A stretch of 64,000 bases of DNA from Desulfovibrionaceae bacterium. Its GTDB lineage: Bacteria; Desulfobacterota; Desulfovibrionia; Desulfovibrionales; Desulfovibrionaceae. The position numbers and the translations under genes are program-made. Below, piece after piece: positions 1 to 64,000 of this stretch. The stretch's first letter is position 1; every line of letters starts with the position of its first letter. The stretch covers positions 1-64,000 of the forward strand of contig JACCQO010000009.1 in assembly GCA_015709205.1 (NCBI GenBank). The letters are read 5' to 3'. The notes beneath the pieces were generated by a model. The model was not told where the DNA came from and made no database searches. It was given only the letters and a program-made list of their open reading frames with translations.

Positions 1-207
<207 letters not shown>

Positions 208-231
208 GACCGGTCCGCGACCGATATGCAA

Positions 232-261
232 CCCCCGCCCGCGCCGAAGCGCGGGCGGGGG
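232..261. promoter_or_regulatory. GC-rich hairpin in the rpoB-rpoC spacer
   Basis: A perfect 13-bp stem (232-244 with 249-261) closes a CGAA tetraloop between rpoB and rpoC. No T-run follows, so it does not look like an intrinsic terminator. It could be an RNA processing or stability site or a pause element that tunes RpoC relative to RpoB; function is inference. Confidence 0.55.
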
Positions 262-343
262 CCCACATAGCCTTTTCATGACCGGCGGCCGCACCCGCAT
301 CGCGAGGCCGCCCGGCAAACACGACACTCAGGGGTGCACGGAC

Positions 344-4504
<4,161 letters not shown>

Positions 4505-4528
4505 TCCGCATTGCGGTCCTAACCATAT

Positions 4529-4565
4529 CGGCCCGCGCCGCCCGGCGGCGCGGGCCGTTTTTTTT
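4529..4565 (+). terminator. Intrinsic terminator after rpoC
   Basis: Inverted repeat of up to 14 bp (arms 4529-4542 and 4544-4557; the innermost pairs must open to form a loop), all G/C, followed directly by eight T (4558-4565). It lies 24 bases after the rpoC stop and ends the rpoBC transcript. Confidence 0.93.
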
Positions 4566-4694
4566 CGAGGGGTTGCGTTGCGCCGGGCGGACGCGCGCAC
4601 CCGGCCTTGCCAAAAGACGGCCCACAGGGCAAACAAGAACCGTAACCACCCCGGCCGCCCGATCCGGCCGGACGGCGGTCGATAAAGGGAGTCC

Positions 4695-5321
4695 ATGGCG
4701 TATACTGCGGATACAGGGGGGGGCCGCCGGGCGCGCAGATGCGCGGCGGGCCGTCGGCCGTCGGCGGCGCTGCTCGGGGCGCTGTGCTGCGCGCTGGCCT
4801 GCGTGCTGGCGTGGGCCGCGCCCGCCCGGGCCCAGCACATCTCCCTCAGCGATCTGGTCCTGGACAACCGCGCCGGGAACATCACCGTGCGCTTCAGCCT
4901 GGACATGGAGGACGAGGGCGAGCTGGAGAAGATCCTGGCCGACGGCGCGGTGCTCTCCCTGGTCTGCGAGGGCTCGCTTTCGGCCGCGCGCAACTGGTGG
5001 CTGGACAAGGACGTGACCGAGTCGCGCTTCGTCAACCGGCTGCGCTACGACGCCTTGACCAAGGAATACGTGCTGGAGCGCCCCGGCGGCGACGCGCCCC
5101 GGCGCGGCAAGGACCTCAAGGAACTGCTCAAGCGCGCCTGGGCCGTGATCGAGGTGGACCTCGGGGCCTTCGACGTGCTCCAGCGCGGCCGTTCCTACAC
5201 CCTGGACCTGGACGTCTCGCTCAAGTACGACGACGTGCCCGCATGGCTGCGCAGCGCGCTGTTCTTCTGGTCCTGGAATGTGGCCCCCTCGGCGCGCTAT
5301 CGCATGGAGTTCCAGTATTAG
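4695..5321 (+). CDS. DUF4390 family exported protein
   Basis: A 208-residue protein with a long basic N-terminus and a hydrophobic stretch (about residues 25-44) ending in AWAAPARA, which reads as a signal peptide with an AxA cleavage site. The mature part is a beta-rich domain of the DUF4390 type (start HISLSDLVLDNRAGNITVRF). Its biochemical role is unknown. ATG 4695 has GGGAG a few bases upstream. The stop lies 10 bases before the NtrY-like kinase start, so the two are almost certainly one operon; DUF4390 genes are commonly found just before NtrY-type kinases, suggesting an envelope partner for the sensor. That link is inference from context. Confidence 0.8.
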   Translation: MAYTADTGGGRRARRCAAGRRPSAALLGALCCALACVLAWAAPARAQHISLSDLVLDNRAGNITVRFSLDMEDEGELEKILADGAVLSLVCEGSLSAARNWWLDKDVTESRFVNRLRYDALTKEYVLERPGGDAPRRGKDLKELLKRAWAVIEVDLGAFDVLQRGRSYTLDLDVSLKYDDVPAWLRSALFFWSWNVAPSARYRMEFQY

Positions 5322-5331
5322 GCGGATTCCC

Positions 5332-7530
5332 ATGGCCCCGGAAACCATCAAGGTGAGCGTCTCGGGCACGCGCGAGCGCAAGCGCCGCCAGCGCGAACTG
5401 CTCCTGGCGGCCGTCGGGTTCCTGCTCATCGCCGCACTCACCTGGGTGGAGCTCAAGTACCTCGGGGTCAACTCCTACCTCTTCCTCGGCCTCTTCAACC
5501 TCAATTTCATCCTGCTCCTCGTCGTCCTCTTCGTGGTCGGCAGGAACGGGGTCAAGCTCCTGCTCGAGCGCCGCCGCAACGTGCTCGGCTCGCGGCTGCG
5601 CACGCGCCTCGTCCTGGCCTTCATCTCCCTGTCCCTGGTGCCCACCCTGCTCATGTTCGTGGTCAGCGTGAAGTTCGTGCAGACCTCGGTGGACTACTGG
5701 TTCAAGGCCAAGGTGGAGGACTCCATGGAGCGCGCCCTGGACGTGGGCCAGGCCTTCTACGCGTCGGCCCAGGAGCGCCTGGGCCGACGCGGCGCGAACA
5801 TCATCGAGGAGATCCGCACCAAGGGCTATGCCTGGGGCGGCAAGAGCATGACCTCGTTCCTGACCCAGAAGTACGGGGAGTACGACCTGCGGCTGCTCGG
5901 CGTGGTCAACCAGGACGGCACCGAACAGAACTGGCACATGGGCGAGGAGTTCGGCGCGGCCTGGAAGGAGGTCAAGACCAAGATCAACTGGGAGAGCCTC
6001 AAGGAGCAGCCGCGCTTCTGGTCCTCCATCTGGGCCGGGCAGACCGCGGACTTCATCGTCGGCGTGCTGCCCGTGGACGACGCCAAGACCGGCTTCCTGG
6101 TGCTCGGCGAATCCATCGGCGCGGGGCTGATGTTCAAGCTCGACCGCATCGTGCGCGGCGTGGACGAGTACAAGCAGCTCAAGATCCTCAAGCACCCGCT
6201 CAAGCTCACGCTCTATTTCATCCTCCTGGTCCTGACCATGCTCATCCTCCTGGGCTCCATGTGGTTCGGCTTCCGCCTGGCCAAGGAACTCTCCGCGCCC
6301 ATCCAGGCCCTGGCGGCGGGCACCGAGCGCATCGCCGCGGGCGACCTCACCGTGCGCCTGGAGGACACCTCCAGCGACGAGATGGGCCTCCTGGTGCGCT
6401 CCTTCAACAAGATGGTCCAGGACCTGGCCATCTCCCAGGCCGAACTGCACCAGTCCAACCTCAAGCTCGGGCGGCAGAACGCGGAACTGGACCGCCACGG
6501 CCGCTACGTCGAGGCCATCCTGGACAACATCGCCGCGGGCGTGGTTTCCTTGGACGGGACCGGGCGCATCAGCACCCTGAACAAGGCCGCCGTGGAGATC
6601 CTCGGCCTGGGCGGGCTGAACCTCATCGGCCAGAACCCCATGACCCTGCTGCACGGCGAGTTCGGCGACCTGATGCGCGACCTGATGACGCACATGGCCC
6701 AGGGCCCGGGCGCGCGCTGGGAGCGGCAGATGGTCCTGCGCTCCGGCGGCCAGGAGCGCAAGCTCCTGGTCAACGTGGTCGGCCTGGCCGCGAGCGAGGG
6801 CGAGCGCGCCGGCCTGGTGGCCGTGTTCGAGGACGTGACCGAGCTGGAGCGCATGCAGCGCACCGAGGCTTGGCGCGAGGTGGCCCGGCGCATCGCCCAC
6901 GAGATCAAGAATCCGCTCACGCCCATCAAGCTCTCGGCCCAGCGGCTGGAGCGCAAGTTCGCGGGTGTGGTCGGCGATCCGGTCTTCGTCCAGTGCACGG
7001 AGCTCATCGTGCGCCAGGTCGAGCACCTCCAGCAGATGGTCAAGGAGTTCTCGGCCTTCGCCAAGCTGCCCGAGGTGCGCCCGCGCAAGGACCACTTGGC
7101 TCCGCTCCTGGAGGAGGTCGTGGCCCTGTTCCAGAACAGCCACAGCACCATCGCCTGGGACCTGCGCATCGAAGGGACCATCCCGGAGATGCGCATCGAC
7201 CCCGAGGCCATCCGCCGCGCGTTCATGAACGTGCTGACCAACGCGGCCGAGGCCCTGGAGGGCATGGAGGGCGGCCGGGTGGACGTCGCGGCCGCGCACG
7301 ACGAGCGCACCGGCCAGGTGCGCGTGCGCATCGCGGACAACGGGCCCGGCCTGGCCGAGGAGGACCGCTCGCGCCTCTTCGAGCCCTACTACACGCGCAA
7401 GAAGAGCGGCACCGGGCTGGGGCTGACCATCGTGCGTTCCATCGTGGCCGACCACCACGGCTACGTGCGCGCCGAAAGCGCCGAGGACGGCGGGCTGGTC
7501 ATGACCATCGAGCTGCCCGTGTCCAGCTAG
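5332..7530 (+). CDS. NtrY-like membrane sensor histidine kinase
   Basis: A 732-residue sensor kinase. Two hydrophobic helices near residues 21-38 and 46-68, and a third at about 91-113, are followed by an extracytoplasmic sensor part, another membrane helix near residue 290, a HAMP domain, a PAS domain (about 390-500), the HisKA box with RRIAHEIKNPLTPIKLS (phospho-acceptor His523), and a HATPase with N-box NVLTNAAEALEG, DNGPGL and GTGLGLTI. The HEIKNPLTPI box is characteristic of the NtrY family. Start ATG 5332 (MAPETIKV) is chosen because upstream codons overlap DUF4390. The likely partner is the sigma-54 response regulator at 8826, separated only by the epimerase-like gene. The signal sensed cannot be read from the sequence. 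Confidence 0.92.
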   Translation: MAPETIKVSVSGTRERKRRQRELLLAAVGFLLIAALTWVELKYLGVNSYLFLGLFNLNFILLLVVLFVVGRNGVKLLLERRRNVLGSRLRTRLVLAFISLSLVPTLLMFVVSVKFVQTSVDYWFKAKVEDSMERALDVGQAFYASAQERLGRRGANIIEEIRTKGYAWGGKSMTSFLTQKYGEYDLRLLGVVNQDGTEQNWHMGEEFGAAWKEVKTKINWESLKEQPRFWSSIWAGQTADFIVGVLPVDDAKTGFLVLGESIGAGLMFKLDRIVRGVDEYKQLKILKHPLKLTLYFILLVLTMLILLGSMWFGFRLAKELSAPIQALAAGTERIAAGDLTVRLEDTSSDEMGLLVRSFNKMVQDLAISQAELHQSNLKLGRQNAELDRHGRYVEAILDNIAAGVVSLDGTGRISTLNKAAVEILGLGGLNLIGQNPMTLLHGEFGDLMRDLMTHMAQGPGARWERQMVLRSGGQERKLLVNVVGLAASEGERAGLVAVFEDVTELERMQRTEAWREVARRIAHEIKNPLTPIKLSAQRLERKFAGVVGDPVFVQCTELIVRQVEHLQQMVKEFSAFAKLPEVRPRKDHLAPLLEEVVALFQNSHSTIAWDLRIEGTIPEMRIDPEAIRRAFMNVLTNAAEALEGMEGGRVDVAAAHDERTGQVRVRIADNGPGLAEEDRSRLFEPYYTRKKSGTGLGLTIVRSIVADHHGYVRAESAEDGGLVMTIELPVSS

Positions 7531-7586
7531 GGCATGAGGCCCCTGTGCCGGAGCGGTCGGCTCCGGCGGCTGCTCGCCGCAGGGGC

Positions 7587-7652
7587 GCCTCCGGCGGCCG
7601 GAGAACCCTTTGAAAAGGGTTCTCCGGACTCTCCCAAACTTTTTGGCGCGCC
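7587..7652 (-). repeat. Intergenic hairpin repeat, copy A
   Basis: One of three near-identical 66-bp elements (others at 10315 and 14360). Read on the minus strand it starts GGCGCGCCAAAAAGTTTGGG, then GAGAGTCC, a 13-bp perfect hairpin with AGAACCC and GGGTTCT in its arms (7598-7610 with 7615-7627), and ends GCCGCCGGAGGC. It sits between the kinase and the TIGR01777 gene, both on the plus strand, so here it is not in a convergent gap. Confidence 0.85.
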
Positions 7653-7790
7653 TTCGGCGAGGGCGCGCGCTCGCAGCAGACCGGCTGGTTTTATCGTAAC
7701 GGCCATAGGGCGTTTTGTCGCCGCCTTGCGGAGAGCCTGGGCGAGCATGGCGGCCCATCTTGCAGGTTGGCGTTGCGCCGGGAGGGGAAC

Positions 7791-8738
7791 ATGAAGAGCG
7801 CCAGGGGACGTGTGGTCGTCAGTGGAGGCACCGGGTTCATCGGCGCGCCGTTCGTGCGGATGCTGGCGTCCCTGGGGTACAGTGCGGTCGTGCTCACGCG
7901 CGACCCCAAGCTCGCCTCGGCGCGCCTGCCGCGCAACGTGGTCGCCGCGCCCTGGGACGGACGGAGCCTGAAGGGCTGGGGCTCGCTGGTGGACGGCGCG
8001 ACCGCCGTGGTCAACCTGGCGGGCGCGTCCATCGCTCAGGGCCGCTGGACCGAAGAGCGCAAGCGCGCCATCGTGGAGAGCCGGCTGCGCGCGGGCGAGA
8101 CCCTGTGCGGGGCCGTGGAGCGCGCCGCGGAAAAGCCGCGGGTCTTCATCCAGGGCTCGGCCGTGGGCTGGTACGGCCCGCGCGGCGACGAGGAACTGGA
8201 CGAGGCGTCCAAGCCGGGCCGGGGCTTCCTGGCCGAGACCGCGCGCGCCTGGGAACCCTCCACCGTCGCGGTGGAGGCCATGGGCGTGCGACGGGCGGTG
8301 GTGCGCTTGGGCATGGTCTTGGGCCCGGGCGGCGGCGCGCTGGAGAAGTTCCTGCCGCCGTTTCGGTTGTTTCTGGGCGGTCCCCTGGGCAGCGGGCGGC
8401 AATGGGTCTCCTGGGTCCACCGCGAGGACGTGCTGCGCGCCCTGGTGTACCTCATCGAGCACGAGAAGGCCGCCGGGGTCTTCAACCTCACCGCGCCCGC
8501 GCCCGTGACCATGCGCGAATTCTGCCGCGAACTGGGCCAGGCCCTGCACCGGCCGAGCTGGCTGCCCGTGCCGGGCTTCGCGCTCCGGGCCGCGCTGGGC
8601 GAGATGGCTGCGGAGCTGGTGCTCGGCGGGCAGCGCGTGATTCCGCGCAAGCTGGGGGCGTCGGGCTTCCGCTTCAACTATCCGGGCGTGGCCCGGGCCC
8701 TGGCCGCCTGCATTGCCGAACGCGGCGGGGCGGGGTAG
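7791..8738 (+). CDS. TIGR01777 family NAD(P)-binding epimerase-like protein
   Basis: A 315-residue member of the extended short-chain dehydrogenase superfamily, TIGR01777 group (SulA/YfcH-like). The N-terminus carries the Rossmann nucleotide motif SGGTGFIGAPFV (GxxGxxG); NLAGASI, the segment VFIQGSAVGWYGPRGDEELDE and the small C-terminal DUF1731-type domain (from about residue 265, with RVIPRKLGASGFRF) follow in the family's order. The substrate is unknown for most members. ATG 7791 is preceded by GGGAGGGG. It lies between the NtrY-like kinase and its probable response regulator; whether it belongs to their regulon is open. Copy A of the hairpin repeat separates it from the kinase gene. Confidence 0.88.
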   Translation: MKSARGRVVVSGGTGFIGAPFVRMLASLGYSAVVLTRDPKLASARLPRNVVAAPWDGRSLKGWGSLVDGATAVVNLAGASIAQGRWTEERKRAIVESRLRAGETLCGAVERAAEKPRVFIQGSAVGWYGPRGDEELDEASKPGRGFLAETARAWEPSTVAVEAMGVRRAVVRLGMVLGPGGGALEKFLPPFRLFLGGPLGSGRQWVSWVHREDVLRALVYLIEHEKAAGVFNLTAPAPVTMREFCRELGQALHRPSWLPVPGFALRAALGEMAAELVLGGQRVIPRKLGASGFRFNYPGVARALAACIAERGGAG

Positions 8739-8825
8739 GCTGGACAACCGGTCCCGAACGGCCGGAAACCTTTTCCGGCCCGGCGGCCGGGCGCGACGAC
8801 GAACCAAGGACCACGCGGAGGCTCT

Positions 8826-10235
8826 GTGGGCGCGAAGATTCTGGTGGTGGACGACGAGCAGGACATCCGGTTTTCCCTGTCCGGCATCCTGGAGGACGAG
8901 GGCCACGAGGTGGTCGAGGCCGCCACGGGCGAGGAGGGGCTCAAGGCCGTGGAGGCCGGCCCGCCGGACCTGGTCTTTCTGGACATCTGGCTGCCCGGCA
9001 TGGACGGCCTGGCCGTGCTCGACCGGCTGCGCGAGGACGCCGTGGCCGCGCCCGTGGTCATGATCTCGGGCCACGGCAACATCGAGACCGCGGTCTCGGC
9101 CATCAAGAAGGGCGCCTTCGACTTCATCGAAAAACCCCTGTCCCTGGAAAAGGTCGTGATCACCACGGCCAAGGCCCTGGAATTCGCCAGCCTCAGGCGC
9201 GAGAACCAGGCCCTGAAGGCGCGCATCGCCACGGACCAGGTCCGCGCGCTCACGGGCGAGTCCGCGCGCATCGCGGAACTGCGCGAGCAGATCGCCCGCG
9301 TGGCCCCCACGGATGCCTGGGTGCTGATCACCGGCGAGAACGGCACGGGCAAGGAGATCGTGGCCCGCTCGGTGCACGCCCAGTCGCGCCGCGCCGCCCA
9401 GCCCCTGGTGGCCGTGAACTGCGCGGCCATTCCCGAGGAGCTCATCGAGAGCGAGCTTTTCGGCCACCAGAAGGGCGCGTTCACGGGGGCGGACGCGGCC
9501 AAGGCCGGCAAGTTCGAGATGGCCGACAAGGGCACCCTGCTGCTCGACGAGATCGGGGACATGAGCCTGAAGACCCAGGCCAAGATCCTGCGCATCCTGC
9601 AGGAACAGTCCTTCGAGCGCGTGGGCGGGCACAAGACCATCCGCGTGGACGTGCGCGTCATCGCGGCCACGAACAAGGACCTGGTGGAGCAGATCCGGCG
9701 CGGCGAGTTCCGCGAGGACCTCTACTACCGGCTCAAGGTCTTTCCCCTGGTCGTCCCGCCCCTGCGCGAGCGCGCCGAGGACGTGCCCCTGCTGATCCGC
9801 GAGTTCGTGGACAGCCTGGCGCGCGAGCACGGCCTGGGGTCCATCGGCTTCACGGAGAGGGCCATGGCCGCGCTCAAGGCCCAGCCCTGGCCGGGCAACG
9901 TGCGCGAGCTCAAGAATTTCACCGAGCGGATGATGATCATGTACATGGGCCGGGAGATCGACCTGCCGCAGTTGCCGCCGGACCTGGGCCTGGAGGCCGC
10001 CGCGCGGTCCTGCGCGGCGTGCACGGCGGGGGGCGGGGCGGTGGACGCCGAAACCGTCGCGCGCCAGGGGCCCGTGGACTTCAAGGCCGCGCGCGCCGAG
10101 TTCGAGCGCGCCTTCCTGGAGGCCAAGCTCCGGGAGTACGGCGGCAACGTGGCCCAGCTGGCCGAGGCCATCGGCATGGAGCGCAGCTACCTGTACCGCA
10201 AGCTCAAGGGCTTCGACATCCTGACCGACGCCTGA
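8826..10235 (+). CDS. NtrX-like sigma-54 response regulator
   Basis: A 469-residue sigma-54 activator. Receiver domain: acidic pocket VVDDEQD, phospho-acceptor Asp53 in FLDIWLPG, and EKP near residue 104. AAA+ domain: Walker A GENGTGKE, canonical sigma-54 contact loop GAFTGA, Walker B LLLDEIGD, arginine-finger region FREDLYYRL and WPGNVRELKN. The C-terminus is a Fis-type helix-turn-helix (NVAQLAEAIGMERSYLYRKL). The start is GTG 8826 with GGAG just upstream. The linker before the HTH has two extra Cys (CAACTAGGG). It is the best partner for the NtrY-like kinase at 5332. An 18-bp terminator follows. Confidence 0.93.
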   Translation: MGAKILVVDDEQDIRFSLSGILEDEGHEVVEAATGEEGLKAVEAGPPDLVFLDIWLPGMDGLAVLDRLREDAVAAPVVMISGHGNIETAVSAIKKGAFDFIEKPLSLEKVVITTAKALEFASLRRENQALKARIATDQVRALTGESARIAELREQIARVAPTDAWVLITGENGTGKEIVARSVHAQSRRAAQPLVAVNCAAIPEELIESELFGHQKGAFTGADAAKAGKFEMADKGTLLLDEIGDMSLKTQAKILRILQEQSFERVGGHKTIRVDVRVIAATNKDLVEQIRRGEFREDLYYRLKVFPLVVPPLRERAEDVPLLIREFVDSLAREHGLGSIGFTERAMAALKAQPWPGNVRELKNFTERMMIMYMGREIDLPQLPPDLGLEAAARSCAACTAGGGAVDAETVARQGPVDFKAARAEFERAFLEAKLREYGGNVAQLAEAIGMERSYLYRKLKGFDILTDA

Positions 10236-10260
10236 CGGGCGATCCACGCCCGCGACAACG

Positions 10261-10307
10261 CGACGACGCCCCGCCCGGATTCCCCGGGCGGGGCGTCGTC
10301 GTTTCTT
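10261..10307 (+). terminator. Intrinsic terminator after the NtrX-like gene
   Basis: A perfect 18-bp inverted repeat (10261-10278 with 10284-10301, loop of five) followed by TTTCTT. It begins 26 bases after the stop codon. It may also stop the convergent MEMO-family transcript, although the T-run is only on the plus strand. Confidence 0.88.
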
Positions 10308-10314
10308 CGCCGCA

Positions 10315-10380
10315 GGCGCGCCAAAAGGTTTGGGAGAGTCCAGAGAACCCTTTCCAAAGGGTTCTCTGGCCGCCGGAGGC
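10315..10380 (+). repeat. Intergenic hairpin repeat, copy B
   Basis: Second copy of the 66-bp element, here with AAAAGG for AAAAAG and a hairpin reading AGAGAACCCTTT/AAAGGGTTCTCT, with paired changes relative to copy A (stem bases change on both arms). It lies between convergent genes, right after the terminator at 10261 and 13 bases before the stop of the MEMO-family gene. Confidence 0.85.
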
Positions 10381-10393
10381 AGGGCCTTTCGGC

Positions 10394-11251
10394 CTAGCGC
10401 ACCACCACGCCCGCGTAGCCCACCACGCGCGAGGCGTCGCCGCTGGCGCGCGCCGAGGTGTCGTAGGCCACGACCTCGGCCCGTTGCGCGCCCAGGCGCA
10501 CGGCCGCGGTCAGGGCCAGGGTCATGGGCAGCACGCCGCACATGGTGATGCCCCGTTCGCGCACCACGCGGAGCAGCCCGGTCGCGTCCAGGGCCAGGAC
10601 GCGCTCCAGGGCCAGGGCGTCCAGGTCGCGCGTGGTCGCGTCGTCGGCGAAGTGGTTCATGTCCGAGCTGACCACGATGCTCACCGGGCGGCCCTGGTCC
10701 CGCCGGTCCTGGAGCACGCCGGCCACGGCCTCGCCCGCGGCCAGCAGGGCGTCGAGCCGGTGCACGGCCACGGCCACGGGCACGAAGGTCGTGGCCGGGT
10801 TCAGGGCGCGCAGAAAGGGCAGGACCACCTCCAGGGAGTGTTCGCCCAGATGCGCGGCGTGGTCTGCGCCGAAGCCGGGCACCGTGGCCAGCAGGGCCCC
10901 GGCCAGTTCTTCGTCCACGGGTACGCGGCCGCCGGGGATCAGCCAGCCACCGTCGGGCCACAAGGCCATGGGCGCGCCGCGGCCCGTGTGGTTCGGCCCG
11001 AGCAGCAGCACGGTGGGGTGCGGCGCGGCCGCGGCCAGAGTCACGCCCGCCACCGGGCCGGAGAACACGTAGCCAGCGTGCGGGGTCATGGCCAGCAGGG
11101 CCGGTTCGGGCGGCGCGGCGTCCGCGGCCGGTTTGCCGGTCCCTGCCGGTGCGCCGGGTGCGGCGAGGTCCAGGTAGGCGCGAACCTGGGCCTCCAGGGC
11201 CTGGGGACTGCCGGGGTAGAACTGCCCGGCCACGACGGGGTGCCTGTCCAT
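10394..11251 (-). CDS. MEMO family protein (AmmeMemoRadiSam system protein B type)
   Basis: A 285-residue MEMO-family protein. Family signatures visible: start HPVVAGQFYPGSP, the metal/active-site segment MTPHAGYVFSGPVAG, LLGPNHTGRG, LGEHSLEVVLPFL and VSSDMNHFADD, all conserved in bacterial MEMO1/AmmeMemoRadiSam protein B relatives of extradiol dioxygenases. In many bacteria it travels with an AMMECR1 domain protein and a radical SAM enzyme; neither is next to it here, so the function stays open. ATG 11251 has GGAGG five bases upstream. A Pro/Ala-rich insertion lies near residues 30-50. It converges with the NtrX-like gene and is followed by hairpin repeat copy B. Confidence 0.88.
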   Translation of the reverse strand: MDRHPVVAGQFYPGSPQALEAQVRAYLDLAAPGAPAGTGKPAADAAPPEPALLAMTPHAGYVFSGPVAGVTLAAAAPHPTVLLLGPNHTGRGAPMALWPDGGWLIPGGRVPVDEELAGALLATVPGFGADHAAHLGEHSLEVVLPFLRALNPATTFVPVAVAVHRLDALLAAGEAVAGVLQDRRDQGRPVSIVVSSDMNHFADDATTRDLDALALERVLALDATGLLRVVRERGITMCGVLPMTLALTAAVRLGAQRAEVVAYDTSARASGDASRVVGYAGVVVR

Positions 11252-11408
11252 GGAAACCTCCGGGGAGTGGGAACCTCCGGGAAAGAGGACCGGCCTGCAC
11301 GAGGTCCGGCCCGTGCAATGCCGATCCGAGCCTAGCGCATTTTTCCCCGGCGGGAAACCGCGCGCAGCGCGCCCGCGCCGGAGCGAGGAAACGGGGTGCT
11401 GCAGATCT

Positions 11409-11439
11409 TTGCTTTCTCTTAAGAACGTTTCTTTATACA
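11409..11439 (+). promoter_or_regulatory. Possible promoter of the diguanylate cyclase gene
   Basis: TATACA (11434-11439) in an AT-rich patch of an otherwise GC-rich spacer, with TTGCTT (11409-11414) 19 bases upstream. The -35 match and spacing are poor, so this is only a candidate. Confidence 0.3.
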
Positions 11440-11497
11440 CTGGGTACAAGGAGTGCCGTTCCCGCCCGCCGGGCCGCGGGCGTAGCGCAGACAATCC

Positions 11498-14314
11498 ATG
11501 GATGCCCTGATCGCCCTGATCGCCGCCCACGAGGAGCGGCTGGTGCGCTTCGCCCTGCGCCGCGCCGCCCAGGTCGCGGCTTCTGGCCCGGAGGGCCCTG
11601 CCGGTCCCGGCGTTTCTGCCGGAACCTTCGGTTTCGCCGGGGCCGTCGATTTCGCGGCCGCCGGGCTGCCCGAAACCCCGCTGCGGCGGATGGTTCGGGC
11701 TCTGGCCCAGGGCTTTGCCCTGGGCCTGGCGCGTGGGGGCGGCGCGGCCCTGGCCCTGAAGCGCCTGCTGCCGGACGCGCACCAGGGAGGGGGAGAGGGC
11801 GGGCCCAGGTTGCTGGCCCTGCTCGGATACTGCCGCGCCGCGTGGCTGGACCTGGTGGCCGAGGAGGGGCCGGAGCGCGAGCGCGCGGCCTGGTCGTCGC
11901 GCGTGCTGGAGTATTTCGACGGGGTGGAGGTGGCCCTGGCCCGGGCCTGGGCCGGGCCGTTGCGCGTGCCGGAACCGGCGGGCGAGGCCGCCCGCCCGGT
12001 CCTCGAGCCGGCCGGCCCGTCCGGCAATTCGCCTGTCGCGACGGCGGCTCCGGCCGTTGCGGCGGCGGCTCCGCCGGTCGCGGACCCGGCCGCCTTTGGC
12101 GCGGACGGCCCGCCGCCCGCTGCCGCCGCCTGCCGCGCCCTGGTGGAATCCCTCAACGACCCCGTGTTCCTGCTGGACGCCCGGGGCCGCGTGCGCACCA
12201 TGAACCACGCGGCCGCGGCCCTCCTGGCCCATCGGGAGCCGGACCCGGCCCCCGGGACCGGGGGCGGGAGCGAGAGCGGCGAGGCCGGGACCGAGGCCGG
12301 GACCGAGGCCGGGACCGGGGACGGAGACGCGGCCGATGGCGCGCGGCGGGCGGCACTGGCGCGACTGCTGCCCTGGCTGGCGCGGCCCCTGGAGCGGTTC
12401 GCCGCCTCCGGCGAGAGCACCGAGCGGCTGCTGCGCGAGATGTCCGACGGCGCACCGGCCTGCTATCAGGTGCATCTGGCGCGCCTGTCCTCCGGCGACG
12501 ATCCGGCCCCGGAAGACGCCCGGGCTCCGGACGGCGGCTGCCCTCCGGACACCGCGGGCCGGGACGGCGGCATCGTGGTCCTGCTCAACGACATCAGCCC
12601 CCTGCGCCTGGCCCAGGAGAACGCCCTGCGCGAGAAGGAGCGCGCCGAGCACTATCTGGCCATTGCCGGGACCGTGATTCTGGCCATGGACACGGCCGGG
12701 CGCGTCACGCGCATCAATCGCGCCGGGTGCGCCCTGCTGGGCCGCGACCAGGGCGAGGTGCTCGGCCGCGACTGGTTCGACCTGGCCGTGCCCGTGGACC
12801 AGCGCGGCTGGCTGCGCGCCCTGTTCGACCAGGCCGCGGCCGGGCGCGGCGGCGAATTCCTGGACCGCGTGGTGGAGAACGACGTGCTCGCCGCCTCGGG
12901 CGAGCGCCGCGTGATCGCCTGGACCAACAGCGCCATTCTGGACGAGGCCGGCCGCGTCACCGGCACCCTGAGCTCGGGCATGGACGTGACCGAGCAGCGG
13001 CGGCTCTCCGACGTGCTCGTGGAATACCGCGGGGTCATGGAGAATTTCGCGGACATGGTCCTGGTGCTGGACGAGGGCCACGTCTGCCGCATGGCCAACG
13101 CCGCCTGCCTGCGCGCCTTCGGCCGCGGCCGCCGGAACCTCGTGGGGCTGCGCGCGGCCGAGATCCTGGGCGGGCTGCACGACGAGCTGCGGCCCCTGAT
13201 CGTGCGGGCCCTGGCGGGCCGGACCGTGCAGACCGCCCTGGAGTGGATCGCGCACGACGGCGCGTTGCGCCACCTCCAGGCGCGCGTCTTCCCGGTGCGG
13301 CGCGAGGCGGGCGAAGCGCCGCGCGCGGCCTGCATCCTCACGGACATGACCGAATCCAAGGTCCTGGAGCAGACCCTGCGCCGCAGCGAGGAGAAGTTCC
13401 GGGACATCTTCGAGACCATGCAGGACGGCTACATCCTCACGGACATCGCCGGCGGCGTGCTCATGGCCAACCCGGGCGCGGCCACCCTGCTGGGCTATTC
13501 CCTGGACGAGCTCAAGACCCTGAACCTGTCCGCGCGCGTCTACGTGGACCCGGCCCAGCGCGACGGCCTGTTCGAGCGGCTGCGCCGGGACGGCCGGGTG
13601 CGCGGCTTCCAGGCCGAGTTCCGCCGCCGCGACGGCAGCGTGATGACCGCGGACTGCAACGTGCGGTTGGTGCGCAACGCTTCGGGCGTGCCCGTGGCCA
13701 TGGAGAACCTCTTCCGCGACCTGACCGAGCGCAAGCACCTGGAGGACGAGCTCACGCGGCTGGCGACCACGGACTCGCTCACGGGCGTGGCCAACCGGCT
13801 GCACTTCCTCCAGGGCGCCGGGGCGGCCCTGGCCCGCGCGCGGCGCTACGGCGGCGCGGTCAGCGTGCTGATGATCGACATCGACCACTTCAAGCGCGTC
13901 AACGACACCTACGGCCACCAGGCCGGGGACGAGGTGCTCCGGGTCATGGCCGCCACGGCCGCGGCCACCTTTCGCGAGACCGACGTGTTCGGCAGGCTGG
14001 GCGGCGAGGAGTTCTGCGCCCTGCTCATCGAGACCGGGCTGGCGCACGCCCTGACCGTGGCCGAACGGCTGCGCGCGCGCATCGAGGCGCTGCGCGTGCC
14101 CTTCGGCGAAGCCGAGATGCGCTTCACCGTGTCCGTGGGCGTGACCGAGCGGCGCGCCGAGGATGCGGCCATCGACGATCTGGTGCGCCGTGCGGACGCG
14201 GCCCTGTACCGGGCCAAGGGGAGCGGCCGCAACCGCGTGGAGGCCGTGACCGGTCCGGGAACCGGACCGGTCGGCGTTGTCCCGGAGGCCGGGAGCGGGC
14301 CGCAGGCGGAGTAG
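11498..14314 (+). CDS. Diguanylate cyclase with four PAS-like domains
   Basis: A 938-residue c-di-GMP synthase. The first 200 residues have no domain I recognise. PAS-like segments begin near residues 208, 383, 507 and 630 (for example FETMQDGYILTDIAGG). The C-terminal GGDEF domain starts near 755 (LTGVANRLHFLQ), with DIDHFKRVNDTYGHQAGDE and the active site GGEEF at 835-839. The product-inhibition I-site RxxD (RETD, 826-829) sits exactly five residues before it, so both activity and feedback control are expected. A low-complexity insert around residues 250-280 is coded by a 12-bp tandem repeat. There is no transmembrane segment. ATG 11498 is the first start after in-frame stops; no clear ribosome site precedes it. 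Confidence 0.93.
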   Translation: MDALIALIAAHEERLVRFALRRAAQVAASGPEGPAGPGVSAGTFGFAGAVDFAAAGLPETPLRRMVRALAQGFALGLARGGGAALALKRLLPDAHQGGGEGGPRLLALLGYCRAAWLDLVAEEGPERERAAWSSRVLEYFDGVEVALARAWAGPLRVPEPAGEAARPVLEPAGPSGNSPVATAAPAVAAAAPPVADPAAFGADGPPPAAAACRALVESLNDPVFLLDARGRVRTMNHAAAALLAHREPDPAPGTGGGSESGEAGTEAGTEAGTGDGDAADGARRAALARLLPWLARPLERFAASGESTERLLREMSDGAPACYQVHLARLSSGDDPAPEDARAPDGGCPPDTAGRDGGIVVLLNDISPLRLAQENALREKERAEHYLAIAGTVILAMDTAGRVTRINRAGCALLGRDQGEVLGRDWFDLAVPVDQRGWLRALFDQAAAGRGGEFLDRVVENDVLAASGERRVIAWTNSAILDEAGRVTGTLSSGMDVTEQRRLSDVLVEYRGVMENFADMVLVLDEGHVCRMANAACLRAFGRGRRNLVGLRAAEILGGLHDELRPLIVRALAGRTVQTALEWIAHDGALRHLQARVFPVRREAGEAPRAACILTDMTESKVLEQTLRRSEEKFRDIFETMQDGYILTDIAGGVLMANPGAATLLGYSLDELKTLNLSARVYVDPAQRDGLFERLRRDGRVRGFQAEFRRRDGSVMTADCNVRLVRNASGVPVAMENLFRDLTERKHLEDELTRLATTDSLTGVANRLHFLQGAGAALARARRYGGAVSVLMIDIDHFKRVNDTYGHQAGDEVLRVMAATAAATFRETDVFGRLGGEEFCALLIETGLAHALTVAERLRARIEALRVPFGEAEMRFTVSVGVTERRAEDAAIDDLVRRADAALYRAKGSGRNRVEAVTGPGTGPVGVVPEAGSGPQAE
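12281..12316 (+). repeat. 12-bp tandem repeat inside the diguanylate cyclase gene
   Basis: Three exact copies of GAGGCCGGGACC in frame, coding for repeated EAGT-type residues in a Gly/Glu-rich linker within the first PAS region. Copy number could vary between strains without breaking the frame. Confidence 0.85.
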
Positions 14315-14359
14315 GCTGGGGATAGTTCCCCGTGCCGACGGGCGTGCGTCTTCGCCGCA

Positions 14360-14425
14360 GGCGCGCCAAAAAGTTTGGGAGAGTCCGGAGGACCCTTTTC
14401 AAAGGGTTCTCCGGCCGCCGGAGGC
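14360..14425 (+). repeat. Intergenic hairpin repeat, copy C
   Basis: Third copy of the 66-bp element, in the convergent gap between the diguanylate cyclase and the TPR gene. One arm reads GGAGGACCC where the other has GGGTTCTCC, so it keeps a G-U wobble. The downstream CCCCGCAAGGGGCCTCTTT adds a short second hairpin. Confidence 0.85.
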
Positions 14426-14452
14426 AGCCCCGCAAGGGGCCTCTTTGCTTTA

Positions 14453-17400
14453 TTAGGGCGTGCCCGTGGGCGCGTAGCGCTGGGCCTGCTGTTCCAGCTG
14501 GTAGGCCTGGAGTTCCGAGGCGGCCATGCGGCCGTAGAGGGTCTGGGGCATGTCCTGCTTGAGTGCGGTCAGCAGGTTCTTCCACTTCCCGGTATCCGCG
14601 CCCTTGCGATAGAGTTGGGCCAGGCGGTACTGCAGGGCGGGCCAGTCGGCGTCGCCCTTTTTCACGTACTTGGCGTAGTCCCCGGCCCACTTGAGGGCCT
14701 CGCGCACGCGGCCCGAACTCTCGGTCACGTCCATGAGCAGCCCGAGCAGGTCCTTGATCTTCTGCGCGTCCGTGCTCTTGGTCTCGTAGAACGCGGAGAG
14801 CGAGTCCTCGGCCCGCTGGTAGGCCGTGGGCAGGTCGCGGTTGCGCCGGGCGTCCTGGGCCAGGAAGTACAGGGCGTAGGCCTGGCGGCCCAGGTCCAGG
14901 TCGCGGTCCTCGGCCAGCCGGTTCCACAGGGGCTCGGCCTTGTCCGGGCGGCCCATGTTCTCGTAGGCCAGGGCCATGGCGTAGTTCAGTTCGCGCTGGG
15001 TCGGGTCGGTCAGTTCCCACAGCTCGATGCGCTTGGCCAGGGGCGGAATGCGGTCCCAGGCCAGGGCCTGGGAGTAGATGGTCAAGACCATCTGCAGGGC
15101 CTGCTCCGAATACTGCTTGACCTTGGAGCCCGTGAGCAGCGGGTCGGCCAGGGCCACGGCCTCGTCGGGCCGGCCCTTCTGCCAGAAGCTGTAGGCCAGG
15201 GCTACGCGCACGGCCGGGCTGAGCATGTCCTGGGAGGCGCGCACCACGGGAAATTCGTTCCAGATGCGGATGATGGAGTCGTAGTTCTTCTCCTGGGAAA
15301 AGACGTGGACCATCTCCTCGAAGGACTGCAGGGCCACCTCCTTGGCGCGGCGCAGCAGCGGGGAATTCGGGAACCGGCGCTCGAAGGCGGCCACCTCGGC
15401 GATGGCGTCGCGGTACTTCTTGTTCCACAGCCGCCACATGGCCAGCTTGAGCTGGGCCAGCGGGGCCAGGTCGCTGTCCGGGTGCTCCTGGACGATCTTG
15501 GTGTAGACCTCGGAGGGGCTCAGGGAGAAGGGCCGATCGAAGACCGTGAACATCTGCTTGACCGAGGGCTCGTCGTAGATGCCGGACTCGGCCAGGCGCA
15601 TCTGGGCCACCAGGCCGCCGTCCTTGTTCGGGAACTGCGCCGCCGCCTTCTGGTAGACCTCGCGCGCCGCGTCGATCTGGTTGTTCTGCACGTAGATGTC
15701 GCCCAGGCGGGCGAGCACGATGTCCGAAAATTCGCCTTCGGGATCGAGGTTGTAATAGGTCCAGTAGTTGCCGCGCGCCTTGGGATAGTTGCCGAGCTTG
15801 TAGTTGACGTCCGCGAGCAGACGCATGAAGGGCAGGTATTCGATGTAGAAGCGCGGCCAGCGCTTTTCGATGTAGTCCACGATCTGGAAGGCCTGCTTCT
15901 CGTAGCCCAGCTTGATGAGCGATTCCGCCAAGCCCACCGAGGCCTCGCGCACGAACTTGGTGTCCGGGTAGTTCTGGACCACGTACTGGAAGTTGTCCGC
16001 GGCCTTCTGATACTGCTTGTGTTTGAAGAAGTAGTCGCCCCAGTAGTAGTAGACCAGGGGGATGTTGTCGTCGCCGGGGAACTTGTCCTTGAGGATGTTG
16101 AAGTAGGCCTCGGCCTCGGCGATGTTGTCCACGCGCAGGTTGAACAGGCCGAGCTGGAGCAGGGTGCCGGGCACGCGCGTGGACTTGAGGTTGTAGTTCA
16201 TGGCCTCGATGAAGGGCTCGGTGATCTTCTGGAAATTGTCCCTGAACTTGTCCTTGTGCAGGGCGTAGACGGCCTCGGCGTAGGTGTAGAGGACCTCCTC
16301 GCGCATGTCGGCGGGCAGGTTCGGGCTGGTCTTCAGGGCGTAGAACTTGTCCACGGCGTCCTGGTACTGCTCGTTGTTCAGGGCGACCTTGGCCTCCATG
16401 AGCGCGGCGTTGAAGTCCACGACCTCGCCGTCCTGGGTCATGTGGGCCTCGCGGATCTTGGCCGCACCCTCGGCCAGGGAGCCGGATCCGCCTTCCTGGC
16501 CCTGTCCGGCCTGGTCGGCCGCCTGATCCTGCACCGCCTGATCGCCTCCCGCGGCCTGGCCGGCCGTGTCGCCCGTCAGGGCCTCTTCGGCCCGCTTGGC
16601 CTCCTGGGCCACGCTCTGCGCGTCCGCCGTGGCCGCGACCTCGTTCATCTTCTTTGTGGCCTGGGCCTCCTCCACGCTCTGGCGCGTGACCTCGGCCAAG
16701 CTCTTGGCCAGTTCCTGGGCCTGCTCGGGCGTGGCCGGACCCTTGGAGGCCAGCTCGGGCGGCGGGGCCCAGGACAGGCGGCCACGGAACAGGGAGCCGT
16801 CGGTGCCGGGCCGGGAAATGGGCGCGTTGTACTGCGAGAGGGCCTGGGTCGTGCCCTGGGCGGCCTGGTCGGCGTTGACCGGGACCGCGGGCGCGGCCGT
16901 GGAGCGCGGCGCGGGAGCGGGCGACGGCTTGGCGGAGGACTGGACGGACGCAGGCTGGGGGGCCTGGATTTGCGCACTCTGACTCTGGGCCGTCTGCCGC
17001 GGGGCGGCGTCGGTGCGGTTCAGGTACGATTGCGGGGCCAGGGCCACGGGCACGGGCTGCGCGCCGGGGGCGGACGTCGGCGCGGCCTGCGCAGCGAGCG
17101 GAGCGGGCGGCGCGGTGCCGGGCGCGGGCTGGCTGGCCGCGAAGGTGTCCCAGCTGCCGGGGCCGCCGGGGTTCAGGGCCGAGCGATAGGCGTAGGGCAC
17201 GGCGAAGAAGGGGCGGCGCCTGGCCGCGGAAACGGGGCCGGTCGTTGCGCCGGGGGCGGTCACGCTCGTCGTGGCGGCCGGGAGCGTGGCGTCGGCCACG
17301 GCCGTGCCCGGGGCCTGGGGGGCGGTGCGGTTCTCCGGGCCGTCGGCCAGGGGAGCCTCCCGGGGGGCGGCCGGTCCAGCCGGTGCGGCCGATCCGCCCG

Positions 17401-17995
17401 ATCCGGCCGGGGCCGGGGCGCCGGGCGCGGACAGGGCGAAGGACCCGCGCGGCGCGGGCCGGGCGGCGGCGGACTGGGCGGGCCTGGCGGCGGGGGACTG
17501 CGGGGCCTGCGGGACCGCCGGGGGCGTGGCCTGCGCGGCCCGCACAGCCTGCGGTGCCGGGGCGGGCCGGGCCGTGGCCCCTTCCAGGGGCTGCCAGCGC
17601 GCGCCCACGGGGTCGCGGAAAAAGTCGATGACCAGCTTGTTCGCGTCTTCCAGGGCGAACTGCACGTAGCCGAAGGCGTTGGTGGACAGGCCCACGGCCA
17701 CGCCGTCCGGGGTGGCGGTCACGGAGGAGAGCAGATCGGCGCCTGCGAGGTTCAGGGGGCTCGGGCGGGTGGTCCTGTCGGCCCGGGGCAGGGTCACGTC
17801 CACGCGCTGCCGGCCGGTGCGCTGCACGCCGTAGCCTTGGGCCGGGCCGTCGAGCACGAGCACGAGGCGCTCGTGGTCCGGGTGCGCGCCCCAATACCAG
17901 TCCAGCGCCCGGGCGGGCGCGGGCAGGGCGAGCAGCGCGAGGGCGCTCAGCCAGAAAGTGAGTCGGAAGAGGCCGACTGCGCACATGGCATGCAT
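14453..17995 (-). CDS. Large exported protein with AMIN-like domain and TPR repeats
   Basis: An 1180-residue protein. The signal peptide spans about residues 1-30 (hydrophobic run ending in APARA). It is followed by a beta-rich domain (residues 30-135, WYWGAHPDHERLVLVLDG to KLVIDFF) that looks like an AMIN domain, a periplasmic peptidoglycan/secretin-targeting fold. Residues about 140-480 are Ala/Pro-rich and probably disordered. The rest is a long series of TPR-like helical repeats (for example YYNIL-, YYYWGDYFFKHKQYQKAADN). No enzyme motif is seen; the build suggests a periplasmic scaffold. ATG 17995 is preferred; ATG 17986 would remove three residues. Neither has a good ribosome site. A near-consensus sigma-54 element lies just upstream, and a sigma-54 activator gene precedes it on the same strand. 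Confidence 0.82.
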   Translation of the reverse strand: MHAMCAVGLFRLTFWLSALALLALPAPARALDWYWGAHPDHERLVLVLDGPAQGYGVQRTGRQRVDVTLPRADRTTRPSPLNLAGADLLSSVTATPDGVAVGLSTNAFGYVQFALEDANKLVIDFFRDPVGARWQPLEGATARPAPAPQAVRAAQATPPAVPQAPQSPAARPAQSAAARPAPRGSFALSAPGAPAPAGSGGSAAPAGPAAPREAPLADGPENRTAPQAPGTAVADATLPAATTSVTAPGATTGPVSAARRRPFFAVPYAYRSALNPGGPGSWDTFAASQPAPGTAPPAPLAAQAAPTSAPGAQPVPVALAPQSYLNRTDAAPRQTAQSQSAQIQAPQPASVQSSAKPSPAPAPRSTAAPAVPVNADQAAQGTTQALSQYNAPISRPGTDGSLFRGRLSWAPPPELASKGPATPEQAQELAKSLAEVTRQSVEEAQATKKMNEVAATADAQSVAQEAKRAEEALTGDTAGQAAGGDQAVQDQAADQAGQGQEGGSGSLAEGAAKIREAHMTQDGEVVDFNAALMEAKVALNNEQYQDAVDKFYALKTSPNLPADMREEVLYTYAEAVYALHKDKFRDNFQKITEPFIEAMNYNLKSTRVPGTLLQLGLFNLRVDNIAEAEAYFNILKDKFPGDDNIPLVYYYWGDYFFKHKQYQKAADNFQYVVQNYPDTKFVREASVGLAESLIKLGYEKQAFQIVDYIEKRWPRFYIEYLPFMRLLADVNYKLGNYPKARGNYWTYYNLDPEGEFSDIVLARLGDIYVQNNQIDAAREVYQKAAAQFPNKDGGLVAQMRLAESGIYDEPSVKQMFTVFDRPFSLSPSEVYTKIVQEHPDSDLAPLAQLKLAMWRLWNKKYRDAIAEVAAFERRFPNSPLLRRAKEVALQSFEEMVHVFSQEKNYDSIIRIWNEFPVVRASQDMLSPAVRVALAYSFWQKGRPDEAVALADPLLTGSKVKQYSEQALQMVLTIYSQALAWDRIPPLAKRIELWELTDPTQRELNYAMALAYENMGRPDKAEPLWNRLAEDRDLDLGRQAYALYFLAQDARRNRDLPTAYQRAEDSLSAFYETKSTDAQKIKDLLGLLMDVTESSGRVREALKWAGDYAKYVKKGDADWPALQYRLAQLYRKGADTGKWKNLLTALKQDMPQTLYGRMAASELQAYQLEQQAQRYAPTGTP

Positions 17996-18006
17996 GCCTG
18001 TGAAGA

Positions 18007-18023
18007 TTGCAAGAATCGTGCAA
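18007..18023 (-). promoter_or_regulatory. Possible sigma-54 promoter before the TPR gene
   Basis: On the minus strand TTGCACG-ATTC-TTGCA matches the -24/-12 consensus TGGCACG-N4-TTGCW with one change (the first G of GG is T) and exact spacing. The predicted start of transcription falls within a few bases of the ATG codons at 17995/17986, which would make the message nearly leaderless. Support is its position beside a sigma-54 activator gene. Confidence 0.35.
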
Positions 18024-18158
18024 TGTTGCGATCGTTCCGGCCTGCGGGGGCGCGCCGCCCGTGGCCGCGCCCGCAGGCCCGGCCGGGTCCGCCGGAACAA
18101 CTGAATGAAATAAAAGATGAATACGGCAGCATGGGCGTGCCTCCGGCCGCGGGCGCGG

Positions 18159-19169
<1,011 letters not shown>

Positions 19170-19438
19170 CCGCGTTCCTTGCAAAGACGCCTGCGGGGAG
19201 GGGAGGGCGCTCCGCTCGGAACGCCTTTCTCCTAGCTGTCAAGGTTCTGACGCGAAGTCAAGTACGAATCGGAAAAAATCAAGGTCTGCGTGCGGGTTCC
19301 GCGACATCGGAGCCGGGAAGGTGGGGACGGAGGCCCGGTTGCGGGAACGGGAAGGGGGATGGCGGGCGGGGCTGCGGAGCGGCGGGAACGGGTGCGAACG
19401 TCCCGCCGCCCGCAGCGGCCTTGCCGGGAGTGCGCGCG
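19170..19438. other. Spacer upstream of the sigma-54 activator
   Basis: A gap of 269 bases between two minus-strand genes. It is less GC-rich near 19245-19285, where minus-strand TTGACT and TTGACA and an inverted TGAC-N5-GTCA lie, suggesting a promoter region, but I cannot assign a confident -10. No ORF with coding character is seen. Confidence 0.4.
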
Positions 19439-19801
19439 CTAGCCTCCGAACCAGCCGGGGCTGATCACGGACAGGGCCTTGGTGTAGTGGACGCGCAGTC
19501 GCTCCAGCCCGGCGCCGATGGTCTTTTCTTCGCCCGAGAGGCTTGACGGGCATTCGTTGCGCAACCGTTCGGCCGTGGCCTCCAGCTCGCGCATGGTCGA
19601 TTTGAGCAGTGCGATGGAGTCCTCGGCCTCGCGCGCGCCATCGGCCACGAGCACGTCGTAGAGCCGCGCCTTCCAGGCGCTCAGTTCCAGTTCCAGCCCC
19701 TTGCAGTAGCTCTGCACGGCTTGCTGCCTGTCCACGCCGCCGGCGCAGCCTTCGATGGCCGAGCAGGCGAAGCAGGGGCCCGGATAATCCATGTTGGCCA
19801 T
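19439..19801 (-). CDS. Small conserved-type protein with N-terminal cysteines
   Basis: A 120-residue protein of unknown function. Four Cys lie near the N-terminus (C10, C13, C19, C33; CFACSAIEGC), a pattern that could bind a metal or iron-sulfur cluster. The remainder is predicted all-helical, Glu/Leu-rich and coiled-coil-like. It starts at ATG 19801 with a very strong AGGAGGA five to six bases upstream, the main reason to believe it is expressed, together with its low-complexity-free composition. There is no signal peptide or membrane segment. It stands alone between the sigma-54 activator and the flagellar-rod-type gene. Confidence 0.7.
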   Translation of the reverse strand: MANMDYPGPCFACSAIEGCAGGVDRQQAVQSYCKGLELELSAWKARLYDVLVADGAREAEDSIALLKSTMRELEATAERLRNECPSSLSGEEKTIGAGLERLRVHYTKALSVISPGWFGG

Positions 19802-19973
19802 AGTCTTCCTCCTGGGTTGGGGGTGGGGGAATGACGACCATGGCAGAATAGCAGGGCGGGCGGGGGAGGCAATGATAACCGCGAGCGTGGCCGGGAACCG
19901 GGCGTGCCGCGAGGGTCGCGGCCGAGCGGGTTGATGGGGCGGGGAAAAGGGGGTGAACGGGGGAGGCTGCGGG

Positions 19974-20318
19974 TCAGGCCACGGTGTCCAGCACCGAGCC
20001 CAGGAGGCGGTCGCCGGTGCGGATCACGGCCGCGTTGGCCGCAAAGGCGTGCTCGTCGGTCATCAGCCCGACCATCTCGCGGACCACGTCCGTGTTCGAG
20101 CCCTCGCGCAGGCCGTCCGGCGCGCTCACGGCCGGGCCCGGCGCGGTGGTCCGGTCCACCGAGGCCACGCGCACGCCCCGGCCGCGCGGCCCGCTCTCCA
20201 GCAGGACCCGCGCCGCCTTGAAGGCGTCGGTGTTCAGGTTGGCCACGTTGTTCGCGCGCACCTGCGTGTCCGTGGACACGGCGCGCAGGGCCTGGATGGC
20301 GGTGTCGAAGACGCTCAT
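19974..20318 (-). CDS. Flagellar basal-body rod-type protein (FlgC-like, short)
   Basis: A 114-residue protein with the N-terminal signature of axial flagellar proteins (ANNVANLNTDAFKAAR, residues 23-38) and a C-terminal helix (NTDVVREMVGLMTDEHAFAANAAVIRT) like the FlgB/FlgC/FlgG rod family. It is shorter than FlgC (about 135-150) and its middle part is a Pro/Gly-rich linker. It has GGGAG seven bases before ATG 20318. No other flagellar gene lies nearby, so it may be an orphan rod or rod-like protein rather than the main FlgC. Confidence 0.75.
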   Translation of the reverse strand: MSVFDTAIQALRAVSTDTQVRANNVANLNTDAFKAARVLLESGPRGRGVRVASVDRTTAPGPAVSAPDGLREGSNTDVVREMVGLMTDEHAFAANAAVIRTGDRLLGSVLDTVA

Positions 20319-20399
20319 GGTCGCTCCCGTACAGGCAGGATAGCCATCCTCGGGAAGGCTGTCGAGGGGGGACGGGGGCCGCCGGAAGACGGGCCGGGC

Positions 20400-21188
20400 T
20401 CAGGCCCGCTCGATGCGCTGTTCGATGACCGCGAAGGCCGAGTGGTTGTGGATGGATTCGAAGCTCTCCACCTCCACGCGGAACCAGGTGGTCTGCGGGT
20501 GCGCGGCCAGGGCCTGGGCCACGGAGCGGACCACGTCCTCCACGAAGGTGGGGTTGGCGAAGGCCGACTCGGTGACGAACTTTTCGTCCTCGCGCTTGAG
20601 CAGGGTGTACACGGGCGAGGATCCGGCCGCGTCCGCGATGTCCACGAGCTCCTCCAGCCAGGTGAACCCGGCGAAGCGCGCCTGGATGCGCACCAGGGCG
20701 CGCTGGCTGTGCGCGCCCTCGTCGCTGATGGCCTTGGAGCAGGGGCACACGGTCATCACGGGCACGTCCACCTGGAGCAGGAAGCGCGGCCTGCCGTTGT
20801 CCTCGGGCCCGATCTCGCCCGTGAGGCGGCAGTCGTAGCTCATGATCGCCGGGCTCCCGGTGGCCGGGGCCTGCTTGGCCAGAAAGAAGGGGAAGCGGAA
20901 GGTCACGAAGGCGCGCTCGGCCTCCAGGCGCGCGCGCACGTCGTTGAGCAGCCGCTGCACGCTCTTGTAGTCCAGGTCCTCGGACCAGCTGTCCAGGGCC
21001 TCCACGAAGCGGGACATGTGCGTGCCCTTGAAGTGCGCGGGCAGGTCCGCGCCGATGTCCACGTCGGCCACGGTGTGCTGGTTGCCGTTGACGCGGTCGC
21101 GCACGAGCAGGGGCAGGCGCAGGTTCTTGACGCCCACGCGGTCGATGGGCAGGGCCACCTGGGCGGGCCCGGACTGCACGTCGCGCAT
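20400..21188 (-). CDS. folE2: GTP cyclohydrolase FolE2 (type IB)
   Basis: Converts GTP to dihydroneopterin triphosphate, the first step of folate synthesis, by the type IB (FolE2/MptA) enzyme, which tolerates several metals and does not depend on zinc. The 262-residue protein shows the family segment [20 protein letters not shown] with the metal/catalytic Cys148, Cys150 and His160, plus [20 protein letters not shown] near the N-terminus and [13 protein letters not shown] at the C-terminus. Its ATG (21186-21188) shares one base with the nikR stop (TGATG), so translation is coupled to nikR. Confidence 0.94.
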
Positions 21189-21607
21189 CAGACCAGGTCC
21201 TGGCCCGTGGAGGTGAGGTTGAGCTGGCCGTGGAGCACGCCCTTGGTGGAGATCAGCTTCTGGGCGAAGGTGCGCACCTCCTCGCCCGGGCCGCGCAGGA
21301 CCAGGACCTCCAGGCAGTTGTGGTGGTCCAGGTGCACGTGCAGCGAGGTGATGATGATCTCGTGCGCGTCGTGCTGGATCTCGGTGAGCCGCTGGGCCAG
21401 GTCCGACTTGTGGTGGTCGTAGACCAGGGTCAGGGTGCCCGCGATCTCCTTGTCCGTGGCTTCCCACTCCTTCTGCACGAGCACGTTGCGGATCAGGTCG
21501 CGGATGGCTTCGGAGCGGGTCTGGTAGCAGCGTTCCTCGCAGAGCCGGTCGAATTTCTCCAGCAGGTCGGAATCAAGGGAGACGCCGAAACGAATGGTCT
21601 TGCCCAT
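21188..21607 (-). CDS. nikR: Nickel-responsive regulator NikR
   Basis: A 139-residue NikR: ribbon-helix-helix DNA-binding domain at the N-terminus ([27 protein letters not shown]) and a C-terminal ACT-like metal-binding domain. The high-affinity nickel ligands known from E. coli (His76, His87, His89, Cys95) align with His79, His90, His92 and Cys98 in [14 protein letters not shown]. It represses nickel-uptake genes when nickel is plentiful. GAGGAG lies six bases before ATG 21607. It sits in a three-gene operon (methyltransferase, nikR, folE2), overlapping folE2. No palindromic NikR site was identified in this window. Confidence 0.95.
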
Positions 21608-21616
21608 GGTGGCTCC

Positions 21617-22339
21617 TCAGGCTTGGGGTTGGAGGGCGGAGCGGTTCACGGCCCACACGTGCACCGTGGCCGGTGGCCCGGCCGTCCGGTCAGTATAAGC
21701 GGAAGGGACCGTCCGGGTAAAGAGCCTGCGGGCCGTCAGGGCGCGACGGCGCGCGGTCTCCGGAAAGCATTGGTAGACCTCGCGCCCGGGCTCCGCGATC
21801 CAGGCCTCGCCGCGCGGGGCCAGGACGTGGTCCAGGAACGCGGCCACAGGCTCGGCGAACCGTTTCTCGTAGAGCACGTCGCCGCCCCAGACGAAGTCCA
21901 CGGACCCGGCGCGCACCGCGGGCGCGCGCCAGTCCATGAGCGTGAAGAGCGGCGCGGGGGCCGGGCCTGGGGCCAGGTTGGCCCGGGCGTTGTCGCGGGC
22001 AAAGGCCACGGCGGGCCATTCGTAGTCCATGGCCAGCACCCGCGCCCCGGCCGCCGCGCCCGCCAGGGCCGTGAGCCCCAGGCCGCAGCCCAGGTCCAGG
22101 CAGCGGCGGCCCGCCAGGCGCGCCGCGTTCTCCGCGATCCAGTCGGCCAGGGCGATGGACGAGGGCCAGATTTCGCACCAGTAGGGCAGCCGCTCGTCGT
22201 CGGCGAAACCGCCGTCCTCTTCGCCCATGGCCTGCCAGAGGCTCTCCAGGTCCCCGCAGCGGGCCAGTTCCCAGTCGCGCCCGCCCGCGCGCGTGCGCAC
22301 GGTCTCGCGGGGGCCCTTGGTCGGATCGAACGGCGGCAT
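21617..22339 (-). CDS. SAM-dependent methyltransferase (Nnt1/METTL-like)
   Basis: A 240-residue class I methyltransferase. The SAM-binding motif I is CLDLGCGLGLTALAGAAAGA, followed by the acidic residue of motif II (VLAMDYEW) and a motif IV-like VDFVWGGDVLYEKRF. The N-terminal segment ERLPYWCEIWPSSIALADWI is typical of the protein-lysine/Nnt1-like methyltransferase group, but the substrate is unknown. ATG 22339 is used; the longer frame upstream is Pro/Arg-rich noise. No ribosome site is evident. It is first in the operon with nikR (gap of nine bases) and folE2. Confidence 0.82.
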   Translation of the reverse strand: MPPFDPTKGPRETVRTRAGGRDWELARCGDLESLWQAMGEEDGGFADDERLPYWCEIWPSSIALADWIAENAARLAGRRCLDLGCGLGLTALAGAAAGARVLAMDYEWPAVAFARDNARANLAPGPAPAPLFTLMDWRAPAVRAGSVDFVWGGDVLYEKRFAEPVAAFLDHVLAPRGEAWIAEPGREVYQCFPETARRRALTARRLFTRTVPSAYTDRTAGPPATVHVWAVNRSALQPQA

Positions 22340-22533
22340 GGCCGGGCTATAGCCGGTTGCGCGCACGGGCGCAACAGGAGGGACGGCCGGACGGGCGAGC
22401 GGAGCAGGCGGCCGCCCCGCCTTGACGGCCGGGCGCGAATCGGGGAAAGTCGGGCCGCGCCAGGGGGCGGCGCGCGGCCGGACCGGGAGGTCCGCCGCGT
22501 TCCCGAACCCAGGCAACCCGGAGACCCCACGTC
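22340..22533. promoter_or_regulatory. Divergent spacer with inverted repeats
   Basis: The 194-bp divergent region between the methyltransferase operon and bioY holds a perfect 10-bp palindrome GGCTATAGCC (22345-22354) and an inverted repeat GTTGCGC-N6-GCGCAAC (22356-22375). Either could be an operator. No canonical biotin (BirA) operator was seen. Confidence 0.35.
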
Positions 22534-23076
22534 GTGAATTCCCCCCTGTCGTCCCTGCACCGCCAGGTCTGGACCGCCCTGTGCGCCGCGCTCATGGCCG
22601 TGAGCGCCTACCTCGTGCTGCCCATCGGCCCGGTGCCCGTGTCCATGCAGCCCATGGCCGCCATGCTCGCGGGCTTCATCCTCGGCCCCGTGTACGGCGG
22701 GGCCGCCGTGCTTCTGTACATCTTCGCCGGGTGCATCGGCCTGCCCGTGTTCGCGGGCGGCAGGTCGGGGGTGGCCTACGTGCTGGGGCCCACGGGCGGC
22801 TATCTGGTCGGCCTGGCCTTCCAGGCCGCGCTCACCGGCCTGGCCAACCGCGGCGAGGGCCGCCGCGCCGGGCTCTTCGGGGCCTGCGCCTGGGGCATGG
22901 CGGGGTTGGCCGCCGAGTACGGCCTGGGCCTGCTCTGGCTTGCGCACCTGCTGGACTTCGGCCTGGCCAAGGCCATGGCCGTGGGCTTCGTGCCCTTTTT
23001 CCCCTGGGACCTGATCAAGCTCGGCGTGGCCGTGGCCGTGTTCCGCCACCTGGACCGGCGTCGGTTGCTGCCCTGA
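22534..23076 (+). CDS. bioY: Biotin transporter substrate-binding component BioY
   Basis: A 180-residue membrane protein of the BioY family, the S component of the ECF-type biotin transporter. It consists of about six hydrophobic helices and contains the family signature GPVPVSMQPMAAMLAGF and the loop PVFAGGRSGVAYVLGPTGGYLVG, which lines the biotin pocket. The start is GTG 22534, with GGAGA ten bases upstream. It is followed 13 bases later by the matching ATPase gene and then bioB, so it belongs to a biotin operon. A T component (BioN) is not present in the window; BioY can act alone or share a T component elsewhere. Confidence 0.94.
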   Translation: MNSPLSSLHRQVWTALCAALMAVSAYLVLPIGPVPVSMQPMAAMLAGFILGPVYGGAAVLLYIFAGCIGLPVFAGGRSGVAYVLGPTGGYLVGLAFQAALTGLANRGEGRRAGLFGACAWGMAGLAAEYGLGLLWLAHLLDFGLAKAMAVGFVPFFPWDLIKLGVAVAVFRHLDRRRLLP

Positions 23077-23089
23077 CCCGGAGGGACCG

Positions 23090-23821
23090 GTGATCCGCAC
23101 CGACAAGCTCTGTTTCGCCTATCCCGGGGCCGCCCCCGCGCTCGCGGACGTGACCCTGGCCGTGGAGCCCGGCTCGCTGACCCTGCTCGCCGGGGCCAAC
23201 GGCTCGGGCAAGTCCACGCTGCTGGCCCTGCTCGCCGGGCTGCTCACGCCCACCTCGGGCGCGCTGGCCGTGGCCGGGCGCACCAGCCCGGGCGACGAGC
23301 GCGGCCTGCGCGCCGCGGCGGCCCTGGCCATGCAGGACGCGGACCTGCAGATCCTCGGGTCCACGCCCCTGGAGGACCTCTGCCTGCAGTTCGCCCCGGG
23401 CGACGCACCGGGGGAGGCCCGCGCCCGGGATATGGCCGCGCGCTTCGGCCTTTCCGCGCAGCTGGACGACCCGGTGCAGACCCTGTCCTACGGCCAGAAG
23501 CGCAAGCTCTGCCTGGCCTCGGCCCTGCTGCGCGAGCCCTCGGTGCTGCTCATGGACGAGCCCTTCGCCGGGCTGGACTACCCGGCCATCCTGGAGATGC
23601 GCGCCGTGCTGCGCCAGGGGAGCGAGCGCGGCCTGACCCAGGTGGTCGCGGCCCACGACCTGGAATGCGTGGTCGATCTGGCCGATCGCGTGGCCCTGCT
23701 CGCCGCCGGGCGGCTGGTCCTCTGCGGCCCGCCCGCCGAAGCGCTCGACGCGGCGCGCGCGCACGGCGTGCGCCCGCCCTGTTCCTGGACCGCCGCGCGG
23801 ACCCTGACGTCCTGGGAATAG
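23090..23821 (+). CDS. bioM: ECF transporter ATPase for biotin (BioM-like)
   Basis: A 243-residue ABC ATPase, the energising A component for BioY. Walker A GANGSGKST (about 37-45), Q-loop AMQDADLQI, signature TLSYGQKRKLCLASALL, Walker B VLLMDEPFAGLD and H-switch AAHDLE are all intact, and the sequence is of the CbiO/EcfA type. The start is GTG 23090 with GGAGGGA upstream. Position between bioY and bioB supports the biotin assignment; the CbiO family alone would not distinguish it from cobalt or nickel systems. Confidence 0.88.
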   Translation: MIRTDKLCFAYPGAAPALADVTLAVEPGSLTLLAGANGSGKSTLLALLAGLLTPTSGALAVAGRTSPGDERGLRAAAALAMQDADLQILGSTPLEDLCLQFAPGDAPGEARARDMAARFGLSAQLDDPVQTLSYGQKRKLCLASALLREPSVLLMDEPFAGLDYPAILEMRAVLRQGSERGLTQVVAAHDLECVVDLADRVALLAAGRLVLCGPPAEALDAARAHGVRPPCSWTAARTLTSWE

Positions 23822-23896
23822 CCCGCGCCCGGGCCTTCCGGCCCCGTGCGGTCCGCTCCCCGAACCAACCCCGATCGACCCGATCAACGCATCGCC

Positions 23897-24961
23897 ATGA
23901 CCACATCCCTTTCCGCCCCCTTTGCCGCCATCATCGCGCGCGCCCTCGACGGCCGCGCGCCCACGGACGCGGACCTCGCCGCCGTAATCGAGGCCCCGGC
24001 CGAGCGCACCGCCGAGGTCGCCGCCCTGGGCCTGGCCCTCAAGCGCGCCCGCTCCGGCGCGCGCCTGTCCCTGTGCGCCATCGTCAACGCCAAGAGCGGC
24101 CGCTGCACCGAGAACTGCGCCTTTTGCGCCCAGTCCGCGCACCACCGCGCCGACGCGCCCGCGCATTCCTTCCGCGATCCGGCCGAGATCGCGGCCGCGG
24201 CCCGGCGCGCCGGGGCCGCCGGGGCCACGCGCTTCGGCATCGTGTCCAGCGGCCTGGCCCCGGACGAGGCGGACTTCGCCCTGCTGCTGCGCGCCGTGGC
24301 CGCCGTGGCCGCCGAGGGACTGGAGGCGGACGCCTCCGTGGGCGTGCTCGACGCGGCGCGCATCCGCCTGCTGCGGGACGCCGGGCTCACGCGCGTGCAC
24401 CACAACCTGGAGGTGGGCCGCTCGTTCTTCCCGCAGATCTGCACCACCCATAGCTACGACGAGGACGTGGCCGCCGTGCGCACGGCCCTGGCCGGCGGGG
24501 CGCGCGTGTGCTCGGGCGGCATCTTCGGCGTGGGCGAGGGCTGGGACGCGCGCATCGAGCTGGCCGAGACCCTGCGCGGGCTCGGCGTGGACTCGGTGCC
24601 CATGAACTTCCTACACCCCATCCCGGGCACGCCCTGCGGCGATCGGGCCGTGCTCTCCACCCACGAGGCCGTGCGCATCGTCGCGCTCTTCCGCCTGCTC
24701 CTGCCGGACGCGGCCCTGCGCGTGTGCGGCGGGCGGCAGGACGTCTTCCCGGGCCCGGCCGCGGACCTGGCCCTGGCGGGCGGAGCCGACGGCGTGATGA
24801 TCGGCGACTACCTGACCCTCAAGGGCACGGCCGCGTCCGAGGACCTGGCGGCCCTGCGCCGCCTCGGCCTGGAGCCCGCAGTCCCGGGCTCGGACGTCCC
24901 GGAGGGCGGCGGGCCGGGGAACGGCCGGTCGGAATGGTCCGCCCGGGAGGCGGAAAAGTGA
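23897..24961 (+). CDS. bioB: Biotin synthase
   Basis: A radical SAM enzyme that inserts sulfur into dethiobiotin to make biotin. The 354-residue protein has the radical SAM cluster motif CTENCAFC (Cys70, Cys74, Cys77), HHNLEVGRSFFPQICTTHSY and the RVCGGRQDV segment bearing the Arg that ligates the second cluster. The C-terminal 25 residues are a Gly/Ser-rich tail beyond the usual end. ATG 23897 lies 75 bases after the transporter ATPase. The TGA stop overlaps the ATG of the next gene (TGATG), so a membrane glycosyltransferase is translationally coupled to it. Confidence 0.95.
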   Translation: MTTSLSAPFAAIIARALDGRAPTDADLAAVIEAPAERTAEVAALGLALKRARSGARLSLCAIVNAKSGRCTENCAFCAQSAHHRADAPAHSFRDPAEIAAAARRAGAAGATRFGIVSSGLAPDEADFALLLRAVAAVAAEGLEADASVGVLDAARIRLLRDAGLTRVHHNLEVGRSFFPQICTTHSYDEDVAAVRTALAGGARVCSGGIFGVGEGWDARIELAETLRGLGVDSVPMNFLHPIPGTPCGDRAVLSTHEAVRIVALFRLLLPDAALRVCGGRQDVFPGPAADLALAGGADGVMIGDYLTLKGTAASEDLAALRRLGLEPAVPGSDVPEGGGPGNGRSEWSAREAEK

Positions 24962-26676
24962 TGCATTTCGGCAAAATGCAGCGCTCTGGACAGGGCAGTG
25001 GGGGCGGGATACAAAGCCGCGTGCAGAACGACACCGCCTCCGACTTCGCCACGCCGGACACCTCCCTGCTCACGGGCCCCGTGCCCGACGCGGCGGGCCC
25101 GGCCGCCGGTCCATCCCCCGGTCCGGCCGCCGGTCCGGCCGCCACGACCTGCTGGCTGCTGGCCCTGGTGATCATCGCCGCGACCACGGCCGTGCGCTGG
25201 TGGTTCGTGGCCTCGCACCAACTCGACCTGGTCCAGGACGAGGCCCAGTACTGGGACTGGACGCGGACCCTGCAGCTTTCCTACTACTCCAAGGGCCCGC
25301 TCATCGCCTGGCTGATCAAGGCCGGGACCCTGCTTCTGGGCGACACCGAACAGGGCGTGCGCGTGGGCGCGGTGGCCGGGTCGCTGGCCATGCAGCTTCT
25401 GCTCTGGTTCGGCGTGGCCGTGGGCTTCCGGCGGCCGCGCGCCGCGCTCTGGACCCTGGTGGCGGCCAACACCACGCCGCTGTTCATGGCCTCCGCCGTG
25501 CTCATGACCACGGACAACCCGCTGCTGGTCTGTTGGCTGGCCGCGCTCTTCTGCCTGCACCGCGCGGCCTGGGCCCGGCGCGACACGCCCTGGCTCGCGG
25601 CCCTCGGCGTGTGCATGGCCCTGGGCGTGCTGGCCAAGTACATGATGCTCGCCTTCCCGGGCGTGGCCGCGCTCTACGTGCTGGCCCTGTGGCGCGCCGG
25701 GGCGCTGCGGCCCGGGTTCGTGCGGCGGCTCTTCGCCGCCCTGGGCCTGGGCGCGGTCGTGGGCTTTCTGCCCATCCTGGTCTGGAACGCCCTGAACGGC
25801 TTCGTGGGCTTCCGCCACGTGGCGGGCCAGGCCGGGCTGGCCGAGCCCCAGCGGGCCTTCTGGCGATTGGACAAGGCCGGGGAATACTTCGGCGGCCAGG
25901 TCGGGCTGCTCACGCCCTGGTGGCTGGTCTTCCTGCTTATCGGCGCGGTGCGCGCCCTGGGCGGGTGGCTGGCCCCGCGCCGCCGGGCCGGGGCCCTGGG
26001 CGCCGAGCGCGCGGCCCAGGAGTGGCTGCTGGCCGCCGGGTTCTGGCCGGTGTGGGCCTTTTTCGCGGTCTGGTGCTTCCACACGCGCATCTACGCCAAC
26101 TGGGCCGCGGTGAGCTACGCCGCCGGGCTGATCCTGGCGGGCACGGCCTTTGCCCGCCTCTGGGAGCGGTGCGGCCGCTGGCGCAAGGTCTGGCCCGCCC
26201 TGGGGCTGGCCGTGTTCGTGGCCCTGCACCTGCAGAACTGGCTGCCCCTGCCCGCGGAGTACAACCCGGCCACGCGGCTCAAGGGCTGGAGCGACCTGGG
26301 CCGCCAGATCGACGCCCTGGCCGAGGAGGGTTTCGACGACCCGGCGCGCGTGTTCCATTTTTCCGAGGCCTACGGCACCACGGCGGAGCTGTCCTTCTAT
26401 ACCGCGGGCAAGAACCGCGCCTACTGCGCGGACTTCGGCCGCCGCAGGAACCAGTACGACCTGTGGCCCGGCCCGCAGGACAAGGTCGGCTGGGACGCGG
26501 TCTTCGTGCGCAAGGGCACGGACCAGTATCTCCCGCCCCTGGACGAGATGTTTGAGCGGGTGGAGAAAATCGAGTATCAGACCACCCATAGGGGCGGGCC
26601 CGGCCGGTCCTTCACCATCTGGCTGTGCCACGACTTCAACGGCCGCTGGCCCGCGCAGCACGGGCAGGACTTCTAG
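24961..26676 (+). CDS. GT39/ArnT-like membrane glycosyltransferase
   Basis: A 571-residue integral membrane glycosyltransferase of the GT39/GT83 type, which uses lipid-linked sugars on the outer side of the inner membrane. A hydrophobic helix near residues 60-75 is followed by the catalytic first-loop acidic pair in LVQDEAQYWDW (Asp93, Glu94) and about ten more membrane helices; the C-terminal 150 residues form a soluble domain. The first 50 residues are Gly/Pro-rich and cytoplasmic. ATG 24961 overlaps the bioB stop; ATG 24976 is an alternative. Acceptor unknown (lipid A, protein or polysaccharide). No functional link to biotin is obvious. Confidence 0.85.
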   Translation: MHFGKMQRSGQGSGGGIQSRVQNDTASDFATPDTSLLTGPVPDAAGPAAGPSPGPAAGPAATTCWLLALVIIAATTAVRWWFVASHQLDLVQDEAQYWDWTRTLQLSYYSKGPLIAWLIKAGTLLLGDTEQGVRVGAVAGSLAMQLLLWFGVAVGFRRPRAALWTLVAANTTPLFMASAVLMTTDNPLLVCWLAALFCLHRAAWARRDTPWLAALGVCMALGVLAKYMMLAFPGVAALYVLALWRAGALRPGFVRRLFAALGLGAVVGFLPILVWNALNGFVGFRHVAGQAGLAEPQRAFWRLDKAGEYFGGQVGLLTPWWLVFLLIGAVRALGGWLAPRRRAGALGAERAAQEWLLAAGFWPVWAFFAVWCFHTRIYANWAAVSYAAGLILAGTAFARLWERCGRWRKVWPALGLAVFVALHLQNWLPLPAEYNPATRLKGWSDLGRQIDALAEEGFDDPARVFHFSEAYGTTAELSFYTAGKNRAYCADFGRRRNQYDLWPGPQDKVGWDAVFVRKGTDQYLPPLDEMFERVEKIEYQTTHRGGPGRSFTIWLCHDFNGRWPAQHGQDF

Positions 26677-26757
26677 GCGCCCGACGAGAGGGCGCCCGGC
26701 GGGGCGCCCGGCGGGACCCCCGAAAAGCGCGCCCGCCAAGGAGCACCGGACACGAAC

Positions 26758-27426
26758 ATGCCGCGCACCGACGACACTTCCCTGCGCCCGGCCCGGGCCG
26801 CCTGCGCCCGGCCGGATTCGGCCGATCGCAGCCAGCCCGGTCAGGCCGGACCCGGCGATCCGGCCGCCTGCGCCGTCTGCGGCGCGCGCGGCGAGACCTG
26901 CTGCCGCGTGGAGCCCGGGGGCGAGGAGTTCTGCTTTCCGCTCTCGCCCATGGAATGGGAGCGCATCCGCGAGTGCATGGGCGCGGTGCTCGGCGAAAAG
27001 GGCTGGTTCGCCGAGGAGATCAACACCGACGGCTTTCTGGCCAACCTGCGCCGCCTCTTTCCCGGCTGCGGCGCGGCCCTGGAGCGCCTCTTTCCCGCCT
27101 ACCGGCCGCACCTGCGCCTGGCCGTGGACGAGACGGGCGCGTGCGTCTTTCTGGGCCCGGAGGGCTGCCGCCTGCCGCGCGAGGCGCGGCCCTACTACTG
27201 CCGGTTGTATCCGGCCTGGGTGGTGGGCGGCCGCGTGACCCTGTTCACGCCCGAGCACTGCGAGGTCGTGGCGCGCGGGCGCAACGTGCCCGGGCTGCTC
27301 CGGGAACTTGGAACCACCGCGGCCGAGATCCGGCTGCTGTACGGCCGGCTGCGGCTGGCCTGGGGGCTGGACCCCGACGAAGGAACGCCGCCCGCCCAAC
27401 GCGCGGCGACGAACGGAAGATCATGA
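26758..27426 (+). CDS. YkgJ family cysteine cluster protein
   Basis: A 222-residue member of the YkgJ (zinc- or iron-chelating) family. The cysteine cluster is visible at CAVCGARGETCCRVEPGGEEFCF (C38, C41, C48, C49, C59) and in the second part GCRLPREARPYYCRLYP. The N-terminal 34 residues are low-complexity. The function of the family is not established. The stop codon overlaps the ATG of the PBP1A gene (ATGA), so the two are cotranslated, which hints at a role near cell-wall synthesis but proves nothing. Confidence 0.82.
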   Translation: MPRTDDTSLRPARAACARPDSADRSQPGQAGPGDPAACAVCGARGETCCRVEPGGEEFCFPLSPMEWERIRECMGAVLGEKGWFAEEINTDGFLANLRRLFPGCGAALERLFPAYRPHLRLAVDETGACVFLGPEGCRLPREARPYYCRLYPAWVVGGRVTLFTPEHCEVVARGRNVPGLLRELGTTAAEIRLLYGRLRLAWGLDPDEGTPPAQRAATNGRS

Positions 27427-30014
27427 AGAAATTCCTCACCATCTGCCTCATCCTCTTTGGGGTCGGCGCGGTCTGCGCCGTGGCCGGCGGAGCGGGCCTG
27501 TACATGTGGGCCACCAGCGACCTGCCCGGGTTCAAGAAGATCACCGACTACCGGCCGCCCCTGGTGACCACGGTCTATGCCCGCGACGGCCGCGTGCTCG
27601 GCTATTTCTACCGCGAGAAGCGCTTCCTGGCGCGCCTCGACGAGATGCCCCCGCACCTGGCCAAGGCCTTTCTGGCCGCCGAGGACAGCTCCTTCTACGA
27701 GCACGAGGGCATCGACCTCGTGGCCATCGCCCGCGCCTTCGTCAAGAACATGGAGGCCGGGTCCATCAAGCAGGGCGGCTCGACCATCACCCAGCAGATC
27801 ATCAAGCGGTTGCTCCTGACCTCGGAAAAGAGCTACGAGCGCAAGATCAAGGAGGCCATCCTCGCCTACCGGCTGGAGCACTACCTGACCAAGGACGAGA
27901 TCCTCACCATCTATCTCAACCAGATCTTCCTCGGGGCCCACGCCTACGGCGTGGAGGCCGCGGCGCGCGTGTACTTCGGCAAGCACGTGGGCGAGCTGAC
28001 CCTGGCCCAGTCCGCCATCCTGGCCGGGCTGCCCCAGGCCCCCTCGCGCTACAACCCCTACCGCAATCCCAGGCTGGCCCGCGAGCGCCAGGCCTACGTG
28101 CTCGGCAACATGCTCAACCTGCGCTGGATCTCGCGCGAGGAATACGACGCGGCCATGGCCGAGAAGATCGAGTTCCGGTCCATGGACGACCCGTCCTGGA
28201 CCGTGGGCGCGTACTATCTCGAGGAGGTCCGCCGGTTGCTCCTCGACATGCTCTCCGAGGACAACGCGCGCGCCCACGGCCTGGCCCTGGACCGTTACGG
28301 CGAGGATGCGGTCTACGAGTCCGGCCTGAAGGTCTACACCTCCGTGGACCTGGACCATCAGGCCGCGGCCGAGGCCGCCCTGCGCGACGGGCTGGAGGAT
28401 TCCAGCCGCAGGCGCGGTTGGCGCGGTCCGGTGCGCACCCTGCAGCCCTCGGAATACAAGGCCTTTCTGGAGAGCCAGGGCGTGTTGCCCCAGGGTCCGG
28501 CCAACGCCACCCTGGCCCTGTTCACGGACAAGGGCTCGTGGTACGCGGCCCCGGTGGATTCACCGGCCGTGGCCGCGCGCGGCGGCGCGCCCGCCGCGCC
28601 CCTGCAGGAGGACGGCCGCCCCGCGCCCGTCCCGGCGGACGCGGCCTGGCGCCCGGCGCCGCGCCCGGACGCCTGGTTCCAGGTCCTGGTGCGCTCGGTC
28701 AAGGAGGACGGGGCCACGGTGCAGGTCTCCGGGGCCATCGCCTGGATGGACGTGGCCTCCATGCACTGGTGCCGCCCCCTGGATCCCTCCAAGGCCACCG
28801 AGGAGGTCCCCTCGATCAAGGACGCGCGCAAGGTGCTCAAGCCCGGCGACGTGGTCTGGGCCTCGGTGGACCTGCCCGCGGACGGCCCGGACTTCGCCGC
28901 CAGGCACAAGGGCGCGGAAGGCGGCGCGGCGCGGCTCAACCTCCTGCTGCGCCAGATGCCCGACGTGCAGGGCGCGGTGGTCTCCCTGGAGCCGCCCACG
29001 GGCGACGTGGTCGCCCTGGTCGGCGGCTACTCCTTCGAGACCAGCCAGTTCAACCGAGCCACCCAGGCCACGCGCCAGCCCGGCTCGGCCTTCAAGCCCA
29101 TCGTCTATTCCACGGCCATCGACAACGGCCTCACCGCGGCCTCCATGGTCCTGGACGCGCCCTTCGTCTACACGGACTTCTCCACGGACACCATCTGGCG
29201 GCCGGAGAACTTCGAGGGCGTGTTCTACGGCCCGACGCTCCTGCGCACGGCCCTGGCCAAGTCGCGCAACCTGTGCACCATCCGCGTGGCCCAGAAGATC
29301 GGCATCCCCAGGATCGTGGAGCGCGCCAAGCTCCTCGGGCTGCAGGCCGAGTTCCCCACCAACCTTTCCGTGGCCCTGGGCTCCGTGGCCGTGACGCCCG
29401 TCAACCTCTGCCAGGCCTTCACGGCCTTTGCCCGCGACGGGTCCACCGTGACCCCGCGCATCATCCGCGAGGTGCGCTCGGCCTGGGGCGAGCCCCTGTA
29501 CCAGGCCCCGGTGCAGGTCAACCCGGGCATCAGCCCGCAGACCGCCTACATCATGGCCTCGCTGCTCAAGGAGGTCGTGCGCGACGGCACGGGCTGGCGC
29601 GCGCGCGCCCTGGGGCGGCCCATCGCGGGCAAGACCGGCACCTCCAACGACGAGCAGGACGCCTGGTTCATGGGCTTCACGCCCTACCTGCTCACCGGGG
29701 TCTACGTGGGCTTCGACCAGGTCGCGCCCATGGGCAAGTACGAGACCGGCGCGCGCGCGGCCTCGCCCATCTGGGTGGACTACCGGACCAAGGTCGAGTC
29801 CGACTATCCGGAGCAGGACTTCCCCGAGCCGCCGGGCATCGTGCACGTGCGCATCGACGCCGAGAACGGTCAGGTGGCCGGGCCGGAGAGCACGGAGAGC
29901 TACTTCCTGCCCTTCAAGGTGGGCACGCAGCCCACGCAGATGGCCGGGCGCCCGGCCGAACGCAGCGAGGACACCTCGGCCAGCGGCGAGGAACTGCTCA
30001 AACAGGTCTTCTGA
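27423..30014 (+). CDS. mrcA: Penicillin-binding protein 1A (bifunctional)
   Basis: An 863-residue class A penicillin-binding protein that polymerises and cross-links peptidoglycan. One N-terminal membrane anchor (about 5-30) is followed by the GT51 transglycosylase with catalytic Glu87 in AAEDSSFYEHEGID and the QGGSTITQQ motif. A long middle insert (about 330-510) fits the OB-like domain of PBP1A. The transpeptidase has Ser555 in SAFK, SRN and KTGTS (Lys737). The catalytic set is complete. The C-terminus is short and charged. ATG 27423 overlaps the upstream YkgJ-type stop codon. It is probably essential or paired with another class A PBP. Confidence 0.95.
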   Translation: MKKFLTICLILFGVGAVCAVAGGAGLYMWATSDLPGFKKITDYRPPLVTTVYARDGRVLGYFYREKRFLARLDEMPPHLAKAFLAAEDSSFYEHEGIDLVAIARAFVKNMEAGSIKQGGSTITQQIIKRLLLTSEKSYERKIKEAILAYRLEHYLTKDEILTIYLNQIFLGAHAYGVEAAARVYFGKHVGELTLAQSAILAGLPQAPSRYNPYRNPRLARERQAYVLGNMLNLRWISREEYDAAMAEKIEFRSMDDPSWTVGAYYLEEVRRLLLDMLSEDNARAHGLALDRYGEDAVYESGLKVYTSVDLDHQAAAEAALRDGLEDSSRRRGWRGPVRTLQPSEYKAFLESQGVLPQGPANATLALFTDKGSWYAAPVDSPAVAARGGAPAAPLQEDGRPAPVPADAAWRPAPRPDAWFQVLVRSVKEDGATVQVSGAIAWMDVASMHWCRPLDPSKATEEVPSIKDARKVLKPGDVVWASVDLPADGPDFAARHKGAEGGAARLNLLLRQMPDVQGAVVSLEPPTGDVVALVGGYSFETSQFNRATQATRQPGSAFKPIVYSTAIDNGLTAASMVLDAPFVYTDFSTDTIWRPENFEGVFYGPTLLRTALAKSRNLCTIRVAQKIGIPRIVERAKLLGLQAEFPTNLSVALGSVAVTPVNLCQAFTAFARDGSTVTPRIIREVRSAWGEPLYQAPVQVNPGISPQTAYIMASLLKEVVRDGTGWRARALGRPIAGKTGTSNDEQDAWFMGFTPYLLTGVYVGFDQVAPMGKYETGARAASPIWVDYRTKVESDYPEQDFPEPPGIVHVRIDAENGQVAGPESTESYFLPFKVGTQPTQMAGRPAERSEDTSASGEELLKQVF

Positions 30015-30175
30015 CCGCCGGGACCGGCGCAGTGCCGGACGGCGAGCCGTCGGGCGTTTATCATTGACCGCAGCCCCCGCGGGACGGATTCTTGCGTACT
30101 ATCCCCTGCCGAGCCGCGCGGGCGGTGTTCCACGCCCGCGCCCGGGCGCGGCGGCAGCAATCGGAGCGAAACCAT

Positions 30176-31531
30176 ATGGCCGTGAGCAACGACATCCGCA
30201 TCCGCCACTACGAGTCCACGGTGGTGGAGTACGTGACCAAGGACCTGGGCTACTTCATCTCGGTGTCCGGCGACAGCACCTTCAACAGCGTGCTGCGCAG
30301 CACCCTGAACAAGCAGCTGGCCATCGAGATGGACTGCCTGGCCGTGATCCTGGACGAGGAGCAGATCCTGCGCGCCATCAGCGAGCTGTCGCGGCGCAGG
30401 AAGAGCGTGGTCCTCTTCCTTGAGCGGCACATGAGCCACGGCGAGACCAGCTTCCTGGTGCGCCAGATCAAGAACGCCTTCAAGAACGTCAAGATCATCG
30501 TGCTCACCGGCGAGACCGACCGCCGCCAGCTCGTGCTCCTGCACGAGACCGGCGCGGACAACTTCATCGCCAAGCCCATCTCCATGAACACGCTGATCGA
30601 GAAGATCGCCTTCACCATCAAGCCCCAGAACAAGATCGGCCAACTCATCGAGCAGGCCAAGGACCTGGTGGCCATGGGCAACCACGAGGACGCCCTCAAG
30701 GTCGCGCGCCAGGTCATGGAGCTCAAGCCGGGCAGCGCCGCGGGCTACCTGGTCATGGGCGACGCCTACAAGGGCATGGCCAAGCGCGCCAAGGCCGTGG
30801 AGTGCTACCGGCTGGCCAGCGAGAACGCGGACATGTACATGGAGCCGCTCAAGAAGCTGGCCGAGTTCTACCGCGAGGAAGGCGACCAGGAGGTCTACCT
30901 GGAGTTCCTGCAGCGGCTGGACAAGCTCTCGCCCCTGAACGTGGAGCGCAAGGTGGAGATGGGCGAGGTGCACGTGAAGCTCGGCAACACCGACGAGGCC
31001 GAGGAGCTCTTCGAGACGGCCATCGCCCAGGCCACGCGCGAGGCCGCCAAGTACATCGACCAGGTCACCACGCGCATCGCGGGCATCTACAACGAATCCG
31101 ACCCCGCCAAGGCCGAGACCTACTACCGCCGCGCCCTGGAGGCCAAGGGCCGCCAGCTCGACCGCGCCGACATCGGCACCTTCATCCACCTGGGCATCAA
31201 CCTGCGCCGCCAGGGCCGCTGGGAGGAGGCGCTCGTGGAATACCAGCGCGCCCTCAAGGTTGCGCCCGACGACGAGAACATCCACTACAACATGGCCCTG
31301 GCCTATGCCGAGGGCAAGCGCACCGAGCAGGCCGCCCAGGAGATGCAGGCCGCCCTGGAGGCCAATCCCCGCGTGCACGAGCGCGACCACGTGGTGGCCT
31401 ACAACATGGGGCTGGTCTTCGCCAAGAGCGGCCACCTCTCCCGCGCCCGGGAGATGCTCCACGCCGCCCTGCGCCAGGCCCCGGACTACGCCGCGGCCCT
31501 GAAGCTGCTCAAGACCCTGGAAGGCCGCTGA
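30176..31531 (+). CDS. Pseudo-receiver and TPR repeat protein
   Basis: A 451-residue cytoplasmic protein. Residues about 20-145 fold like a response-regulator receiver: strand 4 VKIIVLTGET (Thr111) and GADNFIAKPI (Lys133) are typical, but the phospho-acceptor position in strand 3 reads LFLERHM with Glu83 where Asp is expected. Residues about 150-451 are TPR repeats (for example AAGYLVMGDAYKGMAKRAKA). This suggests a constitutively switched or phosphorylation-independent adaptor. ATG 30176 has GGAG ten bases upstream; the longer frame upstream lacks coding character. There is no kinase beside it. Its role and partners are unknown. Confidence 0.82.
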   Translation: MAVSNDIRIRHYESTVVEYVTKDLGYFISVSGDSTFNSVLRSTLNKQLAIEMDCLAVILDEEQILRAISELSRRRKSVVLFLERHMSHGETSFLVRQIKNAFKNVKIIVLTGETDRRQLVLLHETGADNFIAKPISMNTLIEKIAFTIKPQNKIGQLIEQAKDLVAMGNHEDALKVARQVMELKPGSAAGYLVMGDAYKGMAKRAKAVECYRLASENADMYMEPLKKLAEFYREEGDQEVYLEFLQRLDKLSPLNVERKVEMGEVHVKLGNTDEAEELFETAIAQATREAAKYIDQVTTRIAGIYNESDPAKAETYYRRALEAKGRQLDRADIGTFIHLGINLRRQGRWEEALVEYQRALKVAPDDENIHYNMALAYAEGKRTEQAAQEMQAALEANPRVHERDHVVAYNMGLVFAKSGHLSRAREMLHAALRQAPDYAAALKLLKTLEGR

Positions 31532-31605
31532 CCCGCACGGCCCGCTGCTGGCCGACCTTCAACCACCGTGAACGGCGCGCCGGACGCGCCATGGAGTTGC
31601 GCATC

Positions 31606-32271
31606 ATGACCGATCCCACGGGCGGCTTCGCCGCCGTGTTCTTCGATTTCGGCGGGGTCATCTCCCCCGAGGGGTTCGTGGAGGGCCTTGCCGTGCTGGC
31701 GCGCCGCGACGGCGCGGATCCGGATTCCGTGGTCCGCGCGGCCGTGGACATCATGTATACCGGCGGCTACCTGGTGGGCCGCGACGACGAGCCCGGCTAC
31801 TGGGCCGAGCTGCGCGCGCGCACCGGGCTCACGCATTCCGACGCCGTGTTCCGGCGCGAGGTGCTCGGGCGCATCAAGGTGCGGCCCTGGATGCTGGAGC
31901 TGGCCGGGGCCGTGCGGGAGCTGGGCGTGTGCGCGGCCATCCTCTCGGACCACACCCTCTGGCTGGAGGAGTTCGACCGCGAGCAGGACTTCTTCCGCCA
32001 CTTCGACGTGGTCATCAATTCCTTCCACACCGGCCTGACCAAGCGTCAGCCCGAATGTTTCCGCGACGCCCTGGAGCGCGTGAACGTGGCCGACCCGGCC
32101 CGGGCCCTGCTCCTGGACGACGCGCGCGTGAACGTGGCCACGGCGCGGGCGGCCGGGCTTTCCGCCGTGCTCTGCGAAGAGGCCCGGCCGTGCCTCTTCG
32201 GCCTGGCCGAGTTCCTGCCCGGCCTGGCCCCCCTGGCCGGGGATATTGCCAAACGAAACCCTTTGCCGTAG
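31606..32271 (+). CDS. HAD family hydrolase
   Basis: A 221-residue haloacid-dehalogenase superfamily protein. Motif I is VFFDFGGVI (nucleophile Asp; the second Asp is Gly, as in many epoxide-hydrolase-like HADs), motif II AILSD, motif III Lys in GLTKRQPECF and motif IV LLLDDARVN. A helical cap follows motif I. The substrate is unknown; YihX-like sugar-phosphate phosphatases share this build. Two starts are possible: ATG 31591 and ATG 31606. I chose 31606 because GGAG is nine bases before it. It ends nine bases before psd. Confidence 0.82.
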   Translation: MTDPTGGFAAVFFDFGGVISPEGFVEGLAVLARRDGADPDSVVRAAVDIMYTGGYLVGRDDEPGYWAELRARTGLTHSDAVFRREVLGRIKVRPWMLELAGAVRELGVCAAILSDHTLWLEEFDREQDFFRHFDVVINSFHTGLTKRQPECFRDALERVNVADPARALLLDDARVNVATARAAGLSAVLCEEARPCLFGLAEFLPGLAPLAGDIAKRNPLP

Positions 32272-32280
32272 CCTTTGCCC

Positions 32281-32934
32281 ATGCGTGCGTCACACCCCCC
32301 CGTGGCCCGCGAAGGCTGGCCGATCATCGGTCTCGCCGCCTTCGCCACCGCCGTGCTGGCCCTGGTGGGCTTCAAGTCCCTGGCGGTGCTCGGCCTGGCC
32401 TTCACGGCCTTCAGCGTCTACTTTTTCCGAGATCCCGACCGCCCGCTCCCGGCCGAGGCCGAGGCGCCCGGCGCGCTCGTCAGCCCGGCCGACGGCAAGG
32501 TCGTGAAGATCGGCCCCATGGTCGACCCGTTCACGGGCGTGGAACGCACCTGCGTGTGCGTGTTCATGAACGTCTTCAACGTGCACGTGAACCGTTCGCC
32601 CCTGGACGCCACGGTGCGCGAGTTGCGCTACACTCCGGGCCGCTTTTTCAACGCCAGCCTGGACAAGGCCTCGGAGCACAACGAACGGCTGGCCCTGGGG
32701 CTGGAGGACGAGGCCGGGGACCGCTTCACCGTGGTCCAGATCGCCGGGCTGATCGCGCGGCGCATCGTCTGCCGCGCCGAGATCGGCGACCGGCTGGAGC
32801 GCGGCGAGCGGTTCGGCATGATCCGTTTCGGGTCGCGTGTTGACCTTTACGTCCCGGATGGCTATGAGATAACGGTGCGGCTTGGCCACAAAACCATTGC
32901 CGGACAGACCGTGCTGGCCCGCCGGAAGGTGTAG
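32281..32934 (+). CDS. psd: Phosphatidylserine decarboxylase, short type
   Basis: Makes phosphatidylethanolamine from phosphatidylserine at the inner membrane. The 217-residue proenzyme is of the short (archaeal-like) Psd class: two hydrophobic helices at residues 14-50, FFRDPDR, VSPADGKV, NVHVNRSP and the self-cleavage site Gly184-Ser185 in RFGSRVDLY, where Ser becomes the pyruvoyl group. ATG 32281 is used; no ribosome site is evident, so coupling to the HAD gene nine bases upstream is likely. pssA, which makes its substrate, follows after a 200-bp repeat-rich spacer. Confidence 0.95.
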   Translation: MRASHPPVAREGWPIIGLAAFATAVLALVGFKSLAVLGLAFTAFSVYFFRDPDRPLPAEAEAPGALVSPADGKVVKIGPMVDPFTGVERTCVCVFMNVFNVHVNRSPLDATVRELRYTPGRFFNASLDKASEHNERLALGLEDEAGDRFTVVQIAGLIARRIVCRAEIGDRLERGERFGMIRFGSRVDLYVPDGYEITVRLGHKTIAGQTVLARRKV

Positions 32935-33028
32935 GCTGCCGGGAATACAGGTTTTTTGGGCCGCCGCAGGGCGGCCGAGAGGAAAGGGCGCAGGCCCCCG
33001 GAATGGGGCAGGCGCAAGAGCGACAGGA

Positions 33029-33110
33029 GAGCGCGGGGCCCGGCAGGGGCCTCGGACTCAAGGAATCCGAAGAGCTCGGGGCCCGGCAGGGGCCTCGGAC
33101 ACCAAGGAAT
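33029..33110 (+). repeat. Imperfect direct repeat between psd and pssA
   Basis: Two copies (33029-33066 and 33072-33110) of a 38-39 bp unit, GAGC-CGGGGCCCGGCAGGGGCC-TCGGAC-CAAGGAAT, about 43 bp apart. Variation is confined to two or three places. The 202-bp spacer also contains a hairpin (32957-32974, GGCCGCC/GGCGGCC) preceded rather than followed by T, so it is not a standard terminator. Confidence 0.75.
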
Positions 33111-33136
33111 GAGGAGAGCGCGCAAGCGCGAATTTC

Positions 33137-33886
33137 ATGGACAAGCCCGTCAATTTCCGCAAGGGAGTCTACATCCTCCCCAACCTGCTCACCACGGCAA
33201 GCCTGTTTTCCGGCTTCCTGGGGCTGGTCTGGGCCGTGGACGGCGACTTCGAGCGCAGCGCCCTGGCCATCCTGGTCAGCGCCCTGCTCGACGGGCTTGA
33301 CGGCAAGGTCGCGCGCCTGACCAAGACCGCCTCCGAATTCGGCGTCCAGCTGGACTCCCTGGCCGACCTCGCGGCCTTCGGCGTGACCCCGGCCTTCATG
33401 CTCTACCTCTGGCAGCTCAAGCACTACGGCACCCTGGGCCTGATGGCCTGCTTCCTCTTCGTGGCCTGCGGCGCCCTGCGCCTGGCGCGCTTCAACGTCC
33501 AGTCGGCCACGTCCTCCAAAAAGTTCTTCACCGGCCTGCCGATCCCGGCGGCCGGATGCACCATCGCCACCCTGGTCTTCTTCAGCGGCTACGTGCCCCC
33601 GGCCTACGCCGACACGCTGCTGCCCAAGGCCAGCCTCGTCCTGGCGTACCTGCTGTCCTTCCTCATGGTCAGCCGGGTGCGCTACGCCTCCTTCAAGGAA
33701 TACGGCATGATCAAGGCCCATCCCTTTGGGGCCATGGTCTCCGCCCTGCTGGTGTTCGTCCTCGTCGCATCGCAGCCCAAGCTTCTCGGTTTCATTTTGA
33801 TTATGGGCTACATAATTTCGGGGATTGCCTACACCTACCTGATCCTACCCCGCCGCCATCCCAAGCTGCTACGCGAAGCGCGCTAG
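33137..33886 (+). CDS. pssA: Phosphatidylserine synthase (CDP-alcohol transferase)
   Basis: A 249-residue membrane enzyme that joins CDP-diacylglycerol and serine. The CDP-alcohol phosphotransferase motif is complete: D52-x2-D55-G56-x2-A59-R60-x8-G69-x3-D73-x3-D77. About eight hydrophobic helices follow, and the length fits type II PssA. ATG 33137 gives the conserved start PVNFRKGVYILPNLLTTASLF; the ribosome site is poor (GAGGAG is 19 bases away). It works with psd just upstream to make phosphatidylethanolamine. Confidence 0.94.
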   Translation: MDKPVNFRKGVYILPNLLTTASLFSGFLGLVWAVDGDFERSALAILVSALLDGLDGKVARLTKTASEFGVQLDSLADLAAFGVTPAFMLYLWQLKHYGTLGLMACFLFVACGALRLARFNVQSATSSKKFFTGLPIPAAGCTIATLVFFSGYVPPAYADTLLPKASLVLAYLLSFLMVSRVRYASFKEYGMIKAHPFGAMVSALLVFVLVASQPKLLGFILIMGYIISGIAYTYLILPRRHPKLLREAR

Positions 33887-34154
33887 CACACCCCAGGCCC
33901 CAAGGGCCGCCGGTCCGGCAAAACGGGCCACCCACAGGATCAGGTAGGAACAGGAACCACCAGCAGGGGGCATTCCCTCATGGCACGAGCCATCCACGCA
34001 TCTCTCTCTCATCAGCGCCGCAGGGGCGCTCGCAGGGGCGCGGCCGGTTTTCCGGGCGCATCCCCGCCGGGCCGCGGGTCGCTGCGACTATGCGCCGTCG
34101 TTCCGGCCGTGGCCCCGAACCCCAACCCTGCAACTTCCGAAAGAGGATAACGAC

Positions 34155-35693
34155 ATGTCCGACAAGATCATCATTTTCGACACCACCCTGCGCGACGGCG
34201 AGCAGTCCCCGGGCGCGACCATGAACCAGCGCGAGAAGGTGCGCATGGCCCGCCAGCTCGACGCCCTGGGCGTGGACGTCATCGAGGCCGGGTTCCCGGC
34301 CGCCAGCCAGGGCGACTTCGAGGCCGTGCAGGCCATCGCCGCCGCGGCCCCCAACTGCCAGATCGCCGGGCTCTGCCGCGCCATTCCCGCGGACATCGAC
34401 CGCGCCTGGGAGGCGGTCAAGGGCGCGAAGCACCCGCGCATCCACACCTTCCTGGCCACCTCGCCCCTGCACATGGAGCACAAGCTGCGCATGAGCCCGG
34501 ACAAGGTCCTGGAAATGGCCGTCGCCGCGGTCAAGCGCGCGGCCTCCTACACCGCCAACGTGGAGTTCTCGGCCGAGGACGCCTCGCGCAGCGAGCGCGG
34601 GTTCCTGGCCAAGGTCTTTTCCGCGGTCATCAAGGCCGGGGCCACCACCGTGAACGTCCCGGACACCGTGGGCTACGCCCAGCCCGGCGAGTTCGGCGAG
34701 CTCATCGCCTGGCTCCTGGAGCACGTGGAGGACAGCCACAAGGCCGTGTTCAGCGTGCACTGCCACAACGACCTGGGCCTCGGCGTGGCCAACACCCTGG
34801 CCGCGCTCAAGGCCGGAGCGCGCCAGGCCGAGGTCACGGTCTCGGGCATCGGCGAGCGCGCGGGCAACGCCTCGCTGGAGGAACTGGTCATGAACCTCTA
34901 CACCCGCCAATCCTACTACGACCTGGACTGCGGGGTGCGGACCGAGCAGCTCTTCCCCACCTGCCGGCTGCTCTCCATGATCATCGGCCAGCCCATCCCG
35001 CCCTACAAGGCCATCACCGGGGCCAACGCCTTTGCCCACGAGTCCGGCATCCACCAGGACGGCGTGCTCAAGGACCGCCGCACCTACGAGATCATGACCC
35101 CCGAATCCGTGGGCCGCACCGAGACCGAGCTCGTGCTCGGCAAGCACTCCGGCCGCCACGCCCTGGGCAAGAAGCTGGAGTCCCTCAACTACCGCCTCGA
35201 CGAGAAGCAGGTGGCCGTGGTCTTCGAGGCGGTCAAGGAGCTCGCGGACAAGAAGGCCAAGGTCTACGACGAGGACCTCGAGGCCCTGGTGCTGGAGAAG
35301 GTCTACAAGATGGACGACTGCTACCGGCTGAAGAGCCTCTCCGTGCTCTGCGGCGACCACGGCGTGCCGCCCACCGCGGCCGTGGTCATGAACGTCTGCG
35401 CCCTGGAGGAGGGCGCGCGCGAGGTCAAGCAGGCGGCCTTCGGCAACGGGCCCGTGGACGCCATCTTCAACGCGGTCAACGCCATCGTGGGCCGCACGCC
35501 CGTGCTCAAGCGCTACTCGGTCAACGCCATCACCGGCGGGTCCGACGCCCAGGGCGAGGTCACCGTGCGCATCGAGGACAAGGGGCTGAGCTCGGTCGGG
35601 CGCGGCTCCCATCCGGATATCGTTTTCGCCAGCGCCCTGGCTTATCTCACGGCGCTCAACCGCTTGGTACGCAAAGAGGAGGAAGGAGCATGA
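34155..35693 (+). CDS. leuA: 2-isopropylmalate synthase
   Basis: First committed enzyme of leucine synthesis, condensing acetyl-CoA with 2-oxoisovalerate. The 512-residue protein has [15 protein letters not shown], the [13 protein letters not shown] motif carrying metal-binding His, [13 protein letters not shown] and [12 protein letters not shown]. The C-terminal 120 residues (from about 390) form the LeuA regulatory domain that binds leucine. ATG 34155 has GAGG nine bases upstream. The stop overlaps the leuC ATG (ATGA). The 268-bp leader shows no T-box motif and no leucine-rich leader peptide. Confidence 0.96.
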
Positions 35694-36949
35694 AACTGAC
35701 AATGGCCCAGAAGATTCTCCAGGCCCACACCGACCAGGAGATCACCGCAGCGAACCAGATCGTGCAGTGCGAGGTGTCGTTGGTGCTCGCCAACGACATC
35801 ACCGCGCCGCTGGCGATCAAGAGCTTCACGGCCATGGGCGCGGACGCGGTCTTCGACCGCGACCGCGTGGCCCTGGTCATGGACCACTTCACCCCCAACA
35901 AGGACATCGACTCGGCGGAGCAGGTCAAGTTCGTGCGCGAGTTCGCGCGCGAAAAGGGCGTGACCCACTACTACGAGGGCGGCGACTGCGGCGTGGAGCA
36001 CGCCCTGCTGCCCGAGCTGGGCCTCGTGGCCCCGGGCGACATCGTGGTCGGCGCGGACAGCCACACCTGCACCTACGGCGGCCTGGGCGCGTTCGCCACG
36101 GGCATGGGCTCCACGGACGTGGGCGGGGCCATGGCCCTGGGCGCCACGTGGTTCAAGGTGCCCCCGACCATCCGCGTGGAGTTCACCGGCTCCCTGGGCG
36201 AGCACGTCACCGGCAAGGACCTGATCCTGTTCCTCATCGGGCAGATCGGCGTGGCCGGGGCGCGCTACAAGGCCCTGGAGTTCTGCGGCCCGGTGGTGGA
36301 CCGCCTTTCGGTGGAGGCGCGCATGACCATCGCCAACATGGCCATCGAGGCCGGCGGCAAGGTCGGCCTGTTCGCCTCGGACGCCAAGACCCTGGAGTAC
36401 TGCCGCGCGCACGGCCGCATGGGCGCCGTGGCCCTGGCCGCCGACCCGGGCGCGGAATACGACCGCGAACTGAGCTTCGACGTGACCGGCATGTCGCCGC
36501 AGGTGGCCTGTCCGCACCTGCCGGAGAACGTGCGCCCGGTGGAGGAGCTCGCCGACCTGGCCGTGGACCAGGCCGTGATCGGCTCCTGCACCAACGGCCG
36601 CATCGAGGACCTGCGCGCCGCCGCGGCCGTGCTGCGCGGGCACAAGGTCTCCTCGCGCGTGCGCTGCGTGGTGCTTCCGGCCACGCCGGGCATCTGGAAG
36701 CAGGCCCTCAAGGAAGGCCTCCTGGAGACCTTCATGGACGCCGGCTGCGTGGTCGGCCCGCCCACCTGCGGCCCCTGTCTGGGCGGCCACATGGGCATCC
36801 TGGCGGGCGGCGAGCGCGCCATCTCGACCACGAACCGCAACTTCAAGGGCCGCATGGGGAGCCTGTCCAGCGAGGTCTACCTGGCCAGCCCGGCCGTGGC
36901 CGCGGCCTCGGCCGTCACCGGCCTGATCACCCATCCCGGCAAGCTGTAG
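35690..36949 (+). CDS. leuC: 3-isopropylmalate dehydratase large subunit
   Basis: Iron-sulfur isomerase subunit that converts 2- to 3-isopropylmalate. The 419-residue protein (archaeal/short LeuC class) has the cluster cysteines Cys300 (GSCTNGR), Cys360 and Cys363 ([12 protein letters not shown]), [19 protein letters not shown] and [19 protein letters not shown]. It is coupled to leuA by an ATGA overlap, and the small subunit gene leuD follows after 70 bases. Confidence 0.96.
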
Positions 36950-37019
36950 GGCGGGCCGGGACCACAACCGCAGAACACGCGGGCCGCGCACAAGGCCCGC
37001 GGCACGAAACGGAGCGAAC

Positions 37020-37517
37020 ATGAACTACGCAGGCAAGGCCCACAAGGTGGGCGACCACATCGACACCGACGCCATCATTCCGGCGCGGTTCCTGGTGACC
37101 ACGGACCCCGGCGAGCTGGGGGCCAACTGCATGGAGGGGCTCGAACCCGGCTGGATCAAGCGCGTGGCCCAGGGCGACGTCCTGGTCGCGGGCGAGAACT
37201 TCGGCTGCGGCTCCTCGCGCGAGCACGCGCCCATCGCGCTCAAGGGCGCGGGCATCCCCGTGGTCATCGCGCACAGCTTTGCGCGCATCTTCTACCGCAA
37301 CGGCTTCAACATGGGCCTCATCCTCCTGGAGGTCGGCGACGACGCGGCCAGGCTCCACGACGGCGACGAGCTCGTCGTGGACGTGGACGCGGGCCGCATC
37401 GAGAACCGCACCACGGGGGAGACCATCGACTGCGCGCCGGTGCCCCCGTTCATGAAGGAAATCCTGAACAAGGGGGGCCTGGTGCCCTACGTCAAGGCGA
37501 AACTGGCGGCGGCCTGA
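37020..37517 (+). CDS. leuD: 3-isopropylmalate dehydratase small subunit
   Basis: A 165-residue LeuD that completes the isopropylmalate isomerase. Typical features: [15 protein letters not shown] at the N-terminus and the substrate loop [21 protein letters not shown], then [19 protein letters not shown]. The short form matches the short LeuC. ATG 37020 has GGAG seven bases upstream. It lies between leuC and leuB. Confidence 0.96.
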
Positions 37518-37646
37518 CGCCGCCACCCTGTACGGACGCGCCTTCCGGGCCGCTTGCCCGGATGCGCGCCCGATGCTATGAAAACCGGCCGCACAGCGCG
37601 GTCGGGGCGCACATGCGCCGGGGCCGCACGGCCCGAGGAGTCCGCT

Positions 37647-38720
37647 ATGAACATCACGCTCTGCCTTTTGCCCGGCGACGGCATCGGTCCGGAAATCATG
37701 GCCCAGGCCGTCAAGACCCTGGACAGGGTCGCCGACCGCTTCGGCCACGCCTTCACCACCACCGAGGCGCTCATCGGCGGCGCGGCCATCGACGCCGTGG
37801 GCAATCCCCTGCCCGCGGAGACCGTGGCCGCGTGCAAGGCGGCCGACGCCGTGCTTCTGGGCGCGGTGGGCGGCCCCAAGTGGGACGCCATCGACAAGGC
37901 CATTCGTCCGGAGCGCGGCCTGCTGGGCATTCGCAAGGAGCTGGGGCTCTTCGCCAACCTGCGCCCGGCCACGCTCTTTCCCCAGCTCGCCGCCTCCAGC
38001 TTCCTGCGCCCGGACATCGTGGCCCGGGGCATCGACGTCATGGTCGTGCGCGAGCTGACCGGCGGACTCTATTTCGGCGAGCCGCGCGGCGAGACCGAGA
38101 TCGACGGCGAACGCGCCGCCTACAACACCATGGTCTACCGCGTCTCCGAGATCCGGCGCATCGCCAAGGTGGCCTTCGAGGCCGCGCGCAAGCGTTCCGG
38201 CCGGGTCTGCTCCGTGGACAAGGCCAACGTGCTCGACGTCTCCCAGCTCTGGCGCGAGGTGGTCGTGGACGTGCACAAGGACTACCCGGACGTGGAGCTG
38301 ACGCACATGTACGTGGACAACGCCTCCATGCAGCTCGTGCGCGATCCCTCGCAGTTCGACGTCATCGTCACCGGCAACCTCTTCGGCGACATCCTTTCGG
38401 ACGAGGCCTCGGTGATCACCGGCTCCATCGGCATGCTGCCCTCGGCTTCCCTGGGCGTGGCCAACCCCGGGCTCTACGAGCCCATCCACGGCTCGGCCCC
38501 GGACATCACGGGCCAGGACAAGGCCAATCCCCTGGCCACGATCCTGTCCGTGGCCATGATGCTGCGCCATTCCTTCGGCCTGCAGAAGGAGGCCGCGGCC
38601 ATCGAGAACGCCGTGTCCGAGGTGCTCACCGCCGGCCATCGCACCGGCGACATCGCCGCGCCCGGCGAGACCCCGGTGGGGTGCAGGAAGATGGGCGATC
38701 TAGTGGCCGAACGGCTGTAA
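37647..38720 (+). CDS. leuB: 3-isopropylmalate dehydrogenase
   Basis: NAD-dependent oxidative decarboxylase, third enzyme of leucine synthesis. The 357-residue protein shows [30 protein letters not shown], the catalytic KANVL region, [32 protein letters not shown] and [19 protein letters not shown] 37647 is preceded by GAGGAG at eight bases. It is the last gene of leuACDB and is closed by the terminator at 38734. Confidence 0.96.
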
Positions 38721-38733
38721 ACCCTGCAGACAT

Positions 38734-38765
38734 GCCGGGGGCGGCCGCCGCCCCCGGCTTTTTTT
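38734..38765 (+). terminator. Intrinsic terminator after leuB, touching the next start
   Basis: An 11-bp stem (38734-38744 with 38748-38758) followed by seven T (38759-38765). It ends only four bases before the ATG of the ABC-F gene, so any transcript crossing into that gene must read through it, and no ribosome site fits between. Confidence 0.92.
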
Positions 38766-38769
38766 GAAC

Positions 38770-40764
38770 ATGAAGCTCTCCATCCAATCCCTGACCAAGT
38801 CCTACGGCGACCGCGACCTGTTCGCGGACTTCTCCCTGGAGATCGACTCCGGAACGCGGCTGGCCGTGGTCGGGCCCAACGGCACGGGCAAGTCCACGCT
38901 GCTGCGCATCCTGGCGGGCGAAAGCGCGCCGGACGCGGGCCGCGTGGTCACGCAGCGCACCGCGCGCATCGGCTACGTGGCCCAGGAGTTGGCCGGGGAG
39001 GAGCTGGAGCGGTCCCTGGTGGCCTGGGTCATGGAGGTGCTGCCCTCCTGGGGCGACCTCTGGCGCGAATGGGATGCGGCCACGGCCGCGCACGACGAGG
39101 CCGCCCTGCGCCGCCTGGGCGCCAAGCAGGCCGAGCTGGAGCAGCTCTACGGCTACAACCCCGAGCACCGCGCCCATGCCGTGCTCTCGGGGTTGGGTTT
39201 CACGCCCGAGGTCCACGGCAACGCCGTGGGCTCGTTCTCCGGCGGCTGGCGCGAGCGCGCCAAGCTCGCGCGCGTGCTCGTGGCCGGGGCCGACGTGCTC
39301 CTGCTCGACGAGCCCACCAACCATCTGGACCTGGAGGCCATCGAGTGGCTGGAGCAGTTCCTGCTCGACTACCCGGGCGTGCTCGTGTTCGCGGCCCACG
39401 ACCGCGTGTTCATGAACAACGTGGGCACGCACGTGCTCTTTCTCGGCGGCACCAAGCCGCTCTTCCGCAAGGGGGCCTACGACGATTTCCTGGCCTGGCA
39501 GGCGGAAATGGACACGCAGCGCGCGCGCGAGGAAAAGCGGCTGGAGGACGAGCTGGCCAAGAAGATGGACTTCGTGCGCCGCTTTTCGGCCAAGGCCACC
39601 AAGGCGCGCCAGTCCCAGGCCAAGAAGAAGCAGGCCCAGAAGCTGGAGCGCCAGTTGGACGGCTACCGGCCGGAGAAGAAGCGCAAGACCCTGGCCTTTT
39701 CCTGGCCCGAGCCCGCGCGTTCGGAAAAGACCGTGCTCAGCGTGGTGGACCTGGACTTCGCCTACTCCGGCAAGCGGCTCTGGCCGCCGTTGTCCTTCAA
39801 CATCTACCGGGGCCAGCGCGTGGCCCTGGCCGGGCCCAACGGCTCGGGCAAGACCACGCTGCTCAAGCTGATCACCGGCGAGCTGGACCCGGCCTCCGGG
39901 CGCATCGACCTGGGCGCCAAGGTGGACGTGGCCTACTACAGCCAGCACCAGCTGGAGATCCTGGACCCGGCGCGGCCGACCCTGGCGGAGATCCGGCGGC
40001 TTTCGGACCCGCACACCACCGAGGAGGAGCTCATGAGCGTGCTCGGGCTCTTCCTCCTGGGGCAGGAATATTTCGACCGGCCCGTGTCCGCGCTCTCCGG
40101 CGGCGAGAAGAGCCGTCTGGTGCTGGCCACGCTGTTCCTGCGCCGGGCCAACTTTCTGGTGCTCGACGAGCCCACCAACCATCTGGACCTGGAGACGCGC
40201 GAGACGCTCATCGGCGCGCTGGAGCGCTTTCCCGGCACGATCCTGGTGGTGGCCCACGACCGCTGGCTGCTCCGGCGCGTGGCCGAGCAGGTCTGGGTGG
40301 TCGGCACCGGGGGCCTCACGGTGCACGAGGACGGCTGGGCGGGCTACGACCGGGCCCGTCACGCGGCGGACGCGCCGGAGGCGCCCGGCGCGGCGGGCGC
40401 GGGGTCCGGGTCCGGGGCCGGGGCGGCCGACGCGGGCCTTCGGCTGGACCGCGAGGCCCAGAAACGGCTCAAGCGCGAGCGCGCCGAGGAGCGCAACAAG
40501 ATCTACAAGGAGCTCAAGCCCAAGCAGGACGCCTACGCGGCCCTGGAGGCCGAGCTTACGGAACTTCTGGACGAACTGGGGGAGCTGGAGGCGACCCTGG
40601 CCAAGCCGGAAACCTACGCCGACTCCGCGCTGATGAGCGGGCTGCTGCAGACCTACCAGCGGCGCAAGGAGGCAAGCGAGGAACTGATGGAGAGGATGGA
40701 AGGCCTGGAAAAGGAACTCCGGGTCCTGGAGCAACGCCGCGCGGCCCTGGCCGGCGGCGAATGA
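38770..40764 (+). CDS. ABC-F family ATPase (Uup-like)
   Basis: A 664-residue soluble ABC-F protein with two ATPase cassettes and no membrane domain; such proteins act on ribosomes (translation factors or antibiotic protection). Cassette 1: GPNGTGKST, SFSGGWRERAKLARVL, LLLDEPTNHLDLE. Cassette 2: GPNGSGKTT, ALSGGEKSRLVLATLF, LVLDEPTNHLDLE. The charged linker between them (about 240-310) is the ABC-F arm region. The C-terminal 90 residues are a coiled coil (ABC_tran_CTD type, as in Uup). Start ATG 38770 matches the family N-terminus, yet lies right after the leuB terminator without a ribosome site. Confidence 0.9.
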   Translation: MKLSIQSLTKSYGDRDLFADFSLEIDSGTRLAVVGPNGTGKSTLLRILAGESAPDAGRVVTQRTARIGYVAQELAGEELERSLVAWVMEVLPSWGDLWREWDAATAAHDEAALRRLGAKQAELEQLYGYNPEHRAHAVLSGLGFTPEVHGNAVGSFSGGWRERAKLARVLVAGADVLLLDEPTNHLDLEAIEWLEQFLLDYPGVLVFAAHDRVFMNNVGTHVLFLGGTKPLFRKGAYDDFLAWQAEMDTQRAREEKRLEDELAKKMDFVRRFSAKATKARQSQAKKKQAQKLERQLDGYRPEKKRKTLAFSWPEPARSEKTVLSVVDLDFAYSGKRLWPPLSFNIYRGQRVALAGPNGSGKTTLLKLITGELDPASGRIDLGAKVDVAYYSQHQLEILDPARPTLAEIRRLSDPHTTEEELMSVLGLFLLGQEYFDRPVSALSGGEKSRLVLATLFLRRANFLVLDEPTNHLDLETRETLIGALERFPGTILVVAHDRWLLRRVAEQVWVVGTGGLTVHEDGWAGYDRARHAADAPEAPGAAGAGSGSGAGAADAGLRLDREAQKRLKRERAEERNKIYKELKPKQDAYAALEAELTELLDELGELEATLAKPETYADSALMSGLLQTYQRRKEASEELMERMEGLEKELRVLEQRRAALAGGE

Positions 40765-40780
40765 AACCATGGAGGGTGAC

Positions 40781-41368
40781 GTGCGACGTATTTGCGTGTT
40801 TCTGGGTTCCAACTACGGAACCCTGCCGGAATATACCGAGGCCGCGCGCGGCCTGGGCCGCGAACTGGCGCGGCGCGGGCTGGGGCTGGTCTACGGCGGG
40901 GCCTGCGTGGGCCTCATGGGCGAGCTGGCCGACGCCGCGCTCGGCGCGGGCGGCGAGGTCACGGGCGTGATGCCCCGCGCCCTGGTGGACAAGGAGCTGG
41001 CCCACACCGGGCTGACCGACCTGCGCGTGGTCGAGACCATGCACGAGCGCAAGGCGCTCATGGCCGAGCTGGCCGACGGGTTCGTGGCCATGCCCGGCGG
41101 CCTGGGCACCCTGGAGGAGATCTTCGAGGTGCTCACCTGGGCCCAGCTCGGGTTCCACGGCAAGCCCTGCGGCCTGCTCGACGTGCGCGGCTACTACCGC
41201 TCCCTGGCCCTGTTCCTGGACCACATCACGGGCCAAGGGTTCGTGATGCCCGCGCACCGGGAGATGATCCTGGTGGACGAGGATCCGGGGCTGCTCCTGG
41301 AGCGCTTTGCGCGCTACCGCCCCGTGGTCCGCGACAAGTGGGCCCTGCGGCCGCGCGGCGCGGCCTAG
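40781..41368 (+). CDS. LOG family nucleoside 5'-monophosphate phosphoribohydrolase
   Basis: A 195-residue member of the LOG/TIGR00730 family, which releases the base from cytokinin riboside or nucleoside monophosphates. The family signature PGGLGTLEEIFEVLTW is complete, as is the N-terminal VFLGSN and YGGACVGLMG. GTG 40781 is chosen because GGAGG ends five bases before it; ATG 40769, overlapping that ribosome site, is a possible longer start. It begins 16 bases after the ABC-F stop, so the two are probably cotranscribed. Confidence 0.9.
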   Translation: MRRICVFLGSNYGTLPEYTEAARGLGRELARRGLGLVYGGACVGLMGELADAALGAGGEVTGVMPRALVDKELAHTGLTDLRVVETMHERKALMAELADGFVAMPGGLGTLEEIFEVLTWAQLGFHGKPCGLLDVRGYYRSLALFLDHITGQGFVMPAHREMILVDEDPGLLLERFARYRPVVRDKWALRPRGAA

Positions 41369-41474
41369 GCCCGCGGCGGCGGGCGCGTCCTTTCGCCGGA
41401 CGGGCCGGAAGGCGGGCCGGAAACGTCCCGTCCGGCCTTGCCAAAGTTGCCCGCATGGGCCAAAGCTAACCGCC

Positions 41475-41957
41475 ATGAAGAATTCCGCTTCCCCGGCCTG
41501 CGCCGGGCCCGGTGCCGGACCCGATGCCGGAAACCGGCCGACCATGACCCGGCCGAAACCTCCCATGGAGGTCGCGGCCGGGATCCTCTGGCGGGGCGGC
41601 CGGTTCCTGGGCGTGGAGCGCCCCCCGGGCACGCGCCACGCCGGATTCTGGGAGTTTCCCGGCGGCAAGCTGGAGCCCGGCGAGGCGGCCGACGCGGCCC
41701 TGGCGCGCGAACTGGACGAGGAACTGGGCGTCACGGATGCGCGCCCGGAGTTCTGGCGGCGCGTGGTGCACGACTACCCGGAGTTCCGGGTGCATCTGCA
41801 TTTCTTCCACGTGCGCGCCTTCACGGGCGAGCCCCGGCCGCGCGAGGGCCAGCGCCTGCAGTGGCTGACCCCGGCCGAGGCCCTGGAAAAGCCGTTTCTT
41901 CCGGCCGACGAGGATGTGGTCCGGGCCCTGGGCGAATGCGCCGGGCCCGACGCCTGA
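41475..41957 (+). CDS. mutT: MutT-type Nudix hydrolase
   Basis: A Nudix hydrolase of 160 residues. The Nudix box is perfect: GGKLEPGEAADAALARELDE followed by ELGV, which fits GX5EX7REUXEEXGU. RHAGFWEFPGG and the C-terminal WLTPAEALEKPFLPADEDVV are like MutT, which removes 8-oxo-dGTP from the nucleotide pool. The N-terminus is uncertain: ATG 41475 adds a Pro/Ala-rich stretch; ATG 41544 or 41565 would start at the domain itself. No strong ribosome site helps to decide. Confidence 0.88.
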   Translation: MKNSASPACAGPGAGPDAGNRPTMTRPKPPMEVAAGILWRGGRFLGVERPPGTRHAGFWEFPGGKLEPGEAADAALARELDEELGVTDARPEFWRRVVHDYPEFRVHLHFFHVRAFTGEPRPREGQRLQWLTPAEALEKPFLPADEDVVRALGECAGPDA

Positions 41958-42077
41958 CGCGTGCCCCGGCCCGCGTCCGGCCCGCGTCCGGCCCGCGCTC
42001 GGCCCTGGACCCGACGAACGAACGACGACCATCGCGGCGGCCCGTCCGCCGCGCCGACGACCACAGCAGGAGACCAG

Positions 42078-42968
42078 ATGCGCATCATCGACAAGATCAA
42101 CAAGAGCGAACAGTTCTTCTCCATCGAATTCTTTCCGCCCAAGGAAAGGGACAAGTGGCCGCGATTCTTCGAGATCGCCGAGAAGCTCAAGGCCGTGCGC
42201 CCGCTCTTCGCCTCCGTGACCTACGGCGCGGGCGGCTCCACGCGCGACCACACCCTGGAGATCGTGGCCCGGCTCAAGGCCGAACTGGGGCTGGAGCCCA
42301 TGGCCCACCTGACCTGCGTGGGCGCGGAGGAGGGCTACATCCGGTCCTTCCTGGCGGCCCTGCGCGCGGCGGACGTGGACAACGTCCTGGCCCTGCGCGG
42401 CGACCCGCCCAAGGGCGAGGAGTGCTTCATTCCGGCGGACGCGCGCTTCCGCCACGCCTCGGACCTGGTCTCCTTCATCCGCGAGGCCCAGCCGGAGCTG
42501 GGCGTGGGCGTGGCCGGGTATCCGGAGGTGCACCCCGAGGCCGGGGACGCGGAATCGGACATGTGGTTCCTGCGCGCCAAGCTGGACAAGGGTGCGGACT
42601 TCGTGGTCACGCAGCTCTTCTTCGACAACGACAAGTACTTCGGGTTCGTGAACGCGGCGCGCGCCTCGGGCATCGGCAAGCCGATCCTGCCGGGTATCCT
42701 GCCGATCCTCTCCAAGGCCGGGGTGGAGCGCATCGTCTCCATGTGCGGCGCATCCATGCCCGCGGACCTGCTCGCGGCCATCGACGCGGCCGACGCGCGC
42801 GGCGGGGCCGAGGCCGTGCGCGCGGTGGGCGTGGCCCACGCCCGCGCGCAGATCGAGGACCTGCTGGCGCGCGGCGTGCCCGGCGTGCACCTCTACACCC
42901 TGAACAGCGACGTGATGCTGGAGATCGTGCACGGCCTGGCCCCGTGCTCCCGGCCCCGCGTGGCCTGA
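42078..42968 (+). CDS. metF: Methylenetetrahydrofolate reductase
   Basis: Flavin enzyme reducing 5,10-methylene- to 5,10-methyl-tetrahydrofolate for methionine synthesis or the acetyl-CoA pathway. The 296-residue protein has SIEFFPPKE with the catalytic Glu near the N-terminus, SVTYGAGGSTRDHT, VLALRGDPPKG, GVAGYPEVHPEA, FVVTQLFFDN and PGILPIL, all canonical. AGGAG lies six bases before ATG 42078. A short duplicated GCCCGCGTCCG motif fills the upstream spacer. It converges with the HD-GYP gene over a shared terminator. Confidence 0.95.
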   Translation: MRIIDKINKSEQFFSIEFFPPKERDKWPRFFEIAEKLKAVRPLFASVTYGAGGSTRDHTLEIVARLKAELGLEPMAHLTCVGAEEGYIRSFLAALRAADVDNVLALRGDPPKGEECFIPADARFRHASDLVSFIREAQPELGVGVAGYPEVHPEAGDAESDMWFLRAKLDKGADFVVTQLFFDNDKYFGFVNAARASGIGKPILPGILPILSKAGVERIVSMCGASMPADLLAAIDAADARGGAEAVRAVGVAHARAQIEDLLARGVPGVHLYTLNSDVMLEIVHGLAPCSRPRVA

Positions 42969-42988
42969 TCCCGCTTCGCGGCCCTCGG

Positions 42989-43039
42989 AAAAAAGCACGC
43001 CGCCCCGGGTGTCCGATGGGACGCCCGGGGCGGCTTTTT
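42989..43039. terminator. Bidirectional terminator between metF and the HD-GYP gene
   Basis: A 16-bp stem (42999-43014 with 43019-43034, one G-U pair, GATG loop). On the plus strand five T follow at once (43035-43039); on the minus strand six T follow after four bases (42989-42994). It serves both convergent genes. Confidence 0.9.
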
Positions 43040-43066
43040 CGTCAGGGAAGGGGAGCGGCGGGGTCC

Positions 43067-44320
43067 CTACTTGATGATCTCGTCGTGCCGCACGCCGCCT
43101 TCCTCGCGGAACTTTTCGCGGATGGCCGTGATCACGTCGAAGATATCCAGGAAGGCGTCCACCACCTCGGGGTCGAAGTGCTCCCCCTTTTCCTCGCGGA
43201 GCAGGTCCAGGATCTTCTCGTCGCTCCATTCGGCCTTGTAGGAGCGGCGCGAGCACAGGGCGTCGAACACGTCGGCCAGGGCCACGAAGCGCGCGGCCAG
43301 CGGGATCTCCTCGCCGCGCTTGGGCACGCCCAGGGCCACGTCCTCCGCGCCCAGGTCCGGAATGGCCCCGGGATAGCCCTTGCCGTTCCACTTCTCGTGG
43401 TGGTTCAGCGCGATCTCGCGGCTCATGGCGTCCAGCTCCGAGGTGGCGTTCAGGAACAGCCGCGCGCCGTTGACCGTGTGCAGCTTCATGGTCGCGAACT
43501 CCTCGTCCGTGAGCTTGCCGGGCTTCTTGAGGATCAGGTCCGACACGCCGACCTTGCCCACGTCGTGGAGCATGGCCGCCACGCGCAAGAGGTCGCGGTA
43601 GCGCTTGATCTCCTTGCGGTCGATACCGCGCGTGCGCGCCCAGCGGTCGTAGATCTCCGCCGAATACGCGCCCACGCGCTGCACGTGGGCCCCGGTCTCC
43701 GAGGGGTCGCGCATCTCGGCCATCTGCATCATGCGCAGGATCAGTTCCCGGGTCATGATGCCGCGCTCGATGGCCACCGAGGCGTTGTTGGCGAGCAGCG
43801 GCAGGTACGTGCGCGCCTCGTCGGAAAAGGGCCCGGACGCGCCGCTTGCGTCCTTGGAGTTGATCAGCTGCATCACGCCCACGATGCGCGCCTGGGAGCT
43901 CTTGACCGGAATGGTCAGGATCGAGCGTGTGCGGTAGCCGGTCCTCTCGTCGAAGGAGCGGTTGAAGGAAAAGGGCAGGGCCGGGTCCAGGTCGTAGGCG
44001 TCGTCGATGGCCAGGAGCTCGCCGGTCTTGGCCACGTAGCCCACGATGGAGTGCTCGTTCACGTCCACGGTCATGGTCATGTAGACGTGCTTGTTGGCCT
44101 CGTCCCTGAAGAGCGTGTCGTTGTGCACGTAGCTGAAGTGCAGGGCGTCGTCCTTGAGCAGGAAGATGGTTCCGGCGTCGGCTCCGGACAGGCGCCGCGA
44201 TTCCGTGAGGATGCGGTCGAGGATGGCGTCCACGTCCTTGAGGTCGTTGAGGCGCTCCGAGACCCGCAGGATGTCGGTGACGATTTCCACGGGCTGGCCG
44301 CAGGTGCACGGATCGGGCAT
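43067..44320 (-). CDS. GAF and HD-GYP domain phosphodiesterase
   Basis: A 417-residue protein likely to break down cyclic-di-GMP. A GAF domain spans about residues 25-185. The HD-GYP domain begins near 195: the metal motif HDVGKVGVSD, then ALNHHEKWNGKGYPG, which carries the GYP signature, and LAARFVALADVFDALCSRRSYK. All key residues of an active HD-GYP are present. AAGGAG lies seven bases before ATG 44320. There is no receiver or membrane segment; the GAF domain presumably senses a small ligand. It opposes the diguanylate cyclase at 11498 in function. Confidence 0.93.
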   Translation of the reverse strand: MPDPCTCGQPVEIVTDILRVSERLNDLKDVDAILDRILTESRRLSGADAGTIFLLKDDALHFSYVHNDTLFRDEANKHVYMTMTVDVNEHSIVGYVAKTGELLAIDDAYDLDPALPFSFNRSFDERTGYRTRSILTIPVKSSQARIVGVMQLINSKDASGASGPFSDEARTYLPLLANNASVAIERGIMTRELILRMMQMAEMRDPSETGAHVQRVGAYSAEIYDRWARTRGIDRKEIKRYRDLLRVAAMLHDVGKVGVSDLILKKPGKLTDEEFATMKLHTVNGARLFLNATSELDAMSREIALNHHEKWNGKGYPGAIPDLGAEDVALGVPKRGEEIPLAARFVALADVFDALCSRRSYKAEWSDEKILDLLREEKGEHFDPEVVDAFLDIFDVITAIREKFREEGGVRHDEIIK

Positions 44321-44546
44321 GGGCGCTCCTTTCGTTGCGGTTCGGCTCGGCTGCCGGAAGAGGGGTTCCCCTTCTCGAATATAGCCGCTTTCGCCTTCCG
44401 GTCAATGCCGGGCCCCCCGGAGGGAGGCGCGCCGGGCCGGTCGCCCGGACGTTCGGGCGGGCCGCAAGGTCTTGCCCGTGCACGGCGAATCTGTCACTAT
44501 CCACGTCGCCTTTGTTTCCACCGACAAAACAGCAAGGAGCTTACCC

Positions 44547-45605
<1,059 letters not shown>

Positions 45606-45621
45606 GCCCGGGAGGCGGAAC

Positions 45622-46563
45622 GTGACGCAGATCGTGGATCGCGAAGAGTACCTCCGGCTCATGCTGGAGGCCCCGAGGCCGGGCGGGGAGAAGTTCCTGG
45701 CATTCTACGAGCACCGCATCGGGGCCATCTGCACCGATCCGGCGCTGATGCTCCTGCCCTGGGACGACCACATCGTGCACCGGGGCGACGGCGTGTTCGA
45801 GGTCATGAAGTTCCGGCAGCGGCGCATCTACCAGGTGGACGCGCACCTGGCGCGCATGGAGCGCTCGTCCAAGTCCATCTACCTGAACCCGCCCATGCCC
45901 TGGGACCGGGTGCGCGAGATCATGGTCGAGGTCTGCCGCGCCGCGGACCGCGACAACGGCTCCCTCAAGCTCATGCTCGGGCGCGGAGCGGGCGGTTTCG
46001 GCATCGACCCTGCCGAGTGCCCGACCTCCTCGTTCTACATCGCGGCCTACAGCGCGGCCTCCAAGCCCGAGACCATGTACGAGCAGGGCGCCACGGCGAT
46101 CACCAGCTCCATCCCGGCCAAGCAGAGCTACATCGCCAAGATCAAGTCCATGAACTACCTGCCGAACATGCTCATCAAGCGCGAGGCCTCGGACAGGGGC
46201 GTGGACTTCGCCTTCTGCTTCGACGACAAGGGCTTCCTGGCCGAGGGCTCCATCGAGAACGTCGTGCTCGTGGACGCATCCGGGGCCGTGGTCGTGCCCG
46301 AGCTGACCAACGCGCTCACGGGCACCACGCTGATGCGCGCCCTGGAGCTGATCAAGGACGAGGTCTCGATCTTCTTCCGCCCCATCCGGGAGGAGGAGAT
46401 CTACGGCGCGCGCGAACTGATGGTCCTGGGCACCACCCTGGACGCCCTGCCCATCGTGCGCTTCAATTCCAAGCCCATCCACGACGCCCGGCCCGGGCCC
46501 GTGGCGCGCAGGTTGCGCGAACTGCTGACGCAGGACCTGCTGGAGAACGGGCTCGCGTTCTGA
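45622..46563 (+). CDS. Class IV aminotransferase (D-amino acid/branched-chain type)
   Basis: A 313-residue pyridoxal-phosphate fold-type IV enzyme. The catalytic Lys175 lies in AKIKSMNYLPNMLIKREA, closely resembling D-amino acid transaminase and its relatives (IlvE, PabC). Other landmarks are HRGDGVFEVMKF and the phosphate-binding LAEGSIENVV and TGTTLMRAL. The sequence alone does not separate branched-chain, D-amino-acid and lyase activity. The start is GTG 45622 with GGAGG five to six bases upstream, just after asd. A terminator at 46572 ends the operon. Confidence 0.87.
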   Translation: MTQIVDREEYLRLMLEAPRPGGEKFLAFYEHRIGAICTDPALMLLPWDDHIVHRGDGVFEVMKFRQRRIYQVDAHLARMERSSKSIYLNPPMPWDRVREIMVEVCRAADRDNGSLKLMLGRGAGGFGIDPAECPTSSFYIAAYSAASKPETMYEQGATAITSSIPAKQSYIAKIKSMNYLPNMLIKREASDRGVDFAFCFDDKGFLAEGSIENVVLVDASGAVVVPELTNALTGTTLMRALELIKDEVSIFFRPIREEEIYGARELMVLGTTLDALPIVRFNSKPIHDARPGPVARRLRELLTQDLLENGLAF

Positions 46564-46571
46564 GTCTCGAC

Positions 46572-46594
46572 GGGGGCCGCACGGCCCCCTTTTT
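46572..46594 (+). terminator. Intrinsic terminator after the aminotransferase gene
   Basis: A 7-bp all-GC stem (46572-46578 with 46583-46589) with a four-base loop and five T (46590-46594), nine bases after the stop. Confidence 0.85.
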
Positions 46595-46673
46595 CGTACC
46601 CGCGCGGGCGGGGCCGTCTGGAGCTTCGGACGGCGGGGAGGAAGGTGCCGGTCGGGAACCGGCGGAACGGACC

Positions 46674-47732
46674 ATGCGCATACTGCTTCTGGATTTCGGA
46701 ACCGGCTTTCGCGGCGGCCAGCGCCAGGTGCTCTACCTGGCGCGGCGGCTGGCCGAGGCCGACGGGTTCGAGCCCGTGCTCGGCGCGCCGCGCTCCGGCG
46801 ACCTGCTGGCCCGCGCGCGGGAGGCGGGCGTGGAGACCGTGCCCCTGGCCGGACGCCACGTCTGGGACCCGCGCGTGCTCGCGGCCCTGCACCTGGCCCA
46901 CCGCCGCGCGCCCGCGCGCGTGATCCATACCAACGACGCCAAGAGCGCGGCCCTGGGCGCACTGGTCAAGCGCGTGCGCGGCGCCGCCGTGGCCCTGGTG
47001 CACACGCGGCGGGTGTCCTATGCCCTGCGCCGGGCCACGGCGGGCAAGTACCGCGTGGCCGACCGTGTGGTGGCCGTGAGCCGGGAGATCGCCGAGACCG
47101 TGCAGGCCGCGGGCGTGCTCCCCGAGCGCGTGGAGGTGGTCCATTCGGGCATCGACCCGGCGGGCTATCCGCGCGCGCGGGAGCGCGGCGCGCGGCTGAC
47201 CTTCGGGATGGTCGGCGCGCTCACGCCCCAGAAGGGCCACGCCGTGTTCCTGCGCGCCCTGGCCGAACTGGCCCGGCGCGGCGGAGCGGGCGACTGGGAC
47301 GCGCTGGTCGTGGGCGACGGCCCGTTGCGCGGCGAGATGATCGAGCTGGCGCGCACCCTGGGGCTGTCGGACCGGGTGCGCTTCGCGGGCTTCGTGGAGA
47401 GCCGCGAGGCCCTGGCGGCCATGGACGTGCTCTGCGTGCCGTCCGTGGACGGCGAGGGCTCCAGCGGCGCGATCAAGGAGGGCTGGGTCACGGGGCTGCC
47501 CGTGGTCTGCTCGGACCTGGCCTCCAACCTGGAGCTGGTCGAGCCGGGCGTCAGCGGCCTGGCCTTTGCCCGGGGCGACGCCGAGGGGCTGGCCGACGGC
47601 CTGGCGCGCGTGTGCCTGGACGCCGGGTTGGCCGAGCGGCTGGCCCGGGCCGGGGCCGGGCGCGCGCGGGCCTTCACGGACGAGGCCATGGCCGCGCGCT
47701 ACATGGCCATCTACCGCGAGATCGCGGGCTGA
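46674..47732 (+). CDS. GT4-type glycosyltransferase
   Basis: A 352-residue GT-B fold glycosyltransferase. The N-terminal half has the GGQRQ loop near residue 15 typical of family 1/4 enzymes. The C-terminal half has VVHSGIDP, MVGALTPQKGHAVFLRA, VGDGPLRGEM and the EGSSGAIKEGWVTGLPVV region (EX7E). Donor and acceptor are unknown; an envelope polysaccharide or lipopolysaccharide role is likely. ATG 46674 is used, with no strong ribosome site. Confidence 0.88.
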   Translation: MRILLLDFGTGFRGGQRQVLYLARRLAEADGFEPVLGAPRSGDLLARAREAGVETVPLAGRHVWDPRVLAALHLAHRRAPARVIHTNDAKSAALGALVKRVRGAAVALVHTRRVSYALRRATAGKYRVADRVVAVSREIAETVQAAGVLPERVEVVHSGIDPAGYPRARERGARLTFGMVGALTPQKGHAVFLRALAELARRGGAGDWDALVVGDGPLRGEMIELARTLGLSDRVRFAGFVESREALAAMDVLCVPSVDGEGSSGAIKEGWVTGLPVVCSDLASNLELVEPGVSGLAFARGDAEGLADGLARVCLDAGLAERLARAGAGRARAFTDEAMAARYMAIYREIAG

Positions 47733-47784
47733 GCCGTTTCCGCCGCTTCTTTTCGGCCGTCCTCTTTCCTGCTTCGTGCGACAA

Positions 47785-47825
47785 TAAAACGGGCCGCCCC
47801 GTGCGGGGCGGCCCGTCGTGTTTTT
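47785..47825. terminator. Bidirectional terminator between glycosyltransferase and Tim44-like genes
   Basis: A perfect 12-bp stem (47789-47800 with 47805-47816, GTGC loop). On the minus strand it runs straight into TTTATT; on the plus strand five T (47821-47825) follow after four bases. It serves two convergent genes. Confidence 0.9.
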
Positions 47826-47841
47826 CGCCAAGGTGCGGCGG

Positions 47842-48897
47842 CTACTGCACCTGTTGGATGCCGTCCAGCCGCCAGGATGGATCCTGCTCGGCTTCGTCGC
47901 GCACGAAGTGCCAGACCTCGCGCACGTCCTCGGGGCCCTGGGGGTTGGAGGTTTCGCGCAGGAGCACGTCGTAGTAGACCGCGGCGCGCGTTTCCTGGCC
48001 CTCCTGGGTCACTTCCATGAGCCGGGCGTTGAGCGTGAGCACCTCCACGGACGCGGGATTCGGGTCCTGGCGCATCTGGCTCTCGATCTCCGCGAGCACG
48101 GGTTCGGTGGCGAACTGGCGGATGTCCTCCAGGTCGCGTTCGGCCCAGGACTCCTGCAGCCGCGTGAAGCACATCTTGGCCCCCTCCAGGAACTCGTCGG
48201 CGTCGAACCCCTCGGGCACGGAGATGCTCGGGCCCGCGCCGGGCGCGGCGGCCGATCCGGCTGAAGGTCCGGCGGCCGATCCGGCCGAAGGCCCGGCAGT
48301 GCGGGGCTCGCGCGCCGGGCGCGTGCGCACGGCCTCCCAGGCGGCCTCGGCGCGGCGGTAGGCGTCCGACGCGTGGCGCGGGTCCGTGGCCTCGGCGTCA
48401 TGACCGGAGCCGGAGCCGGGTGTGGAGCGGCTCGGGTCCTCGCGGTCCTGGCTCCAGCCACGCTGCTCGGGCTGGACGTCGTAGGGCTCGTCCTCCCGCG
48501 CGCCGGGGGCCGTGGGCCCGCGGTAGCGGCGGCCCCGGAGCAGGCGCATGAGCAGGAAGATGCCCAGGCCGATGAGGATGAAGTCGAAGAGGTTGATGCC
48601 CATGAAGGGGCCTCCGAAGAAGAGCGAACCGATCAGCCCGCCCATGAGCAGGCCGCCGAACAGCCCGCCGAAGCCGGGCCGCCGCATGCCCGTGCCCATG
48701 GCGTTGCCGGGGGTCGTGGTGCGCTGGGTGCCGTAGCTCTGCATGGGCGAGGGCCGCGGGGCCGGGCGCGAGAACATGGGCCGCGAGCCGAAGGAACGTC
48801 CGCCGCCGATGCGCGCGTCCGCGTTGTCCGCGGCGCCGAGCAGCAGGAGCCCGGCCAGGGTCAGGCACAGGGCGAGGGACAGGGTGAGAATCTTCAT
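47842..48897 (-). CDS. Tim44-like domain exported or membrane protein
   Basis: A 351-residue protein. A signal peptide or anchor covers residues 1-28 (ending AADNADA), followed by an Arg/Gly/Met-rich stretch, a Gly-rich hydrophobic region (FGGLFGGLLMGGLIGSLFFGG) and a second membrane helix (FDFILIGLGIFLLMRLL). After a long acidic and repeat-bearing linker (AGPSAGSA units) the C-terminal 125 residues (from SVPEGFDADEFLEGAKMCF) form a Tim44-like domain. In bacteria this family is uncharacterised. CAGGAG lies seven bases before ATG 48897. Confidence 0.85.
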   Translation of the reverse strand: MKILTLSLALCLTLAGLLLLGAADNADARIGGGRSFGSRPMFSRPAPRPSPMQSYGTQRTTTPGNAMGTGMRRPGFGGLFGGLLMGGLIGSLFFGGPFMGINLFDFILIGLGIFLLMRLLRGRRYRGPTAPGAREDEPYDVQPEQRGWSQDREDPSRSTPGSGSGHDAEATDPRHASDAYRRAEAAWEAVRTRPAREPRTAGPSAGSAAGPSAGSAAAPGAGPSISVPEGFDADEFLEGAKMCFTRLQESWAERDLEDIRQFATEPVLAEIESQMRQDPNPASVEVLTLNARLMEVTQEGQETRAAVYYDVLLRETSNPQGPEDVREVWHFVRDEAEQDPSWRLDGIQQVQ

Positions 48898-49115
48898 GCG
48901 TGCTCCTGGGGAAAAGATGGCCGCATTGTTATCGACGCGGGCAGGGCCGTCAAGGCCGGATGCCCCCGACGCATGCGCGGCGGGCCGGAACGCGGGCGCG
49001 GGCCGGCCATGGAGGGGCGGTAGGGCGAAGGGGAAGGAACGCGGGCGGGCCGCGTCCACGCCGGAAGTCCGCACGGCGCCGGGGGGAAACGCCGGGCGGG
49101 AAAGCGGTGCGCGGC

Positions 49116-49514
49116 CTACTGGATCAGGCCGAGGTTCTTGAGCAGATGGACGAACAACTGCCGGTCGATGGGTTTTGGAATGTAGGAGGTGGCGCCGCCC
49201 TTGTAGTAGGCTTCGACCACGTTCTTGGGGTCGTCCAGGGCCGTGGTCATGACCACCTTGACCTCCTCCTGCCCGGGCACGCCGTGCTTGCGTTCCACGG
49301 CGCGGATCTGCTTGAGGGCCTCCTGGCCATCCATCTCGGGCATCATGATGTCCATGCAGACCAGGTCGTAGGGGCGTCCGGCAATGGCCGAGGCCTCGAA
49401 GGCGTCCACGGCCTCCTTGCCGTTGACGGCGATGTCGCATTCGCCGAACGGGGACAGGATTGTCTGCAGGAGCTTCCTGCTGGTGAAGTCGTCTTCAACG
49501 ATCAAGACTCGCAT
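49116..49514 (-). CDS. CheY-like single-domain response regulator
   Basis: A 132-residue stand-alone receiver. The acidic pair Asp8-Asp9 (VEDD), phospho-acceptor Asp55 (VCMDIMMPEMDG), Thr90/Thr91 and Lys114 (IPKPID) are complete. There is no output domain, so it works by protein contact. There is no kinase gene beside it. GGGGGAAC lies about eight bases before ATG 49514. It is transcribed divergently from the Gly-rich membrane protein, with a possible promoter at 49621-49648. Confidence 0.93.
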   Translation of the reverse strand: MRVLIVEDDFTSRKLLQTILSPFGECDIAVNGKEAVDAFEASAIAGRPYDLVCMDIMMPEMDGQEALKQIRAVERKHGVPGQEEVKVVMTTALDDPKNVVEAYYKGGATSYIPKPIDRQLFVHLLKNLGLIQ

Positions 49515-49620
49515 CGGTGTTCCCCCCTGCCGCTGCCGTCGCACCCACCATGCCGGTGCAGGACGCAGGGCTTCGTTGGTTTCGTTCCCGCGCGTTTGCG
49601 CGTATGAAGGCTGGGTACAC

Positions 49621-49648
49621 ATTGTAATGAAACCACCGCCGAATGCAA
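49621..49648 (-). promoter_or_regulatory. Possible promoter of the CheY-like gene
   Basis: On the minus strand TTGCAT (49648-49643), 16 bases, then TACAAT (49626-49621). The -10 is good and the -35 is weak. It gives a leader of about 100 bases. Confidence 0.4.
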
Positions 49649-49669
49649 GATGGCTGGTGGTTTTATAAT
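49630..49669 (+). promoter_or_regulatory. Inverted repeat and -10 box in the divergent spacer
   Basis: AAACCACC (49630-49637) and GGTGGTTT (49656-49663) form an 8-bp inverted repeat with an 18-base loop, overlapping the candidate minus-strand promoter. A perfect TATAAT (49664-49669) follows, facing the membrane-protein gene 27 bases away; its -35 is not clear. The repeat could be an operator for one or both genes. Confidence 0.4.
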
Positions 49670-49695
49670 GCCGCTTCGGCGTATGGGAGAAGGGA

Positions 49696-50208
49696 GTGGG
49701 AAGCGAGGAACAGGCCCTGGCGCAACTGCGGGCGCGGCTTCTGGTGGGCACGCTGCTGCTGGGTGGGCTTGCCGGGCTGGTGCGTGGCCTGTACGGCGAC
49801 GCAGGGCAGGGCCCGGCCTCGCATGCGCTGGTCGGCCTGGGCCTGGCCCTGCTGGGCGGGGCCGGGGGCGGTTTCCTCGGAGCCATGCTCCGCGCCCTGC
49901 TGGACGCCGTGCGCGGCGGGGGCGCGGCCCGCGGCGGCGTGCAGGAGGACACCATGGGCGGCACCCTGCTGGGCGCGCTGGTGGGCACGCTGGCCGGGCT
50001 GGTGGGGGCCTGCGTGCTCGGCCGCTGGGAGAGCGCGGACATCTGGGCCGCGTGCGGCGGCGGGCTGGGCGGCGCCCTGGGGGCGCTGCCCGGCGGCGCG
50101 GCCAACGTGCTGCTGCGCATGCTCGTCTACGACCGGGCCGACGCGCCCCTGCCCCCGCCGGACACGCGCCGCGACGCGGACGACGACGAGGAGATCCGGC
50201 CGCTGTAG
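49696..50208 (+). CDS. Gly/Ala-rich membrane protein of unknown function
   Basis: A 170-residue protein with about four hydrophobic, glycine-rich helices (for example LVGTLLLGGLAGLVRGL, GLALLGGAGGGFLGAM) and an acidic C-terminal tail (RRDADDDEEIRPL). Gly-zipper-like patterns suggest tight helix packing. No family recognised. The start is GTG 49696 with GAAGGGA immediately upstream. A long reverse frame overlaps it but lacks a good start and coding sense. It ends 12 bases before the AT-rich AIPR gene. Confidence 0.65.
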   Translation: MGSEEQALAQLRARLLVGTLLLGGLAGLVRGLYGDAGQGPASHALVGLGLALLGGAGGGFLGAMLRALLDAVRGGGAARGGVQEDTMGGTLLGALVGTLAGLVGACVLGRWESADIWAACGGGLGGALGALPGGAANVLLRMLVYDRADAPLPPPDTRRDADDDEEIRPL

Positions 50209-50220
50209 TGCGGCGGTCAT

Positions 50221-51954
50221 TTATAAGCCGTAGGTCTCTGGGCGGATCGAGTTGGCGAATTCTTCAGTGACAATTCTTGATCGTGCAATATTAGTTTTAT
50301 CAATGTGCGTTTTTTTTGCGGATAAATAAAATAAATGTATCCCGTCAGCACAGATTTTGAGAAAATTGTTATCATCATCGACGTATGGCAAAAATACATC
50401 AGTTACTTTTCCAGCTAACTTTCGTGAATTTAGTTTGTATTTTTCTCCATTTGTAAGCACATTCCATATATACATAAGCGTGTGGTAACGAGCAAACGAG
50501 TGTTTCTTTGATTCAGGCGTCTTTCTCAATTCGAGAATAAGTTTGTGTAAGCAATATGCTGCAAAATAGTAAGGTTCAAGTAAATGATCCTCTATGAATA
50601 TTTTACTTCTGTTCGCCTTTAGTAGCTCTCCGTAGTATCGGTGCGTACTGTGTGGCTCGCTATAAAACATCGATATGCTTGCTGAAAGTAAATTTGACAG
50701 TGAAATGATTTGTATTGGACGAACTGTGTCGTCAGTAACGTATTGTCTTGATCTTCGTTCATAATAAATGCTTCCTTTGACATCTCTATTTTTCGCTTTG
50801 CAGAATTCTTCGAATTTCCGATGGAATTCAGTTAAAGACTCAAACGCTTCAGGTTGAACTTGATTCTGTCTATTTGTAGAGCGAATAATCGAATTGATCA
50901 CTTCTTGATTTGTCGTGGAAACGATCTTAATTGGTATATGCATGTCCTTTGTTATATTTTGTTTATTTTCATATAGCACATTGCTTGTTTGGCATCCATT
51001 AACTATCTGGATGTTATCAATGATAATTTTATTCTTTGTCCTCGTAATTTTTTTGGCGACCGCGGTGATGCCATTATTTAAAAGTATAAAATAGTTTTTC
51101 TTGTTTCTGTCTGCGATTGTCGAGGAGATCTCTGCGTTTATTGGGCTCGGCCCTAGGTAATCACGAATGTTGTCGGAAAATATATTTTTATCAATGATCC
51201 CACTGTCATCACATATGAGCTTTAAAAATTCGATGCAGCTTAATCGTCCAAGAATTGCCTCTTGTACCTCTTCTACTTCAGGCAGCGCGATATAATGCTC
51301 CATTTCTATTTCTTTGTCTGTTCCGCGCGTAATTCCCCGGTATATTTTATATAATTTTTCTGCATCGATGCATTCAAGCCTTACGCTTGTGAATAATCTA
51401 GTGGATTCTAAATCAGCAGATATGGTACCCTGCACGCTGGTAGTGTTTTTATCTTGCTCGTACTTCCCTGTCGTTACATAAAAAAGTTCGCATGTTGGAT
51501 TTCCAGGATGAAATTTCCGTGCGTTCTTGAATACTAGATCCTTCATTTCGCGGAAAGTAAGTATATCTTCATTTGCTATAAGTGATGGTGATTCATTGAA
51601 AAAATCTTTCACTCCATTTCCAAACTTTAAAATATCTCCACTTTCAAATTTTTGTGATGTTTTTGCTTGTACAAAGATAAATTTAACATCTATTTTTTGA
51701 TTTAGATCAATGAAATCTTCAAGTTCTGCAATGTCATGACAAACTTTTCCATTAACAAGCATTGCAATAGCGTCAATACCTGTATCGTTTCCACTTCCTA
51801 CATGCGCTTTTTCGACATCAAATTTGTCAGTAAATCCATGGCATACAACACAGTAGCTTGCAAATAATTCAAATTGCTTGGCGATATCCCCATTCCGGTA
51901 ACCGAGGTCATTCGCGAAACCATCCAAATAGGATTTCAAAATTGTGTCGTGCAT
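50221..51954 (-). CDS. AIPR family protein with PD-(D/E)XK-like N-terminus
   Basis: A 577-residue protein of the AIPR (abortive infection phage resistance) family. The core motifs are clear: LLNNGITAVA (291-300), IDNIQIVNGCQTSN (312-325), RSTNRQNQVQPEAFESL (358-374) and YYERRSRQYV (397-406). The N-terminal part has SGNDTGIDAI with Asp61 and, after a strand, FIFVQAKTS with Gln96-x-Lys98, the spacing of an Mrr-type PD-(D/E)XK nuclease, so it may cut nucleic acid. Base composition is far lower in GC (roughly 35 percent) than the rest of the window, and codons end mostly in A/T, indicating recent transfer. The ribosome site GGGGGAG is strong. No partner gene, integrase or insertion sequence is adjacent. 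A role in phage defence is inferred from family and composition. Confidence 0.85.
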   Translation of the reverse strand: MHDTILKSYLDGFANDLGYRNGDIAKQFELFASYCVVCHGFTDKFDVEKAHVGSGNDTGIDAIAMLVNGKVCHDIAELEDFIDLNQKIDVKFIFVQAKTSQKFESGDILKFGNGVKDFFNESPSLIANEDILTFREMKDLVFKNARKFHPGNPTCELFYVTTGKYEQDKNTTSVQGTISADLESTRLFTSVRLECIDAEKLYKIYRGITRGTDKEIEMEHYIALPEVEEVQEAILGRLSCIEFLKLICDDSGIIDKNIFSDNIRDYLGPSPINAEISSTIADRNKKNYFILLNNGITAVAKKITRTKNKIIIDNIQIVNGCQTSNVLYENKQNITKDMHIPIKIVSTTNQEVINSIIRSTNRQNQVQPEAFESLTEFHRKFEEFCKAKNRDVKGSIYYERRSRQYVTDDTVRPIQIISLSNLLSASISMFYSEPHSTHRYYGELLKANRSKIFIEDHLLEPYYFAAYCLHKLILELRKTPESKKHSFARYHTLMYIWNVLTNGEKYKLNSRKLAGKVTDVFLPYVDDDNNFLKICADGIHLFYLSAKKTHIDKTNIARSRIVTEEFANSIRPETYGL

Positions 51955-52115
51955 TACTCCCCCCTTGACCGGCTTGTCAGGTTGTGGTTGGCCACGTGGT
52001 TTCTGCCTAGAGTATTAACTTGGCTATAGCGGAATTCATTTTTTAGCAAGTAAATCACTCTAGTCGATTCGAAGAGCATCTTCGCCGCATGAGATTATGC
52101 GATCCAATTTTTCGC
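51955..52115 (-). promoter_or_regulatory. AT-rich leader of the AIPR gene
   Basis: The upstream spacer of the AIPR gene stays AT-rich up to about 52115 and carries minus-strand TTGCTA and TATAGC 15 bases apart (candidate promoter around 52028-52056), plus an inverted repeat CGCAT-N6-ATGCG (52086-52101). The foreign segment therefore seems to end at the DUF4198 terminator. Confidence 0.4.
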
Positions 52116-52148
52116 AAAAAAAGCCCCCGGCTTCCGTCGGGGGCTTTT
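52116..52148 (-). terminator. Intrinsic terminator after the DUF4198 gene
   Basis: An 8-9 bp stem (52122-52130 with 52137-52145, about six-base loop). On the minus strand it runs into seven T (complement of 52116-52122). Four T on the plus side make it partly symmetric. Confidence 0.88.
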
Positions 52149-52169
52149 GCGTGCGGGAATGCGGCGCGG

Positions 52170-52943
52170 CTACTTCTTGGTCCAGGCGTCGAAGTGCACC
52201 CAGAGCACGCCGCCGAGCTCCACGGGCTTGTCCTCGCCCGCGGGGTTCTTGACCGTGAAGTCGGCCTCGTTCAGGGCCGCGAAGCCCCACCAGCCCGCCT
52301 TGGGGCAGGCCATGGAGAACACGCCGTCGGCGTCGGCCTTGACCACCTGGGTCTGGTCGTAGTCGCTGGCCAGCTTGTAGGCGTCCTTTTCCGCGTTGTA
52401 GAACTCCACCTCGATCTCCGCGTTGGGCACGGGCTTGCCGTCCAGCAGCACCTGGCCGGTGAAGGTCTGGCCCGCGAACAGGCCGAAGGGCCGCACCATG
52501 GGCACGATCTCGGTCTTCACGCCGATGGGCTCGTCCCAGCCGTCCTCGTCGCCGTAGGCCGGAACCACGACCTTGGTGTAGTGGATGATGGAGGTGTCCT
52601 CGGCGGGCTCCCAATAGGGGGTGGGCTCCATGAAGAAGGTGTACACGCCCGGCTTGGCGAATTTGTAGGGGGTCTTCCAGGCCTTCTGGCCCATGACCTT
52701 GGCTTCCTTGAGCTGGCCCAGCAGGTCCGTGGCCTTGCCTCCGACGAAGACCTTGAAGGCCTTGGGTTTCTCCAGGACCATGCCGTGCCCGGTGAAGGGA
52801 TGGCTGAAGGCCAGGGTCATCTCCAGGGTGCGCGCGTCCTGGGTGGCCTCGGGCGCGGCGGGGATGATCATGCCGTAGTGGGCCTGGGCCGGAACGGCGA
52901 GGGCCAGGACCAGGGCGGCGGCGGCGAACAGGTGGAAACGCAT
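52170..52943 (-). CDS. DUF4198 family exported protein (nickel-uptake associated type)
   Basis: A 257-residue protein with a signal peptide (residues 1-22, ending VPAQA) and a beta-sandwich mature part that starts [12 protein letters not shown]4198 proteins are periplasmic and are often coded with CbiMNQO-type nickel or cobalt uptake systems; here no transporter is adjacent. Carboxypeptidase-like Ig folds ([21 protein letters not shown]) occupy the C-terminal half. GGGAGG lies eight bases before ATG 52943; an upstream GTG-initiated frame would lack this. NikR at 21188 is a possible controller, but no binding site was found. Confidence 0.88.
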
Positions 52944-53140
52944 TGGATAACCTCCCCTTGATCGAATGTTTGTTTGCTGTGATTTTCGCAGGATCGTATC
53001 CGGGAAAGTTACACGAACTCGCAAGCCATGTCACGGGAAAAGCCCTGCCCGCGCAGACGTATGCCGCGCGCGGCGCTGGGGAGGGGGCGGCAGTCCAGGG
53101 GAGGCGAGGGCGAACGGGGGGGAAGGCGCGGCGGCCCGCA

Positions 53141-53182
53141 GATAAGGATAAGGGCGCAGGAAGCGTGCTTCCTGCGCCCTTA
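53141..53182 (-). terminator. Terminator of the SRP RNA gene
   Basis: A perfect 16-bp stem (53149-53164 with 53167-53182, two-base loop), directly after the SRP RNA 3' end on the minus strand, then a weak T-rich run (TATCCTTATC). Confidence 0.85.
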
Positions 53183-53183
53183 A

Positions 53184-53268
53184 GGGAGCCGGACACCCGG
53201 ATACGGCCACTACCGCTGCTCCCTTTCGGGCCTGACGGGGTTCGCGGCGTATCCGCCGCCCGGCTCCC
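53184..53268 (-). ncRNA. ffs: Signal recognition particle RNA (4.5S type)
   Basis: On the minus strand the 85-base segment starts GGGAGCCGG and ends CCGGCTCCC, which pair to close a single long hairpin. Its tip holds the universal SRP core CCCCGTCAGGCCCGAAAGGG followed by AGCAGCGGTAG, with the tetraloop-like GAAA and the asymmetric A/C-rich loop that bind Ffh. This is the small bacterial 4.5S-type RNA lacking an Alu domain. It guides membrane proteins to the translocon. The exact ends are set by the closing stem and could extend by a few bases. Confidence 0.9.
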
Positions 53269-53344
53269 TCGGCATCCGCAAACCGTGTCGATCATCGCCG
53301 CCGATGGGCAGGGAGGAGGGAGACGGTTCGGAAGGAGGGAAAAA

Positions 53345-53438
<94 letters not shown>

Positions 53439-53639
53439 GCAAAGGAGTTGTCGTATATCCGACTCGGGGCCGGTTGGCAAGGGGCTGCGATGCAAAAAAG
53501 AACGAACCGGGAAGGGGGCTGGCCTCCGGATATGCGGGGACGCGCGAGGATGCGCGGGGCGTGCGGGGACGCGCGGTGCCGGGGCCGCCTCCGGCGCGGC
53601 GCGCCCGCATATCCGGCCATGGGCCAGGGGCGCGTCGGA

Positions 53640-53795
53640 CTAGGGTTCGGGCGTGTTCCCAGGACCGTCCGGCGCGCTTTTTTCCTCGTCCTGGCCGTCC
53701 GGACCGCCCGGGGCCGCCTTCTTTTCCTGCCGCGCCTGCGGCAGGGCGCAGGCGTTCTTGTTCGAGGCCCGCGTCCCGCAGGCCATGTTCGGCAC
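53640..53795 (-). other. In-frame continuation of the small membrane ORF past UGA
   Basis: Directly after the TGA that ends the 29-codon ORF the same frame stays open for 51 more codons to a TAG at 53640-53642. It encodes a hydrophilic tail (VPNMACGTRASNKNACALPQ and onwards, ending GNTPEP) with two Cys and mostly G/C third positions (44 of 51), like real coding DNA here. An internal ATG (53786) could start a separate 48-residue protein, but no ribosome site precedes it. A stem of 7 bp with loop GGGAC begins 11 bases after the UGA. Confidence 0.4.
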
Positions 53796-53885
53796 TCAGC
53801 CGCCGCCCGCGTTCTGGCCGCGGAGCACGCGCATGATGAAGATCCAGACGGCCACCAGGGCCAACAGCAGCAACAGGTCACGCAT
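53796..53885 (-). CDS. Tiny membrane protein, ends at an in-frame UGA
   Basis: A 29-codon ORF (MRDLLLLLALVAVWIFIMRV then LRGQNAGGG) that is one hydrophobic helix followed by a basic and Gly-rich tip. A strong GGAGGA lies five to six bases before ATG 53885, which argues that it is translated. The stop is TGA, and the same frame continues open for 51 codons. It may be a complete small protein, the first part of a Sec-containing or readthrough protein, or a gene broken by a nonsense change. The total layout (one helix, Gly-rich turn, Cys-bearing tail) resembles FeoB-associated or PP0621-type small membrane proteins, but I cannot assign it. Confidence 0.55.
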   Translation of the reverse strand: MRDLLLLLALVAVWIFIMRVLRGQNAGGG

Positions 53886-54040
53886 GGGGTCCTCCAGGGC
53901 GTGCGGTTCGCCCGCGTCGCGCGCTGCGCAAGCGGATGGAAGCGGACGGGAAATGGAAGCGGACGGGAAAAGGATAAGTCCGTTCGCGCCGCAGGCAAGC
54001 CGCGCCCGGCCCCGGCGTGGCGGAATGGCCCCGCAGGACG

Positions 54041-54074
54041 AAAGAATCCCGCCGCGCGGGGCCGCGCGGCGGGA
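54041..54074 (-). terminator. Intrinsic terminator after purC
   Basis: A 13-bp stem (54047-54059 with 54062-54074, very short loop) that runs into TTCTTT on the minus strand. A second small hairpin (54092-54108) lies between it and the purC stop. Confidence 0.8.
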
Positions 54075-54112
54075 CTCGGTCCGTTCGGTGCTTCGGCCCG
54101 GGGCCGAAACGG

Positions 54113-55012
54113 CTAGGGCAGGCGCAGGGGCTCGCCCGTGAGGATGGCGTAGGCATCCAGGTAGCGGGCCTGGGTCTGGGCCACGACCTCGTCCGGCAGG
54201 GCGGGCGGAGGCGGGGTCTTGTCCCAGTCCTGGGTGGAAAGCCAGTCGCGCAGGTACTGCTTGTCGAAGCTGGGCTGCGCCTTGCCGGGCGCGTAGCCCT
54301 GCATGGGCCAGAAGCGCGAGGAGTCCGGGGTGAGCACCTCGTCGATGAGCAGCAGCTCGCCGTCGGCCACGCCGAACTCGAACTTGGTGTCCGCGATGAT
54401 GATGCCCCGGCTCTCGGCGTATTCGCGGCCCTTGGAGAAGATGGCCAGGGCCAGCTCCTCGACGTGCGCCAGGACCTCGGGTCCGGCCAGCTCGGCGGCC
54501 GCGGCCACGGTGATGTTTTCGTCGTGCGTGCCCAGTTCGGCCTTGGTGGACGGGGTGAAGAGCGGGGTGGCCAGCTTCTCGGACTCCTTCAGCCCGGCGG
54601 GCAGGGCGTGGCCGCAGACCGAGCCCGTGGCCTGGTAGTCCTTCCAGCCGGTGCCGGTGATGTGCCCGCGCACGATGCACTCCACGGGCAGGGGCTTGGC
54701 CTTCTTCACGATCACGGCGCGGCCTTCGAGCTCGTCGGCATAGGGGGCCAGCGCGGCGGGAAACTCGGCCGGGTCCGTGGCCAGCAGGTGGTTGGGGGCC
54801 AGGTCGGCGAAGCGGCGCATCCAGAACAGGGTGATCTGGTTGAGGACCACGCCCTTGTAGGGGATGGGCTCGCCCATGATTACGTCGAAGGCGGACATGC
54901 GGTCCGTGGCGACGATGAGCAGGCTGTCGGGCGAAATCTCGTAGATGTCGCGGACCTTGCCCCGGGAAAGGAGCGGATATTCCTTGATCTGCGTCTGGGT
55001 GACGACCTTCAT
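54113..55012 (-). CDS. purC: Phosphoribosylaminoimidazole-succinocarboxamide synthase
   Basis: SAICAR synthase of purine synthesis, 299 residues, the long form. Features: SRGKVRDIYEI near the N-terminus, VATDRMSAFDVIMGEPIPYKG, VECIVRGHITGTGWKDYQATG, FTPSTKAELGTHDENI, IADTKFEFGV and LIDEVLTPDSSRFWP, all canonical ATP- and substrate-binding elements. AGAGG lies about seven bases before ATG 55012. It is transcribed alone on the minus strand; a TTGACA box lies upstream at 55093. Confidence 0.96.
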   Translation of the reverse strand: MKVVTQTQIKEYPLLSRGKVRDIYEISPDSLLIVATDRMSAFDVIMGEPIPYKGVVLNQITLFWMRRFADLAPNHLLATDPAEFPAALAPYADELEGRAVIVKKAKPLPVECIVRGHITGTGWKDYQATGSVCGHALPAGLKESEKLATPLFTPSTKAELGTHDENITVAAAAELAGPEVLAHVEELALAIFSKGREYAESRGIIIADTKFEFGVADGELLLIDEVLTPDSSRFWPMQGYAPGKAQPSFDKQYLRDWLSTQDWDKTPPPPALPDEVVAQTQARYLDAYAILTGEPLRLP

Positions 55013-55353
55013 GGCGGCCTCTGGGGTTGGGGTTGCGAAACGGCGGACGGCTTCGGCCGCCGGAAGGCCAAAAAAACCTGTTCGGCCCGTTCTGTCAACC
55101 GTGCACCTGCGGTCCGTGGTGGTTCGGCCGGAGCGGCCCCGCGGTCCTCAGTGTGTCCTAAGTCGGCCGGGCTACCGATGGACGGCCGCTCCGGACGTTC
55201 CGGGCGGCGCGGCGGGCCGCCCCGGACGGTCCGGGACGGCCAGCCACGACGGCTTTGCCTCGCACTGCGCTTGGTGGTACAACCCGACTTCCGGCCCTGG
55301 CCGGAGGACCGGGGCGTACCCGGCGCAACATCATCTCAAGTCAAGGAGACGAC
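55013..55353. promoter_or_regulatory. Divergent spacer between purC and the FG-GAP gene
   Basis: The 341-bp spacer has no coding ORF. For purC, minus-strand TTGACA (55098-55093) stands 17 bases from a T-rich -10 position (TTTTTT at 55075-55070). For the FG-GAP gene, see the promoter at 55255. The middle part is GC-rich with no clear structure. Confidence 0.4.
55255..55283 (+). promoter_or_regulatory. Candidate sigma-70 promoter of the FG-GAP gene
   Basis: TTGCCT (55255-55260), exactly 17 bases, then TACAAC (55278-55283): four of six matches in each box. It would give a leader of about 64 bases before ATG 55354. Confidence 0.5.
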
Positions 55354-57030
55354 ATGAAGTCGATACGCGCACATATCGCCCGCGTCCTGCTGGGCATGCT
55401 GGCTCTTCTGCTGCTGGCCGCACCCGGCGCGCGGGCCGAGGCGGTGAAGACCTTCGGCGTGCTGCCCTTCACCATCAACGGCCCGGAAAAGTACAACTAC
55501 CTCTCGCGCGGGGTGCAGGACATGCTCCTGTCGCGCCTGTACTGGAAGGACCACGTGGTCTCCGTGGACAAGGGCGCGCTCAAGGACGTGCCCGCGCCCC
55601 AGGACAACGCGGCGGCCGAGGCCGCGCGCGGGTCCCTGAAGGTGGACTACCTGGTGTGGGGGAGCCTGACGATCATGGGCAAGCAGGCCAGCCTGGACGT
55701 GACCGGCCTGGGCCCGGACGGCAAGAACTGGACGAACAGCGAGCAGACCGACCTGGACAAGCTGATTCCGGCCCTGGACGGCCTGGCCAAGCGCATCAAC
55801 GCCGACCTCTTCGGCCGCGAGGCCCCGGCCATGCCCGCGTCCGTTGCGCAGGAGGAGCCCAAGGAGCAGGTCCAGGTCATGAACCCGGGCCTGGTCTACA
55901 ACCAGGTCAACCGCAACCAGGAGTTCTACCTCAATCCCGAATTCCGCTATGCGGGCGACTCGGACAACGCGGGCCGTATCCAGAGCCAGCGCATGCCCTT
56001 CAAGGCCAACGGCATGATCGTGGCCGACGTGGACGGCGACGGCGTCAGCGAGGTCGTGCTCATCGAGGACAGCCACGTGCACCTGTTCCGCCTCGTGGAC
56101 CGGCAGCTGCGCCCCGTGGCCACCTACGACGCCTCGCCCAGCCTGCGCTGCCTGAACATCAACGCCCTGGACGTGGACCGCGACGGCCGCTTGGAGATCG
56201 TGATCACGGCCGTGGAAAAGGACATCACGCCCAAGTCCTTCATCCTCAACGTGGTTGACGGTCGTTTTGTGGAAATCGAGAAGGACATCAAGTACTTCCT
56301 CGGCGTGACCAACCCGGCCCCCGAGTTCATGCCCGTGTTCGTGGGCCAGCGCCGCCAGCCCAACGGCCTCTTCGAGCCCAAGGTCTACGAGATGCTCATG
56401 ACCCCCCACGGCGTGACCGAGGGCAAGCGCATGTTCACGCCCGAGAACGGCAACGTCTTCAACCAGACGTTCCTGCCCTACAAGTCGTCCTACAAGATCG
56501 TGCAGACCGATGCCGACGACCGCCTCAAGGTCTTCACGCCGACGGGCGACATGCAGTACCGCACCGACGAGATCTTTTCGGGCTCCGCCGTGGGCGTGGA
56601 GTACTACAGCGTCATGCGCGGCCTGAACAAGAGCTACGCGGACATGTCCGACTACTACTACGTCCCCATCCGCTCCCTGGCCGTGGACCTGGACGGCAAC
56701 CGGCAGTACGAGCTGCTGGTCAACCACCCCATCTCCATCGCCTCGCAGCTTTTCGGGCGCTACCGCTCCTTCCCCCAGGGTGAGATCCACGCCCTGTTCT
56801 GGGATGGCGTAGGCCTGAACCTGCAGTGGAAGACACGGCGCATCAAGGGCTCGGTGCGCGACTTCGCCGTGGCCGACGCCGACGGCGACGGCAACCTGGA
56901 CCTGTGCGTGTGCGTGACCACGCACCCGGGCACCTCCGGCCTGGCCGCGGTCAAGACCATGGTCCTGTTCTACCCCCTGAACACGGAAAAGATCTCGGCC
57001 CCGGTGCACAAGGAGTTTAAGGAGGAGTAG
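55354..57030 (+). CDS. Exported FG-GAP/VCBS repeat protein
   Basis: A 558-residue protein with a signal peptide (residues 1-29, ending GARA). The first mature domain (about 30-165; TFGVLPFTINGPEKYNYLSRGVQDML) resembles the TolB/CsgG-like fold of envelope proteins. The rest is a beta-propeller type region with calcium-loop repeats: DVDGDGVSEVVL, DVDRDGRLEIVI, DLDGNRQYELLV and DADGDGNLDLCV. It probably acts in the periplasm or outer membrane; no enzyme motif is seen. AAGGAG lies six bases before ATG 55354. A symmetric terminator follows. Confidence 0.85.
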   Translation: MKSIRAHIARVLLGMLALLLLAAPGARAEAVKTFGVLPFTINGPEKYNYLSRGVQDMLLSRLYWKDHVVSVDKGALKDVPAPQDNAAAEAARGSLKVDYLVWGSLTIMGKQASLDVTGLGPDGKNWTNSEQTDLDKLIPALDGLAKRINADLFGREAPAMPASVAQEEPKEQVQVMNPGLVYNQVNRNQEFYLNPEFRYAGDSDNAGRIQSQRMPFKANGMIVADVDGDGVSEVVLIEDSHVHLFRLVDRQLRPVATYDASPSLRCLNINALDVDRDGRLEIVITAVEKDITPKSFILNVVDGRFVEIEKDIKYFLGVTNPAPEFMPVFVGQRRQPNGLFEPKVYEMLMTPHGVTEGKRMFTPENGNVFNQTFLPYKSSYKIVQTDADDRLKVFTPTGDMQYRTDEIFSGSAVGVEYYSVMRGLNKSYADMSDYYYVPIRSLAVDLDGNRQYELLVNHPISIASQLFGRYRSFPQGEIHALFWDGVGLNLQWKTRRIKGSVRDFAVADADGDGNLDLCVCVTTHPGTSGLAAVKTMVLFYPLNTEKISAPVHKEFKEE

Positions 57031-57051
57031 CCCTCCGTTCCGCCACACCGC

Positions 57052-57087
57052 AAAAAAAGGGCGCCCCCGAGGGGGCGCCCTTTTTTT
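57052..57087. terminator. Bidirectional terminator between the FG-GAP gene and hisD
   Basis: A perfect 10-bp GC stem (57059-57068 with 57071-57080) flanked by seven A on the left and seven T on the right, so it stops transcripts from both convergent genes. Confidence 0.95.
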
Positions 57088-57119
57088 GCGGCATGGCCGC
57101 CGCGCACGGCGCGGCGGCG

Positions 57120-58430
57120 TCAGTCGCCCTTGGTGCGCGCCTCCACGGAGCGGGCGTGGGCCTCCAGCCCCTCCAGGCGCGCCAGCCGCGCGATCTTGGC
57201 CCCGTGCTCGCGCACGTAGGAGCGCGGCGTGGCGATGCAGCTCGACTTCTTGGTGAAGGTCTCCACGGACAGGGCCGAGGAGAAGCGCGCCGTGCCCATG
57301 GTCGGCAGCACGTGGTTGGGCCCGGCGAAGTAGTCGCCCACGGGTTCGGGCGTGGCGTGGCCCATGAAGATGGCCCCGGCGTGGCGGATGGAGCCCACCA
57401 GGGCCCAGGGGTCGGCCACGGCCAGTTCCAGGTGCTCGGGCGCCAGCCGGTTGGCCAGGTCCACGCCCGCGGCCATGTCCGGCACGGTGATCAGGGCCCC
57501 CCAGTCGGCCAGGGCCGCGCGGGCGATGTCGTTGCGCGGCAGTCGCTCGAGCTGTTCGGCGAGCGCGGCGGGCAGCTTCTCGGCCAGGGCCGCGTCGGGG
57601 GTGATGCACACGGCGCTGGCCAGAGGGTCGTGCTCGGCCTGGGAGAGCATGTCCGCGGCGAGCCAGGCCGGGTCGGCGGAGGAGTCGGCCAGGATGCAGA
57701 TCTCGCTGGGCCCGGCGATCATGTCGATGGCCACCTGGCCGGAGACCAGCCGCTTGGCCGTGGTCACGTAGATGTTGCCGGGTCCGGCGATGACATCCAC
57801 GGCCGGGATGGTCGCGGTGCCCAGGGCCAGGGCGGCCACGGCCCAGGCGCTGCCCACGGCGTAGATCTCGCGGATGCCGAGCAGGTGCGCGGCGGCGAGG
57901 ATGTACGGGTTGAGCGTGCCGTCCCTGCGCGGGGGCGAGACCAGGGCGATCTCGGCCACGCCCGCCACCTGGGCCGGAATGGCGTTCATCAGCAGGCTGG
58001 AGATCAGCGGGGTTTCGCCGCCCCGGCCGCCGGGCACGTAGAGCCCGGCGCGGTCCACGGGCCGCACGAGCTGGCCGAGCACAGCGCCGTCCGGGCCGGT
58101 GGTCCACCAGGAGCGCTGGACCTGGCCCTGGTGGAAGGTGCGGATGTTCTCGGCGGCCTCGGCGATGATCGCCAGGTCCGCGGGGTCCACGGCCTCGGCC
58201 GCCTCGGCCGCGGCCTGGGGCGGCACGGCGAGCATGGCCGGGGTGAATTCGGCGCAATCGAAGGCGCGGGTGTATTCGGCCAGGGCGTCGTCGCCGCGCT
58301 CGGCAACGGCGGCGAGCATGGCGCGCACACGGTCCTCGACCACGGCGTCGGGGTTCTGGCGTCCGGCCAGCCAGGTCTTCAGTTCCTTCCACTGGTCGGC
58401 GGACGTGTAGTGCAGTCGGCGGCAGGGCAT
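57120..58430 (-). CDS. hisD: Histidinol dehydrogenase
   Basis: Catalyses the last two oxidations of histidine synthesis with NAD and zinc. The 436-residue protein contains GLYVPGGRGGETPLISSLLMNAIPAQVAGV (only partly quoted here as separate known blocks: GLYVPGG and NAIPAQVAGV), VDVIAGPGNIYVTTAKR, DMIAGPSEICILAD, the zinc and catalytic segment LSQAEHDPLAS, LAPEHLEL and GPNHVLPTMGTARF. AAAGGAGG lies five bases before ATG 58430. It stands alone between porin 1 and the FG-GAP gene. Confidence 0.96.
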   Translation of the reverse strand: MPCRRLHYTSADQWKELKTWLAGRQNPDAVVEDRVRAMLAAVAERGDDALAEYTRAFDCAEFTPAMLAVPPQAAAEAAEAVDPADLAIIAEAAENIRTFHQGQVQRSWWTTGPDGAVLGQLVRPVDRAGLYVPGGRGGETPLISSLLMNAIPAQVAGVAEIALVSPPRRDGTLNPYILAAAHLLGIREIYAVGSAWAVAALALGTATIPAVDVIAGPGNIYVTTAKRLVSGQVAIDMIAGPSEICILADSSADPAWLAADMLSQAEHDPLASAVCITPDAALAEKLPAALAEQLERLPRNDIARAALADWGALITVPDMAAGVDLANRLAPEHLELAVADPWALVGSIRHAGAIFMGHATPEPVGDYFAGPNHVLPTMGTARFSSALSVETFTKKSSCIATPRSYVREHGAKIARLARLEGLEAHARSVEARTKGD

Positions 58431-58564
58431 GGGGCCTCCTTTGTTCTCGGCACTGCGGCGGGGCGGTCGGCGGCAGGGCGGTCCGGGCCGCGTTCGTTGG
58501 CGTCGGCGTGTGACGTCCGTTGCCGCGCCGCGCGCAGGAGCGGTTCAATACCACGGCGCGGCGC

Positions 58565-58595
58565 AAAAAAAAAGCCGGGGCCCCAGGGCCCCGGC
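58565..58595 (-). terminator. Intrinsic terminator after porin 1
   Basis: A 10-bp GC stem (58574-58583 with 58586-58595) followed on the minus strand by nine T (complement of 58565-58573), 35 bases after the porin stop. Confidence 0.93.
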
Positions 58596-58629
58596 AGGTA
58601 TGTGGCAGGCGAGCGCTAGGCGCTAAGTG

Positions 58630-60012
58630 CTAGAAGTCGTAGCTGAGATACACGACGAGCTTCATGGCGTCGTCGGGGTACGGATCGTTGCCGCCGCGAC
58701 CGGCCACGTCCTTGTCGGCATCCACGGTCATCCAGGCAAGCTCGACCACGCCGAGCAGGTTGTCCATGATCTGGTAGCTGGTGTCCAGGTTGATTTCCCA
58801 GGCATGGTCCTCTTCGGTGAAGGCGGAGCCGGCCAGGTCCTTGTCGTTGGTGCCCTTGTAGTAGACCACGCGCACGGTGTTGGTGAGGTTCTCGACGAAG
58901 CTGATGTCGGCGAGAACCAGGCCAACGGCCATGACGCCGGTGCCGGAACCGGTCAGGGCGCCGTCGGTGCCCTCATCGGTGGGCGCATAGGCGGCGGCGG
59001 TGCCCAGGGTGGTGATGCCCCAGTTCGTGGAGGTGTTCAGCCAGGGCATCTGCTCGGAGCCGTCGGTGGCGTCGGCGTCGTTGCCCGAGCCGTAGTTGAA
59101 CACGATCATCGGGGTCATGAAGTCGAGCTTGTAGCCCAGGGCGGCATCCATGCGCCAGCCCTTGGCCTCGTTGGCCTCGACGTCGCAGGTGGCCGAACCC
59201 ATCTGGAAGTCGGCCTGGAAGATGATCGGATCAAAGGCGGAGATGTTCAGGGTGGTACCGAGCCACCAGACTTCGGTGGGGTCGCCGTTGGCGGCGGACA
59301 GGCCGAAGTTGACGGCCGGGTTGTTCACACCGAGGGAATCCACGCCGGCCTGCGCGCCCATGTAGTACGGGGTGAAGGACACGCCGTCGAGCGTCACGGG
59401 CAGCAGCAGGCCCCAAGCGTCGAACTCGTCGTCCTTGGAGTCGGCGGCGTCGGCGTCGTTGGCGCCGATGTTGTTGTCGTACAGGCGGGCCCAGAAGGCC
59501 GTGGCGGAGATCATGTCGTTGAACTTGTAGCTGGCGGTGATGCCGGCCACGTCGTCGTCGATGATCGGGTTGGGGCCGATTTCGCTGGGCAGGGCCAGGC
59601 CCTGGATACCCATGGTCACGGCCAGGCCGGTGTTGGGCACGGTCCAGGCGAGCATGGCGCGCTTGGTTTCGATGTTCACGGCGTCGGCGCCGAGCTCACC
59701 ACCGCCGGGAGAGGCGGTCTTGGCGTTGTCCTGGCCCCACTTGCTGTCGATTTCGAACCCGAAGGTGGCCTTCAGGTTCTCGGAGGCGATGGCGTCCAGG
59801 TACAGGCGGGTGCGCTGCTCGGCCCAGAAATCGTCTTCGGACTGGCCATCGCCCTCGCCGGCCTGGTTGTCGGCGTCGTTGAAGTCGTAGTTGTCCAGCC
59901 AGGCGAACTGGAAGTGCAATTCGCCCTTGGCTTTCAACTCCACGGCGGAAGCCGTGGTGGCGAAGCCCATGACCAGGGCGGCCAGCGCGGCAACTGCGAG
60001 AAGCTTTTTCAT
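58630..60012 (-). CDS. Outer membrane homotrimeric-type porin 1
   Basis: A 460-residue outer-membrane porin. The signal peptide is MKKLLAVAALAALVMGFATT followed by ASA. The mature chain starts AVELKAKGELHFQFAW and is rich in alternating beta-strand segments, Asp- and Gly-rich loops (DNQAGEGDGQSEDDF) and ends in Phe (YLSYDF), as needed for BamA recognition. It is closely related to porin 2 downstream on the sequence (same minus strand). Such porins dominate the outer membrane of Desulfovibrio. AGGAGGAAGG precedes ATG 60012; the promoter is at 60074. Confidence 0.92.
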   Translation of the reverse strand: MKKLLAVAALAALVMGFATTASAVELKAKGELHFQFAWLDNYDFNDADNQAGEGDGQSEDDFWAEQRTRLYLDAIASENLKATFGFEIDSKWGQDNAKTASPGGGELGADAVNIETKRAMLAWTVPNTGLAVTMGIQGLALPSEIGPNPIIDDDVAGITASYKFNDMISATAFWARLYDNNIGANDADAADSKDDEFDAWGLLLPVTLDGVSFTPYYMGAQAGVDSLGVNNPAVNFGLSAANGDPTEVWWLGTTLNISAFDPIIFQADFQMGSATCDVEANEAKGWRMDAALGYKLDFMTPMIVFNYGSGNDADATDGSEQMPWLNTSTNWGITTLGTAAAYAPTDEGTDGALTGSGTGVMAVGLVLADISFVENLTNTVRVVYYKGTNDKDLAGSAFTEEDHAWEINLDTSYQIMDNLLGVVELAWMTVDADKDVAGRGGNDPYPDDAMKLVVYLSYDF

Positions 60013-60073
60013 GTGGTCCTTCCTCCTATTGCATTAGGAACAATCGTATGCCTTTACCACAATACCTTGTAGC

Positions 60074-60102
60074 GGTTTATCGGAAGGTAGATGTACTTGC
60101 AA
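60074..60102 (-). promoter_or_regulatory. Promoter of porin 1
   Basis: On the minus strand TTGCAA (60102-60097), 17 bases, TAAACC (60079-60074). The porin 2 promoter has the same -35, the same spacing and a similar TAA--C box, which supports the call more than consensus match does. The leader is about 60 bases. Confidence 0.6.
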
Positions 60103-60120
60103 GCGGAAAATGCCGGATTA

Positions 60121-60150
60121 TTGACTCCGGTTAAAATTTTTTTACGGTCA
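60121..60150 (-). promoter_or_regulatory. Shared upstream element, porin 1
   Basis: A 30-bp element (plus strand TTGACTCCGG, then TTAAAATTTT, then TTTACGGTCA) that recurs at porin 2 with 24 or more identical positions and lies exactly 18 bases upstream of the TTGCAA box in both. It could be an UP element or the site of a common regulator. Confidence 0.6.
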
Positions 60151-60326
60151 AAGTTTTTTTACGCAAAAAGTCGCTAGGTTACGCGGATCGTTAGACATAT
60201 CAAACAGTTTTGTAGCTAGGAGGAAGTTCTATCCAAAAACGTAATGCCGTGCTTTTTTTGACACCGCCGCGGCCCTCGGAGGACATGACGAGGCCCCGCG
60301 GCCCGGTCGTCGCCGGCGCAGGACGC

Positions 60327-60358
60327 AAAAAAGGCCGGGGCCCCGAAGGGCCCCGGCC
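60327..60358 (-). terminator. Intrinsic terminator after porin 2
   Basis: An 11-bp GC stem (60333-60343 with 60348-60358, CGAA loop) followed on the minus strand by six T (complement of 60327-60332). Confidence 0.93.
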
Positions 60359-60394
60359 GGCATTGGCGTCAGCTTGCTGCGTACTTCGGTGTGC

Positions 60395-61780
60395 CTAGAA
60401 CTTGTAGTCCAGGTACACGCCCAGGCGCAGGGCGTCGTCGGGGTAGGGATCGTTGCCAGCGCGGCCGGCCACGTCCTTGTCGGCGTCCACGGTGATCCAG
60501 GCGAACTCGATCAGGGTGGAGAGGTTATCCATGATCTGGTACTTGGTGTCCAAGTTGATTTCCCAAGCGTTGTCTTCCTCGGTGAAGGCGGCGCCGGCCA
60601 GATCCTTGTCGGTGGTACCCTTGTAGTAGACGACCTTGATGGTGTTGCTCAGGTTGTCGATGAACTTGATGTCCAGCAGGGCGGCGCCGATGGCCATGAC
60701 GCCGGTGCCGGAGTTGCCGGCATTGCCCAGAGCCTGGTCAAGGGTGGTGCCGGTGCCGGAAGCGGAACCGTCGGTGCCGGTGTTGGTGACGCCCCAGTTG
60801 GAGGAGGTGTTGATCCAAGGCATGGCCTCGGTGCCGTCGGTGGCGTCGTCGTCAGCGCCGGAACCGTAGTTGAACAGGATCATGGGGGTCATGAAGTCCA
60901 TCTTGTACTGCAGGGCGGCATCCATGCGCCAGCCCTTGGCTTCGTTGGCTTCCACGTCACAGGTGGCGGAACCCATCTGGAAGTCGGCCAGGAAGACGAA
61001 CGGGTCGAACAGGGTGACCTTCAGGTCGGTACCCAGCCACCAAACCTCGGTGGGATCGCCGTCGGCGGCGGAAGCGCCGAAGTTGCGGGCGTTGCCCAGG
61101 GTGGTGTCGACGCCGGCCTGGGCGCCCACGTAGTACGGGGTGAAGGACACGCCGTCCAGGGTCACGGGCAGCAGGAGGCCCCAAGCGTCGAACTCGTCGT
61201 CGGCGGACTCGGCGCCGTCGGCGTCGTTGGCGCCGATGTTGTTGTCGTACAGGCGCGCCCAGAAGGCGGTGGCGGCGACCATGTCGTTGAACTTGTAGCT
61301 GGCGGTGATGCCGGCCACGTCGTCGTTCAGGATCGGGCTGCCGCCCACGGCGCCGGGCAGGGCCAGGCCCTGGATACCCATGGTCACGGCCAGGCCGGTG
61401 TTGGGCACGGTCCAGGCCAGCATGGCGCGCTTGGTCTCGATGTTCACGGCGTCGGCGCCGAGCTCACCACCACCGGGAGAGGCGGTCTTGGCGTTGTCTT
61501 CGCCCCAACGGGAGTCGATTTCGAAACCGAAGGTGGCCTTCAGGTTCTCGGAAGCGATGGCGTCGAGGTACAGGCGGGTGCGCTGCTCGGCGAAGAAGTC
61601 GTCTTCGGACTGGCCGTCGCCCTCGCCGGCGTTGTTGTCGGCGTCATTGAAGTCCAGGTTGTCAGACCAGTTGAACGAGAAGTGCAGTTCGCCCTTGGCT
61701 TTCAGCTCAACGGCGGACGCCGTGGCGGCCATGCTCAGCACGAACGCGGCCACGATGGCGAGAGTGAGAAACTTTTTCAT
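60395..61780 (-). CDS. Outer membrane homotrimeric-type porin 2
   Basis: A 461-residue paralogue of porin 1, with signal peptide (ends ATASA), the same mature start AVELKAKGELHF and C-terminal Phe (YLDYKF). Most beta segments are nearly identical; differences cluster in loops, notably around residues 215-235 and 310-360 where a short GNAGNSG-type insert differs, as expected for exposed or pore-lining loops. Each copy has its own promoter and terminator, so they can be expressed separately. AGGAGGAAGG precedes ATG 61780. Confidence 0.92.
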   Translation of the reverse strand: MKKFLTLAIVAAFVLSMAATASAVELKAKGELHFSFNWSDNLDFNDADNNAGEGDGQSEDDFFAEQRTRLYLDAIASENLKATFGFEIDSRWGEDNAKTASPGGGELGADAVNIETKRAMLAWTVPNTGLAVTMGIQGLALPGAVGGSPILNDDVAGITASYKFNDMVAATAFWARLYDNNIGANDADGAESADDEFDAWGLLLPVTLDGVSFTPYYVGAQAGVDTTLGNARNFGASAADGDPTEVWWLGTDLKVTLFDPFVFLADFQMGSATCDVEANEAKGWRMDAALQYKMDFMTPMILFNYGSGADDDATDGTEAMPWINTSSNWGVTNTGTDGSASGTGTTLDQALGNAGNSGTGVMAIGAALLDIKFIDNLSNTIKVVYYKGTTDKDLAGAAFTEEDNAWEINLDTKYQIMDNLSTLIEFAWITVDADKDVAGRAGNDPYPDDALRLGVYLDYKF

Positions 61781-61845
61781 TTAGTCCTTCCTCCTAATTG
61801 CGTTAGGAAAACAGTACTGACGCCTTTACCCATAATGCCTGAACT

Positions 61846-61874
61846 GAATTACCTCAGCCCCAAGGGGCTTGCAA
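61846..61874 (-). promoter_or_regulatory. Promoter of porin 2
   Basis: On the minus strand TTGCAA (61874-61869), 17 bases, TAATTC (61851-61846). It shares the layout of the porin 1 promoter. A small hairpin GCCCC-TT-GGGGC lies within the spacer, unlike porin 1. Confidence 0.6.
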
Positions 61875-61892
61875 GGGAAAAATGGCGTTTTT

Positions 61893-61922
61893 TTGACTCG
61901 GGTCCAAATTTTTTTACGGTCC
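61893..61922 (-). promoter_or_regulatory. Shared upstream element, porin 2
   Basis: Second copy of the 30-bp element (plus strand TTGACTCGGG, TCCAAATTTT, TTTACGGTCC), 18 bases upstream of the -35 box as at porin 1. Confidence 0.6.
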
Positions 61923-61971
61923 AAAAAATTGGCTGCCGGAAACCAATTCGCCACATTATTTTTATAACAAA

Positions 61972-61999
61972 TTGATTTTTTTTATGTTTGACGTATTAC
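61972..61999 (+). promoter_or_regulatory. Candidate promoter of uvrC
   Basis: TTGATT (61972-61977), 16 bases, TATTAC (61994-61999): four of six matches each, within the AT-rich spacer and 83 bases before ATG 62083. Confidence 0.42.
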
Positions 62000-62082
62000 G
62001 CTTTTGTTGCGACCCGTTTGCGGATGGAAAAGGGGCGCGCACCCCTTTGACCGCAAGCCCGCGCGGCCCTACCATTCTGCGC

Positions 62083-64000
62083 ATGAACGCGCCCGATTCC
62101 GCCGCCATTCCCGAGAACCCCGGGGTCTATCTATATAAGGATGGATCCGGCCGGATCCTCTACGTGGGCAAGGCCAAGAACCTGCGCCGCCGGGTCCTGA
62201 GCTATTTCGCGCCCGGCGCGGACCACGCGCCCAAGACCCGGGCCATGCTCGCGGCCGCGCGCTCCCTGGACTTCCTGATCACGGCCACGGAAAAGGAGGC
62301 CCTGCTCCTGGAGGCCGGGCTGATCAAGAAGCACCGTCCGCGCTACAACATCGTGTTGCGCGACGACAAGGGCTACGTGCTTTTCAAGCTGGACAAGGGC
62401 CACGAGTTCCCGCGGCTGGCGCTCACGCGGCGCGTGGTGCGCGACGGCTCGGCCTACTACGGCCCGTTCACCTCGGCCCACGGCGCGCGCGAGACGCTCA
62501 AGGCCGTGCACGCGCTCTTTCCCCTGCGCCGCTGCAAGGACGCCGTGTTCCGCAACCGCGTGCGGCCGTGCCTCTACCACCACATGGGGCTGTGCCTGGG
62601 TCCGTGCTGCCTGGAGGTGGACCCGGCCCGCTACGCCGAACTGGTGCGCGGGGTGGAGCTGCTGCTCGCCGGGCGCACGCGCGAGCTCATCGAGCGTCTC
62701 ACCGCGGACATGCGGGCCGCCAGCGAGGCGCTGCGCTTCGAAAAGGCCGCCGAGTTGCGCGACCGCATCCAGGCGGTGCGCGCCACGGTGGAGCGCCAGT
62801 CCGCGGTGCTGGCCAGGCCGCGCGACCTGGACGTCATGGGCGTGGCCGCGGTGCCCGGCGGGGAGGCGGGGAGCGGCGGCGGGCGCGGCGGCGTGTCCCT
62901 GGAGCTGCTTTTCGTGCGCCGCGGGCTGCTCATCGACAAGCGCAACTTCTTCTGGCCCGGCGCAGGGCCGGACGAGGTCGTGGACGTGGTCGGCGAGTTC
63001 GTGCTCCAGCACTACCGGCGCGGCCGGTTCGTGCCCGAGAAGATCGTGCTGCCGCCGTCCATGGACGACGAGGAGCGCATTCCGGCCGGTCCGCTGGCCG
63101 AGGCCCTGACCGAGATCCGCGGCGCGCGCGTGAGCGTGGGCCCGCCGCGCGGGCCGGACGAGCGGCGGCTTTCGGAGATGGCCCGGGCCAACGCCGCGCA
63201 GAGCGCGCGTGCGGCCCTGGACGGTGCGGCGGCGAACGTTGCGGCAAACGCTGCGGCGGACGCGGAAGAGGGCGCGGCGGACGAAACGGGGGACTCGGCG
63301 GGCGCGCGCTCGGCCGCGCGGGCCGAGGTCCTGGCCCGGCTGGCGGCCAAGCTGGGGCTGCCCGGGCCGCCCGCGCGCATGGAGGCCGTGGACATTTCGC
63401 ACACCGGCGGCGCGCAGGCGCGCGCCGGGCTGGTGGTCTTCGAGCACGGCGCGGGCGCGCCGGACCAGTACCGGGCCTACGGCCTGGAGCGCGCCGCGCC
63501 GGGCGACGACTACGGCGCGCTGGCCGAATGGGCCGAGCGCCGCGTGGCCTCGGGCCCGCCGTGGCCGGACCTGCTCGTGGTGGACGGCGGCCGGGGCCAG
63601 CTCGCGGCCGTGGCCCGGGCCCTGCACGGCGCGGGCGTGCGCACCGTGGGCGCGGGCGGCCGCATCGAGGGGCCGGGGAGCGGAGAGGACCGCACGGACG
63701 GGATCGGGGATGGCCCGGAGGCCATCTCCGGGGCCGCTTCCCCTGTGGACGACATGCCCGTGTGGCGGCTGGCCTCGGTGGCCAAGGAGCACGCGGCCAC
63801 GGGCGCGGCGCGGCGGCACGGCGGGGCCGAGGATCGCGTCTTCGTGCCCGGCCGCGCCAACCCGGTGCCCTTCCGGGCCAAGGACCCGGCCCTGCTCCTG
63901 CTGCGCAACCTGCGCGACGCCGTGCACCGCTTCTCCATCACGAGCCACCGCAAGGCCCGCGGCCGCCGCGCCCTGGGCGGCACCCTGACGACCCTGCCCG
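62083..64000 (+). CDS. uvrC: Excinuclease ABC subunit C (partial, runs off the window)
   Basis: The 3' part is missing: the frame is open from ATG 62083 to the window end (639 full codons). UvrC makes the two incisions of nucleotide excision repair. The N-terminal GIY-YIG nuclease is clear (NPGVYLYKDGSGRILYVGKA, NLRRRVLSYF, with the EKEALLLEAGLIKKHRPRYN end). A UVR motif follows near residue 205 (LRFEKAAELRDRIQAVR), then the RNase H-like nuclease (MEAVDISHTGG, LLVVDGGRGQL). Compared with typical UvrC there are Ala/Glu-rich inserts near residues 380-415 and a Gly/Asp-rich insert near 525-550. The C-terminal helix-hairpin-helix lies beyond the window. No ribosome site is obvious. Confidence 0.95.
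   Translation, partial: MNAPDSAAIPENPGVYLYKDGSGRILYVGKAKNLRRRVLSYFAPGADHAPKTRAMLAAARSLDFLITATEKEALLLEAGLIKKHRPRYNIVLRDDKGYVLFKLDKGHEFPRLALTRRVVRDGSAYYGPFTSAHGARETLKAVHALFPLRRCKDAVFRNRVRPCLYHHMGLCLGPCCLEVDPARYAELVRGVELLLAGRTRELIERLTADMRAASEALRFEKAAELRDRIQAVRATVERQSAVLARPRDLDVMGVAAVPGGEAGSGGGRGGVSLELLFVRRGLLIDKRNFFWPGAGPDEVVDVVGEFVLQHYRRGRFVPEKIVLPPSMDDEERIPAGPLAEALTEIRGARVSVGPPRGPDERRLSEMARANAAQSARAALDGAAANVAANAAADAEEGAADETGDSAGARSAARAEVLARLAAKLGLPGPPARMEAVDISHTGGAQARAGLVVFEHGAGAPDQYRAYGLERAAPGDDYGALAEWAERRVASGPPWPDLLVVDGGRGQLAAVARALHGAGVRTVGAGGRIEGPGSGEDRTDGIGDGPEAISGAASPVDDMPVWRLASVAKEHAATGAARRHGGAEDRVFVPGRANPVPFRAKDPALLLLRNLRDAVHRFSITSHRKARGRRALGGTLTTLP

Follow-up and report, generated by a model that had tools for sequence, protein, structure and literature searches.

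The AIPR gene and its leader

The stretch of DNA analysed here (the window; 64,000 nucleotides of a Desulfovibrionaceae bacterium, positions 1 to 64,000 of contig JACCQO010000009.1) carries a complete AIPR/AbiU1-type gene of 577 codons, which starts with ATG and has zero internal stop codons (Table 1). The gene stands out by its base composition, with 36.3% GC and a GC3 of 0.33 against GC3 values of 0.895-0.962 in the six flanking genes. The initial annotation had described it as the only AT-rich block of the window, and this extends to the whole contig (118,903 bases, 69% GC), where all 1-kb intervals below 50% GC (step 100) start within 50001-51501 and the next lowest interval elsewhere reaches 57.7% GC.

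Table 1. Features of the AIPR locus (window positions, with residue numbers of the AIPR protein).
Feature	Position	Strand	Basis
170-aa hydrophobic ORF, convergent, old neighbour	49696..50208	+	33.8% and 36.8% identity (aligned part) in two relatives
AIPR/AbiU1-type gene	50221..51954	-	ORF, translation, Pfam and PADLOC profile matches
Mostly helical C-terminal domain (predicted), residues 398-573, starting at conserved ERR 399-401	50236..50763	-	AlphaFold model
ParB/sulfiredoxin-like domain (AIPR core; predicted), residues 225-387	50794..51282	-	AlphaFold model and structural matches
AIPR core motifs NIRD 262-265, NNG 293-295, VNGCQTS 318-324, NRQ 361-363			
PD-(D/E)XK nuclease domain (predicted), residues 2-211, E29/D61/Q96/K98	51322..51951	-	AlphaFold model and alignment
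Leader of AIPR gene, 46% GC, presumed promoter-bearing	51955..52115	-	position and composition
Shine-Dalgarno of AIPR gene, AAGGGGGGAG	51957..51966	-	sequence
Intrinsic terminator of the upstream DUF4198 gene, dividing it from the AIPR gene	52116..52148	-	-25.4 kcal/mol, 0 of 200 shuffles equal
DUF4198 gene, old neighbour across the insertion	52170..52943	-	Pfam; conserved in relatives

The strong ribosome site noted upstream of the gene is present as a good Shine-Dalgarno sequence. The leader yielded no promoter call and shares no conserved motif with the leader of the closest relative (best local alignment 18, equalled by 71 of 200 shuffles). Several small inverted repeats occur within it (51970-52110, minus strand; folding z -2.2, equalled by 3 of 200 shuffles).

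An insertion between old neighbours

The AIPR gene converges with the 170-aa ORF, their stop codons lying 12 bases apart. As for the flanks, said to be a membrane protein and a terminator, the terminator is real and belongs to the DUF4198 gene; it was found by folding against shuffled sequences and is missing from the list of a simple terminator scan. The supposed membrane protein corresponds to the hydrophobic ORF, for which Pfam and NCBIfam returned zero families up to E 1. The wider surroundings are ordinary, comprising a class IV aminotransferase, a glycosyltransferase, a Tim44-like protein, a response regulator, DUF4198, SRP RNA, tRNA-Ser, SAICAR synthetase and an FG-GAP protein, with the bacterial small SRP RNA (53177-53272) and tRNA-Ser(GGA) (53345-53438), both on the minus strand, adjacent to each other beside DUF4198.

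In three genomes of the same family, picked because both flanking genes sat close together on one contig, the response regulator adjoins DUF4198 and the AIPR gene is absent. Of the further neighbours, one site (G014 contig 85) retains the aminotransferase, the Tim44-like gene, a relative of the 170-aa ORF and the tRNA-Ser, without the glycosyltransferase; a second (G002 contig 14) retains the aminotransferase, the glycosyltransferase, the Tim44-like gene and a relative of the 170-aa ORF; and the third (G021 contig 8) only the Tim44-like gene. Two more genomes (G010, G015) were uninformative, having only DUF4198 within 7 kb. By composition the borders of the inserted block fall at about 50209-50225 and 52110-52118, so that the proposed comparison with empty sites succeeded in finding three syntenic sites without the gene and not in fixing the exact borders, the relatives' intergenic DNA being too diverged for base-exact limits. 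At locus L245, the interval that matches the AIPR site (about 3840-4019, plus strand) holds a small histidine-rich ORF with HDHSHDH repeats.

The reported lack of an integrase or repeats is borne out: no integrase occurs among the eight flanking genes scanned and no direct repeats frame the block, since the longest word shared has 6 bases, which is also the most frequent value among 500 shuffles. A mobile element was rejected as the carrier on the same absence of an integrase in these eight genes and of a target duplication, and I4 and I5, two inverted repeats, fall within coding sequence of the old neighbours. The tRNA-Ser was likewise rejected as an attachment site, because it lies beyond DUF4198 and is identically placed in L245, which is without the AIPR gene.

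AT-richness turned out to be a trait of the AIPR/AbiU family. Gene GC is below flank GC in 136 of the 137 AIPR loci whose flank exceeds 3 kb, with a mean gap of 13.5 points, and still follows flank GC (Spearman 0.78 in 77 genome loci and 0.79 in 60 viral loci); the genome loci behind these counts, and behind the alignments used below, come from the 80 best among at least 588 that were confirmed. Low GC alone is thus weak evidence of recency, since the family is AT-rich nearly everywhere. The window copy is extreme nonetheless: a flank of 69.3% GC predicts a gene GC of about 0.50, and the observed 0.363 gives a residual z of -2.6, with 1 of 77 genome loci and 0 of 60 viral loci lying lower. Together, the outlying composition and the relatives' sites without the gene support its import, and the AIPR gene can be regarded as horizontally acquired and inserted between old neighbours. 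Of the recent acquisition proposed earlier, the acquisition by this lineage stands (three empty syntenic sites, no match in the 23 other same-family genomes of a first sample, and a single other copy at 60% identity among the 289 genomes of a family search), and its recency cannot be read from AT-richness alone.

Family membership, spread and the search for a partner

The PADLOC AbiU model (PDLC02357), which calls AbiU from a single gene, matches the whole protein (E 1.6e-125, residues 2-570), and Pfam AIPR (PF10592) matches residues 259-501 (E 5.6e-42, 144.9 bits against a cut-off of 25), confirming the assignment to AIPR in the initial annotation and extending it to a full-length AbiU match.

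The host genome has one PF10592 gene. Matches were found in 3 of 40 genomes of a first sample of relatives and in 25 of 289 genomes of a family search (own genome included in both), 19 of the 24 others in the latter matching only from about residue 196 onward; the 23 other same-family genomes of the first sample had none. At E <= 1e-20, PADLOC AbiU was found in 26 of 395 genomes of the phylum, own included. Relatives were recovered with an alignment query, single-protein scans having recovered none. One of the 24 others, in a Desulfovibrio MAG (L040; G478 contig 22), is 60% identical over 570 residues and has 30.9% GC in a flank of 63.6%; its leader is unrelated to that of the window, and the adjoining ORF is presumably trmFO.

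Similar copies occur in plasmids, prophages and chromosomes across several phyla. Among 62 plasmid records and 7 phages with AbiU/AIPR matches, Fels-2 has its AIPR gene beside portal gene Q, and mycobacteriophage Thyatira has one gene between AIPR gene and integrase; it follows from such records that mobile elements commonly carry copies, many of which lack a close partner. Broken copies were also seen (G249 contig 23, as L013 and L032; G090 contig 14, L031; G117 contig 539, L015; L091; and Synechocystis plasmid NC_005232), damaged by split frames, an in-frame TGA or an IS4 element within the gene, which suggests that loss of AIPR genes is not rare.

In a search for an operon partner, no neighbour family was enriched among the loci counted. 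Out of 145 loci, 144 entered a crude ORF caller (all but L184) and 142 were counted, L102 and L177 having no complete gene; the commonest neighbour families reach 6 of 142 loci. Upstream neighbours on the same strand and no more than 60 nt away were present at 16 of 136 loci, downstream ones at 17 of 131. Near and distant neighbours were compared where a genome locus spanned at least 17 kb and its AIPR gene was complete, which held for 50 of the best 80 (out of at least 588); the 93 near ORFs included one piece of the broken AIPR gene of its own locus (L091:7998-8432), which was removed before scanning. PADLOC families have at most 3 members among the 92 nearest neighbours and likewise among the 96 distant ones, and Pfam families at most 3 and 2, respectively. 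Since no family is enriched near AIPR genes, no partner is claimed, and the inserted block itself holds one gene and no partner gene inside it. The stand-alone character proposed for the gene is upheld; calling it a new one-gene system goes too far, because the protein is a full-length member of the catalogued AbiU family and many other copies also lack an adjacent partner.

Predicted structure and conserved residues

The AlphaFold model of the AIPR protein is confident (pLDDT 92.8) and divides it into a predicted N-terminal nuclease, a central AIPR core and a helical C-terminal domain. Conservation was read from an alignment of 113 proteins (A2: the window protein and 112 of 145 loci; the other 33 were short, truncated or broken, had an uncertain start, or were very distant or near-duplicate); a second alignment (A3) comprises 104 of these 112 loci, eight long forms being excluded.

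The PD-(D/E)XK N-terminus of the initial annotation fits these data: Asp61, Gln96 and Lys98 are where it placed them, and the model predicts a nuclease fold whose nearest structures are FokI and MspJI. Over the 113 proteins, E29 is conserved in 111, D61 and Q96 in 113 and K98 in 95. In the column of K98, Glu occurs in 13 of 113 and Asp in 3 of 113 (Q-x-E), the lysine having perhaps migrated or been lost.

The AIPR half, to which no reading had been given, is predicted to adopt a ParB/sulfiredoxin-type nucleotide-binding fold, all 17 of its best structural matches belonging to that superfamily. The domain contains twelve invariant residues, nine of them polar, and two more invariant arginines directly follow it. 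The IVNGCQTS block noted earlier is present at residues 317-324, and in the model VNGCQTS sits between a strand and a helix. Both the PD-(D/E)XK and the ParB/sulfiredoxin fold are well supported as predictions. In a sequence search of solved structures, A2 gave no match at E <= 1 and the single protein one match at chance level (E 0.13). The C-terminal helical domain aligns only loosely with BrxU (rmsd 12.0).

A C-terminal cold-shock domain was found in 9 of 10 long relatives scanned (L010, L044, L046, L050, L057, L069, L073, L088 and L123, from several phyla and one viral contig), and the window protein has none. The ten comprise L010 and 9 of 15 loci of at least 630 aa, leaving out L081, L109, L179, L181, L182, L184 and long distant relatives. 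Cold-shock domains bind single-stranded nucleic acid in known proteins, so that nucleic acid is a likely ligand of the family, with DNA and RNA not told apart.

A proposed mechanism and its alternatives

Taken together, the family membership, the intact motifs, the insertion between old neighbours and the partner-free block, along with the two predicted folds, lead us to favour, with moderate confidence, a stand-alone, horizontally acquired AbiU1/AIPR anti-phage gene that probably encodes a nucleotide-licensed nuclease. In it, the ParB/sulfiredoxin-like domain would bind, and perhaps hydrolyse, a nucleoside triphosphate; phage-derived nucleic acid or the infection state would trigger release of the N-terminal PD-(D/E)XK domain; and the freed domain would cleave DNA or RNA, so that the phage cycle stops through destruction of the phage genome or transcripts, or of the host too. 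In this scheme NTP use, licensing, substrate, trigger and host protection are what we infer.

A toxic RNase or abortive effector lacking nucleotide gating could also account for the protein, though we regard this as rather unlikely. The AIPR domain would then be a scaffold or a nucleic-acid-binding module, and the nuclease half, once freed from a host-made inhibitor, would cut RNA or DNA. The legend of a figure in a review lists AbiU under interference with transcription (PMC9952470), the cold-shock domains of relatives would fit RNA, and a ParB fold is no proof of nucleotide binding. However, the twelve invariant residues of the ParB-like domain and the two arginines after it suggest a site for binding or catalysis instead of a scaffold, and no antitoxin-like partner gene recurs.

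Slightly less probable still is a single-chain type IV (modification-dependent) restriction enzyme, in which the ParB-like and helical parts would read a modified base or backbone of phage DNA for the nuclease to cut. MspJI, to which with FokI the nuclease half is nearest, is modification-dependent. The predicted structure is akin to BrxU/GmrSD and SspE, and in SspE GTP hydrolysis is reported to be coupled to cleavage (PMC13251355). Against this, no modification-reading domain was identified in the window protein, and a title in a reference list names AbiU as an abortive infection system. This reading is itself a sub-case of the nucleotide-licensed nuclease with a specific trigger.

We think it improbable that the gene is a decaying or neutral passenger without a role in defence: its GC3 is unlike the host's, but the reading frame and every invariant motif residue are intact, and the Shine-Dalgarno sequence is good. 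The N-terminal HEPN toxin domain stated for AIPR proteins (PMC3506569), which would make the product a HEPN RNase, does not fit the window's protein and is very improbable here, as the N-terminus is predicted to be an alpha/beta, FokI/MspJI-like fold and the R-x4-6-H motif is absent from the whole protein.

The nucleotide-licensed nuclease may extend beyond this copy. We are evenly divided on whether AbiU1/AIPR proteins generally are single-chain enzymes of this type, in which a ParB/sulfiredoxin NTP switch would drive an N-terminal PD-(D/E)XK domain as a mirror image of SspE/GmrSD, with the cold-shock domain as a nucleic-acid sensor in some. Our literature searches found no mechanism for AbiU, although a defence database has a model for it and bacteria, plasmids and phages carry relatives. 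If true family-wide, the proposal would give a defence family known since 2001 its first mechanism, as far as searched, and would correct the published HEPN assignment of AbiU/AIPR. The system is not new; what is new is the predicted anatomy of nuclease, nucleotide-binding fold and helical domain, which offers a testable hypothesis for AbiU with named residues and would tie it to defence of the SspE/GmrSD type, with its nucleotide-licensed nuclease. The window copy is a convenient test case because it is small, complete and free of an adjacent partner gene.

Comparison with known systems

The profile for AbiU1, from the abortive infection system AbiU known in Lactococcus, matches the protein over its full length, and its 577 aa compare with 589 aa in a Lactococcus cremoris plasmid AIPR protein (not shown to be AbiU1), to which it is 22% identical. 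Lactococcal AbiU is described as two genes, abiU1 and abiU2 (PMC3985639), whereas the window gene has no abiU2 alongside, the inserted block being single-gene and both neighbours old host genes. On sequence grounds, the window protein is thus a member of the AbiU1/AIPR family outside the two-gene lactococcal system.

The Pfam AIPR match takes in the greater part of the ParB-like core and some of the helical domain, leaving the nuclease half outside. DndB (PF14072) has a similar order of motifs by eye and lacks the nuclease half; a profile comparison with AIPR (hhalign) was not significant (E 0.17, probability 0.4%), although a DndB-AIPR link has already been stated (PMC3506569). MzaE of the MZA systems shows a local match to the AIPR core (E 6.6e-08).

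The closest parallel in anatomy is with SspE, GmrSD and BrxU, which, like the window protein as modelled, carry a ParB/sulfiredoxin-like and then a helical domain in one chain with a fused nuclease. Their nuclease is HNH, whereas that of the window protein is a predicted N-terminal PD-(D/E)XK domain; no HNH domain was found in it, Pfam up to E 1 giving AIPR only. The protein also lacks the DGQ(Q/H)R signature given for SspE (PMC13251355) and for GmrS/DndB (PMC4619093): DGQ occurs nowhere in it, and VNGCQTS is present, which from its position in the model may be the counterpart of that signature. Lacking both this signature and an HNH domain, the window protein is not a member of SspE/GmrSD, and the likeness would be at most one of working: where SspE combines a ParB-like domain with a C-terminal HNH nuclease, the AIPR protein would be the equivalent with an N-terminal PD-(D/E)XK nuclease.
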